A stretch of DNA of 56,178 nucleotides from Bacillota bacterium (GTDB lineage Bacteria > Bacillota > Clostridia > Oscillospirales > Oscillospiraceae). Under the pieces are notes generated by a model. That model was not told where the DNA came from. It made no database searches and saw only the letters and a list, made by a program, of their open reading frames with translations. Location of the stretch: contig JAJQHS010000001.1 in the NCBI GenBank assembly GCA_021199635.1, positions 1 to 56,178 on the forward strand. Direction: 5' to 3'. Made by a program: the position numbers and the translations under genes. This document shows positions 1 through 56,178 of this stretch, in pieces (within the stretch, counting starts at the first letter, position 1; the number at the start of each line of letters is the position of its first letter).

Positions 1-19
1 CCCCACGCTCCGAAGCTGA

Positions 20-1099
20 TCAGCCATGGCGCGCCGCCTCCAAAATCTGCCGGATGCACCGCGCATCCGGCTCCACCGGATTTGTGCGGCAGCAAGGATC
101 CGCCAGCGCCGCCTCCACCAGAGCATCCTGCTTTTCCCGGAGCAGAGCCAGGTCCGCTCCGGCCTGCACCAGGCTGGCAGGCAAACGCAGCCGGGTCCGC
201 AGACGGATCAGCCCGCCGCGCAGATTCCGCACAGCCAGGGTATCCGTGCTTCCGCCCAGACCCGCCGCCCGCGCCAGGCGGGCATACGCCCGAGACGCCG
301 CAGGTGTATTGCAGTCCATGACCCAGGGGAGCAAGATCCCGTTGAGCCGCCCATGGGGAATGTGGAACGCGCCGCCCAGGCTGTGGGAGATGGCGTGGCA
401 AAGCCCGAGCCCCGCCTGAGTGAACGCCATCCCCGCCATGGTCGCGGCCAGATGCACCGGGAGCCGCGCCGACTGCTGCCCGGCAAAGGACGCAGGGAGC
501 CCCGCATAGGCCGCCGCAAACGCCGCGTGGGCCAGAGCATCGGTGATGGGGGAGGCATTTATCGCCGCGCAGGCCTCCAGGCAATGCGCCAGCACGTCGA
601 ATCCGCCATCCGCCGCCAGCTGGGGCGGCAATTGGGTAAGCAGGCCATCGTCCAGCACCGCCATCGTCGGCCGCAGCCGGGCATCCACCAGGGGATGCTT
701 CACCCCATCGTGGGTCAAAATGGCGAAATCCGTCACCTCCGAGCCGGAGCCGGAGGTGGTGGGCACCGCCGCCAGGCAGGCTCCGCTGCCGCTGAAGTAG
801 AGCATGGCCTTGGCGCAGTCGATGGCGCTGCCGCCGCCCAGCGCCACAATGCCGTCCGGCTGGAACGCGCGGACCTTTGCCGCGCCCTCCGCCGCCAGCG
901 TCACTCCCGGGTCCGGCTCCACCCGGTCATATATTTCATAGCACTCCGCCTGCGCGGCCTGGGCGACCTGCTCCGCCGTTCCATTTCTGGCGAAAAACGG
1001 GTCCGTGACCAGCAGCAGCCGCTGCAAATGCAGCTCTTTCAGCGCGGAAATGCTGCCGCGGCCGGATACGACCCGCGTCATGCATACAAATTCATTCAT
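20..1099 (-). CDS. Iron-type alcohol dehydrogenase
   Basis: A 359-residue member of the Fe-dependent (group III) alcohol dehydrogenase family, which interconverts alcohols and aldehydes or ketones with NAD(P)H. The nucleotide-binding stretch GGGSAIDCAK lies near residue 88 and PTTSGSGSE near 113. Metal ligands of the family are recognisable: Asp168 and His172 in GFDVLAHC, and two histidines in the CHAISHSLGGAFHIPHG stretch near 235-250. The length is slightly short of the usual 380-390. The start at 1099 follows a GGAAGG sequence. It is divergent from the U32 peptidase gene and has no co-directional partner in view, so the physiological substrate cannot be named. PduQ/EutG-like aldehyde reductases are the closest style. 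Confidence 0.9.
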   Translation of the reverse strand: MNEFVCMTRVVSGRGSISALKELHLQRLLLVTDPFFARNGTAEQVAQAAQAECYEIYDRVEPDPGVTLAAEGAAKVRAFQPDGIVALGGGSAIDCAKAMLYFSGSGACLAAVPTTSGSGSEVTDFAILTHDGVKHPLVDARLRPTMAVLDDGLLTQLPPQLAADGGFDVLAHCLEACAAINASPITDALAHAAFAAAYAGLPASFAGQQSARLPVHLAATMAGMAFTQAGLGLCHAISHSLGGAFHIPHGRLNGILLPWVMDCNTPAASRAYARLARAAGLGGSTDTLAVRNLRGGLIRLRTRLRLPASLVQAGADLALLREKQDALVEAALADPCCRTNPVEPDARCIRQILEAARHG

Positions 1100-1208
1100 C
1101 CTTCCACCGCCTTTTCACAGCTATTATTTCCCAAGGTGGGGAAAATCATGTGCTGCGCCAGATTTTTTGAAAATTTCCGCTCCCATACTAGCGCAGCGGA
1201 GCGGATTG

Positions 1209-1217
1209 TGCTATAAT
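1209..1217 (+). promoter_or_regulatory. Extended -10 promoter for the U32 peptidase operon
   Basis: TG-C-TATAAT forms an extended -10 element 34 bases before the chosen start codon. No good -35 hexamer is present at the right distance, which fits an extended -10 promoter. Confidence 0.5.
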
Positions 1218-1250
1218 GTGCACAAGTATACCAATATGGAGAGATTGACT

Positions 1251-3332
1251 ATGCTGGAACTTCTGGCCCCCGCCGGTTCCATGGAGGCGCTGCACGCTGC
1301 CGTTCAGAACGGCGCGAATGCGGTGTACCTGGGCTGCGGGACCTTTAATGCCCGACAGGGCGCAAAAAATTTCACACCGCAAATGCTCACCGAAGCGGTG
1401 AAATACTGCCACGTGCGGGGCACAGCGGTGCATTTTACATTGAATACGCTGGTTTCCGACCGGGAAACGCCGGAGGTCTGCGCCCTGATCCGCAGCGCGG
1501 CGCTCAGCGGTGTGGACGCGTTTATCGTGCAGGATCTGAATGTGATCGGCCTGTGCCGCCAGATCGCGCCCGACATCCCCATCCACGGCTCCACCCAGAT
1601 GACCATCCATTCCCTGCCCGGAGTGCTGTTCTGCGCCGCCCTGGGGCTGAAGCGGGTTGTACTCAGCCGGGAGCTGAGCCGGGACGACATCCGCTATATC
1701 GTGCAGAATTCCCCTATCGAGATCGAAATTTTCGGCCATGGCGCGCTTTGTATGTGCTATTCCGGGCAGTGCTACCTGTCCTCCGCCATCGGCGGCCGCT
1801 CCGGCAACCGGGGGCGGTGCGCGCAGCCCTGCCGCCAGAGCTACGGCTTTGGCCGCTGGGAGAGCAAGCACCCGCTGAGCCTGAAGGACAATTGCCTGGT
1901 GGACCATGTGCGGGAAATTGAAAAAATGGGCGTGACCTCCCTGAAGCTGGAGGGGCGGATGAAGCGCCCGGAATACGTGGCCGCGGTCACCGCCGTGTAC
2001 CGCCAGGCCATCGACGGCAAGCCCGTCACCCAGCAGATGATGGACACCCTGACCGCCGCGTTCAACCGCCAGGGCTTTACCGACGGCTACTATACCGGCA
2101 ACCCGGGGCAGCATATGTTCGGCATCCGGGAGGAAAAATCCGAGGACGCCAAATGGCTCCAGGAGGCCCGACAGAGCTACGAAACCGCGGAGAACAGTCT
2201 GGTGGCTGTCCGCTTTGAAATGAATGTGACCCGCCGCAGCGCCACCCTGACAGTCACTGACCCCCAGGGCCGCAGCTGCCGGGTGGAAGGCCCCAGGCCG
2301 GAGGTCGCCCGCAGCCGTCCGGTGACGGTGGAGGCGCTCTCCGAGCGGCTGGGCAAAACCGGCGGGACGCCCTACTACTGCCAGGAGGCGGTGATCCACC
2401 TGGACGATGGCCTGAGTCTGTCCGCCGCCGCCGTCAACGCCCTGCGCCGGGACGCCCTGAGCCAGCTGACGGCGCTGCGCGCCCGGCGGGCGCAGCCGAC
2501 GCTCCGCCGCCCGGAGAAGACCGCCCATTATGACGGCAGCAGGGAGCATCCCGGCCTGACCCTGCAGGTCACCTCCCGGGACCAGATCACCGAGAAGATG
2601 CTGAAAATGCGGCCGGAGGTCCTGTACGTCCCCCTGCACATCCTGGCGCTGGACCCGGATTTCTGCCGGGAGTTGAGCCAGAAGGTACGGGTGGTCGCTG
2701 TGCTGCCCCGGATCCTCCATGACAACGAGATGGACCCGGTGAAGGTGGACCTGCGCGCCATCCGGGACATGGGCGTGCGGGAGGCGCTGGCCGGGAACCT
2801 GGGGATGATGCTGCCCCTGCGGGAGCAGGGCTTCCGCATCCGGGGGGACTACGGGCTGAACCTGTACAATTCCGGCGCGGTGAACCTGATGCGGGAGCTG
2901 AAGCTGCTGTCCGCCACACTGAGCTTTGAAATGACCCTCCCCCAGATCCGGGACGTCAGCAAGGCGGTGCCCTGCGAAATCCTGGCCTACGGCCGACTGC
3001 CGCTGATGGTGACGGAGAATTGCCTGGTTCGCAGCCGCACCGGCAGCTGCACCTGCAACCTGAGCCGGGAGAAGCTGATGGACAAAACCGGTGCGGAATT
3101 CCCCATCATCCGGGACGGCGGAAAATGCCGCAGCGTCCTGCTCAACGGCAAGAAGCTGAACTGGCTGGACCGGCAGGAGGACTTGGCGCGGCTGGGGCTT
3201 TGGGCCGTCCGGCTGTACTTCACCACGGAAAGCCCCCGGGAGGTGGACAATGTCCTCTCCGCTTACCGCAACCCCCCACCCTTCGACCCGGGCGCCTGCA
3301 CAAGAGGGCTGTACCTCAGAGGTCTGGAGTAG
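1251..3332 (+). CDS. U32 family peptidase / RlhA-like protein with DUF3656
   Basis: A 693-residue protein starting LAPAGSMEALHAAV, typical of U32 proteins. The U32 signature is seen as EIFGHGALCMCYSGQCYLSS near residue 165, followed by the Cys-rich GRCAQPCRQSY. The C-terminal half corresponds to the DUF3656 region found in the long family members. Long U32 proteins include E. coli RlhA, needed for hydroxylation of 23S rRNA, so an RNA-modification role is at least as likely as proteolysis. The ORF track begins at 1005, but the ATG at 1251 is preferred because GGAGAG lies 7 bases upstream and downstream of the promoter. The gene leads directly into maf with a 14-base gap. Confidence 0.88.
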   Translation: MLELLAPAGSMEALHAAVQNGANAVYLGCGTFNARQGAKNFTPQMLTEAVKYCHVRGTAVHFTLNTLVSDRETPEVCALIRSAALSGVDAFIVQDLNVIGLCRQIAPDIPIHGSTQMTIHSLPGVLFCAALGLKRVVLSRELSRDDIRYIVQNSPIEIEIFGHGALCMCYSGQCYLSSAIGGRSGNRGRCAQPCRQSYGFGRWESKHPLSLKDNCLVDHVREIEKMGVTSLKLEGRMKRPEYVAAVTAVYRQAIDGKPVTQQMMDTLTAAFNRQGFTDGYYTGNPGQHMFGIREEKSEDAKWLQEARQSYETAENSLVAVRFEMNVTRRSATLTVTDPQGRSCRVEGPRPEVARSRPVTVEALSERLGKTGGTPYYCQEAVIHLDDGLSLSAAAVNALRRDALSQLTALRARRAQPTLRRPEKTAHYDGSREHPGLTLQVTSRDQITEKMLKMRPEVLYVPLHILALDPDFCRELSQKVRVVAVLPRILHDNEMDPVKVDLRAIRDMGVREALAGNLGMMLPLREQGFRIRGDYGLNLYNSGAVNLMRELKLLSATLSFEMTLPQIRDVSKAVPCEILAYGRLPLMVTENCLVRSRTGSCTCNLSREKLMDKTGAEFPIIRDGGKCRSVLLNGKKLNWLDRQEDLARLGLWAVRLYFTTESPREVDNVLSAYRNPPPFDPGACTRGLYLRGLE

Positions 3333-3346
3333 AGAAGGAGGCAAAT

Positions 3347-3910
3347 ATGCGTATCATCCTCGCATCCCAATCCCCCCGCCGCCGGGAGCTGATGGCGCTG
3401 CTGCGCCTGCCGTTTCTGGTGCGTGCGGCGGATATTGACGAAACCATGGACCCGGCGAAGGACCCCTACGACGAGGTCGCCAGGGTCAGCCGGAAAAAAG
3501 CCGGGGCCACGCCCCGGGAGGAAGCGGATATTGTCATCGCGGCGGACACCATCGTGGTCTGCGCCGGGAAGGTGCTGGGGAAGCCCCGGAGCCAGGAGGA
3601 GGCGGTGCAGATGCTGACCCTGCTCTCCGGCCGGGACCACCAGGTGATGACCGGGCTGACCGTGCTGCGGGGCGACTGGGAAAAAACCTGCACTGAGGTC
3701 ACCCACCTGCACTTCCGCCCCCTGAGCCCAGCGGAAATCGCGGACTATGTATCCACCGGCGAGCCGATGGACAAGGCCGGCGCCTACGGTATCCAGGGCG
3801 GCGGCGCGCTGTTCGCCCAGCGGATCGAGGGCGACTATTATAATGTAATGGGGCTGCCGGTGTGCCGGCTGCGGCAGATTCTGGAGGAAGCCGCACCGGA
3901 GCTGTTTTAA
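3347..3910 (+). CDS. maf: Maf-like nucleoside triphosphate pyrophosphatase
   Basis: A 187-residue protein of the Maf/HAM1 superfamily, which hydrolyses non-canonical or canonical nucleoside triphosphates (dTTP/UTP type in many bacteria). SQSPRRREL at the N-terminus is the Maf signature. IVIAADTIV holds the catalytic aspartate and KAGAYGIQG the conserved C-terminal motif. The ATG at 3347 has an ideal AAGGAGG 5 bases upstream, so the longer ORF from 3020 is not used. It sits just before mreC, a common order (maf, mreB, mreC, mreD) except that radC and mreB are missing here. Confidence 0.93.
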   Translation: MRIILASQSPRRRELMALLRLPFLVRAADIDETMDPAKDPYDEVARVSRKKAGATPREEADIVIAADTIVVCAGKVLGKPRSQEEAVQMLTLLSGRDHQVMTGLTVLRGDWEKTCTEVTHLHFRPLSPAEIADYVSTGEPMDKAGAYGIQGGGALFAQRIEGDYYNVMGLPVCRLRQILEEAAPELF

Positions 3911-3919
3911 GGAGATAGT

Positions 3920-4750
3920 ATGAGGCATTATTTTTCCACAAAAGTGAAAGTCGTCCTGGTGCTGGCAGTGATCCTGACGGCGGGGCTGGCGGTGACCGGC
4001 AGCCTGACCGGGCTGACCGTGGGCGAAATGTTTGTCCAGGGGGTGCTGACGCCCCTGCGCACCGGTGCCAGCGCGCTGACCGCCCAGGCGGAGCGGTTCT
4101 ACGACTACCTGTTCCGCTATGAGGCTCTGGAGGCGGAAAACACCGCCCTGAAGGAGGAGCTTGCCCAAATGCGGGACGATGCTCTGGCGGCAGAGTCCGT
4201 CCAGCGGGAGAACGACCGGCTCCGGGCGCTGCTGGAGCTGAAGGAGGAGCATGAGGACTACCAGCTGGTGGACGCCTACATCATCTCCTGGAGCTCCTCG
4301 GATTTTTCCAGCACCTGTACCATTAACCGGGGCACCTCCTCCGGCATTGAAACCGGGATGTGCGCCATCACGGAAAGCGGCGAGGTAGTAGGGCTGGTGA
4401 CAGAGGCCGGCTCCAACTACGCCGTCATCCGCACGATCCTGGATTCCTCCCTGGAGATCAGCGCCATCATTTCCTCCTCCGGCTACAGCGGCATGGTTTC
4501 CGGCAGCTACGTCACCGGCGAGGAGGGGCTGCTGCGGATGGATTACCTTTCCTCCGCTGCCATCATCCGCAATAACGACCAGGTGGTCACCGCCGGCTCC
4601 ACCGTCTATCCCCGGAACCTGACCCTGGGATACATTGTGGACGCGGGCTTCAATGACAGCGGCGTATCCAAATACGCGATCCTGGAGCCTGCGGCGGACA
4701 TCAGCAGCCTGGAGCAGGTGTTCATCCTGACGGATTTCAGTACGGAGTAA
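3920..4750 (+). CDS. mreC: Rod shape-determining protein MreC
   Basis: A 276-residue bitopic membrane protein. A single N-terminal transmembrane segment (about residues 9-28) is followed by a coiled-coil stretch rich in Glu and Leu (about 65-110) and a periplasm-side beta domain. This is the MreC layout. MreC couples the MreB cytoskeleton with PBP2 and RodA in lateral wall synthesis. AAGGAG precedes the ATG. It is followed 4 bases later by mreD, so translation is probably coupled. mreB is not in the window. Confidence 0.9.
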   Translation: MRHYFSTKVKVVLVLAVILTAGLAVTGSLTGLTVGEMFVQGVLTPLRTGASALTAQAERFYDYLFRYEALEAENTALKEELAQMRDDALAAESVQRENDRLRALLELKEEHEDYQLVDAYIISWSSSDFSSTCTINRGTSSGIETGMCAITESGEVVGLVTEAGSNYAVIRTILDSSLEISAIISSSGYSGMVSGSYVTGEEGLLRMDYLSSAAIIRNNDQVVTAGSTVYPRNLTLGYIVDAGFNDSGVSKYAILEPAADISSLEQVFILTDFSTE

Positions 4751-4754
4751 GCCC

Positions 4755-5336
4755 ATGTTTCGAAAAAAATACGATTTCAAGCCGGATAAAACTGACCCCG
4801 GCATCCTGAAAAAGCTGTACCTGACCCAAAAGCAGCGGCTTTCCATCTGCAGATGGACGCTGTACGCGCTGGCGCTGCTGGTGCTTTCCCTAGTGCAGGA
4901 CTGCATGCTCTCCCATGTCCGGATCTACGGCGCCACCACCGAGCTGGTCAGCGCCGGAATCCTGCTGTGCTGCGTGCTGCTGGACCCGGATTCCGCCGGG
5001 GTATTCGCCCTGATCAGCTCCGTGATGTACTACCTCTCCGGCTCCGCCCCCGGGGTGTACACCATTGCCCTGCTGACGGTCCTGGGCACGCTGCTGTCCA
5101 TCTTCCGCCGGGGCTACCTGCGCAAGGGCTTCAGCACCACGCTGGTCTGCGCGGGTGCGGCGATGCTAATGTACCAGGTGGCGGTCTTCCTGCTGGAGCT
5201 GTTTTTCGGGAGGACCCACCTGGGCAGGTTCGGATATTTCTGCCTTCAGGGCGGGCTGTCCATCGCCGCCATGCCGGTGCTGTATCCCGTGTTCGTATCC
5301 ATCGGTAAAATCGGAGGAGAATCATGGAAAGAATAA
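4755..5336 (+). CDS. mreD: Rod shape-determining protein MreD
   Basis: A 193-residue polytopic membrane protein with about five hydrophobic segments, in the mreC-mreD-mrdA position. A charged N-terminal tail of about 35 residues precedes the first segment, longer than in many MreD proteins. MreD is an integral partner in the elongasome. The ribosome binding site is weak (CGGAGT just ahead), fitting translational coupling to mreC. The 3' end overlaps mrdA by 13 bases. Identification rests mainly on context and membrane topology because MreD sequences diverge strongly. Confidence 0.8.
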   Translation: MFRKKYDFKPDKTDPGILKKLYLTQKQRLSICRWTLYALALLVLSLVQDCMLSHVRIYGATTELVSAGILLCCVLLDPDSAGVFALISSVMYYLSGSAPGVYTIALLTVLGTLLSIFRRGYLRKGFSTTLVCAGAAMLMYQVAVFLLELFFGRTHLGRFGYFCLQGGLSIAAMPVLYPVFVSIGKIGGESWKE

Positions 5337-7411
5337 CCCGTGTACGCGTAACCATTCTTCTCGCCCTTTTCTGCGTGATCCTTGGATTTTTCACCCTGCG
5401 GCTGTTTAATCTCCAGGTGGTGGCCAACGACGGCGACACCGACAACCGGAAGCTGTACTACACGGTCACCCGGGTCAAAGCCGCCCGCGGGGACATCCTG
5501 GACTGCAACGGCAATGTGCTGGTGACCAACCGCGCCACCTACGACCTGGTGTTCAACCACTACGTCATCAAGGACGCCACCGGCACCAACAATTACCTGC
5601 TCCAGCTGGTGCAGCTGTGCCGGGAGCTGGGTGTGGAGTATATCGACCATTTCCCGGTTTCGGAGGATGCGCCCTTTACTTACACCCTCAGCGACTATAG
5701 CAGCACCTGGCAGGGCTATTTCCAGGCGTACCTGCCCACCGTCGGCGGCGGCCTGGACTCGGACATCACCGCGCCCCTGCTGATGCGCAAGCTCCGGGAC
5801 GCTTACAGCATTCCGGAGGATTGGAGCGACGAGGATGCCCGGGCAGTGATCGGCCTGCGCTACGAGCTGGACCTGCGCAGCGACATCACCAATCTTTCCA
5901 ACTATGTATTCATGGAGGATGTGGACAACGACACCCTGGCCGCCATCCTGGAGCTGAATATCCCCGGGCTGAAAACCGAGGAATCCATGGTGCGGGTGTA
6001 TAACACCGAATACGCCGCCCATGTTCTGGGCTATATCGGCGCCATCACTGAGGAGCAGTGGGCAGAGACCTATAAGGAGCTGGACGGCTACTCCATGGAC
6101 GCGCTGGTGGGGCAGAGCGGCTTCGAGCTGGCGTTCGAGGAGTACCTCCACGGGGTGGACGGCTACCGGGTGGACGTGACCACCTCCGACGGCACCCTGG
6201 TGGAGCAGTACTACCGCACGGACGAGGACGGCAACGAGCAAGTCCCCGTGGCCGGGCAGAATGTGGAGGTCTCCATCGACATCAACCTGCAGGGCGTTGC
6301 CGAGGAGGAAATGGCGACCCTGTTCGCCCAGCTGCGCGCCCAGGACGAGGACGAGGACGGCGCGGATGCGGAAGGCGGCGCTGTGGTGGTGATGGAGGTC
6401 AAAACCGGGCAGGTGCTGGTATGCGCCAGCTATCCCACCTACGACCTGGCCAATTTCCGGGAGATTTACAGTGAGCTCCTGGAGCAGGACTACGCACCCA
6501 TGTACAACCGGGCGACCCAGGCGACCTATCCCCCCGGCTCCACCTACAAAATGTCCATGGTCATTGCCGGCATTGACTCCGGCGTGATCACCCAGTACAC
6601 CACCATTGAGGATGAGGGTGTATTCACGAAGTACGAGGGCTTCACCGCCAACTGCCTGTACTGGACTAATTATGGCTTGACCCACGGCTCCATTACCGCC
6701 GCCCAGGCGCTTTCCGTCTCCTGCAACTATTTCTTCTACGAATTGGGAGATATGGTTTCCCTGGAAGCCATGGACGCTACCGCCAAGGCTCTGGGCCTGG
6801 GGGAGAGCACTGGCATTGAGTTGGCGGAGAATATCGGTTACCGTGCCAACGCGGAAACAAAAGCATCCTTGTACTCCGGGGACGACGCCCGCTGGTACCG
6901 TGCCGACCAGATCATGGCGGCCATCGGCCAGTCCATCAACCGCTTCACCCCCATGCAGCTTTGCGTCTACACCAGCACCCTTGCCAATCGTGGCGTGCGG
7001 TACAAAGCCACCTTCCTGAGCCGCGTGCTGTCCTCAGGCTACGAATCCCTGGTCTACACCAACGAGCCGGTGATTGTCAGCACGCTGGAGATTTCCGACG
7101 CGGCATACCAGGCCTACAGCGAGGGAATGCGCCTGGCCGCCACAGAGGGCACCGCCAGGGGCTCCCTGGGAGACTTTGCCATTGCCGTAGCGGCGAAAAC
7201 CGGTACGGCAGAAACCTACAGCAGCGTTTCCGACAACGGTGCGTTCGTCTGCTACGCTCCGTATGACGACCCGGAGATCGCCATCGTGGTCTACGGCGAG
7301 AAGGCCGGCCACGGCACCACCATGGGCCAGATCGCAAGGGCGATCCTGGAAGCCTACTTCAGCGACGAGCTGTCCGGCAGCACATCCACCGGAGAAAACA
7401 GCGTCAGCTGA
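5324..7411 (+). CDS. mrdA: Penicillin-binding protein 2 (elongasome transpeptidase)
   Basis: A 695-residue class B penicillin-binding protein with one N-terminal membrane anchor (residues 8-28), a PBP dimerisation domain and a C-terminal transpeptidase domain. The active-site motifs are visible: STYK in YPPGSTYKM near residue 405, SCN in SVSCNYFF near 466 and KTG in AAKTGTAET near 626. It cross-links peptidoglycan during side-wall growth with MreC, MreD and RodA. GGAGGA precedes the ATG, which lies inside the mreD 3' end. A strong hairpin follows, so this is the last gene of the operon. Confidence 0.94.
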   Translation: MERITRVRVTILLALFCVILGFFTLRLFNLQVVANDGDTDNRKLYYTVTRVKAARGDILDCNGNVLVTNRATYDLVFNHYVIKDATGTNNYLLQLVQLCRELGVEYIDHFPVSEDAPFTYTLSDYSSTWQGYFQAYLPTVGGGLDSDITAPLLMRKLRDAYSIPEDWSDEDARAVIGLRYELDLRSDITNLSNYVFMEDVDNDTLAAILELNIPGLKTEESMVRVYNTEYAAHVLGYIGAITEEQWAETYKELDGYSMDALVGQSGFELAFEEYLHGVDGYRVDVTTSDGTLVEQYYRTDEDGNEQVPVAGQNVEVSIDINLQGVAEEEMATLFAQLRAQDEDEDGADAEGGAVVVMEVKTGQVLVCASYPTYDLANFREIYSELLEQDYAPMYNRATQATYPPGSTYKMSMVIAGIDSGVITQYTTIEDEGVFTKYEGFTANCLYWTNYGLTHGSITAAQALSVSCNYFFYELGDMVSLEAMDATAKALGLGESTGIELAENIGYRANAETKASLYSGDDARWYRADQIMAAIGQSINRFTPMQLCVYTSTLANRGVRYKATFLSRVLSSGYESLVYTNEPVIVSTLEISDAAYQAYSEGMRLAATEGTARGSLGDFAIAVAAKTGTAETYSSVSDNGAFVCYAPYDDPEIAIVVYGEKAGHGTTMGQIARAILEAYFSDELSGSTSTGENSVS

Positions 7412-7444
7412 TATTGCCGGACGATCCACACACCATCCAATCCG

Positions 7445-7475
7445 CAGGGAGGGGCAAGCCCCTCCCTGTTTTGTT
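7445..7475 (+). terminator. Rho-independent terminator after mrdA
   Basis: CAGGGAGGGGC and GCCCCTCCCTG form an 11-bp perfect stem with a 2-base centre, followed by TTTTG. Confidence 0.75.
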
Positions 7476-7637
7476 CCCCGCCGCGGATGCGCTGGCGTTT
7501 GGAGTGCGTGCAGATATTTTCGGGGCAGGGACAGGCAATTGCCCCGGGAATCCGGGTAAATTTTCAGGAAAGTCAACTGGTTTTGTCCTTTTTTGCGCCG
7601 GGATGCAAAAATTTAACGCAAAAATGGCAGAAATTCT

Positions 7638-7665
7638 TTGCTTTTTCCATACGGCATGATATAAT
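7638..7665 (+). promoter_or_regulatory. Promoter of the aquaporin gene
   Basis: TTGCTT and a consensus TATAAT at 7660 are separated by 16 bp, 45 bases before the start codon. The rest of the 7476-7709 gap shows no gene or obvious structure. Confidence 0.6.
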
Positions 7666-7709
7666 AGTAGTCACAGCGTTCCGCTGAATCAGACAAGGAG
7701 GAATTTTCC

Positions 7710-8378
7710 ATGCAATCTATCAAAAAATATCTGGCAGAGTTCATCGGCACCTTCGTCCTGGTGCTCTTTGCCTGCGGCACTGCGGCGGTCGTGGGCTGCT
7801 CCGGCGCCAGCCCGGATGCCGCGTATCTGCTCACCGCTCTGGCCTTCGGACTGGTGATCGTGGCCATGGCCTACTCCATCGGCAACATCTCCGGCTGCCA
7901 CATCAACCCCGCAGTGTCCATCGCCATGCTGGTCAGCAAGAAGATGAGCGTGAAGGATTTCATCGGCTACGTGATCGCCCAGTGTGCGGGCGGCATTGCC
8001 GGTGCGGCGATCCTGGGCGTTCTGGCCGGATGGGACTGCGGCTTTGGCGCCAACGGTCTGTATGACGGCAGCATTGCCAAGTCCCTGCTGATCGAGGTCA
8101 TCCTGACCTTCGTATTTGTGCTGGCCATCCTGGGCGTCACCTCCAAGACGGAGAACAGCCATGTGTCCGGCCTGGTCATCGGCCTGACCCTGACGCTGGT
8201 ACATATCTTTGGCATTTACTTCACCGGCACCAGCGTGAACCCTGCCCGCTCCCTGGCCTCCGCCATCTTCGCCGGCGGCGATGCTCTGGCAAATGTGTGG
8301 GTGTTCATCGTCGCGCCCCTGGTGGGCGGCGTACTGGCCGCTCTGGTGTGGAAATTCCTGAGCAGCGAAAAGGAATAA
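7710..8378 (+). CDS. Aquaporin (MIP family)
   Basis: A 222-residue channel protein of the major intrinsic protein family, with six membrane segments. The two half-helix motifs are intact: NPA in GCHINPAVS near residue 69 and NPA in GTSVNPARS near 178. The short loops and the residue after the second NPA (Arg) resemble AqpZ-type water channels more than glycerol facilitators, but substrate choice cannot be settled by eye. AAGGAGG lies 7 bases before the ATG. It is a single-gene unit with its own promoter and terminator. Confidence 0.93.
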   Translation: MQSIKKYLAEFIGTFVLVLFACGTAAVVGCSGASPDAAYLLTALAFGLVIVAMAYSIGNISGCHINPAVSIAMLVSKKMSVKDFIGYVIAQCAGGIAGAAILGVLAGWDCGFGANGLYDGSIAKSLLIEVILTFVFVLAILGVTSKTENSHVSGLVIGLTLTLVHIFGIYFTGTSVNPARSLASAIFAGGDALANVWVFIVAPLVGGVLAALVWKFLSSEKE

Positions 8379-8443
8379 TCCCCTCCCGCAAAATGCTGCT
8401 GAGGCTTTGCCTTGTGCGTATCCGGCGGTAATTTCAGGAAAAA

Positions 8444-8485
8444 TATGGCGCAGTCCCTTCTGTGGGGCTGCGCCATAACCTTTTT
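8444..8485 (+). terminator. Terminator of the aquaporin gene
   Basis: TATGGCGCAG and CTGCGCCATA pair over 10 bp, extended by a TCCC/GGGG inner pairing, followed by ACCTTTTT. Confidence 0.85.
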
Positions 8486-8493
8486 ATATAGTC

Positions 8494-8532
8494 AGAGGCT
8501 GTACCAAAAGCGATTGCTTCGGTACAGCCTCT
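8494..8532. repeat. Palindromic intergenic element, copy 1
   Basis: AGAGGCTGTACC and its exact complement flank a 15-base loop. It lies between convergent aquaporin and M18 peptidase genes. A related element with the same core GGCTG...CAGCC and a similar loop occurs at 53694, so this looks like a member of a dispersed terminator or palindromic repeat family. Confidence 0.6.
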
Positions 8533-8548
8533 TCTCTGTTTTTTGGAA

Positions 8549-9934
8549 TTACGCCTGGTAAATGGCCTTGCAGGCCAGCATGGTTTCGTAGCAGTCCAGC
8601 TTACTCACCAGCTCCATAGGCGCGTGCATGCACAGCACCGGCACGCCGGCGTCCACTGTGACGATGTTCCGGTTGGCCATATAAGCGGCTACCGTGCCGC
8701 CGCCGCCCTGGTCCACCTTGCCCAGCGTGGCGATCTGCCAGATGACCCCGGCATTATCCAGGGTGGTGCGCACATGCCCCATAGCCTCGGCGGAGGCGTC
8801 GGACGCGCCGCCCTTGCCCCGGGAGCCGGTGTACTTGCAGATGGCCACGCCATAATTCAGCATGGAATTGTTCCGCCGGTCGCAGGTCTCGGCAAAATTG
8901 GGGTCGAAGGCGTTGGAAACGTCCGCCGACAGGCAGAAGGAGTGGGCGAAGCAGTCCCGCAGGTTCACGCCCTGGGCATCGCAAAGCGCGCCCATGAAAT
9001 ACTCGAAGGCCTGGCTCTGCATTCCGGAGATGCCCACGCTGCCGATCTCCTCCTTGTCCGCCAGGATGCACACAGCGGTCTTCTCCGGATGCTCGACGGC
9101 AAACAGCGCGTCCAGCTCCGCATAGGCGCAGACCCGGTCGTCATGCCCGTAAGCGCCCAGCAGGCTCCGATCCAGGCCCACCTCCCGGCACCGCCCGGCG
9201 GGGACGATGGTCAGTTCAGCGGAGAGGAAGTCGGCCTCGATCAGGCCGTATTTCTCGTTCAGCAGCTTCATGATGTTCAGCTTTACCAGGTCGCTGCCCT
9301 CACCCTGGAGTGGCTCGGTCCCCAGGATGACGTTCAGCTGCTCGCCCTCAATACCCTTGGCCAGGGGCTTCTGCATCTGGTCACCGGCCAGGTGCACCAG
9401 CAGGTCGGAGATCACCAGGATGGGGTCATCCGCGTCCTCGCCGATGGTCACGGTGACCACGCTGCCGTCCTTCCGGTACACGACGCCATGCAGCGCCAAA
9501 GCTATGGTGGGCCACTGGTACTTCTTGATGCCGCCATAGTAATGGGTCTTGAAATAGGCGATCTCCGTGTCCTCGTACAGGGGGTTGGGCTTCAGGTCCA
9601 TTCTGGGAGAATCCACGTGGGCGGCGCAGATGTTGGCGCCATCCGCCAGGGAGCGGGTGCCCACCACTGCCAGGATGATGGACTTGCCCCGGTTGTTCAG
9701 GTAGATTTTGTCGCCGGGCTTTGCCTCCATCCCGGCACTCAGCGGGCGGAAGCCCCGGCGCTCGGCCTCGGCGGATGCCCACGCGGTGGCCTCCCGCTCG
9801 GTCTTGCAGCTGTCGATGAAGGCAGTGTAGCGCTGGCAGTAGGCTTCCATCTCCTGGCGGTCCTCAGCGGAAATGCGGGTGTAGCCGTTTTTGCTGCTCA
9901 TCAGCAGGGATTCTTTCAGTTCGTCATTGGTCAT
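8549..9934 (-). CDS. M18 family aminopeptidase
   Basis: A 461-residue zinc aminopeptidase of the M18 (aspartyl/leucyl aminopeptidase) family, cytosolic, trimming N-terminal residues from peptides. The metal-binding motif HVDSPR lies at residues 106-111 and the catalytic DKEEIGSVG near 288. The NPNPL-like stretch and the C-terminal CMHAPMEL, which supplies a late histidine, are also present. The start at 9934 is chosen because AAGGAG is 8 bases upstream; the ORF track start at 9973 lacks a site. The gene follows coaE with a 25-base gap and is probably in the same transcript as tsaC and coaE. Confidence 0.9.
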   Translation of the reverse strand: MTNDELKESLLMSSKNGYTRISAEDRQEMEAYCQRYTAFIDSCKTEREATAWASAEAERRGFRPLSAGMEAKPGDKIYLNNRGKSIILAVVGTRSLADGANICAAHVDSPRMDLKPNPLYEDTEIAYFKTHYYGGIKKYQWPTIALALHGVVYRKDGSVVTVTIGEDADDPILVISDLLVHLAGDQMQKPLAKGIEGEQLNVILGTEPLQGEGSDLVKLNIMKLLNEKYGLIEADFLSAELTIVPAGRCREVGLDRSLLGAYGHDDRVCAYAELDALFAVEHPEKTAVCILADKEEIGSVGISGMQSQAFEYFMGALCDAQGVNLRDCFAHSFCLSADVSNAFDPNFAETCDRRNNSMLNYGVAICKYTGSRGKGGASDASAEAMGHVRTTLDNAGVIWQIATLGKVDQGGGGTVAAYMANRNIVTVDAGVPVLCMHAPMELVSKLDCYETMLACKAIYQA

Positions 9935-9959
9935 GATTGCGTTCTCCTTTCGATTCTGT

Positions 9960-10535
9960 CTATATGATAGCAAGTTTTTTCAGAAAAGCAAGACATTTGC
10001 GGCAGAAAGCCTCATCGCTTTCCCCATTTTCCAGAATGTAGTCGCATTTTTCCCGGAACCATTCGTCCGGATGCTGGGCGCGGATGCGGCTGCGGGCGTA
10101 GGTCTCCGAGATGCCGTCCCGGCGCATCAGTCGGGCGACGCGGACCTCTTCCGGAGCCAGCACGCCCACGGTCACATCGCAAAGCTCCGCCAATTCCCCC
10201 TCAAACAGCCCGATGGCGTCAATGGCAGCCAGATCTGGGCGGGGCGTAAGCATGCGCACGACCTCCCGCTTCACAGCGGCATGGGTGATGGCGTTCAGCG
10301 CCAGCAGGGCACTTTCGTCGGAGAAAACCAGGCTGCCCAGCTTCTTCCTGTCCAGCACCCCGTCCGTCACGGTCCCGGGGAATCGGGCGCCGATGGCACG
10401 GGTCAGGGTTGGGTCATCGGCGAGCAGGCGATGGTAAATGGCGTCGCAGTCCAGCGCGGTGCCGCCCTGCCGGGCGATCTGGTGCAGCAGCGTCGTCTTC
10501 CCGCTGCCGCTGCCGCCGGTGATGCCGATGATCAT
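9960..10535 (-). CDS. coaE: Dephospho-CoA kinase
   Basis: A 191-residue P-loop kinase that phosphorylates the ribose 3'-OH of dephospho-CoA, the last step of CoA synthesis. The Walker A sequence GITGGSGSGKTT begins at residue 4. The LID and CoA-binding areas (DCDAIYHRLL, DAIGLFEG) follow the family pattern. The start ATG overlaps the stop of the preceding tsaC by four bases (ATGA), with GGAGG upstream, indicating coupled translation. Confidence 0.92.
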   Translation of the reverse strand: MIIGITGGSGSGKTTLLHQIARQGGTALDCDAIYHRLLADDPTLTRAIGARFPGTVTDGVLDRKKLGSLVFSDESALLALNAITHAAVKREVVRMLTPRPDLAAIDAIGLFEGELAELCDVTVGVLAPEEVRVARLMRRDGISETYARSRIRAQHPDEWFREKCDYILENGESDEAFCRKCLAFLKKLAII

Positions 10536-11566
10536 TCCTCCACCTCCCCGTCCACGATGTGGAACGCGGCAGCCTTTCGCAGCCGGTTCTGCACGGCATA
10601 GGCCACGCCGCCGCCCTCCGGGCAGCGGGCATAGACCTGGTGGATCGCCGGATCGTCCAGCACCCGCAGCGCCGCGAACAGTCCGGCGGAGAGGCTCGCC
10701 ACATCCGCCTCCCGGCCATAGGCCAGGGGCGCGCAGTCCTGATACAGCGGCAGCTCCTCCTCAAAGCAAAGCACCCGGTCGCCGGGAACAAAATGGCGGT
10801 GGATATAGGCGGCGGCCTTCTGCCGGGAGCCGGATACGATCACCACCGGCTCGGCGGGGGCGTAGTGGCGGTATTTCATGCCGGGAGCCTTCACCACCGC
10901 ATCGTGGTCCACCGGAGCGGTGACCGCCTTATCCACCTCCAGCATACCCAGAATAGCAATGAGCTGCTCCGGCGTGATGCCGCCGGGGCGGAGCAGCCGG
11001 GGGCGGTCCTCCGTCAGGTCCACGATGGTGGACTCCACGCCCACCCGGCAGGGGCCGCCGTCCACCACCGCGTCGATTTTCCCGTCATGGTCGTGGAGCA
11101 CGTGGGCCGCCGTAGTGGTAGAGGGCTTGCCGGAAAGATTGGCGGAAGGCGCGGCAATGGGGACCCCGGCCAGGCGGATGATCTGGCGGGTCACGGCGCT
11201 GTCCGGGCAGCGGACGGCCACGGTGCTCAGGCCGGCGGTAGTACGGCGGGGGACGATGTCTCTGGCGGGCAGCACCATGGTCAGCGGCCCCGGCCAGAAG
11301 GCTTCCGCCAGGGCATAGGCCGCGGGAGGGATCGAATGGCAGAATTTTTCAATTTCCTTCGCCTCGGATACATGCAGGATCAGTGGATTGTCCTGGGGAC
11401 GGCCTTTGGCCTGGAAGATCTTCGCCACGGCGGCCTCATCCAGGCCGTTGGCGCCCAGGCCGTAGACGGTTTCCGTGGGGATGGCCACCAGCCCGCCCCG
11501 GCGGATGATCTGCGCTGCCGCCTTCGCGGATGCCGGGTCCTCCGCGGGTAAACAAAGCGTTTTCAA
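10532..11566 (-). CDS. tsaC: Threonylcarbamoyl-AMP synthase, Sua5 type
   Basis: A 344-residue Sua5/YwlC protein making threonylcarbamoyl-AMP from threonine, bicarbonate and ATP for the t6A37 modification of tRNA. The N-terminal YrdC domain carries GLVAIPTETVYGLGANG (about 29-45), KGRPQDNPL and the SANLSGKPS motif. A C-terminal Sua5 domain (about 225-340) distinguishes it from short TsaC. The start is a TTG codon at 11566, 7 bases after AGGAGG; no ATG fits better. It opens a tsaC-coaE-M18 group. The tpiA terminator lies directly upstream, so its promoter must overlap that region. Confidence 0.92.
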   Translation of the reverse strand: MKTLCLPAEDPASAKAAAQIIRRGGLVAIPTETVYGLGANGLDEAAVAKIFQAKGRPQDNPLILHVSEAKEIEKFCHSIPPAAYALAEAFWPGPLTMVLPARDIVPRRTTAGLSTVAVRCPDSAVTRQIIRLAGVPIAAPSANLSGKPSTTTAAHVLHDHDGKIDAVVDGGPCRVGVESTIVDLTEDRPRLLRPGGITPEQLIAILGMLEVDKAVTAPVDHDAVVKAPGMKYRHYAPAEPVVIVSGSRQKAAAYIHRHFVPGDRVLCFEEELPLYQDCAPLAYGREADVASLSAGLFAALRVLDDPAIHQVYARCPEGGGVAYAVQNRLRKAAAFHIVDGEVEE

Positions 11567-11587
11567 ATTCGCACCTCCTGAATCACG

Positions 11588-11617
11588 GAAAAGGAGCAGC
11601 TGCGGCGCAGCTGCTCC
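11588..11617 (-). terminator. Terminator of tpiA
   Basis: Read on the minus strand, GGAGCAGCTGC pairs perfectly with GCAGCTGCTCC around a 3-base loop, followed by TTTT. Confidence 0.8.
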
Positions 11618-11632
11618 CAGGGATAGCAGAAA

Positions 11633-12409
11633 TCAGATCGTAGGCTGGTTGGCAGCTTCGATAATCTGCACGAACTTCTCCGGCACCAGGGACGCGCCGC
11701 CGATCAGGCCGCCGTCGATATCCGGCTGGGAGAGCAGCTCATAGGCATTCTTCTCGTTCATGGAGCCGCCGTACAGGATGGAGATCGCCCGGGCGTGCTT
11801 GGAGGAGTACAGCTTGCGCACCACGGTACGGATGCTCTCGCAGACCTCCTCGGCCTGCGCCGGGGTAGCGGTGCGGCCGGTGCCGATGGCCCAGATGGGC
11901 TCGTAGGCGATGATGACCTTGCGGATCTTCTCCTCCGGAACACCCTGGAGCCCCAGCTTGATCTGCATGGTGATATGCTCGGTGGTGATGTCGGCCTCCC
12001 GCTGCTCCAGGCTCTCGCCGCAGCACATAATGGGGATCAGGCCCGCGTCCAGCGCGGCCAGGACCTTGGCATTCACATCCGCGTCGGTCTCGCCCATGGC
12101 GCGGCGCTCGGAGTGGCCGATGATTACGTACTTGCACCCGGCATCGGTCAGCATATTGGCGGCGATCTCACCGGTGTATGCGCCGGAGGCGTTGGCGTTG
12201 CAGTTCTCCGCGCCGATGCCCACCCGGGTCTCCCGCATGGCGCGGACGGCGGCGGGGATGCAGACGGCGGGAACGCACAGCGCCACATCACACCAGCGGC
12301 CCTTGGGCATAATGGCCTTCAGCTGGGTCATAAACTCCTTGGTTTCGGAGGGAGTTTTGTTCATTTTCCAGTTACCGGCAATGACGGTCTTGCGATATTT
12401 TCTGTTCAT
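11633..12409 (-). CDS. tpiA: Triosephosphate isomerase
   Basis: A 258-residue TIM-barrel enzyme interconverting dihydroxyacetone phosphate and glyceraldehyde 3-phosphate in glycolysis. GNWKMNKT at the N-terminus holds the catalytic lysine, IIGHSERR (near 98-105) the catalytic histidine, and AYEPIWAIGTG (near 170) the catalytic glutamate and flexible loop. The C-terminal ILYGGSM and GLIGGASL phosphate-binding loops are intact. AAGGAG precedes the ATG. It follows pgk on the same strand after a 130-base gap holding a hairpin. Confidence 0.97.
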   Translation of the reverse strand: MNRKYRKTVIAGNWKMNKTPSETKEFMTQLKAIMPKGRWCDVALCVPAVCIPAAVRAMRETRVGIGAENCNANASGAYTGEIAANMLTDAGCKYVIIGHSERRAMGETDADVNAKVLAALDAGLIPIMCCGESLEQREADITTEHITMQIKLGLQGVPEEKIRKVIIAYEPIWAIGTGRTATPAQAEEVCESIRTVVRKLYSSKHARAISILYGGSMNEKNAYELLSQPDIDGGLIGGASLVPEKFVQIIEAANQPTI

Positions 12410-12482
12410 TATCCATTCTCCTTAAATATATATCCACATCGGAATGCCGATGCAAATCTGCAAATTCAAATAGCCCGGGGAA

Positions 12483-12508
12483 GCTGCCGCGCCTGCGGGC
12501 GCGGCAGC
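12483..12508 (-). other. Intercistronic hairpin between pgk and tpiA
   Basis: GCTGCCGCGCC and GGCGCGGCAGC form an 11-bp stem with a 4-base loop. No T-run follows on either strand, so it may act as an RNA processing or stability element, or as a leaky terminator, rather than a full stop. Confidence 0.55.
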
Positions 12509-12539
12509 CATACATGATACACGGGAGGCAAGAAAGCGC

Positions 12540-13739
12540 TTACTTATCCTGCAGGCAGGCGATACCGGGCAGCTCCAGACCCTCCAGGAACTCCAGAGAG
12601 GCGCCGCCGCCGGTGGAAATGTGGGTGATCTTGTCCGCGAAGCCCAGCTGCTCGCAGGCTGCCGCGCTGTCGCCGCCGCCGACGATGGTCACGGCATCGG
12701 AATCTGCCAGGGCCTGCGCCACGGCGATGGTACCCTTGGCCAGGGTGGGGTTCTCAAACACGCCCATCGGGCCGTTCCACACCACGGTCTTTGCGCACTT
12801 GGCGGCGGAGGCGAAGATTTCGCAGGTCTTGGGTCCGATGTCCAGGCCCATTTTGCCGTCGGGGATGGCGTCGCAGCTCACGTATTCCACGGAGATTTCC
12901 CCGTCGATGGGAGAGGGGAACGCATCCGCCACGGCGGTATCCGTGGGCAGCAGGATCTTCACGCCCTTGGCCTGAGCCTTGGCCAGCATATCCTTGCAGT
13001 AGTCGATCTTCTCCTTGTCCACCAGGGAGGTGCCCACGCTGTAGCCCTGGGCAGCCAGGAAGGTGTAGGCCATGCCGCCGCCGATGATCAGGGTATCCAC
13101 CTTCTCCAGCAGATTGTTGATCACGTTCAGCTTATCGGAAACCTTGGCGCCGCCCAGAATGGCGACGAAGGGGCGCTCGGGGTTGGCCAGCGCCTTGCCC
13201 ATGATGGAAACTTCCTTCTGCACCAGGTAGCCGCAGACAGCGGGCAGGTAGTCCGCCACGCCGGCGGTGGAGGAATGGGCGCGGTGGGCGGTGCCGAAGG
13301 CATCGTTCACGAAAATGTCCGCCATGTCTGCCAGTGCCTTGGAAAGCTCCGGATCGTTCTTGGTCTCGCCCTTCATGTAGCGGGTATTCTCCAGCATCAT
13401 CACGTCGCCGTCCTTCAGCGCGGCGGCCTTGGCCTTGGCGTCCTCACCGGCCACGTCAGCGGCCATGATGACCTCCTTGCCCAGCAGCTCGGAGATGCGC
13501 TCCGCCACCACCTTCAGGCTCAGCTCCGGCTTCCACTCGCCCTTGGGCTTGCCCATGTGGGAGCAGAGGATGACCTTCGCGTTGTGCTCCACCAGGTAGC
13601 GGATGGTGGGCATGGCGGCGACGATGCGCTTATCGGAAGTGATCTTGCCGTCCTTGGTGGGGACATTGAAATCGCAGCGGCACAGCACCCGCTTGCCGGA
13701 TACGTCAATGTCTTCAATGGATTTCTTGTTGTAATTCAT
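12540..13739 (-). CDS. pgk: Phosphoglycerate kinase
   Basis: A 399-residue two-domain kinase transferring the acyl phosphate of 1,3-bisphosphoglycerate to ADP. RCDFNVP near residue 20 is the family signature. [16 protein letters not shown] and the C-terminal [11 protein letters not shown] with [13 protein letters not shown] mark the nucleotide domain. The ORF track runs on to 13901, but the ATG at 13739 has GGAGG 8 bases upstream and begins with the typical sequence. It overlaps the end of the broken trmL gene by four bases (ATGA), so pgk was probably co-translated with trmL. Confidence 0.96.
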
Positions 13740-14251
13740 AATGCATTTCCTCCAAATCCTTCGGGGATCGGGCCCCGCATTTTTCCAAAATCCTGCAAGC
13801 CAGGGAAGGAAAGCTGCCTCAGTGCCTCGTACACGGTGATGGCGGCGGCATTGCTCAGGTTCAGGCTCCGGATGTCCGGCAGCATGGGAATGCGGATGCA
13901 TTCATCGTAGTGCCGGTTCAGGAAATCCTCCGGCAGGCCGCGGGTTTCCTTGCCGAACAGCAGATAGCACCCGTCAGCGAACTGCGCCTGGGTGTAGCTG
14001 CGGGGCGCCTTGGTGGACAGGCACCACATCTGCGCCACGCGGTTGCGGGCAAAGAAATCATCCAGATTCTCGTACTCCCGCACATCCACCAGGTGCCAGT
14101 AATCCAGCCCGGCGCGGCGCACGGCCTTCTACGAAATGTCGAAGCCCAGCGGACGGACCAGGTGCAGCACCGAACCGGTGGCGGCGCAGGTGCGGGCGAT
14201 ATTGCCGCAGTTCTGGGGAATTTCCGGCTCCACCAGTACCACATTCAGCAT
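13736..14251 (-). pseudogene. trmL: tRNA (cytidine(34)-2'-O)-methyltransferase with in-frame TAG
   Basis: The reading frame from ATG 14251 (GGGAGG upstream) would give a 171-residue SPOUT methyltransferase of the TrmL family, which methylates the wobble base of tRNA-Leu. The N-terminal [19 protein letters not shown] and, past the break, LLFGKETRGLP and [18 protein letters not shown] motifs are all intact and in the same frame. Codon 41 is TAG at 14129-14131, between GFDIS and KAVRRAGLDYW, where relatives usually carry Asp or Glu. One G-to-T change from GAG would explain it. A restart at GTG 14122 lacks a ribosome binding site and would lose the N-terminus. It could be a real recent pseudogene or a sequencing error. 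Confidence 0.8.
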
Positions 14252-14300
14252 AATTTCCCTCCCAGCGCAACCGTGTGCGTTCCTCTCCGCTTGCTCTCCT

Positions 14301-14329
14301 ATTGTATGCCAAAATTTTGGCAAAATCAA
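14301..14329 (-). promoter_or_regulatory. Promoter of trmL-pgk with palindrome in the spacer
   Basis: On the minus strand TTGATT and TACAAT are separated by 17 bp. Sixteen of those bases form the perfect palindrome TGCCAAAATTTTGGCA (14307-14322), ideally placed for a repressor to block RNA polymerase. Confidence 0.65.
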
Positions 14330-14553
14330 TCCAAAAATCAGAAAAAGTTTTATCTTTTTATACTATTCACATAAAAAAAGGGAAGGCATTCCCAAATTTG
14401 TTGAAATTGCAGAGCGGAATTTTTCAAAGCCTCCGGTTTCCCGGAGAAATCCGGAAAAAAGCGGCGGAAAAAATTAAGATTTTCCGCCGTTTGCCCCGGA
14501 ACCGCATGGCGCTGCCGGGGGTTCCGATTTTTGGAAAATCTCCCCTCCGCCCC

Positions 14554-14582
14554 TTTACGCGGGGCAGAAAAAGGTGTAATAT
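14554..14582 (+). promoter_or_regulatory. Promoter of the membrane-anchored protein gene
   Basis: TTTACG and TAATAT are separated by 17 bp, 35 bases before the ATG at 14617. The surrounding gap 14330-14553 is AT-rich at first and shows no other gene. Confidence 0.5.
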
Positions 14583-14616
14583 AGAAGCGATTCACATCGC
14601 CTGGAGGAAAAATAAC

Positions 14617-15336
14617 ATGGGTGAAACGAGTATCGGCGGCGCGCTGCGGAAAATGAAGGCGGAATTCCGGGATATGACCTTCCGGCAGCGGGTGAGCTAT
14701 TTTTTCTATTATTATAAGGGCGCGGTGCTGGCCGTGATCGTGGCAGGCATTTTGCTTGGGTCGCTGATCTATGACATGTCCCGGCCGACCACGCAGACGC
14801 TGGTAAATGGCATGGCGGTGAACGTGGCTCAGACGCAGGCACTCCAGGAATGCCTGACGGACGGGATGCTGGACGCGCTGGGCGGCACGGACCCGGAAAC
14901 CCAGGCGGCAAACCTGAGCCACGCCACCATCACGGACGCCCGCGGCGACGCGGACGCGGTAATCAACAACAATTACAGCGAGCTGCTCACCATTACCGCC
15001 CAGGTGTCCACCGGGAATCTGGACTATCTGCTGACGGACGGCGCCGCCAGGGATTTCCTGCTGACCCAGGGACTGTTCGGGGACCTTTCGGCGCAGCTCT
15101 CCCCTGCGCTGCTCACCCAGCTGGCAGACGTTCTGGTTTACCAGACGTCGGAGGATGGGGAGGATGTCCCCGTGGCAATCGATCTGACGGGCACGGCTTT
15201 CGGCCAGACCTTTGCCGGGGAGGACGGAACCCTCTACCTGGGATTTCCCGGAAACTCCACCCACAGTGACCGGGCGGAGGACGTGATCGGGTACCTGCTC
15301 GCCTGGGAGCCGGGAAATTTTGCGGAGAACGATTGA
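14617..15336 (+). CDS. Unknown membrane-anchored protein
   Basis: A 239-residue protein not recognised. After about 33 mostly charged residues, including FRDMTFRQRVSYFFYYYKG, one transmembrane helix (about 34-55, AVLAVIVAGILLGSLIY) anchors it. The remaining 180 residues lack Cys and Lys-rich patches, contain DALGGTDPETQ and a Tyr/Asp-rich middle part, and look like an exported domain. The TGGAGG site 9 bases upstream selects 14617 over the longer ORF. It stands alone before aspS, which has its own promoter overlapping this gene's stop codon. No function is proposed. Confidence 0.75.
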   Translation: MGETSIGGALRKMKAEFRDMTFRQRVSYFFYYYKGAVLAVIVAGILLGSLIYDMSRPTTQTLVNGMAVNVAQTQALQECLTDGMLDALGGTDPETQAANLSHATITDARGDADAVINNNYSELLTITAQVSTGNLDYLLTDGAARDFLLTQGLFGDLSAQLSPALLTQLADVLVYQTSEDGEDVPVAIDLTGTAFGQTFAGEDGTLYLGFPGNSTHSDRAEDVIGYLLAWEPGNFAEND

Positions 15337-15361
15337 CTTTTTCCGGGTTTTGTGAAATAAT
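15333..15361 (+). promoter_or_regulatory. Promoter of aspS
   Basis: TTGACT and AATAAT with a 17-bp spacer. The -35 box contains the stop codon of the upstream gene, so aspS is transcribed separately. Confidence 0.65.
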
Positions 15362-15399
15362 GAATCGACTAATTTTTGTAAATAAGGGGATGTGTCGCC

Positions 15400-17166
15400 A
15401 TGACCCAATCCAGAACCCATAACTGCGGCGAGCTGCGGCTGACAGACGCCGGAAAATCCGTCACCCTGGTCGGGTGGCTGGAAAATGTCCGGGAGGTGGG
15501 CGCGAACTTTGCGTTCGCGGTGCTCCGGGACTTCTACGGCACCACGCAGATCGTTGTGCAGACCGAAGAAATGATGAAGGTGCTGAAGCCCATCAATAAG
15601 GAATCCACCATTTCCGTCACCGGCGTCGTCCGGGAGCGGGAGAGCAAGAATCCCAAGCTCCCCACCGGCGATATTGAGGTGGTGCCATCGGAGATTTCGG
15701 TGCTTGGCAGATGTATCCACAATCAGCTGCCCTTTGAGATCCGCAAGTCCAAGGACGCGGACGAGAATATCCGGCTGAAATACCGGTACCTGGACCTGCG
15801 CAATCCCGCGGTCAAGGATAATATCGTGCTGCGCTGCCAGGTGGTGGCGGAGCTGCGCCGGCGGATGACGGAGAAGGGCTTCCTGGAAATCAGCACCCCC
15901 ATCCTCACCGCCTCCAGCCCGGAGGGCGCCCGGGATTACCTGGTCCCCGCCCGGAACCATCCCGGCAAATTCTACGCCCTGCCCCAGGCGCCCCAGCAGT
16001 TCAAGCAGCTGCTGATGACCTCCGGCTTTGATCGGTACTTCCAGATCGCGCCCTGCTTCCGGGACGAGGACGCCCGGGCGGACCGCACCCCCGGCGAATT
16101 CTATCAGCTGGATATGGAGATGGCGTTCGCCACCCAGGAGGACGTGCTGTCCACCCTGGAGGATGTGCTGGAGCCGGTGTTCCGGAAATTCGGCAAGTAC
16201 TCCCGGGTTTCCCCCGCGCCCTTCCGCCGCATCGCCTATAACGACGCCATGGAGCGCTATGGCTCCGACAAGCCGGACCTGCGCATTGACCTGGAAATTC
16301 AGGATATTTCCCAGATCGTCCAAGGCTGCGGCTTCGCGCCCTTTGCGGATGCAGTGGTCAAGGCCGTGGCGGTGGAGAATTTCACCCAGGGCAGGAAGTG
16401 GATCGATAAGCTGCTGGCGGATGTGGAGATGCAGACCGGGAATAAGGCCTGCTGGTTCAAGGTGGACGAGAACGGCCAGCTCACCGGCGGCATTTCCAAA
16501 TTCCTGACGGACTGCGCCCCCGCGCTGACGGAGAAGCTGCAGCTGAAGCCCGGCGCGTTCGTGTGTATGGCCGCCGGAAAGAAGCAGGCCGCCCAGAAGA
16601 CCGCCGGCGTGATCCGCATTCTGATGGGCAGGCGGATCCCCGGCCATTTTGACGAGGAGCAGTACGCCCTGTGCTGGATCGTGGACTTCCCCATGTACGA
16701 GATCGGGGAGGAATCCGGCCAGCTGGAATTCTGCCACAATCCCTTCTCCATGCCCCAGGGCGGGATGCAAGCGCTGCTGGATGCCGAAGGTGACCAGCAG
16801 AAGCTGCTCAGCGTGAACGCTGACCAGTATGACCTGGTGGTCAATGGCTATGAATCCGCCTCCGGCGCGGTGCGGAACCACGACCCGGAGATCATGGTCA
16901 AGGCCTTCCAGATGGTTGGCCTGGGCGAGGCGGATGTGAAGGCCAAGTTCCCCGCCATGTATAACGCCTTCACCTACGGTGCGCCGCCTCATGCCGGCGC
17001 GGCCCCCGGCATTGACCGGCTGGTGATGCTGCTCACCGGGGAGGAATCCATCCGGGAGGTCATCCCCTTCCCCATGAACAAGAACGCCCAGGACCTGATG
17101 ATGGACGCGCCCACCACGGTGGACAAGAGCCAGCTGGACACGGTGCATATCGCAATTGTGGAATAA
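15400..17166 (+). CDS. aspS: Aspartate--tRNA ligase
   Basis: A 588-residue bacterial-type class II synthetase charging tRNA-Asp. An N-terminal OB-fold anticodon domain (about 1-105) is followed by YRYLDLRNP (motif 1 area), FRDEDARADRTPGEFYQLDME (motif 2, near 217), a bacterial GAD insertion (about 295-410) and GAAPGIDRLVMLL (motif 3, near 535). The length matches the family. Whether it discriminates Asp from Asn tRNA cannot be read reliably. It ends in a strong terminator shared in sequence with thrS. Confidence 0.97.
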   Translation: MTQSRTHNCGELRLTDAGKSVTLVGWLENVREVGANFAFAVLRDFYGTTQIVVQTEEMMKVLKPINKESTISVTGVVRERESKNPKLPTGDIEVVPSEISVLGRCIHNQLPFEIRKSKDADENIRLKYRYLDLRNPAVKDNIVLRCQVVAELRRRMTEKGFLEISTPILTASSPEGARDYLVPARNHPGKFYALPQAPQQFKQLLMTSGFDRYFQIAPCFRDEDARADRTPGEFYQLDMEMAFATQEDVLSTLEDVLEPVFRKFGKYSRVSPAPFRRIAYNDAMERYGSDKPDLRIDLEIQDISQIVQGCGFAPFADAVVKAVAVENFTQGRKWIDKLLADVEMQTGNKACWFKVDENGQLTGGISKFLTDCAPALTEKLQLKPGAFVCMAAGKKQAAQKTAGVIRILMGRRIPGHFDEEQYALCWIVDFPMYEIGEESGQLEFCHNPFSMPQGGMQALLDAEGDQQKLLSVNADQYDLVVNGYESASGAVRNHDPEIMVKAFQMVGLGEADVKAKFPAMYNAFTYGAPPHAGAAPGIDRLVMLLTGEESIREVIPFPMNKNAQDLMMDAPTTVDKSQLDTVHIAIVE

Positions 17167-17238
17167 AAAGCCCCCGCGATCAAGATCCGCATTGAGGCGG
17201 GCATGCGCCCAATACCACACCATTAAGCCATTAAAAAG

Positions 17239-17271
17239 CTGGACTTCACAAAATGTGAGGTCCAGTTTTTT
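17239..17271 (+). terminator. Terminator of aspS
   Basis: CTGGACTTCACA and TGTGAGGTCCAG pair around an AAA loop with one G-T type mismatch, followed by TTTTTTG. Its core is almost identical to the hairpin after thrS at 34428. Confidence 0.9.
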
Positions 17272-17356
17272 GTAATGTTTCCTGTTCACAGCTTGATGCT
17301 TTGGCCCGGAAAATGTCTGCACGGCATGGCTCCTATGGAGTGCTATGCTGCTGCAT

Positions 17357-17387
17357 AAAAGATGGCCCTGCCGAAGCATAGGCCATC
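17357..17387 (-). terminator. Terminator of the fic gene
   Basis: On the minus strand GATGGCC pairs with GGCCATC around a 13-base loop and is followed by TTTTA. The remainder of the 17272-17469 gap shows nothing else. Confidence 0.6.
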
Positions 17388-17469
17388 TCTAGCGAAATAT
17401 TCTTTTGTTTTTTCACTGTTTGCTTGATAGGGGCACTTCTCATGGAGACATATTGACATTAAGAGAATA

Positions 17470-18516
17470 TTATCGGATGCGAACGTAGCGGGTGGACTTG
17501 CCTGTGCCTTCGCGCTTCAGCTCGCCTGTTTCCACCAGCTTTCGCAAGCTGCCCTCCACGGAGCTAAGGCTCAAGCCGGGGCACAGCTCCAGGATATCCC
17601 GCTTGGTAAACCGGCCGATTTTACTCTGCGTAGCCTTTCGCACCATCTCAATAGCAGGAAGCTTTTCTTTCACGATCGCAAACCGATCTTCAAAATCCTT
17701 ATAAGCTGCCAGAATGGTACCAAGGATATACTTGATAAATGGCATGGCGTCTTCGGTGCCCTCGTGCCATCCATGCTGGGACTGGTTCAGCGCATCATAG
17801 TATAGGTCCTTGTCCTTGGCAATTATGGCTTCCAGGGAGATATATTTCCCCACATAGAAGCCGTTCTGATACAGCAGCAGCGTGGTCAAAAGGCGGCTCA
17901 TTCTTCCATTGCCATCATTAAACGGATGGATGCACAGGAAATCGTGAATGAACACAGGAATGGCAATCAGCGGTTCCACTTCCATGTTGCCGATCACTCG
18001 GTTATATTCCTCACAGATTCTATCCAATGCCTCCGGTGTTTCGTAGGGGGCCAGAGGCGTGAACAGGGTTTCGGTGTGTCCATCCGGATAGGCAGCACTG
18101 ACATAATTCTGCACATTCTTTGTCCGCCCGGCCATGGGGTTGTTCATGTGACTATACATGATTTTGTGCAGCTGAAGGATATAGTTCTTTGTGATGGGGA
18201 TCACATCAAAGCTTTCGTGGATGATGTTCAGTGCATCCCGATAGCCTGCGATTTCCTGTTCATCCCGGTTTTGGGGCGTGGTCTTTTCCTGTACCAGCTG
18301 CCGGATCCGGGCATCTGTTGTCACAATTCCCTCGATCGCATTGGATGCTTCCGTGCTCTGGATCTTTGCAATCTCAACCAGCTTTTCCAATCCCTCCGGG
18401 CGCTGCTCCAGATAAAGCTCTTGCTTACCGGCAGCTTTATAGATTGCTGCAATATAGCCCAGAACGTCGGAATCCCATTTCTGGTCCTTGATCCAGGAGT
18501 AATTAAACGGTCGCAT
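17470..18516 (-). CDS. Fic family protein with C-terminal winged helix
   Basis: A 348-residue Fic-domain protein, expected to transfer AMP (or another nucleotide part) onto hydroxyl side chains of target proteins. The catalytic loop HPFNDGNGRMSR (197-208) is intact. An N-terminal inhibitory helix SNAIEG (58-63) fits the S/TxxxE(G/N) pattern of class II Fic proteins, so activity should be self-restrained. The last 60 residues (KRDILELCPGLSLSSVEGSLRKLVETGELKRE and onward) resemble a winged-helix DNA-binding domain. The start at 18516 is used rather than 18579 since the latter lies in the promoter. Codon use is less GC-rich than neighbours, suggesting transfer. No antitoxin-like partner is present. 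Confidence 0.88.
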   Translation of the reverse strand: MRPFNYSWIKDQKWDSDVLGYIAAIYKAAGKQELYLEQRPEGLEKLVEIAKIQSTEASNAIEGIVTTDARIRQLVQEKTTPQNRDEQEIAGYRDALNIIHESFDVIPITKNYILQLHKIMYSHMNNPMAGRTKNVQNYVSAAYPDGHTETLFTPLAPYETPEALDRICEEYNRVIGNMEVEPLIAIPVFIHDFLCIHPFNDGNGRMSRLLTTLLLYQNGFYVGKYISLEAIIAKDKDLYYDALNQSQHGWHEGTEDAMPFIKYILGTILAAYKDFEDRFAIVKEKLPAIEMVRKATQSKIGRFTKRDILELCPGLSLSSVEGSLRKLVETGELKREGTGKSTRYVRIR

Positions 18517-18572
18517 TCCCTTAATCGCCTCGCTTTCCCTTAAACAATAGCACATTTTAAGGGAAAAGTCAA
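18516..18572 (-). promoter_or_regulatory. Promoter and operator of fic
   Basis: On the minus strand TTGACT (18567-18572) and TATTGT (18544-18549) have a 17-bp spacer. An 11-bp perfect inverted repeat TTTCCCTTAAA/TTTAAGGGAAA (18534-18544, 18556-18566; 11-bp spacer) spans the space from the -35 box to past the -10 box. A third half-site TTCCCTTAA (18516-18524) covers the start codon region. Autorepression by the Fic protein's winged helix is a likely inference. Confidence 0.7.
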
Positions 18573-18620
18573 TGGTCAAACGTCCGGCATATTCCGCCGC
18601 CCCACATCGGACGGATACCC

Positions 18621-18657
18621 AAAAAACGCTGCGGCTCCCATACCGAAGCCGCAGCGT
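18621..18657 (-). terminator. Terminator of the thioesterase gene
   Basis: On the minus strand ACGCTGCGGCT pairs with AGCCGCAGCGT (11 bp, 10-base loop) and is followed by TTTTT. Confidence 0.85.
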
Positions 18658-18674
18658 CCTGTTTCGTTATTCTC

Positions 18675-19094
18675 TTATTCCTCCGGCTGCACCGCCCGCT
18701 CCAGAATTTCGTGAGCCGGCGTGCCGAGCTTTTTCAGGGAAACGACCTTGCCGTCCTGCAGGAAGCAATGCTGGGATGTGGCGGTGGCCACCAGCTTGCC
18801 GGTCCGGGAATTGGTCATCCGGTAGCCCACCTCCAGGCGGACGCCGGTATACCGCTCGATCCACACCTGGATAGCCACGGTGTCGGCAAAGGTGCAGCCG
18901 GTTTTATAATCCACCGACAGCCCGACCACCGGGGACACGAAGCCCATTTCCTCGAACTGATCATAGGGCAGGCCGATCTGCTCCAGGAACGCCACCCGGC
19001 TCTCCTCCATCCACTTGATGTAGTTGGCATGGTGGGCAAGGCCCATTTTGTCCGTTTCGTAGTAATTCACTTTCCGCAGATACGTGTGCGTCAT
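18675..19094 (-). CDS. Acyl-CoA thioesterase, YbgC/4-HBT hotdog family
   Basis: A 139-residue single hotdog-domain protein that should hydrolyse an acyl-CoA or acyl-ACP. YYETDKMGLAHHANYIKWMEE at residues 11-31 holds the family's catalytic aspartate region and the HxNY-like stretch. The length is typical. The acyl substrate is not evident. The gene starts 38 bases after the 13-residue repeat protein and may share its transcript; a terminator follows it. Confidence 0.87.
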   Translation of the reverse strand: MTHTYLRKVNYYETDKMGLAHHANYIKWMEESRVAFLEQIGLPYDQFEEMGFVSPVVGLSVDYKTGCTFADTVAIQVWIERYTGVRLEVGYRMTNSRTGKLVATATSQHCFLQDGKVVSLKKLGTPAHEILERAVQPEE

Positions 19095-19132
19095 GGTGTT
19101 TCCTCTCCCATTCCAGTATGTGCCGAGCCGTT

Positions 19133-19576
19133 TCAGCGTTTCTTCTTCAGCGCCTTGCGCGCCTGCTTCACTTCATCCTCCAACGCGTCCAGCGCCTCCT
19201 CCCAGGCGGAGCTGATATATTCATCCGCCAGGATGGCGGCGTAAATCGCCCGGGCGGTGGCCGTCATGGCCTCCTCCACCTCCGCGCCGATGCCCAGCAG
19301 CCGCAGGTTGCCGGTGCCGTCCTCGTCCAGGAATACGATGTCGGGGACGGCATTTCTATCCGAATCGACAAAATACAGGTTGAATTCGCCGTCGCCAGTC
19401 AGGTCCACCGCCAGGGTGTCGATGTCGCCGTCGCCAGTGGTATCCAGCAGCGCCACATCCGCTTCCCTGTCCCCGTCCACATCGATGAGGATCTCGTCTT
19501 TAGCGCTGCGGACCAAAGCCTTGTGCCAGTCCCGATCCATGCGCATTTTCGTCTTTAATTTTCTCAGCGTGCCCAT
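19133..19576 (-). CDS. Cytosolic protein with five 13-residue acidic repeats
   Basis: A 147-residue protein of unknown function. Residues 32-96 are five gap-free 13-residue repeats beginning at Asp32, 45, 58, 71 and 84, close to D-x-D/T-G-D-G-x-x-D-x-x-x-V/L. This resembles Ca2+-binding Asp/Gly repeats of the TSP3, dockerin or EF-hand type, but with a strict hydrophobic end position suggesting a solenoid. The N-terminus is basic without signal peptide. The C-terminus (about 98-147) is helical and ends in KQARKALKKKR. ATG 19576 is chosen because AAGGAG is 8 bases away. It lies next to mgtE on the same strand, so a divalent metal link is possible but unproven. Confidence 0.8.
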   Translation of the reverse strand: MGTLRKLKTKMRMDRDWHKALVRSAKDEILIDVDGDREADVALLDTTGDGDIDTLAVDLTGDGEFNLYFVDSDRNAVPDIVFLDEDGTGNLRLLGIGAEVEEAMTATARAIYAAILADEYISSAWEEALDALEDEVKQARKALKKKR

Positions 19577-19689
19577 AGTCATGTCTCCTTTTGCCGGGGA
19601 CCTGCCCCGGGAGTTCTGGCCGTATTCTACCAGCTTTTTTTCAAGCCAGAATCAACCCAGGCTCAACATTCGTTGAAAATGGGCCGGGC

Positions 19690-21066
19690 TTACACACCCA
19701 ACAGGGATTGGGCAAACAGGAAATAGACCACCAGGGAAATGGCGTCCACGATGGTGGAGATGAACGGCCCCGCCATCACTGCCGGGTCCAGCTTCAGCGC
19801 CTTAGCCGCCATAGGCAGCAGGCAGCCCACCAGCTTGGCGCAGATGACTGTCACCACCAGGGTCAGGCACACCACCGCGTCCACCATCGGCGTAATGCTC
19901 TCGTTGCCCATCAGGAGCCGGTCGATGAGCCAGATCTTCGCAAAGCACACCGCCGCCAGGCTGATGCCGCACAGCAGCGCCGTGCGCAGCTCCTTCCAGA
20001 TCACATGGCCGATATCGGAAAGCCTCACCTCATCCAGGCTCAGCGCCCGGATCAGCGTCACAGAGGACTGGGAGCCGGAATTGCCGCCGGTATCCATCAG
20101 CATGGGGATGAATGCCGTCAGCGCCACCTGGGCGGCCAACGCGTCCTCAAAGGCGGTGATGATCAGCCCCGTGAACGTGGCGGACACCATCAGCAGCATC
20201 AGCCAGGGGATCCGGCTCCGGAACAGGTCCAGGACCGTGCTTTTGGTATAGGATTTTTCCGAGGGCACAATGGCGCTGATCAGCTCCATATCCTCGGTAG
20301 CTTCCTCCTCCATAACATCCATGGCGTCGTCAAAGGTGACAATGCCCACGATCCGGTTCTCGCCGTCCACCACCGGCAGCGCCAGGAAATTATACTTGCT
20401 GAACATCCGCGCCACGTCCTCCTGGTCGGTGACCGTGGTGACGGAAATCAGATTGGTTAACATAATATCTTTGATGAGGATATCGTCATCCTCCGCCAGC
20501 AGTAAATCCTTCACCGTCACCAGGCCGATCAGCGTCCTGTCCTGGGTGACATAGCAAGTGTAAATCGTCTCCTTGTCCACGCCCTGGCGGCGGATACGCA
20601 GGATGGCCTCCCCCACCGTCATATTCGGGCGGAGGGTCACATATTCTGTGGTCATGATGGAGCCGGCGGAATTTTCCGGATAGCGCAGGATCTGGTTGAT
20701 GGAGCTGCGCATCTCCGGGTCGGCCTGCTGCAGGATCCGCTTGACCACGTTGGCCGGCATTTCCTCCACCAGGTCGGCCGCATCGTCCACGTACAGCTCG
20801 TCCACGACCTCTTTCAGCTCGCTGTCGGAAAAACTGCGGATCAGCACCTCCTGGGCGTCCGGCTCCATCTCCACGAAGGTTTCCGCTGCCAGCTCCTTGG
20901 GCAGCAGCCGGAACAGCAGCGGCATCCGCGGCTCGTCCAGGTCCTCAAACAGCGCGGCAATATCGCTGGGATTCATTACCAGCAGAATTTCCCGCAGCCC
21001 GGCGTACTTCTTCTTGTCCAGCACCCCCAGCAGGGCGCTTTTGATAATTTCATATTTTTCTGTCAC
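19690..21066 (-). CDS. mgtE: Magnesium transporter MgtE
   Basis: A 458-residue MgtE-type Mg2+ channel. An N-terminal superhelical domain (about 1-130, with MNPSDIAALFEDL and LPKELAAETFVEM) precedes two CBS domains (about 132-255) and five membrane helices (about 280-455). SRIPWLMLLM and TGGNSGSQSS in the membrane part are family hallmarks; the latter lines the pore. Acidic residues between domains act as the Mg2+ sensor in known members. The start is a GTG at 21066 with AAGGAG 9 bases upstream. A leader of about 150 bases with its own structure precedes it. Confidence 0.94.
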   Translation of the reverse strand: MTEKYEIIKSALLGVLDKKKYAGLREILLVMNPSDIAALFEDLDEPRMPLLFRLLPKELAAETFVEMEPDAQEVLIRSFSDSELKEVVDELYVDDAADLVEEMPANVVKRILQQADPEMRSSINQILRYPENSAGSIMTTEYVTLRPNMTVGEAILRIRRQGVDKETIYTCYVTQDRTLIGLVTVKDLLLAEDDDILIKDIMLTNLISVTTVTDQEDVARMFSKYNFLALPVVDGENRIVGIVTFDDAMDVMEEEATEDMELISAIVPSEKSYTKSTVLDLFRSRIPWLMLLMVSATFTGLIITAFEDALAAQVALTAFIPMLMDTGGNSGSQSSVTLIRALSLDEVRLSDIGHVIWKELRTALLCGISLAAVCFAKIWLIDRLLMGNESITPMVDAVVCLTLVVTVICAKLVGCLLPMAAKALKLDPAVMAGPFISTIVDAISLVVYFLFAQSLLGV

Positions 21067-21124
21067 GGTGCAAACTTCTCCTTTTCAAGTTATTTTCAGG
21101 AAAAGGCAATGCACCCAACCGCAG

Positions 21125-21196
21125 TTACAGGCCCACAGGAAACCGGGCCTGCCGGATACTTCGGCCGGGGATACTGCCATTATTGCCAGGTTCCAC
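21125..21196 (-). CDS. Candidate mgtE leader peptide, 23 residues
   Basis: Inside the mgtE leader a GTG codon lies 7 bases after a full AAGGAGG and opens a 23-codon frame (VEPGNNGSIPGRSIRQARFPVGL, 23 residues with fMet replacing the first Val) ending in TAA. The last codons run through a CAGGCCC/GGGCCTG hairpin (21128-21151). The site is as strong as that of mgtE itself. Known Mg2+ transport genes such as Salmonella mgtA and mgtC use Pro-containing leader peptides for control; this one has three Pro. Whether it is translated is inference. Confidence 0.45.
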   Translation of the reverse strand: MEPGNNGSIPGRSIRQARFPVGL

Positions 21197-21226
21197 TGTG
21201 TTCCCTCCTTTACAGGTCTTTGACTT

Positions 21227-21255
21227 ATTTTACCCCGGTTTTTTTCACTTGTCAA
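21227..21255 (-). promoter_or_regulatory. Promoter of mgtE
   Basis: On the minus strand TTGACA and TAAAAT with a 17-bp spacer, giving a leader of about 150 bases before mgtE. Confidence 0.75.
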
Positions 21256-21257
21256 CC

Positions 21258-21286
21258 TTGACGGCAGGAGAATCCCGGCGTAAAAT
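21258..21286 (+). promoter_or_regulatory. Promoter of the GNAT gene
   Basis: TTGACG and TAAAAT with a 17-bp spacer, 38 bases before the ATG. Its -35 box is only 2 bp from the -35 box of the divergent mgtE promoter, so both polymerases should compete. Confidence 0.7.
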
Positions 21287-21323
21287 AATCCTGGTAACCA
21301 TCCATTCTCAGGAGGATACACCC

Positions 21324-21905
21324 ATGCTACGGCTTGCCAAGGAGGCGGACATTCCCGCCATGGTGGATATTTACGCGCCATATGTACTGTCCACCACCTA
21401 CACGTTTGAATACACCGTTCCCACGCTGGAGGCGTTTACGGAGCGCTTCCGGCTCTGCACCCGGCAGTGCCCCTGGCTCGTGTGGGAGGAGGACGGCGCT
21501 GTGCTGGGCTACGCCTACGGCAGCCTGCCGTTTGACCGGGCGGCCTACGCCTGGTGCAGCGAGATTTCCGTCTACATTGCCCCCGCCGCGCAGCGCAGGG
21601 GCGTGGGGCGCAGCCTTTACACTGCCCTGGAGCACATTCTGTTCCTGCAGGGCTACCGGGTAATCTACGCCCTGATCACATCCGAGAACCATGCTTCCCT
21701 GGCGTTCCATCAGGAGATGGGCTACCGCTTCACCGCCTGCATGTCGGACTGCGGCATCAAATTCGGCCGCCAGCTGGGCGTGGTATGGATGGAAAAGCGG
21801 CAAAACGTTGTGGAAATTCCCAGTGTTCCCCCGGTTCCATGGCGGTCAATTGTGAAAAATGACAGAAATTTCGCTGATATTTTAGACAATTTGTCCCTTT
21901 CTTAA
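21324..21905 (+). CDS. GNAT family N-acetyltransferase
   Basis: A 193-residue acetyltransferase resembling the phosphinothricin acetyltransferase group, which uses acetyl-CoA to acylate an amino group. The N-terminus LRLAKEADIPAMVDIYAPYV and the CoA-binding AQRRGVGRSLYTAL (about 92-105) are characteristic, as is GYRFTACMSDCGIKFGR near the end. A Lys/Arg-containing tail of about 30 residues extends beyond the usual domain. AGGAGG lies 8 bases before the ATG. The acceptor is unknown. It ends just before the glg operon and may be unrelated to it. Confidence 0.85.
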   Translation: MLRLAKEADIPAMVDIYAPYVLSTTYTFEYTVPTLEAFTERFRLCTRQCPWLVWEEDGAVLGYAYGSLPFDRAAYAWCSEISVYIAPAAQRRGVGRSLYTALEHILFLQGYRVIYALITSENHASLAFHQEMGYRFTACMSDCGIKFGRQLGVVWMEKRQNVVEIPSVPPVPWRSIVKNDRNFADILDNLSLS

Positions 21906-21997
21906 TGGGCGAAAATGTGATATGGTATGCATGGGTTCTTATGTGCGCCTCCCGCGCGATGTCAGAACCTCAAGTCACGAAAGGAACCGATTACACC

Positions 21998-23860
21998 ATG
22001 ACCCAAGCATTACAAGCCTTTCTGGACGCCTATCACAGCGGAACCGCCATCCGCGCATATGAATTTCTGGGCTGCCATCCCGAATCCCGGGGCGGCCAGG
22101 CCGGCTTCGTATTCCGGGTGTGGGCGCCCAATGCGAAGGCCATCTGCGTCACCGGCGATTTTAACGGCTGGAGCCGGGATGCGCTGCCCATGGAGAAGCT
22201 CACCCACGGCGTCTGGGAGGCCTGGTCCTCCGGCGCCTACGAAGGCTGCGCCTACAAGTACCTGGTCTGCGACCAGTCCGGCTCCACGATTTACAAGGCC
22301 GACCCGGTGGGCTTCCGCAGCTGCCGCGCCCCGGACACCTCCAGCATGATTTTCCTTCCCGGCGGCTACGAGTGGCAGGACGCGGCCTGGATGGCCTCCA
22401 AGGAGAAGACGCTGAACGCGCCTGTCAATATCTACGAAATGCACCTGGGCTCCTGGCGGCGCAAGGCCGGCGGGGAGGTTTACTCCTATTCCGAGCTGGC
22501 GCCCATCCTGGCAGACTACCTGAAGGACATGGGCTACACCCATGTGGAGCTGCTGCCCCTGTGCGAATATCCCTATGACCCCAGCTGGGGCTACCAGGCT
22601 ACGGGCTACTTCGCCCCCACCAGCCGCTACGGCGCGCCGGACGAGCTGATGGAGCTGGTGGACACCCTGCACCAGAATGGCATCGGCGTGATCCTGGACT
22701 GGGTCCCCGCCCACTTCCCCAAGGACGCCTACGGCCTGTACGAATTCGACGGCACCTGCACCTACGAATCCTCCGACCCCACCCGGAACGAGCATCCGGA
22801 GTGGACCACCCGCATTTTTGACCTGGGCAAGCCGGAGGTCCGCAGCTTCCTGATTTCCAGCGCGGTTTACTGGCTGGAGCAGTTCCATGTGGACGGGCTC
22901 CGGGTGGATGCGGTCAGTGCCATGCTGTACCAGGATTTCGGCCGCTCCGCCGACCACGCCTGCCGGGAGGAAACGGTGGCCTTCCTGCGCCAGCTCAACG
23001 CCGCCTGCTTCCGCGTCCGGGAGAATGTGATGATGATCGCCGAGGAATCCACCGCGTTCCCCCTGGTGACCAAGCCGGATTACGACGGCGGCCTGGGCTT
23101 CCTGTACAAATGGAACATGGGCTGGATGAACGACACCCTGCGCTATATGAAGCTGGACCCCCTCTACCGCAAGTATAACCATAATATGCTCACATTCTCC
23201 ATGACCTACGCCTTTTCGGAGAATTTTATCCTGCCCCTGTCCCACGATGAGGTGGTGCACTGCAAGGGCAGCCTGCTGACCAAAATGCCCGGAGATTATT
23301 TCTGGCGCTTCTCCAACCTGCGGCTGCTGCGGGGCTACCAGATGGCGCACCCCGGCAAGAAGCTCCACTTCATGGGCGGCGAATTTGGCCAGTTCATCGA
23401 GTGGAACTACCTCCAGGAGCTGGACTGGGTGCTGCTGGACTTTGATATGCACAGCAAGACCCAGGCGTTTTTCCGGGACCTGAACCGCTTCTATAAGATG
23501 CACCCCGCCCTCTGGGCGGACGACGGCAGCTGGGGCGGCTTCCAGTGGCTCCAGCCGGACGACAGCGACAGCAGCCTGATCGCCTTCTGCCGGATGGCGC
23601 CGGAGGGCGAAAGGCTGATCGTACTGTGCAACTTCACCCCCGTCCGCCGGAAGGATTACCTGCTGGGGCTGCCGGAGCCGGGCGTGTACGAATGTCTGCT
23701 CTGCTCGGACGATGCCCGCTATGGCGGCACCGGCCATGTCCCCCGTGCGGTTACCACCCAGGATACGCCCTTCCGGGAATTTGGCTGCTCCGCCCTGTTC
23801 GACGTCCCATCCATGAGCATTTCCTTCTTCACGAAGAAGCCAGACCGTAAGCAAATGTGA
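21998..23860 (+). CDS. glgB: 1,4-alpha-glucan branching enzyme
   Basis: A 620-residue GH13 enzyme that makes alpha-1,6 branches in glycogen. The CBM48 module shows FRVWAPNAKAICVTGDFNGW (about 34-53). In the catalytic barrel, DGLRVDAVSAM carries the nucleophile aspartate (near 301), MIAEEST the acid/base glutamate, and LSHDEVVHCKGSLLTKMPGD the stabilising aspartate. The start MTQALQAF at 21998 fits the family; the SD AAAGGA is 12 bases away, so an in-frame ATG at 21959 cannot be excluded. It leads glgB-glgC-glgD-glgA with short gaps. Confidence 0.95.
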   Translation: MTQALQAFLDAYHSGTAIRAYEFLGCHPESRGGQAGFVFRVWAPNAKAICVTGDFNGWSRDALPMEKLTHGVWEAWSSGAYEGCAYKYLVCDQSGSTIYKADPVGFRSCRAPDTSSMIFLPGGYEWQDAAWMASKEKTLNAPVNIYEMHLGSWRRKAGGEVYSYSELAPILADYLKDMGYTHVELLPLCEYPYDPSWGYQATGYFAPTSRYGAPDELMELVDTLHQNGIGVILDWVPAHFPKDAYGLYEFDGTCTYESSDPTRNEHPEWTTRIFDLGKPEVRSFLISSAVYWLEQFHVDGLRVDAVSAMLYQDFGRSADHACREETVAFLRQLNAACFRVRENVMMIAEESTAFPLVTKPDYDGGLGFLYKWNMGWMNDTLRYMKLDPLYRKYNHNMLTFSMTYAFSENFILPLSHDEVVHCKGSLLTKMPGDYFWRFSNLRLLRGYQMAHPGKKLHFMGGEFGQFIEWNYLQELDWVLLDFDMHSKTQAFFRDLNRFYKMHPALWADDGSWGGFQWLQPDDSDSSLIAFCRMAPEGERLIVLCNFTPVRRKDYLLGLPEPGVYECLLCSDDARYGGTGHVPRAVTTQDTPFREFGCSALFDVPSMSISFFTKKPDRKQM

Positions 23861-23892
23861 CCCTACATTTATCAATATAAGGAGCTGTAACC

Positions 23893-25083
23893 ATGTACTT
23901 TCAGAAGAAACGCTGCATCGCCATGCTTCTGGCCGGTGGCCAGGGCAGCCGCTTGAAGGTCCTGACGGAGAACACCGCCAAGCCTGCCGTCCCCTTCGGC
24001 GGGAAATACCGCATCATCGACTTCCCCTTGAGCAACTGCGTCAATTCCGGTATCGACACAGTAGGCATTCTGACCCAATATCAGCCGCTGGAGCTGAACG
24101 AATACATCGGCAACGGCCAGCCCTGGGGCCTGAACAAGACCCACAGCTGCGCCCAGATCCTGCCCCCCTACGAGCGTCACGACAAGAAGAGCGGCTGGTA
24201 CAAGGGCACAGCCAACGCCATCTACCAGAACATCGACTTCATCGACCGCTATGACCCGGAATACGTGGTCATCCTCTCCGGCGACCATATCTACAAAATG
24301 GACTATGCCGCCATGGTGGACTATCACGAGAAGAACCACGCCTCCTGCACCATCGCCGTGCGCACCGTCCCGCTGAGCGAAGCCAGCCGCTTTGGCATCC
24401 TGAACACCAACCCGGATAACTCCATCTACGAATTTGAGGAGAAGCCCAAGGTTCCCAAATCCACCAACGCCTCCATGGGCATCTACGTGTTCAACTGGAA
24501 GGTTCTGCGGGACGCGCTGATCGCCGACGAGGAGGACGAGAACTCCAGCAACGACTTCGGCAAAAACATCATCCCCAACCTGCTGAACGCCGGGCACAAG
24601 ATGATGGCCTACAATTTTGAAGGCTACTGGAAGGACGTGGGGACCATCGACTCCCTCTGGGAGGCCAATATGGAGCTGCTGGGCAAGGACCCCGCCTTCA
24701 ACATCCGCGGTGACGAGCGCAGCAAAATTTCCGCCCGGAACAATGCGCTGCCCTCCTCCTACATCGATACCGGCGCGAAAACCGTCAACAGCTTCATCGC
24801 GGGGGGCTCGGAAATCTACGGCACCGTCCGCCACTGCATCATCTCCGTCGGCTGCACCGTAGGTGAGGGCGCGCTGGTGGAAGACAGCGTGGTCATGCCC
24901 GGCGTGGTCATCGAGCCGGGCGCCATCGTCCGCCACGCCATCCTGGGCGAGGACAGCAAGGTCGGCCGCAACGCCGTGGTCGGCGGTGCCTTCGGCGCCG
25001 GGGAAAAGAAGAAGATCAGCGTCACCTGCAAGGGCGCTGTGGTAGAGGCCAACACCGTGCTGCTGCCCGGTGACATGCTGTAA
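23893..25083 (+). CDS. glgC: Glucose-1-phosphate adenylyltransferase catalytic subunit
   Basis: A 396-residue ADP-glucose pyrophosphorylase. [35 protein letters not shown] at the N-terminus is the nucleotidyltransferase signature with its glycine loop and catalytic Lys. [13 protein letters not shown] holds the metal-binding Asp. The C-terminus is a left-handed beta helix of hexapeptide repeats (about 285-390). It supplies ADP-glucose to GlgA. In Firmicutes GlgC works with GlgD as a heterotetramer, and glgD follows 14 bases later. Confidence 0.96.
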
Positions 25084-25097
25084 GGAGGGACAACGCT

Positions 25098-26210
25098 ATG
25101 AATGTAATGGGAATTATTTTCGCCAACGATGGCGAGCTGGGGGACCTGACCTATAAGCGAACCACCGCCTCCGTCCCCTTCGGCGGGCGCTACCGCCAGA
25201 TCGACTTTGCCCTGTCCAATCTGTGCAACGCGGGCGTGCGCCATATCGGCGTCATCTCCCGCCATAGCTACCAGTCCCTGATGAACCACATCGGCTCCGG
25301 CGAGGAGTGGGGCCTGGAGCTGGGACAGGGGGGACTGGAATTCCTGACGCCCTACTCCATGTCCACCACGGACAATTACCGCGGCAAGCTGGAAACGCTG
25401 TACTCCGCCATGGATTTCCTGGAGTTTGGCCCCAACGATGACTATGTGGTGATGAGCGGCTCTGCCATCCTGAGCAATATGGACATCAACAAGCTGGTGT
25501 CCGCCCACATTGCCAGCGGCAAGGATCTGACCGTGGCCACTAAGGAGGGCATCGCCGACGGCGTGAAGCGGCTGGACCTGGCGCTGAAGCTGGACGAAAG
25601 CGGCGCCATCGCCGACATGGTCGTGGACTGTGCCGCCCCCGCTGAGTACCTGGCCTCCATGGACATGTTCGTGATCTCCAAGGACGTGCTGATGACGCAG
25701 GTCAAGGACTGCATCGCCCACAACCGCTACCATATGGACCGGGACCTGGTTCTGGGCGGCTGGCAGAAGGGCAGCGTATCCGTGAATGTCTACCAGTTCG
25801 GCGGCATTGCGCTGTATAACGAAACCATCGAGGAATACTTCCGCAACAGCCTGGCGCTGATCGGAAAGGACTGCCGCCATGACCTGTTCGGCGGCAACCA
25901 CTCCGTATTCACCAAGGTCCGCGACCGCGTCCCCAGCTACTATGGGGAGAACTGCGCCATCCAGGACTGCATCGTAGCCGACGGCTGTATGCTGGACGGC
26001 AACGCCAAAAATTCCGTCCTGTTCCGCCAGGTCACCATTGCCCAGGGCGCCCAGGTGGAGGACAGCGTGATCATGAACGACGCCGTAGTCGGCGAGGGTG
26101 CGGAGCTGAAATGCGTCATTCTGGATAAGGATGTGGTCATCCGTCCCGGCGCAAAGCTGTACGGCACGCCCAAAAATCCCATTATTATCAAAAGAGGAGA
26201 AATCGTATGA
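25098..26210 (+). CDS. glgD: GlgD subunit of ADP-glucose pyrophosphorylase
   Basis: A 370-residue GlgC paralogue. The N-terminal glycine loop AGGQGSRL of GlgC is replaced by FANDGELGDLTYKR, so catalysis is impaired as in known GlgD proteins. PFGGRYRQIDFALSNLCNAG and the C-terminal beta helix remain. GlgD acts as a partner that raises the activity of GlgC. GGAGG precedes the ATG, and the stop overlaps the glgA start by four bases. Confidence 0.94.
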   Translation: MNVMGIIFANDGELGDLTYKRTTASVPFGGRYRQIDFALSNLCNAGVRHIGVISRHSYQSLMNHIGSGEEWGLELGQGGLEFLTPYSMSTTDNYRGKLETLYSAMDFLEFGPNDDYVVMSGSAILSNMDINKLVSAHIASGKDLTVATKEGIADGVKRLDLALKLDESGAIADMVVDCAAPAEYLASMDMFVISKDVLMTQVKDCIAHNRYHMDRDLVLGGWQKGSVSVNVYQFGGIALYNETIEEYFRNSLALIGKDCRHDLFGGNHSVFTKVRDRVPSYYGENCAIQDCIVADGCMLDGNAKNSVLFRQVTIAQGAQVEDSVIMNDAVVGEGAELKCVILDKDVVIRPGAKLYGTPKNPIIIKRGEIV

Positions 26211-27652
26211 GGATTGTCATTCTCGCCTCCGAGGGCGCGCCCTATGTAAAATCCGGTGGTCTGGGGGACGTTATGGAGGCGCTGCCCGCCGCCCTGGCGC
26301 GGATCCCCGGCAACGAGGTCACACTCATCCTCCCCTATTACAAGAAAATCAAGGATAATCCCGCCTATCCGGTGGAGCGGGTGCTGGAATACTCCGTCCA
26401 GCTGGGCTGGCGGGACCAGTACGCCGCCCTGATGCGGCTGACCAACCGCACCGACGGGGTGGACGTGTACTTCGTGGATAACGAATACTATTTCGGCGCG
26501 CGCCCCGGCGCGATCTACGGCGACCTGGACGATGGGGAGCGGTACGCCTTCTTCTCCCGCGCCTGCCTGAACGCGCTGTCCATTCTGGACTATATCCCCG
26601 ACATCATCCAGTGCAACGACTGGCAGACCGCCCTGGTGCCTACGTACCTGAAGGCCATGTACCACGAGCGCTTCGCCGGGACCCGGTGCATGTACACCAT
26701 CCACAATATCGAGTACCAGGGCTGGGCCAATGCCGGATTCTTTGACGATGTGCTGGGCCTGCCCTGGGAGTACCGGGGCTGCCTGGACATGAACGGCTCC
26801 GTGAACATGATGAAGGGCGCGATTGAGACCGCCGACATGGTCACCACCGTTTCGGAGACCTACTCCCGGGAGCTGATGTACCCCTACTATGCCCACGGGC
26901 TGGACGGCATCATTGCCAACGCCTCCTGGAAGCTCACCGGCATCACCAACGGCATCGATGTGAACACCTTCAACCCGGAAACTGACCCCAATCTGCCCGC
27001 CCATTTCAACGCGGACACCTTCGTGGAGGGCAAACGGCTGTGCAAGGCCGCGCTGCAGGAGGAGGTCGGCCTCCCGGTGAACCCCGACACGCCGCTGATG
27101 GTGATGGTCACCCGGCTGGCGGGGCACAAGGGGCTGGATCTTCTGTGCTATATCGCCCGGCGGCTGTTGTGGGAGGAGGACTGCCAGATGCTGATCCTCG
27201 GCACCGGCGAGCCGCAGTTTGAGAGCTTCTTCCTGCAGCTGCAGGAGGAATTCCCGGACCAGGTGTCGGCGAAGATCACCTTTAACCTGGGGCTGGCTGC
27301 CCGCATCTACGCCGGGGGCGACGTCTACCTGATGCCCTCCAAATCCGAGCCCTGCGGCCTGAGCCAGATGAACGCCATGCGCTACGGTACCGTCCCCGTG
27401 GTTCACGCCACCGGCGGCCTGCGGGACACCGTTCCCCCCGCGGACGAAAACGGGGAGGGCGGCTTGGGCTTCACCTTCCAGAGCTACAATGGGGACGATT
27501 TCCTGGCCTCGCTGAAGCGGTGCCTGCACCTGTACCACAATGACCGGGAGGGCTTCCACCGCCTGCAGCACCGGGACATGTGCCAGGACTTCAGCTGGGA
27601 CGCCCCCGCCGGGCGCTATATGGAGCTGTTCCACCAGATGCTCGGCGCCTGA
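26207..27652 (+). CDS. glgA: Glycogen synthase
   Basis: A 481-residue GT5 glycosyltransferase elongating alpha-1,4-glucan from ADP-glucose. The N-terminal KSGGLGDV motif (residues 15-22) binds ADP-glucose. The C-terminal PSKSEPCGLSQMNAMRYGTVPVVHATGGLRDTV segment is the GT-B nucleotide-sugar site. Length is normal. Its ATG lies in the glgD stop (ATGA), with AGAGGAG upstream, and a terminator closes the operon. Confidence 0.96.
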   Translation: MRIVILASEGAPYVKSGGLGDVMEALPAALARIPGNEVTLILPYYKKIKDNPAYPVERVLEYSVQLGWRDQYAALMRLTNRTDGVDVYFVDNEYYFGARPGAIYGDLDDGERYAFFSRACLNALSILDYIPDIIQCNDWQTALVPTYLKAMYHERFAGTRCMYTIHNIEYQGWANAGFFDDVLGLPWEYRGCLDMNGSVNMMKGAIETADMVTTVSETYSRELMYPYYAHGLDGIIANASWKLTGITNGIDVNTFNPETDPNLPAHFNADTFVEGKRLCKAALQEEVGLPVNPDTPLMVMVTRLAGHKGLDLLCYIARRLLWEEDCQMLILGTGEPQFESFFLQLQEEFPDQVSAKITFNLGLAARIYAGGDVYLMPSKSEPCGLSQMNAMRYGTVPVVHATGGLRDTVPPADENGEGGLGFTFQSYNGDDFLASLKRCLHLYHNDREGFHRLQHRDMCQDFSWDAPAGRYMELFHQMLGA

Positions 27653-27680
27653 CACGGCAAATTTCCGGATACGATCGCAA

Positions 27681-27721
27681 ACAGCTCCCAGCGGGGATTC
27701 CCGCCGGGAGCTGTGCTTTTT
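27681..27721 (+). terminator. Terminator of the glg operon
   Basis: ACAGCTCCC-A-GCGGG and CCCGC-C-GGGAGCTGT form a 14-bp stem with one internal mismatch and a GATT loop, followed by TGCTTTTT. It also separates the convergent ABC exporter genes. Confidence 0.88.
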
Positions 27722-27733
27722 GGGGTGTTTATC

Positions 27734-29503
27734 TTACTCAAACTGGGCGGCGTACAGCCGGTAATAGGCGCCCCGCTGGGCCATCAGGTCGGCATGGGTG
27801 CCCTGCTCCACCACGTCTCCGTGCTCCACCACCAGGATGTGGTCAGCGTTGCGGATGGTGGACAGGCGGTGGGCGATCACGAAGCAGGTTTTCCCCGCCA
27901 TCAGCTCCCGCATGGCCTTCTGCACCTGGCGCTCCGTGCCGGTGTCCACGTTGGAGGTGGCCTCGTCCAGGATCAGCATTTTCGCGTCATAGAGCATCGC
28001 GCGGGCGATGGTGAGCAGCTGCTTCTGCCCCTTGGAGATGTTGCCGCCGTCCTCGCTGATGACCGTGTCATAGCCCTGGGGCAGGCGCATGATGAACGGG
28101 TGAATCCGCGCGGCCTTGGCGGCGCGCACCACCTCCTCCCGGGTTGCGTTCTCCTTGCCGTAGGCGATGTTCTCGAAAATAGTGCCGCTGAACACCCAGG
28201 TGTCCTGCAGGACCATGGCATACGCCCCCCGCAGGCTGGAGCGGGTATCCTCCCGGATATCCCGGCCGTCCACCCGGATGCTGCCCTTGTCCACATCATA
28301 GAACCGCATGAGCAGATTGATGATGGTGGTTTTTCCCGCGCCGGTGGGTCCGACGATGGCGATCAGCTTTCCGGGCTGCGCCTGCATATTCAGGTCGTGG
28401 AGGATGGTCTTCTCCGGCTCGTAGCCGAAGCTCACATGCTCCAGCTCCACCTGGCCCTGGACATTTTCCAGCACCCGGGCATCCGGCGCGTCCGCAAGCT
28501 CTTCCGGCTCATCCAGCAATGTGAAGATCCGCTCCGCTGCGGACAGGGCGGAGAACAGCTCGTTGACGATGTTGGCGATCTCGTTGATGGGGCCGGAGAA
28601 TTTCCGGGAGTATAGGACGAAGGAGGAGATCTGGTCCAGCGCCACCGCCCCGGACATGTAATAAATAGAGCCCAGCATGGCGATCAGCGCCAGGGAAAGA
28701 TTGTTGATAAAGTTCATGGTCGGGCCGATGGCGCAGCCATAATACTCTGCGTCGTAATAGGCGTCGGCAGCCTCGGTATTCACCTGATCGAACCGGTCGC
28801 ACACCGTATCCTCATAGGCGTAGGCCTGGATGGTTTTCTGGCCGGTGAGCATTTCCTCCACGAACCCGTTCAGGCTGCCATAGCTTTTGGAGCGGCGGGA
28901 GTAGCGTGGGCGCACCTTCTTGCGCATCCGGGCGGTATAGGTGATGGAGATGGGGATGGTGATTATCACGATCACCGACAGTGCCGGGGACAGGGTGATC
29001 ATCATCACAAACGCGCCCACCACAGTGACCAGGCTCGTCATGATCTGGGTCACGTCCGTGGCAATGCAGGTGCTGACCACGTCCACATCGTAGGAAACCC
29101 GGCTGATAATGTCGCCGGCGGTCATATGGTGGTAGTAGCCCACAGGCAAGCGCAGCAGCTTCTCAAATACGTCCCGGCGCATTTTCCGGGCGATCCATTT
29201 GCTCAGGGAGGTCATGATCACGCTGATCAGCACGCTGAGTATGCTGGAGCCTACGTACACGAACAGCATCCGCTTTGCGTAGTAAAGCACCATGTCCATA
29301 TTGACCATGCCCACACCGGCATCCGCCTCGTTGATGGCCGCGCCGGCGTAGCGGGGGCCCAGCAGGGACAGGTAGCTGCTGCAGAAGCTCAGCACAATGG
29401 CCAGAAGCAGCAGGTATTTGTAAGAGGAGAGATACGACAGCATCCGCCGGAGGGTACCCTTGGTATCCTTGGGACGCTTGTACTGAACGGACATTTTTGC
29501 CAT
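27734..29503 (-). CDS. ABC exporter half-transporter, subunit B
   Basis: A 589-residue fused membrane/ATPase protein of the MDR type: six helices (about 1-330), then an ATPase with Walker A GPTGAGKTT near 389, signature ISKGQKQLL (departing from LSGGQ), and Walker B MLILDEATSNVD with a normal catalytic Glu. The non-canonical signature complements the Asp in the Walker B of the partner, so together they would form one degenerate and one active ATP site, as in BmrCD, LmrCD or TM287/288. It starts at the TAATG overlap with its partner and is the last gene of marR-ABC-ABC. Confidence 0.92.
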   Translation of the reverse strand: MAKMSVQYKRPKDTKGTLRRMLSYLSSYKYLLLLAIVLSFCSSYLSLLGPRYAGAAINEADAGVGMVNMDMVLYYAKRMLFVYVGSSILSVLISVIMTSLSKWIARKMRRDVFEKLLRLPVGYYHHMTAGDIISRVSYDVDVVSTCIATDVTQIMTSLVTVVGAFVMMITLSPALSVIVIITIPISITYTARMRKKVRPRYSRRSKSYGSLNGFVEEMLTGQKTIQAYAYEDTVCDRFDQVNTEAADAYYDAEYYGCAIGPTMNFINNLSLALIAMLGSIYYMSGAVALDQISSFVLYSRKFSGPINEIANIVNELFSALSAAERIFTLLDEPEELADAPDARVLENVQGQVELEHVSFGYEPEKTILHDLNMQAQPGKLIAIVGPTGAGKTTIINLLMRFYDVDKGSIRVDGRDIREDTRSSLRGAYAMVLQDTWVFSGTIFENIAYGKENATREEVVRAAKAARIHPFIMRLPQGYDTVISEDGGNISKGQKQLLTIARAMLYDAKMLILDEATSNVDTGTERQVQKAMRELMAGKTCFVIAHRLSTIRNADHILVVEHGDVVEQGTHADLMAQRGAYYRLYAAQFE

Positions 29504-31257
29504 TATCTTCCCTCCCCCATCTGTGCGTCAAATACCTCCCGGTATTCCGGGCAGGTCGCCATCAGCTCGTCGTGACTGCCGATGCCAAGAATGCGGCCGT
29601 CCTGCAGCATCAATATCTTGTCCAGGGTCATAATGGAGCTGATCCGCTGGGCGATGATGATAGTGGTGCTGCCGCTGTGATGCTCCCGGATGGCTTTGCG
29701 CAGCGCCGCGTCGGTCTTATAGTCCAGGGCGCTGGAGGCATCGTCCAGCACCAGGATCTCCGGGTCGGCGGCGAGGGCGCGGGAGATCAGAATGCGCTGC
29801 CGCTGGCCGCCGCTGAAGTTCGCGCCCAGGATGGCGGCCTCGTGGTCGTACCCGTCGTCATAGCGCTGGATGAATTCCGCAGCCCGGGCGTCCTCCGCCG
29901 CGTCGTGCATTTCCTCATCGGAAACCTCCCGGCCGAAGCGGATATTTTCCGCAATGGTGTCGGAGAACACGATGTCGTTCTGGAACACCACGCCGAACAT
30001 CCGGTGGAGGGTGTCCGGGTCATAGGTGCGCACATCCTTGCCGTTGATGAAAATGTGCCCCTGGGTGGCATCGTAAAAGCGCATCAGCAGGTTGATGATG
30101 GTGGTCTTCCCGCAGCCGGTGGCGCCGATAATGCCCAGGGAGCCGCCCTTGGGGATGGAGAAGCTGATGTCCTCCAGGCTCATCTGCCGGTCTCCCAGCA
30201 TATGGGGCCCGCCATCCTCCGGTGTGCTGCCGTAATAGAAGGACACATGTTCAAACCGGATGTGATCGCCGCTGTCCGTATGCGCCGCCTCCGCCTCTGG
30301 GATGGGGGTGAGGGCGTCCGCGGTCTGGATCACGGCGGCGATCCGGTTGGCGGACGCATTGGCCTTGGACATCATCATGAAGATGCGGTTCAGGCCCATG
30401 GCGCCGTTGAGGATCATATTGAAGTAGGTCAGGAAGGCCAGGATCACGCCGGGCTTGGTCACGCCCGCATTGACCCGCTGGGCGCCCACCACGACCACCA
30501 GCGTCAGGCCCACGTTCAGGAAGAAGGTCATGACCGGTCCGGGCATGGACATGACGATCCCGGCGGTGCGCTCCCCCTTGGTCAGCGCCTCATTGGCGGT
30601 AGCAAAGCGCCTGGACTCGTAATCCTCCTTGGACAGGGCCTTTACCACCGGGATGCCGGTGATATTCTCCCGCATGATCCGCACCACCGTATCCAGCAGC
30701 TGCTGCACCTTGGTGTACATAGGGATGCCCTTGCGGGAGATGAAGATCACGCAGATCACCACCACCGGCGCGATCACGCACAAAATCACCGCCAGGCCGG
30801 CATCCATCGTCAGCGTGACCGCAATTCCGCCCAGCAGCAGGATCGGCGCACGGACGCCCATGGCCATCATGCTCCGGGTAAAATTCTGCACATTGTACGA
30901 GTCGGAGGTCATCCGGGAGGTAATGGACGGCAGGCCGAACGCGTCCATCTGGCTGCCGGAGAGATTCACCGAATGCCAGAACAGGTCCCGCCGCATTTCA
31001 TAGGTGCTTTTCTGCGCCACCTGGGACGCATGGCGGTTGGCGTATACGTTGAGGAACCGCACCAGCAGCGCCACCACGATCATCACCACGCCCCAGAAAA
31101 CGGCGGTGGAAACCTGCTTAGTGGGCGCCACCTCATCGATCAGATACTCCAGTATGTACGGCAGCACCAGCTCACCCAGGGAGCCAAGGAGCTTGATGAA
31201 GATCACGAAGGCCATCGTCCAGGCGTATTTTTTCAGATAGGAGAACAGAAATTTCAT
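29503..31257 (-). CDS. ABC exporter half-transporter, subunit A
   Basis: A 584-residue membrane/ATPase fusion. Six membrane helices occupy roughly residues 1-320; Walker A is GATGCGKTT near 383; the signature FSGGQRQRI is canonical; Walker B reads EILVLDDASSALD, with Asp in place of the catalytic Glu. This is the typical degenerate-site subunit of a heterodimeric exporter. Substrates are likely drugs, lipids or peptides, not resolvable here. The gene lies 10 bases after marR, pointing to MarR-controlled drug response. Confidence 0.92.
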   Translation of the reverse strand: MKFLFSYLKKYAWTMAFVIFIKLLGSLGELVLPYILEYLIDEVAPTKQVSTAVFWGVVMIVVALLVRFLNVYANRHASQVAQKSTYEMRRDLFWHSVNLSGSQMDAFGLPSITSRMTSDSYNVQNFTRSMMAMGVRAPILLLGGIAVTLTMDAGLAVILCVIAPVVVICVIFISRKGIPMYTKVQQLLDTVVRIMRENITGIPVVKALSKEDYESRRFATANEALTKGERTAGIVMSMPGPVMTFFLNVGLTLVVVVGAQRVNAGVTKPGVILAFLTYFNMILNGAMGLNRIFMMMSKANASANRIAAVIQTADALTPIPEAEAAHTDSGDHIRFEHVSFYYGSTPEDGGPHMLGDRQMSLEDISFSIPKGGSLGIIGATGCGKTTIINLLMRFYDATQGHIFINGKDVRTYDPDTLHRMFGVVFQNDIVFSDTIAENIRFGREVSDEEMHDAAEDARAAEFIQRYDDGYDHEAAILGANFSGGQRQRILISRALAADPEILVLDDASSALDYKTDAALRKAIREHHSGSTTIIIAQRISSIMTLDKILMLQDGRILGIGSHDELMATCPEYREVFDAQMGEGR

Positions 31258-31267
31258 ATCCGGCCTC

Positions 31268-31678
31268 CTATCGTTTCCAGGCGTCGAGGAGCTTCTGCAG
31301 GATGCCGGTCAGCGCCCGGCGCTCCTCGTCGGACAGAGTGTCGAACAAATGCTCCTCCGGGTAGGCGGGGTGGTCCCGCTTGGCGGACGCACCCTTCTCC
31401 GTCAGCGTCAGCACCACCCGGCGGCGGTCCTCCGTGTCCTTCCGGCGGGTGATCAGTGCCTTATTCTCCAGCTTGGTCACCAGCTCGCTGACGGAGCCGG
31501 GCTGGATGGCCAGCCGCTCCTGGAGCGCCTTCTGGGTCATTGGCCCATTGTCATGCAGGATCCTCAGGACGGCATCCTGCTGCTGCCCCGCCCGGCTCTG
31601 GTGGTACAGGACGTGGCCGCACCTGTGCATGAGCCGGGTCAGATATTGGGTTTCCGTCAAACCCTCGGGTATTTCCAT
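31268..31678 (-). CDS. MarR family transcriptional regulator
   Basis: A 136-residue winged-helix regulator. MTQKALQERLAIQPGSVSELVTKLENKALITR (about 47-78) is the DNA-binding helix-turn-helix and the following KDTEDRRRVVLTLTEKG the wing with the conserved Asp-x-Arg. MarR proteins usually repress their own operon until a ligand binds. It heads the two exporter genes, with GGAGG before the ATG and a consensus promoter flanked by repeated boxes. Confidence 0.92.
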   Translation of the reverse strand: MEIPEGLTETQYLTRLMHRCGHVLYHQSRAGQQQDAVLRILHDNGPMTQKALQERLAIQPGSVSELVTKLENKALITRRKDTEDRRRVVLTLTEKGASAKRDHPAYPEEHLFDTLSDEERRALTGILQKLLDAWKR

Positions 31679-31702
31679 GCAATTTCCTCCAATTTTTCCT
31701 TT

Positions 31703-31751
31703 GGTACAGAAAGATTATAGTGCGATCGTCAGAAATTGTCAAGGTACAGAA
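31703..31751 (-). promoter_or_regulatory. Promoter of marR-ABC flanked by direct repeats
   Basis: On the minus strand TTGACA (31737-31742) and TATAAT (31714-31719) are both consensus with 17-bp spacing. TTCTGTACC occurs twice in the same orientation, abutting the -35 box (31743-31751) and 2 bp after the -10 box (31703-31711), exactly 40 bp apart. This is a probable MarR operator. Confidence 0.75.
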
Positions 31752-31845
31752 GCATTTTTTCGGAAAATCCGTTGCATTCGCAACAATTTTGCGTACAGGA
31801 ATTGTGAAATATGCCGAACCGGGACCGATCTCCGGGAAAAAAAGC

Positions 31846-31874
31846 TTGCCTATTTCCCGTTCCTGAACTATAAT
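31846..31874 (+). promoter_or_regulatory. Promoter of the HAD-GK gene
   Basis: TTGCCT and TATAAT with a 17-bp spacer, 27 bases before the start codon. Confidence 0.7.
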
Positions 31875-31901
31875 GGGGCAAACAGAAAGCGAGGGATTGC
31901 C

Positions 31902-33026
31902 ATGAACCGAAGATTCCGCCTGTCCACGGCGCTGGACATCGATGACCTGCTGATGGAGTGCATCCCCTACGCCATCGCCCTGGCCAATGAGAAATACCGC
32001 TTCGACCCGCCCCTGACCATCTACGAGGTGAACCGCTGGGGCAAGCTGGGCACCCGGGCGGACGCGATTTTCGAATTTTTCCAGGACCCGGATTTTTACC
32101 GGAACCAGTCCGTCATCCCCGGCGCCCGGGAATTTGTGGGCAAGCTGTCAGAGATGACGGAGGTTTTCGTCTCCACCTCCATCCCGCCGGAATTTATGGG
32201 CATCCGCGCCCAGAGGATCCTGTCGGAATTTCCGGAGATCCCCCCGGATCACATTTACATGGGCTCCCGGAAGGACAAAATCAACGTGGACATCCTGTTT
32301 GACGATGGGATGCACAACGTTTTCCAGTCCAACGCCGCCTATCCCATCCTCATGCGCCGCCCCTGGAACCAGGACGCCACAGGCATGCTGGCGGTGAACA
32401 ATTACGATGAATTCCTGAAGCTGGTGGAGGTCATCGCGGACAGCTACCGCCTGCGCACCGAGCCGCTGAACCTGGAAAACCCCAGCATTGTGGTGCTGGT
32501 AGGCCCCTCCGGCAGCGGCAAGACCACCATCGCCAAGCGGGTGCTGGAGAAGACCGACCGGTTCGAAAAGCTGGTCAGCTACACCACCAACGACCCCACC
32601 AGCCTGCAAAAGAACCAGTGGTACAATTATGTTCCCCTGGAGGAATTCCGCCAGATGTGCGAAAGCGGGGAGATTTTCGAGTCCACCATGTACGCCGGCC
32701 ACGGCTACGGCTCCAAGAAGGCGGACGTGGAGGCCATCCTCCGCCGCCATAAGCATGTTCTGACCACCATGGACATCTGCGGCGCCATGGCGCTGAAAAC
32801 CAATTTCCGGAACGTGATCACCATCTATATCCAGCGGGACAAGCGGAAGCTGCTGGCCTCCATCCTGCGGAAGAATTCCTCCATCGAGGATAAGGTGAAC
32901 CGGCTCATCGCCGTGGACACCGAGAAGCAGAACGAGGAAATCTGCGATTACTCCGTCCGCTTCGACACCTACGACCAGGCCGTGGCGCAAATCTGCGAGA
33001 TCCTGAAAATTCCGGCAAATGCATAA
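31902..33026 (+). CDS. Fusion of HAD 5'-nucleotidase and guanylate kinase-like domains
   Basis: A 374-residue two-domain protein. Residues 1-185 resemble the NT5C (5'(3')-deoxyribonucleotidase) HAD family: LDIDDL with Asp12/Asp14, STS near 91, Lys126 region GSRKDK and ILFDDG (Asp134-135). Residues 195-370 resemble guanylate kinase: P-loop GPSGSGKTT (201-209), LVSYTT, GYGSKKADVEAIL and a TMDICGAMALK strand like the usual DIDVQGA. The usual Arg-x-x-Arg-x-Gly-Glu GMP site after the TT is replaced by NDPTSLQKNQWY. So the kinase half may use another substrate or be regulatory. GAGGG precedes the ATG; the longer ORF is not used. A nucleotide-pool role is inferred. Confidence 0.78.
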   Translation: MNRRFRLSTALDIDDLLMECIPYAIALANEKYRFDPPLTIYEVNRWGKLGTRADAIFEFFQDPDFYRNQSVIPGAREFVGKLSEMTEVFVSTSIPPEFMGIRAQRILSEFPEIPPDHIYMGSRKDKINVDILFDDGMHNVFQSNAAYPILMRRPWNQDATGMLAVNNYDEFLKLVEVIADSYRLRTEPLNLENPSIVVLVGPSGSGKTTIAKRVLEKTDRFEKLVSYTTNDPTSLQKNQWYNYVPLEEFRQMCESGEIFESTMYAGHGYGSKKADVEAILRRHKHVLTTMDICGAMALKTNFRNVITIYIQRDKRKLLASILRKNSSIEDKVNRLIAVDTEKQNEEICDYSVRFDTYDQAVAQICEILKIPANA

Positions 33027-33058
33027 AAGGCTGGCCAAAAGCCAGCCTTATTTTTTTC
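33027..33058 (+). terminator. Bidirectional terminator
   Basis: AAGGCTGGC and GCCAGCCTT (9 bp) with ATTTTTTT after it. The convergent VanZ gene ends inside it. Confidence 0.85.
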
Positions 33059-33548
33059 GCAATGCCCGGCCCAGCCGCCATAGCCCCCAGCCCATAGCCA
33101 CGCCTGCGGCGTTCAGAAGCACATCGTCAACGTCGCAGGTCCCCAGCAGGCTGAACAGCTGCACCAGCTCCACCGCCAGTAAAATCCCCAGCGCCGTCTG
33201 CAGGCATCGCCGCAGCTTCCGCTGGGCAGGGAACAGCGCCGGGAGGAAAATCCCCATGGGCAGGAACAGCACCACATTGCCCGCCAGGTTGCACACGGCA
33301 TAGGACGCCTGTAAACGGTAGCGGTTCTGATTCCCAAATTTTTCCAGATAGTAATCCCGCCGGGACAGGATATCCCAAAAGCTGGAAATGGTGCGGAAGG
33401 GGCGGAGGCTGCAGTTGTCCTGCACCTGCTCCCAGTAGGGGACGCCGTCCAGCGGCGCCCGATCCCGGATGAACAGCAGGTACACCAGCGCCAGGCAATA
33501 GCACAGGAACAGCCGCCTTCCCCATTTTCTGCTGACCGGTTCCCCCAT
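33048..33548 (-). CDS. VanZ family membrane protein
   Basis: A 166-residue membrane protein with four hydrophobic segments. The VanZ pattern is present: NLAGNVVLFLPMGIFLP and, after VELVQLFSLLGTCDVDDVLLNAAGVAMG, the Glu/Gln and Asp-x-x-Asp-x-x-x-Asn-x-x-Gly positions. VanZ proteins are linked to low-level teicoplanin resistance, but most are of unknown role. The ATG at 33548 is preferred over 33554 because GGGGAGGGG then has a normal distance. Confidence 0.85.
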   Translation of the reverse strand: MGEPVSRKWGRRLFLCYCLALVYLLFIRDRAPLDGVPYWEQVQDNCSLRPFRTISSFWDILSRRDYYLEKFGNQNRYRLQASYAVCNLAGNVVLFLPMGIFLPALFPAQRKLRRCLQTALGILLAVELVQLFSLLGTCDVDDVLLNAAGVAMGWGLWRLGRALRKK

Positions 33549-33572
33549 GGGCATCCCCTCCCCGCGCCCATA

Positions 33573-33644
33573 TTACCGGGGCGCCGGAGTCGAATGCAAG
33601 CCCTTTTCCTGCAAAAGCTTCTTTTCCTGTGCTGCAATATCCAT
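33573..33644 (-). CDS. Possible 23-residue small ORF before vanZ
   Basis: ATG at 33644, 9 bases after AAAGGA, opens a frame of 23 codons (MDIAAQEKKLLQEKGLHSTP...) ending in TAA 19 bases upstream of the VanZ site. The first 15 residues could form an amphipathic helix. It might be a leader or small protein; there is no further support. Confidence 0.3.
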   Translation of the reverse strand: MDIAAQEKKLLQEKGLHSTPAPR

Positions 33645-33774
33645 GGCGATCGGGTCCTTTCGTTGGGTTTAGCTGTGCTGACTTTGCTCTAACAAACGCA
33701 ATCGCCTTTTCTACCCACGGTCTTGCACCTATTGTAATGTTACGATTATTCTGCGTAATTTGCACAAATACCGC

Positions 33775-33803
33775 TTGACAATTATTTCGGCATTGGGTAT
33801 AAT
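33775..33803 (+). promoter_or_regulatory. Consensus promoter of the TPP riboswitch transcript
   Basis: TTGACA and TATAAT, both perfect, 17 bp apart. Transcription should begin near 33810, right at the first paired bases of the riboswitch. Confidence 0.85.
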
Positions 33804-33805
33804 AT

Positions 33806-33894
33806 CAATGCAAGGGAGCTCTCATAAGAGGGCTGAGAGGAGGGTGTTTCCCTCGACCTGACCTGATTTGGACAATGCCAACGTAGGGATGCGA
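33806..33894 (+). ncRNA. TPP (THI-box) riboswitch
   Basis: All conserved parts are present in order: the GGGAG strand of P2, a P3 hairpin GCTCTC/GAGGGC, the CTGAGAG element, TCCC closing P2, ACCTGAT, and GGACAATGCCAACGTAGGGA followed by a short P1 strand. It should bind thiamin pyrophosphate. No recognised thiamine gene follows; the next frame is a 54-residue membrane protein after a terminator. Confidence 0.93.
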
Positions 33895-33953
33895 AATAGA
33901 GTTTTTTCCTTCTAACCTTTCTTTTAAGTGACGGTAGGATGATACTTGAGTGG

Positions 33954-33984
33954 CCGCTTCTCTGCTTTGGGAGAAGCGGTTTTT
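33954..33984 (+). terminator. Terminator between TPP riboswitch and small ORF
   Basis: CCGCTTCTC and GAGAAGCGG (9 bp, 8-base loop) followed by TTTTTG. It lies 60 bases after the aptamer and 40 before the ATG, as expected for a ligand-controlled terminator. Confidence 0.85.
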
Positions 33985-34023
33985 GATTCATATGTCATTA
34001 ATTCTGACTTGGAGGATTTGAGA

Positions 34024-34188
34024 ATGAATAGTTTTGGTCCGGCACTGATGATTTCTGGCGCTATTATTTTGAGCGCTTGCATTATTGCGAATAGTGGGGC
34101 AATTGGTTGTTTAGGCATAGCGCTTCTCCTTTGGGGATGTATCGATAGTCTATACTTCCGCAAAAAGCATTGGGGTAACGAGAAATAG
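34024..34188 (+). CDS. 54-residue membrane protein downstream of TPP riboswitch
   Basis: A very small protein of two hydrophobic helices (about 5-22, GPALMISGAIILSACIIA, and 25-44, AIGCLGIALLLWGCIDSLYF) and a basic tail RKKHWGNEK. GGAGG lies 7 bases before the ATG. It is not recognised. Position after the riboswitch and terminator suggests expression when thiamin pyrophosphate is low, so it could assist thiamine or precursor uptake, or be left over from a lost thiamine operon. The surroundings (33600-34430) are noticeably more AT-rich than the rest of the window. A hairpin with TTTT closes the unit. Confidence 0.6.
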   Translation: MNSFGPALMISGAIILSACIIANSGAIGCLGIALLLWGCIDSLYFRKKHWGNEK

Positions 34189-34284
34189 TTATGTACTTGT
34201 CTGGCAAGCCCTCAAAAGCAAAAATATTGTGATAAGCTCCGATATCGTAATGGATAAACATTGTCAGGTCTGGCTTGATCGCAG

Positions 34285-34327
34285 AAAAGGGCGCCACTTA
34301 CCCCGACGGGTAGGCGGTGCCCTTTTG
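34285..34327 (+). terminator. Terminator of the riboswitch-controlled unit
   Basis: AAAAGGGC and GCCCTTTT pair, with an inner TACCC/GGGTA stem, ending in TTTTG. Confidence 0.65.
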
Positions 34328-34420
34328 TGCATGATAGTGTACGTTGAGAATGGCTAAAACTCCAATGAAATGATGAAAATGTGCTTAGCAAGCAGCGGCA
34401 GGCATTGCCTGGAAAAGGCC

Positions 34421-34464
34421 ACAAAAACCGGACCTCACATTTTTTGTGAAGTCCGGCATTTTTT
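34421..34464. terminator. Terminator of thrS (bidirectional)
   Basis: CCGGACCTCACA and TGTGAAGTCCGG form a 12-bp stem. On the minus strand TTTTTGT follows (thrS direction), on the plus strand CATTTTTT. The core matches the aspS terminator. Confidence 0.88.
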
Positions 34465-34482
34465 GACGGAATGGCGTTTTTG

Positions 34483-36243
34483 TCAGACCTCCCGGCTCTT
34501 GGAGGCGATTTCGCTCTGGCACTTCTCCAGGAAGCATTCCAGCGTGGTCGCGCCCAGGTCCTCACCGGAGCGGGTACGCACGGACACGGTGCCATTCTCC
34601 ATGTCCCGGTCCCCCACCACCAACATATAGGGGATCTTTTGCAGCTGCGCCTCCCGGATCTTGTAGCCCAGCTTCTCGCTGCGCAGATCCGCCTCGGCGC
34701 GGATATTGGCATCGTTCAGCTTTGCGTTGATGGTGCTGGCGTATTCGTGGGCGCGGTCCGTCACCGGCAGGACCTTCACCTGCACAGGCGCCAGCCACAG
34801 GGGGAACGCACCGGCAAAATGCTCGGTGATCACGCCGATGAACCGCTCGATGGAGCCCAGCACGACCCGGTGGATCATCACAGGGCGATGCTTCAGCCCA
34901 TCCTCCCCCACATATTCCAGTTCGAACCGCTCCGGCAGCTGCATGTCCAGCTGGATGGTGCCGCACTGCCAGGTCCGGCCCAGGGAATCCGCCAGGTGGA
35001 AGTCCAGCTTGGGCCCATAGAAAGCGCCGTCGCCCTCGTTGATGGAGTAGGTTTTGCCCATTTCCTCCACAGCCTTCTTCAGGGTTTCGGTGGCGAAATC
35101 CCAGTCCTTCACGTCGCCCATGTGATCCTCGGGCATGGTAGAAACCTCGATCTCATAGCTCAGGCCGAAGACGGAGTACACCTCGTCAAACAGCTTGACC
35201 ACGTTCTTGATCTCGTCCTTCATCTGGTCCCAGGTCATGAAAATGTGGGCATCGTCCTGGGTGAAGCAGCGCACCCGGAACAGGCCGTGAAGCGCGCCGG
35301 AAAGCTCGTGGCGGTGCACCAGCCCCAGCTCGCCGATCCGTAGGGGCAGGTCCCGATAGGAATGGGGCTCGGACGCATACACCAGCATGCCGCCGGGGCA
35401 GTTCATGGGCTTGATGGCGAAATCCACATCGTCGATGACGGTGGTGTACATATTGTTCTTGTAATGCTCCCAGTGGCCGGAGCGCTCCCACAGCTGGCGG
35501 TTGAGCATCATGGGAGTGGAGATCTCCACATAGCCATACTTCTTGTGCACCTGCCGCCAGTAGTCGATCAGGGTATTGCGCAGGACCATGCCCTTGGGCA
35601 GGAAGAACGGGAATCCCGGGCCCTCGTCCCGCAGCATGAACAGCCCCAGCTCCTTACCCAGCTTCCGGTGGTCCCGCTTCTTGGCCTCCTCGATGCGGGT
35701 CAGGTATGCGTCCAGCTCGTCCTTGCTGGGGAAAGCCACGCCGTAGATCCGCTGGAGCATCTTCCGGTTGGAATCGCCGCGCCAGTAAGCGCCGCAGGTG
35801 GTGGTCAGCTTGAAGCCGTTGTGCTTCACCCGCCCGGTATGATCCAGGTGGGGGCCGGCGCAGAGGTCCGTGAAATCCCCCTGGGTGTAGAAGGAGATGA
35901 CCTCCGACTCCGGCAGGTCCTGGATCAGCTCCACCTTGTACGGCTCGCCCATTGCCTGCTCGTAGGCGATGGCCTCCTCCCGGGGCTTCTCGCTGCGGAC
36001 GATGCGGATGCGCTCCTTGCAGATTTTCTTCATCTCCGCCTCGATCTTCTCCAGGTGCTCGGGCGTGAAGGAGAACGGTGCGTCGAAGTCGTAATACCAG
36101 CCCTCGTCAATGGCGGGGCCGATGGCCAGCTGGACCTCCGGCCACAGCCGCTTTACGGCCTGGGCCATGATGTGGGAGCAGGTGTGCCAATAGGTCTTCC
36201 GGTACTCCGGGTTCTCAAAGGTGTACAGATTTTCTTCGCTCAT
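34483..36243 (-). CDS. thrS: Threonine--tRNA ligase without TGS domain
   Basis: A 586-residue class II synthetase for threonine. It begins almost directly in the editing domain (HTCSHIMAQAVKRLWPEVQLAIGPAIDEGWYYDFD, from residue 20), so the N-terminal TGS domain of about 60 residues is absent. The editing site HxxxH and DLCAGPH are intact. The catalytic core has FLPKGM, motif 2 with VRCFTQDDAHIF, and the zinc ligands of the CPGGMLVY region; the C-terminal anticodon domain begins with APVQVKVLPV. Start 36243 follows GGAGG by 9 bases; the longer track ORF runs into the T-box. Transcription is controlled by a T-box leader. Confidence 0.95.
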   Translation of the reverse strand: MSEENLYTFENPEYRKTYWHTCSHIMAQAVKRLWPEVQLAIGPAIDEGWYYDFDAPFSFTPEHLEKIEAEMKKICKERIRIVRSEKPREEAIAYEQAMGEPYKVELIQDLPESEVISFYTQGDFTDLCAGPHLDHTGRVKHNGFKLTTTCGAYWRGDSNRKMLQRIYGVAFPSKDELDAYLTRIEEAKKRDHRKLGKELGLFMLRDEGPGFPFFLPKGMVLRNTLIDYWRQVHKKYGYVEISTPMMLNRQLWERSGHWEHYKNNMYTTVIDDVDFAIKPMNCPGGMLVYASEPHSYRDLPLRIGELGLVHRHELSGALHGLFRVRCFTQDDAHIFMTWDQMKDEIKNVVKLFDEVYSVFGLSYEIEVSTMPEDHMGDVKDWDFATETLKKAVEEMGKTYSINEGDGAFYGPKLDFHLADSLGRTWQCGTIQLDMQLPERFELEYVGEDGLKHRPVMIHRVVLGSIERFIGVITEHFAGAFPLWLAPVQVKVLPVTDRAHEYASTINAKLNDANIRAEADLRSEKLGYKIREAQLQKIPYMLVVGDRDMENGTVSVRTRSGEDLGATTLECFLEKCQSEIASKSREV

Positions 36244-36275
36244 AATGATAGCCTCCTTATCCTGATTGGGGCAGG

Positions 36276-36522
36276 CAACAAAAAAATCCCACCCCTGAAA
36301 CAGTTCAGGGGTGGGATACAATTCTGCATTCCACGGTTCCACCCTGGTTACGGCGCGGCGCGCCGTCACTCATTGACGCTTTAACGGGCGCACCCGGCGC
36401 GGCATTTCCGCTCGCGCGGCTCAGAAGCGGTACCTCTCCGGCAGGGTTGCAGGGCCGTCGCACCAGGTGGGCCCCTCTCTGGGCAGCTTTCCGGAAAAAC
36501 ATATCTTCGTCGCAGCTTTTCT
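36276..36522 (-). ncRNA. T-box leader of thrS
   Basis: The T-box sequence AGGGTGGAACCGTGG is at 36331-36345 (minus strand), followed by the terminator TCCCACCCCTGAA/TTCAGGGGTGGGA (36287-36316) and a T-run of eight. Upstream is a long structured stem I region. An ACC threonine codon near 36429-36431 is a candidate specifier, though its loop was not fully folded by hand. Uncharged tRNA-Thr should favour antitermination. Confidence 0.92.
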
Positions 36523-36528
36523 GGTGAC

Positions 36529-36557
36529 AATTTAGCACAAATCCGGCCGCTTGTCAA
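36529..36557 (-). promoter_or_regulatory. Promoter of the thrS T-box transcript
   Basis: On the minus strand TTGACA and TAAATT with a 17-bp spacer, placing the start near 36522. Confidence 0.75.
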
Positions 36558-36730
36558 TCCCTTCTCCTCCATTTGGCAGGAAAAATTGGGGCTTTTTGTT
36601 TACCATAACACCAAAATTGGGAACATAACCACTGGTTTCAAAATTTGGGGCCCAATGTTAACATTTTGTCACCGTTTTTACCAGATATTGTGGTTTTCCA
36701 AATCAAAAATCTGAATATTTTGCATGCAAG

Positions 36731-36756
36731 TTTACATAATTTGATTTACATAATTT
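36731..36756 (+). repeat. Tandem 12-bp boxes in the AT-rich region upstream of the 3D protein
   Basis: TTTACATAATTT occurs twice, 14 bp apart start to start, about 40 bp upstream of the -35 box. The whole stretch 36580-36860 is strikingly AT-rich and holds no gene. On the other strand the boxes read TGTAAA-N8-TGTAAA, reminiscent of WalR half-sites but with 8 rather than 5 bases between them. Confidence 0.45.
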
Positions 36757-36796
36757 TGCAAAAAGTTGTCGGTTTTGGGCGATTTTTCGAAAATGC

Positions 36797-36824
36797 TTGA
36801 CTTTTTCAAAATTTTTGTTATAAT
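36797..36824 (+). promoter_or_regulatory. Promoter of the YabE/3D protein gene
   Basis: TTGACT and TATAAT with a 16-bp spacer, giving a leader of roughly 90 bases before the ATG. Confidence 0.75.
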
Positions 36825-36923
36825 ATACCCAGTTTCCCATTCATAAATTCATTTTGTAACCTTTTGATACCATTCTTTTTTACCGGTATCTTCTCCCTTG
36901 ATTCGCAAAAGGAGGTATATTTT

Positions 36924-38141
36924 ATGCTAGAATTTCACAGCCTGATCCGCAGAAGGGCGTCCGCGCTGACCCGGTTCGCCGCGCTCCTGATTCCTGTGAT
37001 CTGCGTGATTCTGCTGCTGACCCAAACGGCCTTCGCGAAAACCACCTACCTGATCAACGACGGCGGCAAGATCGTGGTCCACTCCACCTACTCCACCGAC
37101 CCGGAGGCGATCCTGGACGAGGCGGGGCTGGAGCTGGGCGAGGATGACACCTACACCACCCAAAGCGGCTTTGGCATTTCGGAGATCACCGTGCAGCGCC
37201 GCCAGACCATCACCATCACCTACGGCGACAACACCCTGCAGGTCATCAGCTACGGCGAAACCGTGGAGGCGCTGCTGGATCGGCTGAACCTGCTCAAGGA
37301 GGGGCAGGACGTGGTGTCCGTATCCCTGGACACCGAAACCTATGACGGCCTGGAGATACATATTTACCGCTCCGTGGAGCTGGAGGAAACCTACACCACC
37401 CCCATCGCCTATGAGACCGTGTATTGCTATGACCCGTCCCTCGCCGAGGGGGAGGAGGTCGTGCTGATCGAGGGCGTGGACGGGCTGCTGCTCTGCACCG
37501 CCCAGGTGCATTACCTGGACGGCGAGGAGGTCAGCCGGGTGGTCACCAGCGAGAATGTGACCCGCCAGCCGGTCAACGCGGTGATTGCCGTGGGCACCTA
37601 TCTGGAGCAGGACGCGCCGGAAACCATGCCGGCAGAGACCGAACCTGCCACCGAGGCGCCGACGCAGGCCGCTACCCAGGCTGCTACCGAGGCCGCCACG
37701 GAAGCCACCACTGCCGCCACAGAAGCCGCCACCGAACCGGCGACGGAGCCCTCGTCCAACAGCGCCGCGTCTGACGATTCTGACGGCGAGCTGGTCATCG
37801 GCAACGGCGTAATCGTCACATCGGACGGCCAGGTGCTGACCTATTCCGACACGCTCCAGGTGGTCGCCACCGCCTACACCAGCACCGACCCCGGCTGCTC
37901 CGCCTACACCGCCACCGGCACCCTCTGCCGGGTGGGCGCCATCGCCGTGGACCCCCGGGTAATCCCCTACGGCACCCGGATGTTCATCGTTTCCGATGAC
38001 GGAGAGTACATTTACGGCATCGCCGTGGCAGAGGACTGCGGCGGTTCCATCAAGGGAAACAAAATCGACCTGTACTTTGATACCGAGTCCGAATGCTGGG
38101 CCTTTGGCGTGCGCAACTGCACGGTCTACTTCCTGGACTGA
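36924..38141 (+). CDS. YabE-like cell wall protein with DUF348, G5 and 3D domains
   Basis: A 405-residue exported protein. A signal or anchor helix (about 17-38, ending in FAKTTYL) is followed by two DUF348-like repeats (about 40-145), a G5-like domain (about 155-235), a Thr/Glu/Ala-rich linker (about 238-275) and a C-terminal 3D domain with VDPRVIPYGTRMFIV and GGSIKGNKIDLYFDT, carrying the Asp residues of the lytic active site. Relatives such as YabE, YocH and resuscitation factors act in wall turnover. AGGAGG lies 8 bases before the ATG. Confidence 0.88.
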   Translation: MLEFHSLIRRRASALTRFAALLIPVICVILLLTQTAFAKTTYLINDGGKIVVHSTYSTDPEAILDEAGLELGEDDTYTTQSGFGISEITVQRRQTITITYGDNTLQVISYGETVEALLDRLNLLKEGQDVVSVSLDTETYDGLEIHIYRSVELEETYTTPIAYETVYCYDPSLAEGEEVVLIEGVDGLLLCTAQVHYLDGEEVSRVVTSENVTRQPVNAVIAVGTYLEQDAPETMPAETEPATEAPTQAATQAATEAATEATTAATEAATEPATEPSSNSAASDDSDGELVIGNGVIVTSDGQVLTYSDTLQVVATAYTSTDPGCSAYTATGTLCRVGAIAVDPRVIPYGTRMFIVSDDGEYIYGIAVAEDCGGSIKGNKIDLYFDTESECWAFGVRNCTVYFLD

Positions 38142-38162
38142 TAATCTTAAGCTTTTCTCAGG

Positions 38163-38191
38163 TTGCAAAACCGCCCTTCTTCTGGTATAAT
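38163..38191 (+). promoter_or_regulatory. Promoter of rsmA inside a terminator hairpin
   Basis: TTGCAA and TATAAT with a 17-bp spacer, 25 bases before the rsmA ATG. The promoter lies in the arms and loop of the upstream gene's terminator. Confidence 0.75.
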
Positions 38192-38215
38192 CACCGGGAG
38201 AAAGGCGGTTTTTTT
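38168..38215 (+). terminator. Terminator of the YabE/3D gene, overlapping rsmA promoter and RBS
   Basis: AAAACCGCC pairs with GGCGGTTTT, with a further inner pairing CTGGT/ACCGG, and ends in TTTTTTT just before the rsmA ATG. The -10 box forms the loop and the AAAGGCGG site of rsmA is in the 3' arm. Confidence 0.7.
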
Positions 38216-39085
38216 ATGTGGGACGTGTGCGATGTGCAAGTGATGAAGCCCCTGCTGGCGGAGCATGGCTTCCATTTTTCCAAGGCGAAGGGGCAGAATT
38301 TCCTCACCGCCGCCTGGGTCCCGGCGGCCATGGCGGAGGATTCCGGCATTGACGGGCATACCGGCGTGCTGGAAATTGGCCCCGGGATCGGCCCGCTGAC
38401 CCAGCAGCTCTGCCTGCGGGCGGGGAAGGTCTGCGCCATCGAGGTGGACCGGCGGCTGGAGCCGATCCTGCGGCAGACCGTCGGGGAATTTGACAATCTG
38501 GAGATCTTGTGGGGCGACGCGCTGAAAATGGACATCCCTGCCCTGGTGCGGGAGAAGCTGCCCGGCCTGCGCCCGGCGGCCTGTGCCAATCTGCCGTACT
38601 ATATCACCTCCCCCGTCCTGACAGCGCTTCTGCAGGCGGAATGCTTTGACTGCGTCACGGTCATGGTGCAGAAGGAGGTGGCGCAGCGCATTGCCGCTGC
38701 CCCCGGCAGCGCGGAATACAGCGCGTTCAGCGTATTCTGCCAGTATTATGCGGAGCCGGAAATGCTGTTCGAGGTGCCCGCCCACTGCTTCCTGCCCCAG
38801 CCGAAGGTGACCTCCGCCGTGGTCATGCTGCGGGTTCGGCGGGAAAGGCCCTGGCCGATCCAGGAGGAGGCCGTATTCTTCCGCGCGGTCCGCGCCAGCT
38901 TTGCCATGCGGCGGAAAAAGCTGAGCAACGGCCTGGCTTCCGGCTTCCCGGAGCTGGGCAAGCAGGGCGCGGCGGAGGTGATCGCAGCGGGCGGCTTCGG
39001 TGAAAATGTCCGCGGGGAAACACTGGGCATCCCGGAATTTGCCGCCATTGCCAACGAAATCTGCCGCAGAAGGGACACGCAATGA
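38216..39085 (+). CDS. rsmA: 16S rRNA dimethyladenosine transferase
   Basis: A 289-residue KsgA/RsmA methyltransferase, dimethylating two adjacent adenines in helix 45 of 16S rRNA. AKGQNFL near residue 22, LEIGPGIGPLTQQL (SAM site, about 50-63), the NLPYYITSPVL catalytic motif (about 125) and FLPQPKVTSAVV (about 190) are all present. The start at 38216 follows AAAGGCGG; the mRNA leader is only about 18 bases. It overlaps the next gene by ATGA. Confidence 0.94.
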   Translation: MWDVCDVQVMKPLLAEHGFHFSKAKGQNFLTAAWVPAAMAEDSGIDGHTGVLEIGPGIGPLTQQLCLRAGKVCAIEVDRRLEPILRQTVGEFDNLEILWGDALKMDIPALVREKLPGLRPAACANLPYYITSPVLTALLQAECFDCVTVMVQKEVAQRIAAAPGSAEYSAFSVFCQYYAEPEMLFEVPAHCFLPQPKVTSAVVMLRVRRERPWPIQEEAVFFRAVRASFAMRRKKLSNGLASGFPELGKQGAAEVIAAGGFGENVRGETLGIPEFAAIANEICRRRDTQ

Positions 39086-39771
39086 TCGAATTTCTGTTCC
39101 TCGATATGGATGACACCATTCTGGACTTCCAGAAAGCCGGTGATTTTGCCATTTCCGGCGTGCTGTCCGAGCTTGGCATCACTCCCACGCCGGATGCCAT
39201 CGCGCTGTACACCCGCATCAACCTCCAGCAGTGGAAGCGGCTGGAGCGGGGTGAGCTGACCCTGGAAACGGTGAAGCAAAGCGGATTTGCCCTGCTTTTC
39301 CAGACGATGGGCGTCTCCGGGGACGCGGAGCGCTGCGCCCGGCGGCACGAGCAGCTGCTTGCCCAGGGGCACTGGCTCCTGCCCGGGGCAGAGGCGGCGC
39401 TGGAAGCTCTCTCCCGCCGCTGCCGCCTGTTCCTGGCCAGCAACGGCACCGCCGCCGTCCAGCGCAGCCGCATTGCCGGGGCGGGGATCTCCCGCTATTT
39501 TTCCCAGATTTTCATCTCTCAGGAGTTGGGTGCCAACAAGCCCTCCCCGGAATTTTTCGCCCGGTGCTTTGCCCGGATCCCGGACTTTGACCCTGCGCGC
39601 GCCATGATCGCCGGCGACAGCCTGACGTCGGACATCCTCGGCGGCAAAAACGCGGGGATCGCCGCCTGCTGGGTCAACACCCGGCACGAGCCGAACCTCA
39701 CCGCGATCCATCCGGATTTTGAAATTGAGGCGATCTCTCAGCTGGAGGCGCTTCTGACCACGCTTGCATAA
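39082..39771 (+). CDS. YjjG-like HAD nucleotidase
   Basis: A 229-residue HAD hydrolase. FLDMDDTILDF (residues 6-16) has the nucleophile Asp, LASNGTAAVQ the second motif, GANKPSPEFF the lysine motif, and MIAGDSLTSDILGG the acidic motif. These match the YjjG group that dephosphorylates pyrimidine and damaged nucleoside monophosphates. Coupled to rsmA by ATGA and to ydcF by TAATG. Confidence 0.88.
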   Translation: MIEFLFLDMDDTILDFQKAGDFAISGVLSELGITPTPDAIALYTRINLQQWKRLERGELTLETVKQSGFALLFQTMGVSGDAERCARRHEQLLAQGHWLLPGAEAALEALSRRCRLFLASNGTAAVQRSRIAGAGISRYFSQIFISQELGANKPSPEFFARCFARIPDFDPARAMIAGDSLTSDILGGKNAGIAACWVNTRHEPNLTAIHPDFEIEAISQLEALLTTLA

Positions 39772-39785
39772 TGGAGAATACCGCA

Positions 39786-40553
39786 ATGAAAAAGAGAAAC
39801 GTTACGCTGCTGAAGTGGCTGATCCCCATCGCCCTGTGGCTGATGGGTGGGCTGCTCCTGTTTGCCGTCCCCGGCTACAGCTTTTCCGCGCTGATCCTGT
39901 TCGGAATCGGGGCGCTGATCTCCTGCTATTATCTGATCGCCGCCCTGAAGCGCAAGCACATAACCGCCGGAAAGGTGCTGAACCTGAGCCTGACCGTGCT
40001 GCTTTGCCTGGGGCTGCTGGCCGCGGGCATGACGGAGGGGCAGATCCTCTCTGCCGCCCAGGGGGACCCGGAAGCCGAATGCGCGTACATGGTGGTGCTG
40101 GGAGCAGGGCTCCACGGCAGCACGCCGTCGAAAATCCTAAGCGAGCGGATCGACGCGGCCTACCGCTACCTTTCCGCCCACCCCGGGGTGCAGTGCATCG
40201 TTTCCGGCGGCCAGGGGCAGGGTGAGGATCTGTCCGAGGCGCAGTATATGTACAACGCGCTGACGGCGCGGGGCATCGACCCGGCGCGCATTTGGATCGA
40301 GGATCAGTCCACCTCCACCTGGGAGAATCTGCAGTTCACCTTGGCCCTGATCGAGGCGCAGACCGGCCAGCGCCCGGAGGCTCTGGGCATCCTGTCCAAC
40401 GAATTTCACCTGTACCGGGCGGGCCTGATCGCGCAGCAGTGCGGCATCACCCCCATTGGCATCCCGGCGGAAACGACGTACATCAGCCTGCGCATCAACT
40501 ATTTCCTGCGGGAGATCGCCGGTGTGTGGCATTTTTGGATTTTCGGAGATTAG
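39786..40553 (+). CDS. YdcF family membrane protein (DUF218)
   Basis: A 255-residue protein with three N-terminal membrane helices (about 8-30, 32-52, 62-83) and a DUF218 domain: MVVLGAGLHGSTPSKILSERIDAA, IVSGGQGQGEDLSEAQYM, EDQSTSTWENLQFT and LSNEFHLYRA. The SanA/YdcF group is linked to envelope or surface polysaccharide processes; the reaction is unknown. ATG 39786 is preferred since GGAG lies 9 bases before it; the track start 39771 is inside the preceding stop. Confidence 0.86.
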   Translation: MKKRNVTLLKWLIPIALWLMGGLLLFAVPGYSFSALILFGIGALISCYYLIAALKRKHITAGKVLNLSLTVLLCLGLLAAGMTEGQILSAAQGDPEAECAYMVVLGAGLHGSTPSKILSERIDAAYRYLSAHPGVQCIVSGGQGQGEDLSEAQYMYNALTARGIDPARIWIEDQSTSTWENLQFTLALIEAQTGQRPEALGILSNEFHLYRAGLIAQQCGITPIGIPAETTYISLRINYFLREIAGVWHFWIFGD

Positions 40554-40568
40554 GAGGCTTCTGAAGGT

Positions 40569-41606
40569 ATGGAACGGATTTACGCAGAATACGCATGGGA
40601 GAAGACGGAGGCGCTGCTGTCCATCGACTCCCCCACCGGCTACACGGCCAAGGCCGCGGCCTGGGTGAAGGATACCTTCGCCAGCCTAGGCTTCCCCGCC
40701 GTGATGACCGCCAAGGGCGGCGTGCTGGTGGACCTGGGCGGAGAGGATGATCACGACGGCCTGCTCCTGGAAGCCCATGCCGACACGCTGGGCGCGATGG
40801 TGGCGGAGATCAAGGGGAACGGCCGCCTGCGGCTGTCCGCCCTGGGCGGCATGAACGCCAATAACGGCGAAGCCGAAAACGTATGGGTCTACACCCGCGG
40901 GGGCAAGGTGCTGGACGGCACGCTCCAGCTGTGCAACGCCTCCGTCCACGTCAACGGCGGATATTCCGATGCGAAACGCAGCTTTGACTCCACCGAGGTG
41001 GTGCTGGATGAGGATGTAAAATCCCGGGAGGATACCCGCGCCCTGGGCATTGAGGTGGGGGACATCGTGTGCTTTGAGCCCCGCACCCGCCGGACAAGCA
41101 GCGGCTACCTGAAAAGCCGGTTCCTGGACGATAAGCTGTCCGTGGGCATCCTGCTGGGCTTTGCCAAATACCTGGCGGACGGCACAATTGTCCCCCGCCG
41201 CCGCACCTGGGTGCACGTGACCGTGTACGAGGAGGTGGGGCACGGCGGCTCCGCCTCTGTGCCGGAGGGCGTGACGGAGGCCATCTCCGTGGATATGGGC
41301 TGCGTAGGGGACGGCCTGTCCTGCACCGAGCGGCAGGTCAGCATCTGCGCCAAGGATTCCGGCGGCCCGTACAGCTATGAAGTGGTGGGCAAGCTGATCC
41401 AGGCGGCGAAAAAGTCCGGGGTTGACTATGCAGTGGACGTGTACCCCCATTACGGCTCCGATGTGGAGGCCACCCTGCGCGGCGGGGCGGACCTGCGCCA
41501 CGGGCTGATCGGCGCGGGCGTTTACGCCAGCCACGGCTACGAGCGCAGCCATATGGACGGCATTTTCAACACGCTGAAGCTGCTGTGCGGCTATCTGGAG
41601 GTCTGA
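40569..41606 (+). CDS. M42 family aminopeptidase
   Basis: A 345-residue metallopeptidase of the M42 glutamyl aminopeptidase/cellulase-M family, cytosolic oligomers that trim peptides. EAHADTLGAMV (near 68) carries a metal-binding His-x-Asp. SRFLDDKLSVGI supplies the bridging Asp, TVYEEVGHGGS the catalytic Glu pair, SVDMGCVG the next ligand, and GVYASHGYERSHM the late His. It follows ydcF with a 15-base gap and ends at a strong terminator. Confidence 0.9.
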   Translation: MERIYAEYAWEKTEALLSIDSPTGYTAKAAAWVKDTFASLGFPAVMTAKGGVLVDLGGEDDHDGLLLEAHADTLGAMVAEIKGNGRLRLSALGGMNANNGEAENVWVYTRGGKVLDGTLQLCNASVHVNGGYSDAKRSFDSTEVVLDEDVKSREDTRALGIEVGDIVCFEPRTRRTSSGYLKSRFLDDKLSVGILLGFAKYLADGTIVPRRRTWVHVTVYEEVGHGGSASVPEGVTEAISVDMGCVGDGLSCTERQVSICAKDSGGPYSYEVVGKLIQAAKKSGVDYAVDVYPHYGSDVEATLRGGADLRHGLIGAGVYASHGYERSHMDGIFNTLKLLCGYLEV

Positions 41607-41632
41607 CGCAGCAGCGCTCCGTGAAAAAGCGA

Positions 41633-41661
41633 GGAGCAGGATACCTGGGGTATCCTGCTCC
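41633..41661. terminator. Bidirectional terminator between M42 gene and fba
   Basis: GGAGCAGGATACC and GGTATCCTGCTCC form a 13-bp perfect stem with a 3-base loop; AAAATTTT follows on the plus side and TCGCTTTTT on the minus side. Confidence 0.85.
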
Positions 41662-41682
41662 AAAATTTTGTGTGTGGGGATC

Positions 41683-42651
41683 TCAGGCCTTGCCGTCGGA
41701 TCCGAGAACATGGACGATCTTGTGGGCGACCATATCCTTCACTGCCTGACGGGCGGGCTTCAGGTACTGCCGGGGATCGAAATGATCCGGATGCTCGGTG
41801 AAGTACTTGCGGATGTTGGCGGTCATGGCCAGGCGAATATCGGAGTCGATATTGATCTTGCACACGGCCAGCTTGGCAGCCTCACGCAGCTGCTCCTCGG
41901 GGATGCCGATAGCGTCGGGCATATTGCCGCCGTACTGGTTAACCATCTTCACGAATTCCTGGGGAACGGAGGAGGAGCCATGCAGCACGATGGGGAAGCC
42001 GGGCAGCCGGTCGATGACCCCATGCAGCACGTCGAAGCGCAGGGGAGGCGGCACCAGGATGCCGTCAGCATTGCGGGTGCACTGGGAAGCCTTGAACTTG
42101 TACGCGCCGTGGCTGGTGCCAATGGCGATGGCCAGGGAGTCGCAGCCGGTGCGGGTAACGAACTCTTCCACTTCCTCCGGGCGGGTGTAGCTCTCGTGGC
42201 CATGCTCCACAGCAACCTCGTCCTCCACGCCGGCCAGGGTGCCCAGCTCCGCTTCCACCACCACGCCGTGGTCGTGGGCATACTCCACCACCTGACGGGT
42301 CAGGGCGATGTTCTCCTCAAAGGGCTTGGAGGAGGCGTCGATCATGACGGAGGTAAAGCCGCCGTCGATGCAGCTCTTGCACAGCTCGAAGGTATCGCCG
42401 TGATCCAGGTGCAGGGCGATGGGGATCTGGGGATTCTCGGCCACAGCGGCCTCCACCAGCTTCACCAGGTAGGTGTGATTGGCATAGGCGCGGGCGCCCT
42501 TGGAAACCTGCAGGATGACCGGGCTGTTCAGCTCCCCGGCCGCCTCAGTAATGCCCTGGACGATCTCCATGTTGTTGACATTGAAAGCGCCGATGGCGTA
42601 GCCGCCGTCGTAAGCCTTCTTGAACATCTCAGTTGTTGTAACGAGAGGCAT
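41683..42651 (-). CDS. fba: Fructose-1,6-bisphosphate aldolase, class II
   Basis: A 322-residue zinc aldolase splitting fructose 1,6-bisphosphate. GAFNVNNMEI opens the barrel. HLDHGDTFE (near 80) holds the catalytic Asp and a zinc His, EAELGTLAGVED and the GTSHGAYKF segment (second zinc His) follow, then LHGSSSVP with the third. This is the standard layout of the Bacillus-type enzyme. AAAGGAG precedes the ATG. It is divergent from the phosphofructokinase gene. Confidence 0.96.
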   Translation of the reverse strand: MPLVTTTEMFKKAYDGGYAIGAFNVNNMEIVQGITEAAGELNSPVILQVSKGARAYANHTYLVKLVEAAVAENPQIPIALHLDHGDTFELCKSCIDGGFTSVMIDASSKPFEENIALTRQVVEYAHDHGVVVEAELGTLAGVEDEVAVEHGHESYTRPEEVEEFVTRTGCDSLAIAIGTSHGAYKFKASQCTRNADGILVPPPLRFDVLHGVIDRLPGFPIVLHGSSSVPQEFVKMVNQYGGNMPDAIGIPEEQLREAAKLAVCKINIDSDIRLAMTANIRKYFTEHPDHFDPRQYLKPARQAVKDMVAHKIVHVLGSDGKA

Positions 42652-42700
42652 TGGTAAACACTCCTTTTATTTACGGCGCGAGGCCGTATTTCTCCTGTCC

Positions 42701-42728
42701 ATTATAGCATAATATTTGAATTTTTCAA
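42701..42728 (-). promoter_or_regulatory. Promoter of fba
   Basis: On the minus strand TTGAAA and TATAAT with a 16-bp spacer. Confidence 0.7.
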
Positions 42729-42736
42729 TAGTTATC

Positions 42737-42765
42737 TTGCTATTTCGGCGGCTGCGTGGTATAAT
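42737..42765 (+). promoter_or_regulatory. Promoter of the phosphofructokinase gene
   Basis: TTGCTA and TATAAT with a 17-bp spacer, back to back with the fba promoter (8 bp between -35 boxes). Confidence 0.7.
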
Positions 42766-42828
42766 TCAGGTGTATGGGCTTTGCCCGCATGAACTGTTAA
42801 CACTTTTTGCAATATGGAGGAATTTGAA

Positions 42829-44073
42829 ATGTCTGAGAAAACCCTCGTCGGTTCGCTGATCATCGGCCAGTCCGGCGGCCCTTCCGCCGTCATCAACTGC
42901 TCCGCCTACGGCGTGATCAAGGCGGGCCTGGAGAATCCCAATATTACCACCGTTTACGGTGCTTTCCATGGCATCAAGGGCGTGCTGAACGACCAGCTGA
43001 TGATCATGGATGAGGAGGACCCGGCGGAGCTGGAAAATATGCTCCACACCCCCTCCTCCGCCCTCGGCTCCTGCCGCTATAAGATCGCCGACCCGGATGT
43101 GGACGACACCGATTACAAGCGGATCCTGGAGATCTTCCAGAAGTACAACGTGCGCTACTTCTTCTACAACGGCGGCAACGATTCCATGGACACCTGCAAC
43201 AAAATCTCCAAATACATGAACAAGGTGGGCTACGAGTGCCGGGTCATGGGCGTGCCCAAGACCATCGACAACGACCTGGCCGGTACGGACCACTGCCCCG
43301 GCTTCGCCTCCGCCGCCAAGTATATCGCCACCTCCGTCATGGAGGTCTCCCGGGACAGCCAGGTGTATGACACCGGCATGATCACCATCATCGAGTGCAT
43401 GGGCCGCCACGCCGGATGGCTCACCGCCGCCGCCGCGCTGGGCGGGATCAAGGGCGATGGCCCCGACCTGGTGTACCTGCCCGAGGTGGACTTTGACATG
43501 GACCGGTTTGTTTCCGATGTGAAGCGGATCTACGGGGAGAAGAGGAACTGCATCGTAGCAGTGTCCGAGGGTGTGCATTACGCAGATGGCTCCTTCGTTT
43601 CCGAGGCAAAGACCTCCGGCACCGACGGCTTCGGCCATGCCCAGCTGGGCGGTCTGGCCGCACGGCTGACTGAGGTGGTGAAGGCCGCCACCGGCGCGAA
43701 GGTGCGGGGCATCGAGCTGTCCCTGCTCCAGCGCTGCGCCGCCCACTGTGCCTCCGGCACAGACATCCAGGAGTCCTACCTCTCCGGCAAAACCGCCGTT
43801 GAGGCAGCCGTATCCGGCATCACCGACAAGATGGTGGGCTTCGAATGCACCCGTGACGCCAGCGGCTACCACTGCGAGCCGAAGCTGTTCGACCTGAGCC
43901 TGGTGGCCAACACCGAGAAGAAGGTCCCCCTGTCCTGGATCAACGAGGCCGGCAACGGCGTCACTCAGGACTTCATTGACTACTGCCTGCCCCTGATCCA
44001 GGGGGAGACGGGCATGGTCAAGGAGGACGGCCTGCCCCGCTTTGTCCACCTGAAGCGCGTCTTCGCGAAATAA
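42829..44073 (+). CDS. PPi-dependent 6-phosphofructokinase
   Basis: A 414-residue phosphofructokinase converting fructose 6-phosphate to the 1,6-bisphosphate. GGND (115-118) places Asp where ATP enzymes have Gly, and PKTIDND (143-149) has Lys where ATP enzymes have Gly. Both mark pyrophosphate as phosphoryl donor, so the step would be reversible. MGRHAGW and the EGVHY segment complete the active site. GGAGG 8 bases before 42829 makes this ATG, not the one at 42814, the start. Confidence 0.93.
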   Translation: MSEKTLVGSLIIGQSGGPSAVINCSAYGVIKAGLENPNITTVYGAFHGIKGVLNDQLMIMDEEDPAELENMLHTPSSALGSCRYKIADPDVDDTDYKRILEIFQKYNVRYFFYNGGNDSMDTCNKISKYMNKVGYECRVMGVPKTIDNDLAGTDHCPGFASAAKYIATSVMEVSRDSQVYDTGMITIIECMGRHAGWLTAAAALGGIKGDGPDLVYLPEVDFDMDRFVSDVKRIYGEKRNCIVAVSEGVHYADGSFVSEAKTSGTDGFGHAQLGGLAARLTEVVKAATGAKVRGIELSLLQRCAAHCASGTDIQESYLSGKTAVEAAVSGITDKMVGFECTRDASGYHCEPKLFDLSLVANTEKKVPLSWINEAGNGVTQDFIDYCLPLIQGETGMVKEDGLPRFVHLKRVFAK

Positions 44074-44088
44074 TTCCAGATTGCCTTC

Positions 44089-44127
44089 GGCGCTGCCCCG
44101 GGAACCCCGTGTGGCAGCGCCTTTTTT
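44089..44127 (+). terminator. Terminator of the phosphofructokinase gene
   Basis: GGCGCTGCC and GGCAGCGCC (9 bp) around a 15-base loop, followed by TTTTTT. Confidence 0.88.
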
Positions 44128-44233
44128 CGGGAGGAATGCGCTTCCCGGATCGCTTGGCAGCCCTGGTTTTTTGAAAAATTCATTGCAATCATTAAGGCTT
44201 CTGCAAACGGTTAACGCTTCACGGCAGAGGAAC

Positions 44234-44271
44234 AGGAAAAGCCCTTCTCCTGGCGGAGAGGGGCTTTTCCT
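44234..44271. terminator. Probable terminator of the lysR gene
   Basis: AGGAAAAGCCC and GGGCTTTTCCT pair, with CTCC/GGAG inside. The T-stretch is part of the stem in both directions. The gap 44128-44297 holds nothing else visible. Confidence 0.55.
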
Positions 44272-44297
44272 CTGTGCAAAGATTAGAATTTTTTCTG

Positions 44298-45188
44298 TTA
44301 TTCCGGTGCGGATCGCGCACCGAATGCGCTTGTCGCGATTCGGATAAACTGTTTTACGATATCATTTTTCGCGGACGACTTGCAGAACAGGCCGTAGGAC
44401 AGGGAGGGTGCATCCTCCAATGGGACGCTTACAATACGCTCGTTGGCGGGAACCAGCAGCTCCGGCACGATTGCGACGCCGCACCCCGCTCCAACCAGGA
44501 CGCAGGCTGTTTCTGCGGAGTCACAAAAGTGGATGTCCGCCGGATGCTTGCCCTCTGCCAATTGCCTTTGGAGACGGTTGATTTCAGGCGCGACATTGAT
44601 CGGATTGCAAAAAATCAGTTTTTTCTGGGCCAGGTCTGAAAGGTTCCCAGGATGCGGCAGCGCGGCGTCCCTGCGGCACACACAGGCCAGTCTGCTGCTG
44701 CACAGAGGGTGAAACTCCCACCCTTTCTTCAGCTCCTGCCCTTCCCGAATGTCAAACACCAGGTCGATCATTTCAGTTTCCAGCAGATGAAACAGCCGCT
44801 CCGTTTGCTCCACACAAAGATGGGGGTGAAAATTTTGGTGCTGCTGATTCAATTCCGAAAGGCTGCTTTCCAGCAGGGAGAGCAGCCAATCGCTGTTGCA
44901 GCCAATGGCAAGGGTAAGGATGGGGCGGTCATCGGAATTGGCGAACCGAAGCATGGCCTGTTCAGAAATGACAACAATGCTTTTGGCGTCCGGCAGGAAA
45001 GCCTGGCCTTCCAATGTCATTTCTACGACCCGGGTAGACCGCCGAAACAGCTTCACATTCAGTTCGGTTTCCAGGCTTTTGATTTGGTGGGTAATAGCCG
45101 GTTGAGAGACGCTCATTCGGTCCGCGGCTTTCGCAAAGCTCAGCGTATTGGCTACTGCCAAAAAGCATTGCAGCTGAAATGTGTTCAT
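44298..45188 (-). CDS. LysR family transcriptional regulator
   Basis: A 296-residue regulator. FLAVANTLSFAKAADRMSVSQPAITHQIKSLETELNVKLFRR (about 9-50) is the LysR helix-turn-helix. The rest is a two-lobed ligand domain with DLVFDIREG near 145 and GAGCGVAIVPELLV near 232. The target and ligand are unknown. It faces hsp20 across an AT-rich gap with an 18-bp palindrome. Codon use is less GC-rich than the surrounding operons. Confidence 0.92.
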   Translation of the reverse strand: MNTFQLQCFLAVANTLSFAKAADRMSVSQPAITHQIKSLETELNVKLFRRSTRVVEMTLEGQAFLPDAKSIVVISEQAMLRFANSDDRPILTLAIGCNSDWLLSLLESSLSELNQQHQNFHPHLCVEQTERLFHLLETEMIDLVFDIREGQELKKGWEFHPLCSSRLACVCRRDAALPHPGNLSDLAQKKLIFCNPINVAPEINRLQRQLAEGKHPADIHFCDSAETACVLVGAGCGVAIVPELLVPANERIVSVPLEDAPSLSYGLFCKSSAKNDIVKQFIRIATSAFGARSAPE

Positions 45189-45236
45189 ATCTATGCCTCA
45201 TAATGATAGGGATTTACAAATAAAGAAATTTTATTA

Positions 45237-45265
45237 ATTATAGCGTAAATGCAGGCAATTTTCAA
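45237..45265 (-). promoter_or_regulatory. Promoter of lysR
   Basis: On the minus strand TTGAAA and TATAAT with a 17-bp spacer. Confidence 0.7.
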
Positions 45266-45302
45266 CCGCGGTCCCCGGACAAAAGCATATTAATAAGCAA
45301 AA

Positions 45303-45320
45303 TTTATTATATATAATAAA
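45303..45320. promoter_or_regulatory. 18-bp AT palindrome between lysR and hsp20
   Basis: TTTATTATATATAATAAA is a perfect palindrome 38 bp upstream of the lysR -35 box and 15 bp before the CIRCE element. A LysR binding site is possible; pure AT sequence makes chance origin likely too. Confidence 0.4.
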
Positions 45321-45334
45321 TAATAAACAATAAA

Positions 45335-45377
45335 TTAGCACTCAAGTCTTGACAGTGCTAAAAATGAGGGTTATAAT
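45335..45377 (+). promoter_or_regulatory. CIRCE element overlapping a consensus promoter
   Basis: TTAGCACTC-N9-CAGTGCTAA (45335-45361) differs from the CIRCE consensus by one base. TTGACA (45349) and TATAAT (45372) with 17 bp between them overlap its right half. HrcA should repress hsp20 here until heat stress. Confidence 0.93.
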
Positions 45378-45429
45378 ATACCCAGAAATAAGGAGCCAGG
45401 CATCTGGCAAACTGAAAGGAGTCATTACT

Positions 45430-45849
45430 ATGTTAGGACAATATGCATTCGCAAGGGAACTTTTTGATGAGATCGCAGATTCTGCCTTCGGCAACCGCAA
45501 CACCACGGGACTGATGAACATGGACATCCGGCAGACTGACACCGGCTATGAAATGTTCATTGACCTGCCTGGTGTGCAAAAGGAAGACCTGAGCATTGAA
45601 CTCAAGGACGGCTACCTCTACATCAGCGCAACGCTCAAGAATGACGAAAAATCGGATGGAACGAGCTACCGTTACTTGCGCCGGGAACGCTTCGTCGGCA
45701 CAGTGCGCCGTGCATTCTATGTGGGCGACAACGTAACACAGAGCGACATTCACGCCCGCTTCCAGGACGGCACACTGCATCTGACCATTGACAGGAAGCA
45801 GCAGCAGACCTTGATTGAAAACAAGCAGCTGATCGCAATTGAAGACTGA
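45430..45849 (+). CDS. Small heat shock protein Hsp20
   Basis: A 139-residue alpha-crystallin-type chaperone that holds unfolding proteins. The core domain spans about residues 33-122, with MFIDLPGVQKEDLSIELKDGYLYISA and a closing DGTLHLTI (the family's GxLxLxL-like motif with Thr/His substitutions). AAAGGAG is 10 bases before the ATG. The CIRCE element shows HrcA control. It is a single-gene unit with its own terminator. Confidence 0.94.
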   Translation: MLGQYAFARELFDEIADSAFGNRNTTGLMNMDIRQTDTGYEMFIDLPGVQKEDLSIELKDGYLYISATLKNDEKSDGTSYRYLRRERFVGTVRRAFYVGDNVTQSDIHARFQDGTLHLTIDRKQQQTLIENKQLIAIED

Positions 45850-45860
45850 TCCCACACGAC

Positions 45861-45898
45861 AGGTGCTGCCTCTGATGAGGCAGCACCTCCATTTTTTT
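45861..45898 (+). terminator. Terminator of hsp20
   Basis: AGGTGCTGCCTC and GAGGCAGCACCT form a 12-bp perfect stem with a TGAT loop, followed by CCATTTTTTT. Confidence 0.9.
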
Positions 45899-46116
45899 GC
45901 CATTTTTCCGGCCCACAGGCGGGATGCGATAATTTGAAAAATGCAGGGGCATTTTACTTGTGCCGTGATAAGAGCGGCTATAAAACTATGGAATTCAAAT
46001 CGGTTCAGATGGCGTCCTCACTGCCATTGCCAAGCCACCGGGGCGGTCGGCCTTCCGGGGCTGCTGACGCAGGCACAGATAATCCCATAGCACCTGCAGG
46101 TATGGCAGATATTCCA

Positions 46117-47025
46117 TCAGCAGTACTGGGCAATGGCGGCGTGGATCCTCTCCACACAGGCGTCGGCGATGGGGCCGTCGGACTCGGCCAGAGGAGCCAG
46201 GGGTGCGCGAACGCTGCCGCAGTCCGGACCGCCGCCGCGGCGGAGGATCTCCTTGATCATGGCGTACATATTGCCGTAGCCGGAGCACATCCTGTAGATA
46301 ATGCGGCAGGCCTCATTCTGCATTTTCTGTGCCTTCTCCAGATTGCCGGCCAGCAGCTCTTTGCGCATACCGATGTAAAGCTCCGGCATAGCCGCGTAGG
46401 TGCCGCCGATGCCGCCCACGGCGCCCATGGCCAGGCCGCAGATCAGCTGCTCATCCGGGCCGTTGAACACGATGGCCCCCTCGTCCAGCCACATCTGGAT
46501 ATCCTGCGTGGGCATGGAGGAATTCTTCACCCCGATCACCCGGGGATTTTTCATCATCTCCCGGAGCAATGGCACAGTCAGGGAAACGCCCGCCAGCTGG
46601 GGGATGTTATAGATGATAAAATCCGTATTGGGGGCAGCAGCGCTGATGTCATTCCAGTAGGCGGCGATCGCGTGGGGCGGCAGCTTGAAGTAGATGGGGG
46701 GAATGGCGGCGATGGCGTCCACCCCCAGGTCCTCCGCATGGGCGGCCAGGGTCTGGGAGTCCGCGGTATTGTTGCAGGCAACGTGGGCGATGACGGTGAT
46801 TTTGCCCTCAGCCTCGGCCATAACGTTCTCCAGCACGGTCTTGCGCTCCTCTACCCCGTGATAGATACACTCTCCGGAGGAGCCGCCTACGTACAGTCCC
46901 GTGATTCCCTTGCCGATCAGGTAGCGGGTCAGCGTCCGGACCCCTTCCGGGCTGATCCGTCCCTGGCTGTCGTAGCAGGCGTAAAAAGCGGGAATGATGC
47001 CCTGAAATTTCTGGATGTCGGTCAT
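46117..47025 (-). CDS. nanA: N-acetylneuraminate lyase
   Basis: A 302-residue Schiff-base aldolase of the DapA/NanA superfamily. GGSSGE (47-52), Tyr139 in IIYNIPQLAG and the catalytic Lys167 in IGVKNSS align with the E. coli lyase. FNGPDEQLICGLAMGAVGGIGGTY is likewise lyase-like. It should split sialic acid to N-acetylmannosamine and pyruvate. It is the last gene of a sugar ABC operon, and an AGE epimerase lies nearby. Another alpha-keto acid aldolase remains possible. GGAG precedes the ATG. Confidence 0.85.
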   Translation of the reverse strand: MTDIQKFQGIIPAFYACYDSQGRISPEGVRTLTRYLIGKGITGLYVGGSSGECIYHGVEERKTVLENVMAEAEGKITVIAHVACNNTADSQTLAAHAEDLGVDAIAAIPPIYFKLPPHAIAAYWNDISAAAPNTDFIIYNIPQLAGVSLTVPLLREMMKNPRVIGVKNSSMPTQDIQMWLDEGAIVFNGPDEQLICGLAMGAVGGIGGTYAAMPELYIGMRKELLAGNLEKAQKMQNEACRIIYRMCSGYGNMYAMIKEILRRGGGPDCGSVRAPLAPLAESDGPIADACVERIHAAIAQYC

Positions 47026-47051
47026 TTTGGTAATTCTCCTTATCTTTTACC

Positions 47052-47092
47052 TGCCCCTTCACCGGGAAGTGCTGCTCCCCGGTGAAGGGGCA
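47052..47092 (-). other. Intercistronic hairpin before nanA
   Basis: TGCCCCTTCACCGGG and its exact complement form a 15-bp stem. No T-run follows, so mRNA processing or partial attenuation is more likely than termination. Confidence 0.6.
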
Positions 47093-47109
47093 AATGGTTT
47101 TTGTGAGGC

Positions 47110-48021
47110 TTAGCCCTTGACAGCGCCCATGGTAATGCCCTTTGTGAAGTATTTCTGGAAAATCAAAAACACAATGATGATGGGCACAGAGGCCAGGGCG
47201 GAGCCGGCCATAAGCAGGCCGTAGTCCGTGGAGGCTTCGCCCTGCATAGTGGCGATGCCCAGGGAGATGGTCAGGTTTTTGCTGGAGGTCAGCATGATCA
47301 GCTGCATGAAGTAGTCGTTCCAGGAATTGATGAAGGTGAAGATTGCCAGCGCGCCCACACCGGGTTTGATCATGGGGAACATGACGTCGGTGAATGTGCG
47401 CCACTCGCTTGCGCCGTCGATCCGGCTGGCTTCCACCATTTCCGTTGGGATGCCCTCAGAGAACTGCTTCATCAGGAACACACCGAAAGGCCAGCCCACG
47501 ATGGGGAAAATCACGGCCCAGATATTGTCGTACAGGCCCAGGCTGTTCATCTCCCGCAGCAACGGAATCAGAATGACCTGCTTGGGCAGTGCCATGGCGC
47601 AGACGATCAGGCTGAACAGGATGGTCCGGCCCCAGAAGCGTTTCTTGGCCAGCACGTACCCAGCCATAGCGGCAGTCAGGCAGGTGATCAGCATGGATAC
47701 CACAGCCATGAACACGGTGTTCAGCAGCCAGCGGAAGGCGGCGGGGACCGTGGGGCCGGCAATAGTATAGCCGAAGATGGTGAAATCAAAAACAGGGGCG
47801 GAGCGCTTACTCATCAGCCGCTCAAAGTTGTCCATGGTCCACTCGCTGGGCCACCAGACTGGGGTGGCAGAGTTGATGTCCTGGCCGGTTTTGAAGGCGC
47901 CGGTAATAATCCAGTACAATGGGAAGGCAAAAAGGAAGGCAAAAATGCCAACGGCGAGGAAGGAGCCAATGTAGTAGATCCGGGAGCGGACCTGGGCGGC
48001 CTCCAAGGTATTCTTCTTCAT
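47110..48021 (-). CDS. Sugar ABC transporter permease, MalG type
   Basis: A 303-residue inner membrane permease with six predicted helices. The EAA loop EASRIDGASEWRTFTDVMFPMIKPGVGALAIF (about 195-225) contacts the ATPase. It follows the other permease with a 12-base gap and AAGGAGG site. No ATPase gene is in the operon; a shared MsmK-type ATPase must serve it. The substrate is inferred as sialic acid from nanA. Confidence 0.92.
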   Translation of the reverse strand: MKKNTLEAAQVRSRIYYIGSFLAVGIFAFLFAFPLYWIITGAFKTGQDINSATPVWWPSEWTMDNFERLMSKRSAPVFDFTIFGYTIAGPTVPAAFRWLLNTVFMAVVSMLITCLTAAMAGYVLAKKRFWGRTILFSLIVCAMALPKQVILIPLLREMNSLGLYDNIWAVIFPIVGWPFGVFLMKQFSEGIPTEMVEASRIDGASEWRTFTDVMFPMIKPGVGALAIFTFINSWNDYFMQLIMLTSSKNLTISLGIATMQGEASTDYGLLMAGSALASVPIIIVFLIFQKYFTKGITMGAVKG

Positions 48022-48033
48022 ATCCGCACCTCC

Positions 48034-48945
48034 TTACCTTTCCTGCCCGGCCCTGAACTGGATGGCAGACAGGATCGCGATGATGATGGCCAGGATCACG
48101 CCCATGGCGTTGCCGTAGCCGTAGCGGTAGAGCTTGAAGGCGTTGTAATAGATGTAGTACATGATGGTCATGGTGGAGTGGTTGGGGCCGCCGGAGGTCA
48201 GCAGCTGGATCAGCGCGAAGCACTGGAAGGAATTGATGGTGGTGATGACCAGGATGTACAGCGTGGTGGGCATCATCTGGGGCCACTTGATCCGCCAGAA
48301 GGCCTGCATGGCGTTGGCGCCGTCAACCTCAGCGGCCTCCACCAGGGACTTGTCCACGTTGTCCAAGGCGGAGACATACAGCACGATGGGCTGGCCGACG
48401 GAGGTGGTCAGCAGGATCAGGATGATGCAGCCCAGGGCATAGCGGGAGTCGCCCAACCAGTTGATGTTTTTATCCAGGACGCCCAGCACGTCCTTGCCGA
48501 TGTAGTTGAAGATGCCGTAGTAGTTGTTGAACATCCACCTCCAGACCATGGTGACGGCCACGGAGCCGGTGACCACCGGCAGATAGAAGATGCAGCGGAA
48601 GGCAGATGTGGCCGCTACCGGCATTTTGCTGATGGCGGAGGCGATCCAGAGGGAGAAGGCACAGGTCACCGGCACCGAGACCAGCACGATGATCAGGGTG
48701 TTGAGCAGGGCCTTTCGGAACACGCTGTCGTTGAACAGCTCCACATAGTTGTCAAAGCCGACGAAGATGTCGTCCCGACCCATGGTGGCGTCAAAAAAGC
48801 TGGTGTAGACACACATGATCATGGGATACAGCACGAACATCACAAAGAACACCATAAACGGCGCCAGGAACAGATAAGACGAAACCGTCTCACGTGCCAT
48901 CAGCCGGCGGCTTCTTTTATGGATGGACACAGTTTTGTTGGGCAA
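48034..48945 (-). CDS. Sugar ABC transporter permease, MalF type
   Basis: A 303-residue permease with six helices and the EAA loop EAAEVDGANAMQAFWRIKWPQMMPTTLYIL near 205. The start is taken as TTG 48945, since AAAGGAG is 7 bases upstream; the internal ATG at 48900 has no site and the track start at 49119 lies inside the upstream gene. This TTG start would make translation less efficient. Confidence 0.9.
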   Translation of the reverse strand: MPNKTVSIHKRSRRLMARETVSSYLFLAPFMVFFVMFVLYPMIMCVYTSFFDATMGRDDIFVGFDNYVELFNDSVFRKALLNTLIIVLVSVPVTCAFSLWIASAISKMPVAATSAFRCIFYLPVVTGSVAVTMVWRWMFNNYYGIFNYIGKDVLGVLDKNINWLGDSRYALGCIILILLTTSVGQPIVLYVSALDNVDKSLVEAAEVDGANAMQAFWRIKWPQMMPTTLYILVITTINSFQCFALIQLLTSGGPNHSTMTIMYYIYYNAFKLYRYGYGNAMGVILAIIIAILSAIQFRAGQER

Positions 48946-49005
48946 GGTGATTCTCCTTTCACATATCGGCCGACCAAGAGTCCGCCAGAGAATGCCTGTC
49001 AGAAT

Positions 49006-49038
49006 GAACGCCCCTCCTCCTGAAGGGAAGGGGCGTTC
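49006..49038 (-). other. Intercistronic hairpin after the binding protein gene
   Basis: GAACGCCCCT and AGGGGCGTTC (10 bp) lie between the binding protein and permease genes without a T-run. Such hairpins often stabilise the binding protein message and limit read-through. Confidence 0.6.
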
Positions 49039-49075
49039 CTCAGATGATGTGCAGGGAATTGCGCAGCTGTGCCGA

Positions 49076-50440
49076 TCAGCCGGCGGCAGCGGCGTTGGCC
49101 TGGGCGGCGTAGTCCGCAACAGCGGCGGTTACATCGGTGCCGCTGCCCACAGCCTGGAGCATATTCCACCAGGCGGTACGGGCCTCAGCCCAGCCAGAGG
49201 TGACCTGGTAGTAGTCGCCCAGCATGGGCATCAGGACGTTGTACTCGTTCATGATTTCATTATCGGCCCAGATGCCGGACAGATCGGTGCCCTCGGCGGT
49301 GTCGCGGACAGCGAAGTAGTTGGCAGCGGTCACCGCATCGGCGGTGGCCTCAGAGTCACACATGTACTTAATGAAGGTCTTGGCGGCCTCGATCTTGGCG
49401 TCATCGCCATTGTCGAAGATGCCAAAGCCCCAGATACCGCCGCACAGCTGAGGCGTATCGTCAGAAGGGAAGGCCATGAACAGGATCTCGTCGCCGGTGC
49501 CGGTCATGCCGGCGCCAGTGCCGGCAGTGTTGGGATCCAGCTGCTGGGCGATATTCCAGCAGAAGGCCACCTTCAGGGTGCCGTTGTAGAACAGCTGGAT
49601 CTCGTCGCCGCCGACGATGGAGGCGTCAAAGTCGATGCCGTCCATGCTCAGCAGCAGCTCCAGCGCCTCGATGTTCTCCGCGGAGTCCCAGGTGTAGGCC
49701 GTGTGCTCGGCATTGGTGAAGGTGCCGCCGCACAGGTTGTTCACCAGCGCGCGGGTCCCCTGGTCGCCGCCCTGGCCGCCGCAGTAAATCGCGCCCACGG
49801 TGGAGCCGGTATACTCATACACGGCCTGGATCGCAGCGACGAAGTCCTCAACAGAGTTCCAGGTGTGGGTCTCCTCGTTCAGGTAGCCCATGGCGCCGGC
49901 AGCCTCAAAGACGGTCTTGTTGATGGCCATGCAGTGGGCGGTCATGACGACAGGATACTCGTAGCAGGCGCCGTCAGTGCTGTAGCATGCGGTCAGCGCA
50001 GCGGCATTGATTTCAGCGATGTCGGTGTCGTCCAGCAGGTCGGACAGGTCGACCATCAGTCCCTTGTCGCCCCAGTTGGCGACCAGGCGCTCGGGTCCTT
50101 CCATGATCAGGTCGGGCGCTGCCCCGGCTTCGATCGCGGTGTTGACCTTGTCATCCCCGTCGGTGTAGTTCAGATACTCCACGGTGACCTTGATGCCGGT
50201 AGCGGCCTCAAAGTCAGCCATCAGAGCGTCCACAGTGTCCTGAGTGCCCCAGTTCCCGATGGGGTAGGTCCACAGGGTGATCTCAGTAGCGGCGGTGACC
50301 ATGTCGTCGGTGGCTTCCGTAGCAGCGGTGCTCGGGGTCGGGGTGTTGCTGGATTCCGTCTCTTCCGGGGAGGAAGGGGTGCATGCGGCCAAGGACAGGA
50401 CCATGGCCATCGCGATCAGGAGTGTGGTTAGCCTCTTCAT
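49076..50440 (-). CDS. Sugar ABC transporter substrate-binding lipoprotein
   Basis: A 454-residue extracellular binding protein. The signal peptide ends in the lipobox LSLAAC (Cys near residue 20), followed by a Ser/Thr/Glu-rich linker and an ABC type-1 binding domain from about residue 55. Both ATG 50440 and 50446 are possible after AGGAG. It heads the operon to two permeases and nanA, so sialic acid or a related acylated sugar is the expected ligand. Confidence 0.92.
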   Translation of the reverse strand: MKRLTTLLIAMAMVLSLAACTPSSPEETESSNTPTPSTAATEATDDMVTAATEITLWTYPIGNWGTQDTVDALMADFEAATGIKVTVEYLNYTDGDDKVNTAIEAGAAPDLIMEGPERLVANWGDKGLMVDLSDLLDDTDIAEINAAALTACYSTDGACYEYPVVMTAHCMAINKTVFEAAGAMGYLNEETHTWNSVEDFVAAIQAVYEYTGSTVGAIYCGGQGGDQGTRALVNNLCGGTFTNAEHTAYTWDSAENIEALELLLSMDGIDFDASIVGGDEIQLFYNGTLKVAFCWNIAQQLDPNTAGTGAGMTGTGDEILFMAFPSDDTPQLCGGIWGFGIFDNGDDAKIEAAKTFIKYMCDSEATADAVTAANYFAVRDTAEGTDLSGIWADNEIMNEYNVLMPMLGDYYQVTSGWAEARTAWWNMLQAVGSGTDVTAAVADYAAQANAAAAG

Positions 50441-50675
50441 AATCATTATTCTCCTCGTTTTCTTGAGATTTGCACGGCCCGCTCCTGCGGGCGGTACAGC
50501 GCGGGTCTTCCCTCAAAAGAGGACTCGCTCTGACCCTACCGGTTCCTGCCGTGGACGCCATTTGAAAAAAAATGGGAAATACAAATTGATGTATTCCCAC
50601 AAAATCCCAAACGAATGCGTATTAAAAACCAGAAGAATCTTCCTTCGTCCCATTGAAAGGGGCGCCCTTGTGTCC

Positions 50676-50704
50676 ATCATATACGAACAGTGGCCGCGTG
50701 TCAA
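50676..50704 (-). promoter_or_regulatory. Promoter of the sialic acid transport operon
   Basis: On the minus strand TTGACA and TATGAT with a 17-bp spacer, giving a leader of about 220 bases. Bases 50447-50670 form that leader and hold no gene. Confidence 0.7.
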
Positions 50705-50707
50705 CAC

Positions 50708-50759
50708 ATTTCTGAAAGATATTTTCAGAAATTGGCAAAAATGGAAAAGTTTTCCATTT
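50708..50759. promoter_or_regulatory. Two palindromic operators upstream of the transport operon
   Basis: ATTTCTGAAA/TTTCAGAAAT (50708-50732, 5-bp spacer) and AAATGGAAAA/TTTTCCATTT (50739-50759, 1-bp spacer) are both perfect. They start 4 bp upstream of the -35 box and are likely regulator sites; the regulator is not in the window. Confidence 0.6.
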
Positions 50760-50813
50760 CCTACAAAAAACAGCCCCTCCATTTTTGCACATTGACGAAA
50801 GTGATTTCCGCAC

Positions 50814-50841
50814 TTGACGCAGCCCGAAAAGATGGTATTCT
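50814..50841 (+). promoter_or_regulatory. Promoter of the SGNH hydrolase gene
   Basis: TTGACG and TATTCT with a 16-bp spacer. Confidence 0.5.
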
Positions 50842-50873
50842 GTAAGCAGGACCCCATGCCTTTTGTATATAGG

Positions 50874-50913
50874 CCAATTGAATCGCAGGCATCCCGGAAC
50901 CTGCGATTATTGG
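50874..50913 (+). other. Stem-loop in the SGNH hydrolase leader
   Basis: CCAAT-TG-AATCGCAGG pairs with CCTGCGATT-ATTGG: 14 bp interrupted by a 2-base bulge, 10-base loop. No T-run follows. It ends 41 bases before the ATG and may be a regulatory RNA structure. Confidence 0.5.
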
Positions 50914-50953
50914 AAGCTGCCCACTTTTGACTTATGATACGAGGAGAATGCTT

Positions 50954-51631
50954 ATGAAAAAACACGTCGTCTGCCTTGGAGATTCCAATACCCACGGCTA
51001 CTGCGCCGACCCCATGGACTGCGGCGGCCATGGCATCCGCTACGATGAAAACGAGCGCTGGACCCAGCTGCTTCAGGCGGAGCTGGGAGAAACCTGCCTG
51101 GTGGCGGAGGAGGGGCTGTCCGGCCGCACCACCTGCTTCACCGATCCCCTGCACGAGGGGATGAGTGCCCTGGACTACATCACGCCCTGCCTGAAAAGCC
51201 ACGAGTTTGTAGATTTGCTCATCATCATGCTGGGCACCAACGATTCCAAGGATCGCTTCGGCGTCACCGCTGCCGAGATCGGCATTGCCATGGGGCGGCT
51301 GGTGCGCAAGGCCCTGGCCACCGACTGCTGGGGCGGCCGCGCGCCCAACATTCTGGTCATCGCCCCGCCGCCCATCGGTGAGGGCATCCTGCGCACGGAG
51401 TATGTGGACACCATGGGCGTCCACTGCCCCAGGGTCTCCGCCGACATTGCCCAATGCTACCGGGAGCAGTGCGCCCTGCTGGGCGTCCACTTCCTGGACG
51501 CCGGGGAGCTGGGCTGTGAGTTCAACCGGATCGACTATATGCACCTGACGAGAAAGGGCCATGCCACCCTGGCCCATGCCCTGGTCGCGCTGGTGCCTCA
51601 GCTGCTCTCCGGCGCCTCGTCGGGCATATAG
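50954..51631 (+). CDS. SGNH/GDSL family hydrolase
   Basis: A 225-residue esterase-fold enzyme, without signal peptide. GDSNTHG (9-15) has the nucleophile Ser, GLSGRTT the Gly block, GTNDSKD the Asn block, and DYMHLTRKGH the catalytic Asp and His. In this setting it could remove O-acetyl groups from sialic acid after uptake; this is inference. ATG 50954 is chosen over 50948 for its distance to GAGGAG. Its end overlaps the convergent YesL-like gene by 34 bases. Confidence 0.9.
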   Translation: MKKHVVCLGDSNTHGYCADPMDCGGHGIRYDENERWTQLLQAELGETCLVAEEGLSGRTTCFTDPLHEGMSALDYITPCLKSHEFVDLLIIMLGTNDSKDRFGVTAAEIGIAMGRLVRKALATDCWGGRAPNILVIAPPPIGEGILRTEYVDTMGVHCPRVSADIAQCYREQCALLGVHFLDAGELGCEFNRIDYMHLTRKGHATLAHALVALVPQLLSGASSGI

Positions 51632-52224
51632 GGCCGAAACATCGGCTCCAGGAACAAGCTCCCGATCAGGGATGCCAGAGCCGGGAGGAAGAACAGCGGG
51701 AACACCAGCCGGATGCAGCAGAATGCCACAGCAGCGTTCAGGAACCCCAGGACCAGCGTCCGGGGGGCGTTGGACACGGCCAGCAGCACGGTGTTTTTCA
51801 TAAGGCCCGCAGTGGAATTTTCAAACCGGGAAAGCAGAGGAAACAGCACGCTGAGGATGCCCACGAGAAACACCCCCACGAAGGCCGCGGCGGAGAAAAG
51901 CAGCATAGGCACCGTTCCCTCAGCGGTGCGGTTCCATAGCTGGATCAGCAGCCACGCGCCCAGGATCAGCACCGCCCAGAAAAGGATGCTGGGCACGATC
52001 CCGGGCTTCAGGTTTTCCTTGTAGGCCCGCCAGAACCGCTGCCAGGAATGCTTATCCCCCTTCCGGCAGGCGTGGTACATAGCGTCGTACAGCGCGGCGC
52101 AGGAAGCGCCTGTGGTGACCACAGGAATGCAGCCCAGCAGCCAGAACAGGCTGAGAAAAATGCAATCCGTGATCTGGGCCATGGTGATCATCAGCGGATG
52201 GTCGGGATTAAAAAGCTTTGCCAT
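51598..52224 (-). CDS. YesL-like membrane protein (DUF624)
   Basis: A 208-residue integral membrane protein with five hydrophobic segments. The N-terminal FNPDHPLMITMAQITDCIFLSLFWLLGCIPVVTTGAS and the RFWRAYKENLKPG loop are typical of DUF624 proteins, often found beside sugar ABC transporters. The biochemical role is unknown. Start 52224 follows GGAGG; the track start is in the promoter. It lies tail to tail with the SGNH gene. Confidence 0.88.
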   Translation of the reverse strand: MAKLFNPDHPLMITMAQITDCIFLSLFWLLGCIPVVTTGASCAALYDAMYHACRKGDKHSWQRFWRAYKENLKPGIVPSILFWAVLILGAWLLIQLWNRTAEGTVPMLLFSAAAFVGVFLVGILSVLFPLLSRFENSTAGLMKNTVLLAVSNAPRTLVLGFLNAAVAFCCIRLVFPLFFLPALASLIGSLFLEPMFRPYMPDEAPESS

Positions 52225-52252
52225 GGGATGCACCTCCGGGAAGATTGCTACC

Positions 52253-52281
52253 ATTATAGCACAGCGCCTTCCCCTTGTCAC
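52253..52281 (-). promoter_or_regulatory. Promoter of the YesL-like gene
   Basis: On the minus strand GTGACA and TATAAT with a 17-bp spacer. The -35 box overlaps TTGTCA, a possible -35 for the divergent epimerase gene (with weak -10 TATTTC at 52298). Confidence 0.65.
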
Positions 52282-52329
52282 TCCCGGATCACGCACGTAT
52301 TTCATGTATTTTTATTATGGAGGAATCAA

Positions 52330-53529
52330 ATGGATCGTCAAAAAATGCAAAATGAACGCGCCTGGGTACGCGGCCAGCTCCGCGGCGCGGCGGACTTCTG
52401 GCTGAAAAACGGCATGGACCCGGTCCATGGGGGCATTTACACCTGCCTGGACCGGAAGGGCCGGATCTACTCCACGGATAAGAGCGTATGGATGCAGGGC
52501 CGCTGCGGCTGGACCTACGCCTATCTGTGCCACGTATACGGTGTGCAGGAGCAGTGGCTGGCCGCGTCCAGGAGCTGCATTGACTTCCTGGAGGACCACT
52601 GCGTCAACCGGCAGGCGGGCGGGCGGCTGTATTTTACCGTCACCGAGGACGGCCAGCCCCTGCGCCAGCGGCGCTACTGCTTCAGCGAGGCCTTCTACTG
52701 CATCGCCAACGCCGAATACTACGGCGTCACTGGGGAGCGGGAGCATTTGGAGCGCGCCCGCCGGGCCTATGACCTGTACTGGGACCTGAACCACGGGATG
52801 CCCGATCCCACCGGCCTGGGACCCAAAACCATCCCCGGTACCCGCACCAGCCGGAGCCTGGGCATTCCCATGATCATCCTGAACGTCACCAGCGTCATGA
52901 GGCGGGTGGACCCGGAAAAAACGGAGCTGTACGACGCCCGGGCCAAGGAATGTGTGGAGGACATCTTCCGCTACCACGTCAAGCCCGACCTGGGCTGCAC
53001 CCTGGAAAATGTGGGCATGGACGGTGAAACCCGGCTGAACATTACCGAGGGCCGGATCGTCAACCCCGGCCACGACATCGAGTGCAGCTGGTTCCTGATG
53101 GACCATGCCAATGCAACGGGCGACCCGGCGCTGCACAGCAAGGCCATCGACGTGTTCGACATGGCTTTCTCCTGGGGCTGGGACGAAGAATACGGCGGTA
53201 TCCTCTATTTCATAGACTGTCTGGGCAATCCGCCGGAGGCCTACGAGCATGATATGAAGCTGTGGTGGCCCCACAACGAGGCGCTGATCGCCTCCCTGAT
53301 GATCTACCGGGACACCGGGGACGAAAAATACCTGGATATTTTCTACCGGGTCCTGGAATACTGTAAGACATATTTCGCTGACGAATATGGCGAGTGGTAC
53401 GGCTACCTGCGCCGGGACGGCAAGCCCACCCAGCCCGCATGCAAGGGCTCGACATTCAAAGGTCCCTTCCATGTCCCCCGCTGCCTGATCCAGGTGGATC
53501 AGATGATGGGGCAGATCCTGGGAGAATAA
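52330..53529 (+). CDS. AGE-family N-acylglucosamine 2-epimerase
   Basis: A 399-residue alpha6/alpha6-barrel epimerase. The typical histidine-bearing stretches are seen: NPGHDIECSWFLMDHA (near 240), WWPHNEALIASL (near 315) and KGPFHVPRCL (near 380), as well as SEAFYCIANAEYYGV. AGE enzymes interconvert N-acetylmannosamine and N-acetylglucosamine; cellobiose or mannose epimerases have a similar fold. Near nanA the first reaction fits best. TGGAGG precedes the ATG. The next 160 bases hold no gene. Confidence 0.88.
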   Translation: MDRQKMQNERAWVRGQLRGAADFWLKNGMDPVHGGIYTCLDRKGRIYSTDKSVWMQGRCGWTYAYLCHVYGVQEQWLAASRSCIDFLEDHCVNRQAGGRLYFTVTEDGQPLRQRRYCFSEAFYCIANAEYYGVTGEREHLERARRAYDLYWDLNHGMPDPTGLGPKTIPGTRTSRSLGIPMIILNVTSVMRRVDPEKTELYDARAKECVEDIFRYHVKPDLGCTLENVGMDGETRLNITEGRIVNPGHDIECSWFLMDHANATGDPALHSKAIDVFDMAFSWGWDEEYGGILYFIDCLGNPPEAYEHDMKLWWPHNEALIASLMIYRDTGDEKYLDIFYRVLEYCKTYFADEYGEWYGYLRRDGKPTQPACKGSTFKGPFHVPRCLIQVDQMMGQILGE

Positions 53530-53693
53530 GCGCAGGCATCTCAAAACCCATGCTCCTTTGCGCGCAAAGCATCCCCCGGGGAACGAGGCGCCTGCATCGG
53601 AACAGCCGGCCGCATCCGGCCCAAGCCAGGCGGAGCCCGTCCGCCTTCTGGATGTTATGTAAACTTAAAATTTCTCCTCCGGCAAAGCCGATA

Positions 53694-53735
53694 AAGGGGC
53701 TGCAACAAAACGCAATTGTTTTGCTACAGCCCCTT
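53694..53735. repeat. Palindromic intergenic element, copy 2
   Basis: AAGGGGCTG...ACAAAAC and GTTTTG...CAGCCCCTT fold into a long stem between convergent genes, ending in TTTT. It is related to the element at 8494 and can end transcription on either strand. Confidence 0.65.
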
Positions 53736-53757
53736 TTGCAGATTCTGCGAACCCGGC

Positions 53758-55977
53758 TTAAAAATCCGGGAACAGGTGGCGGTAATAGTCCAGGCTGATC
53801 AGGTATTTGGCATAGGTGAACTTATCCTGTACCAGCTTATTCATGCTGGTAACGTAGCTGTCCGAAACCTCCACGCCGGCGTTGGGCGTGAAGACGCCGG
53901 TGGAAGCCTCATACGTACCGGCGGCGGTGATCCAGCTATTGCCGTAGCCGGTGTCCGCGAAGACCACAACGTGCATATTGCTGGCCACCTCCCCCGCCCC
54001 CACATCGGGCGCAAGGATGTCCCGTCCGGAGAGCAGGCGGGAATCGTACTCCAGCCCGAACAGATTGGACAGCGTGGGCACGATGTCGATGGCGGAGCAG
54101 GGCGTATCCACCACAATCGGCTCCTCGATCTCGCCGCACCACAGGATCAGGGTGTTCCGGTAGCGGGAGGTCAGGTTCTCATTGTCATCGTTGCCGGTCA
54201 GCTCGTTGTAATAGTCCACGCTCCCCTCGCTCATGGCGTAGGGATAATGGTCGGTGGTCAGGACGATCACGGTATCGTCCGCAATGCCCGCGGCCTCCAG
54301 CGCGTCCATCACGTACTCCAGAGCGTATTCCAGCTCCTGCTGGCAGGCCAGGTAGGCCAGCACCGTTTCACTGGCATCCAGGTCGGCGACCACGTCCCGG
54401 TTCTTCTCCGACATATCGTTGGAGCTGAACCCGTATTCGCAGTGGCCGGAAACCGTCATATAGTAGGTGTGGAACGGCGTGCCGGTGTCCAGATAATTCT
54501 GGATCTGGTCGTCAAGGGTGGCCTGCATCATCTCCAGGTCAGAGTACGGCAAGATCCCGGTGGTTTCCAGCTCCAGCCCATTGCCCAGGCCGTAATAGTC
54601 GTAGCCCAGGTTGGGGTGCGTCTTGCTGCGGCCGTAATAGGTGTAGGTATTGTTGTGGTAGGCAGTGACCGTGTAGTCCAGGGAGCGGAACTGCCAGCCC
54701 AGCGCGAAGGGCATGGCCTTGGTCGCGCTGACGGAGAAGGCGGTCTGCCCGTCGATCCAGGTGGGGATAATGCCCGTCATGGCGGCAAATTCCCCGCCGG
54801 TGGTGGACTGCGTCCAGTTGGGCTGATAATAATTGGTGAATACGAAGCCGCTGTTGGCCAGCTGATAGAGGATCGGGGTGCGCTCCTCATCGATCACCGC
54901 GGTGGAGAAGGACTCCGCCGTCAGGAAAATCAGGTTCTTGCCCTCGAATATGCCGGTGTACGCGTTCTGCCGGGTGGGCTCCTGGGAGGAGAAATACTGA
55001 TCCAGTGCCAGCAGTGAGCCCGTGTCCGATGCGATCAGGCTGTCAAAATCGATGTCCATCACGTTGTAGCCGTAGTCCGGCTCGGTAGCCGGTTCCGTGG
55101 TATCCGTGGCATCGGTCTGCTCCGTGGCATCCGTTCCGTCGGTTTCCTCCGGGTCGGTCGCGGCGGTGGAAGCCTCCGTTTCCACCGGGTCGGTTTCGAT
55201 GGGCTCGAAAACCAGCTCTTCCTCCGGCTTTCCGAAAATGCCATACTGCACCTCCAGCCGCAGGGTGTTCACCAGGCCGAACCGGGGGATGGTGCTGTTG
55301 GCGGAATAGTCCACGGTGTAATAATTGGTGTCGTCCCCCACATGGCACAGGAGCACCGCGATCAGCTGCAGCGCCACAAACGCCGCCGCCAGCAGCTCCG
55401 GGTGGGCGCTGCGCAGCTGCCGATAGCGGGGCATCAGGGTCCGGCGGAAAATAAGGAACAGGATGAACGGCGCCAGCGCCAGGGGGAAGAACCAGAGATT
55501 CTTCCCGATCACCGACAGGGCGGTGCCCATAAAGTTCCCCGCCACCTGGCCGGTCATGCTGGTCATATAGGACAGCTGGTAGTAAACGCCGAAGAAAGCG
55601 CGGCAGCACCGCTCGGCGATAAACACCGCGCCGAAGAAAAACAGAACCACAGCGATCACCGCCCGGCTGATGCCCTTCCGGGGGATCAGCGTACCGATGA
55701 GCCACAGCAGCAGCCCCACTGCCGCCCCGGCAAACAGGGAGCGCGGCAGCCCCAGGTCCAGGAACGTGGTATTCTTATCCACCAGCCGGAGCAGGCACTC
55801 CATAAAGGGAAGGCTGAGGGTGTAAAATAGGATGCGCACGCGCATCCGCCGCCGCCACTCCATGCGCCGCGCCGCTTTCTCGGACAGCCATTTGCCGTGC
55901 TTTGGCGTGCATGTCCTCTCTTCCTCCCGGGGTGAAGTATCCTCAGTGAGGTTTTTCCTCTCCATCTGTGTATCCAC
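53758..55977 (-). CDS. LTA synthase-like phosphoglycerol transferase
   Basis: A 739-residue membrane enzyme of the LtaS/MdoB sulfatase family. Five membrane helices occupy about 48-215, followed by a Thr/Glu/Asp-rich linker (about 265-305) and an extracellular catalytic domain. The metal Glu is in FLTAESFSTAV (near 355), the nucleophile Thr in the QPNWTQSTTGGEFAAM segment (near 385) and metal Asp/His in VLTTDHYPYA. Such enzymes add glycerol phosphate to glycolipids or glycans. It begins with GTG 55977 after GGAGG; an in-frame ATG at 55965 is less well placed. Confidence 0.92.
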   Translation of the reverse strand: MDTQMERKNLTEDTSPREEERTCTPKHGKWLSEKAARRMEWRRRMRVRILFYTLSLPFMECLLRLVDKNTTFLDLGLPRSLFAGAAVGLLLWLIGTLIPRKGISRAVIAVVLFFFGAVFIAERCCRAFFGVYYQLSYMTSMTGQVAGNFMGTALSVIGKNLWFFPLALAPFILFLIFRRTLMPRYRQLRSAHPELLAAAFVALQLIAVLLCHVGDDTNYYTVDYSANSTIPRFGLVNTLRLEVQYGIFGKPEEELVFEPIETDPVETEASTAATDPEETDGTDATEQTDATDTTEPATEPDYGYNVMDIDFDSLIASDTGSLLALDQYFSSQEPTRQNAYTGIFEGKNLIFLTAESFSTAVIDEERTPILYQLANSGFVFTNYYQPNWTQSTTGGEFAAMTGIIPTWIDGQTAFSVSATKAMPFALGWQFRSLDYTVTAYHNNTYTYYGRSKTHPNLGYDYYGLGNGLELETTGILPYSDLEMMQATLDDQIQNYLDTGTPFHTYYMTVSGHCEYGFSSNDMSEKNRDVVADLDASETVLAYLACQQELEYALEYVMDALEAAGIADDTVIVLTTDHYPYAMSEGSVDYYNELTGNDDNENLTSRYRNTLILWCGEIEEPIVVDTPCSAIDIVPTLSNLFGLEYDSRLLSGRDILAPDVGAGEVASNMHVVVFADTGYGNSWITAAGTYEASTGVFTPNAGVEVSDSYVTSMNKLVQDKFTYAKYLISLDYYRHLFPDF

Positions 55978-56021
55978 AGGAAATCCTCCTCATCTGTTTG
56001 TGTTGACATAACATTTCAGTC

Positions 56022-56050
56022 ATTATAACAGAATCGGGGACAGGAATCAA
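56022..56050 (-). promoter_or_regulatory. Promoter of the LtaS-like gene
   Basis: On the minus strand TTGATT and TATAAT with a 17-bp spacer. Confidence 0.75.
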
Positions 56051-56129
56051 CCAATTTTGACAATTTTTCTTCCGGGAAGCGAGATTTTAAGAATTTTTTC
56101 TCCTGGTTTCAGGGAATTTCCCCCTGGGG

Positions 56130-56166
56130 CGCCTATTTCCGCCCGCTGACCAGGCGGAAATAGGCG
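56130..56166. terminator. Strong hairpin at the window end
   Basis: CGCCTATTTCCGCC and GGCGGAAATAGGCG form a 14-bp perfect stem with a 9-base loop. No T-run is visible on either side, so it may be the terminator or attenuator of a gene beyond the window. Confidence 0.5.
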
Positions 56167-56178
56167 TTGGAAGTGATG

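Follow-up and report, generated by a model that had tools for sequence, protein, structure and literature searches.

We put the probability at roughly 0.6 that positions 33775-33985 of the window (i.e., the whole stretch of DNA that was analysed, 56,178 nucleotides in length) constitute an intact thiamine-salvage leader that became orphaned from its operon, with an ORFan occupying the slot of the first gene, which is missing. As such, the locus has the appearance of a control region that was left behind, rather than that of a proven new family of thiamine proteins. Specifically, the leader would be a "TPP = off" attenuator of the thiW-thiM-thiE or thiD-tenA salvage-operon type, of which the salvage genes would have been lost in this lineage (or which would have arrived without them), and an unrelated short ORF would now occupy the first-gene position and might be translated. 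This reading builds on the computed promoter, aptamer and terminators, on the potential for pairing and the resemblance to salvage-operon leaders, and on the lack of any above-cut-off ThiW, ThiM or ThiE in the genome, from which we infer the switching of the leader, the loss of the operon and the translation of the ORF.

Promoter, aptamer and predicted attenuation

The leader opens with a sigma-70-type promoter (TTGACA-17-TATAAT; 33775-33803, + strand) that matches the consensus at 12 out of 12 positions. It runs into a TPP riboswitch aptamer (33802-33907, + strand) that was recognized over its full length by the Rfam covariance model RF00059 (55.0 bits, E-value of 4.4e-8, gathering cut-off of 54.3 bits), this being the sole Rfam family exceeding its cut-off in the window. 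This modest score is no indication of decay, since the window agrees with 106 aligned TPP aptamers of relatives at each of the 34 columns conserved to 90% or more. The core nucleotides of RF00059 (i.e., CUGAGA, ACCUGA and CGUAGGGA) are likewise all present. The original prediction of a complete TPP aptamer with its own perfect promoter was thereby confirmed.

The predicted terminator downstream of the aptamer was also recovered, as an intrinsic terminator at 33952-33985 (+ strand) with a hairpin (33952-33981) of -19.8 kcal/mol. Folding moreover revealed that the 3′ strand of the aptamer (33878-33893, + strand) can pair with the 5′ arm and loop of this terminator (33955-33970, + strand), yielding an antiterminator of 14 pairs and -20.5 kcal/mol. 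A pairing as good was obtained for 0.8% of shuffled arms and for 0.17% of the 22-mers of the window, and for none of the 60 shuffles in a separate shuffle test. When the growing transcript was folded, the free fold of RNA 33809-33972 was 10.1 kcal/mol better than the fold in which the aptamer was forced, and once the terminator was complete (33980 onward), both folds were equal and the combination of aptamer and terminator was the best fold. The computed expression platform of the window can thus alternate with the aptamer (terminator vs. antiterminator), and it is plausible that the layout of the leader is that of the usual "TPP = off" transcription attenuator.

At low TPP, the 3′ strand of the aptamer would pair with the 5′ arm and loop of the terminator, by which the latter would be blocked and RNA polymerase would transcribe the downstream ORF (34024-34188) up to a second terminator (34285-34326). 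In the presence of TPP, the folded aptamer would retain its 3′ strand, so that the hairpin at 33952-33981 would form and transcription would end. The second terminator is a strong hairpin 3′ of the ORF, with an A-tract and a T-tract (34285-34326, + strand; -31.4 kcal/mol, z of -6.2), in agreement with the earlier claim that the ORF has its own terminator, and may be used by both strands. An M-box considered at 34253-34378 was rejected (19.2 bits vs. a cut-off of 44). On the thrS side, a further terminator hairpin (34423-34463; GCCGGACTTCACAAAAAATGTGAGGTCCGG) has a near copy elsewhere in the window (17233-17270, 88%), and the two are probably instances of a repeated terminator type.

Relationship to thiamine-salvage leaders

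TPP riboswitches were found in 91 of the 99 related genomes, and the two aptamers closest to that of the window both head a thiW-thiM-thiE operon, i.e., locus L036 of genome G022 (92% over 87 nt) and, next, locus L034 of genome G059 (86% over 92 nt), the operon genes of such key loci being named by Pfam matches. A search of the GTDB genome collection with a degenerate pattern for this aptamer subtype yielded 12 genome records, among which are the contigs of G022 and G059, and in all 12 the aptamer is followed by thiamine-salvage genes. These genes were thiW or thiM in 10 of the records, a tenA-like gene in L184, and thiD-tenA together with a transporter in L187.

The leaders of these thiW-thiM-thiE and thiD-tenA operons (L036, L034 and L176-L187, from Oscillospiraceae and other Clostridia) share the aptamer subtype and the GCAAGGGAG motif with the window, as well as its promoter layout. 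The thiW leaders of both L036 and L034 have this same promoter arrangement, and in these two loci thiW starts at a similar distance past the terminator as the ORF does in the window. Moreover, the window terminator aligns with that of the L187 thiD-tenA leader over approximately 36 nt (score of 31 vs. 15.2 +/- 2.0 for shuffles), and the other leaders gave no significant alignment to the window beyond promoter and aptamer (p-values of 0.06-0.7). By aptamer subtype and promoter layout, the window leader is therefore of the salvage-operon type, but it lacks the operon itself, since it is followed by an ORF without Pfam or NCBIfam match and then by thrS on the opposite strand. It also differs in its platform, which has one hairpin whereas those of L036 and L034 have two. 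Furthermore, most relatives favour an antiterminator with the 5′ strand of the aptamer (GCAAGGGAG with CUUGC in the terminator), whereas the window, as the only one among the leaders compared, uses the 3′ strand, so that this antiterminator detail is not conserved.

In an uncultured Clostridia MAG (L183, 4183-4241), an aptamer of the subtype is situated immediately upstream of thiM and thiE in a locus that lacks thiW, which is possibly an intermediate step in the erosion of a salvage operon. Tandem TPP riboswitches approximately 150 nt apart were also observed in several relatives (G043:C159 (L087), G060:C20 (L094), G034:C16 (L095), G062:C83 and G093:C34), those of G043:C159 being located at 6146-6253 and 6297-6402.

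Thiamine genes in the genome and behind related riboswitches

TPP riboswitch regulons comprise thiamin biosynthesis genes and transporters of thiamin or its precursors (PMC3766115). The window leader resembles a typical TPP riboswitch (THI element, RF00059) in its full-length aptamer above the cut-off, its conserved columns, its 5′ promoter and its 3′ terminator, but is not followed by any gene for thiamine biosynthesis, salvage or transport. The genome from which the window stems (1.95 Mb, about 95% complete) carries two TPP riboswitches, of which the other (C101) lies before a ThiT gene (Pfam Thia_YuaJ); no further thiamine uptake gene was identified with confidence. ThiE was not found in the genome, and neither ThiM (best 24.5 bits vs. 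a cut-off of 27) nor ThiW (best 24.4 bits vs. 30.3) scored above the cut-off, so that the leader is present without its usual genes, with the proviso that at about 95% completeness a missing thi gene could sit in a gap.

A survey of the ORFs downstream of approximately 100 TPP riboswitch loci of relatives showed by inspection that most lead to ThiT-like proteins, and others to ThiW, ThiS-like, ThiD-like or YkoF-like proteins, the key ones being supported by Pfam matches as well. None of these loci had an ORF like that of the window, so that the search for TPP riboswitches before short membrane ORFs in relatives returned no similar case, and no description of a small membrane ORF of such kind behind a TPP riboswitch was found in the open-access literature. 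A locus from the same genus (L035; G040:C15, 2308-2900) carries a TPP riboswitch followed by a 134-codon ORF without Pfam match, of which the first approximately 20 residues appear ThiS-like by eye (MVKINGEELNIAGKTVAEYL) before the sequence diverges. This could be another case of a disrupted TPP locus, and broken TPP loci may therefore occur in the genus.

The 54-codon ORF

The ORF downstream of the leader spans 54 codons (ATG at 34024 to TAG at 34188, + strand), is strongly hydrophobic and has no known relative. The good GGAGG site noted earlier is indeed present as a Shine-Dalgarno sequence (34013-34017, + strand), six bases before the start codon. However, since thiW of relatives is preceded by GGAGGAATT as Shine-Dalgarno sequence, with a comparable spacing from the terminator, the site may be inherited and lends weak, non-independent support to a gene. 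The proposal of a tiny two-helix protein holds with regard to a short hydrophobic ORF but not with regard to two helices, since the high hydropathy of residues ~3-43 is not interrupted by a deep dip, and AlphaFold (run without alignment) predicts one long helix (mean pLDDT of 80, pTM of 0.34).

No credible match to the ORF was obtained in 136 same-genus genomes, in samples of 401 family and 394 order genomes, or in Pfam, NCBIfam, PHROGs or PDB. Phage and plasmid collections yielded no relative, and neither did the GTDB and viral collections, in scans that reach close relatives only. Weak matches turned up in the genus, family and order searches (E-values of 0.003-0.1), and the six of them that were examined were rejected as chance hydrophobic matches or stop-broken frames. 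A truncated ThiW, ThiM, ThiE or ThiT was rejected as well (the best alignment had an E-value of 0.03 and covered 17 residues encoded by the opposite strand), as was a phage or holin gene (PHROG 4237 at a sub-threshold E-value of 0.056, and no phage, plasmid or viral relative). Like ThiW, ThiT and other thiamine ECF substrate-binding proteins, which are membrane proteins under TPP riboswitches, the ORF is hydrophobic and located behind such a riboswitch, but ThiW/ThiT-type proteins are about 170-220 aa long with clear Pfam matches in the loci read, whereas the ORF is 54 aa long and bears no sequence relation to them. Since the ORF has no relative in any search, and given that the aptamer subtype elsewhere always precedes salvage genes, the new TPP-regulated protein family of the original prediction is not supported, and the lack of a conserved ORF in relatives speaks against it at the species level.

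Nevertheless, the ORF might, with a rather low though appreciable probability, encode a real lineage-specific small membrane protein under TPP control that aids thiamine uptake or a TPP-related membrane process. The GGAGG spacing is good, ThiT is the sole confident thiamine uptake gene in the genome, and the leader, the Shine-Dalgarno sequence and both terminators are intact, as expected of a useful transcript; that the aptamer is intact might reflect continuing selection on something downstream, which counts against an orphaned leader. With the ATG fixed, moreover, an open frame of 54 codons persists in 4.8% of dinucleotide shuffles; of these, 5.9% reach the hydrophobicity of the ORF and 0.7% show two such peaks as well, which gives a combined probability of about 0.0004 to 0.003 for length and hydrophobicity features in tests that were chosen after the ORF had been seen. 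However, next to the absence of relatives and the perhaps inherited Shine-Dalgarno sequence, composition argues against a real protein: GC by codon position is flat in the ORF (42/45/42) vs. about 60/40/83 in neighbouring genes, and its codon index is 0.24 vs. 0.62-0.76 in clearly framed neighbours. A more elaborate scenario, which we consider improbable, is that the salvage riboswitch was co-opted after loss of thiW-thiM-thiE, with a newly arisen, TPP-repressed small membrane protein at the old start that would modulate thiamine uptake (e.g., via ThiT) in a thiamine-dependent gut bacterium. Should the ORF prove real, the riboswitch would have outlasted its operon and taken control of a new gene.

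Genomic context

In line with the claim that the riboswitch does not precede thiC, a thiamine kinase or a transporter, Pfam matches identified a VanZ-like gene upstream and thrS downstream of the locus, both on the other strand, so that no thiamine gene is adjacent. The other ORFs of 33560-34480 on both strands have no Pfam match, and no remnant of thiW, thiM or thiE was detectable in 33896-34482. The vanZ-thrS arrangement was absent from the 29 relative thrS loci examined, in which thrS itself is conserved. No relative with the operon at vanZ-thrS was found that would point to its deletion at this site.

The AT-rich surroundings had been taken to suggest either a recent arrival or a remnant, of which the latter fits better. 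It is very improbable that riboswitch and small gene were recently imported from another organism or a mobile element, even though 33600-34450 is low in GC (vs. 60% overall), the ORF differs in composition from native genes and weak, sub-threshold holin matches exist (E-value of 0.056). Indeed, the window contains seven runs below 46% GC, six of them besides the leader region, and because AT-rich stretches are this common, AT-richness is weak evidence for recent arrival; matches in phage, plasmid or viral collections and flanking direct repeats are absent as well. Also improbable is a non-functional residue, in which the aptamer would have begun to drift once the genes were lost, the ORF would be due to chance and regulation would be absent. 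The absence of the cognate genes from the genome, the ORFan of non-native composition, and the same-genus L035 locus with its ThiS-like start and then unrelated sequence would all be compatible with such a residue, but signs of decay are absent, given the 34 out of 34 conserved columns, the perfect promoter, the strong terminator and the antiterminator pairing.

The locus provides a clean case of an intact metabolite switch parted from its usual genes, and urges caution against naming protein families by what follows a riboswitch. Elsewhere in the window, 31380-33026 forms a single frame matching both 5′-nucleotidase (NT5C) and guanylate kinase domains.
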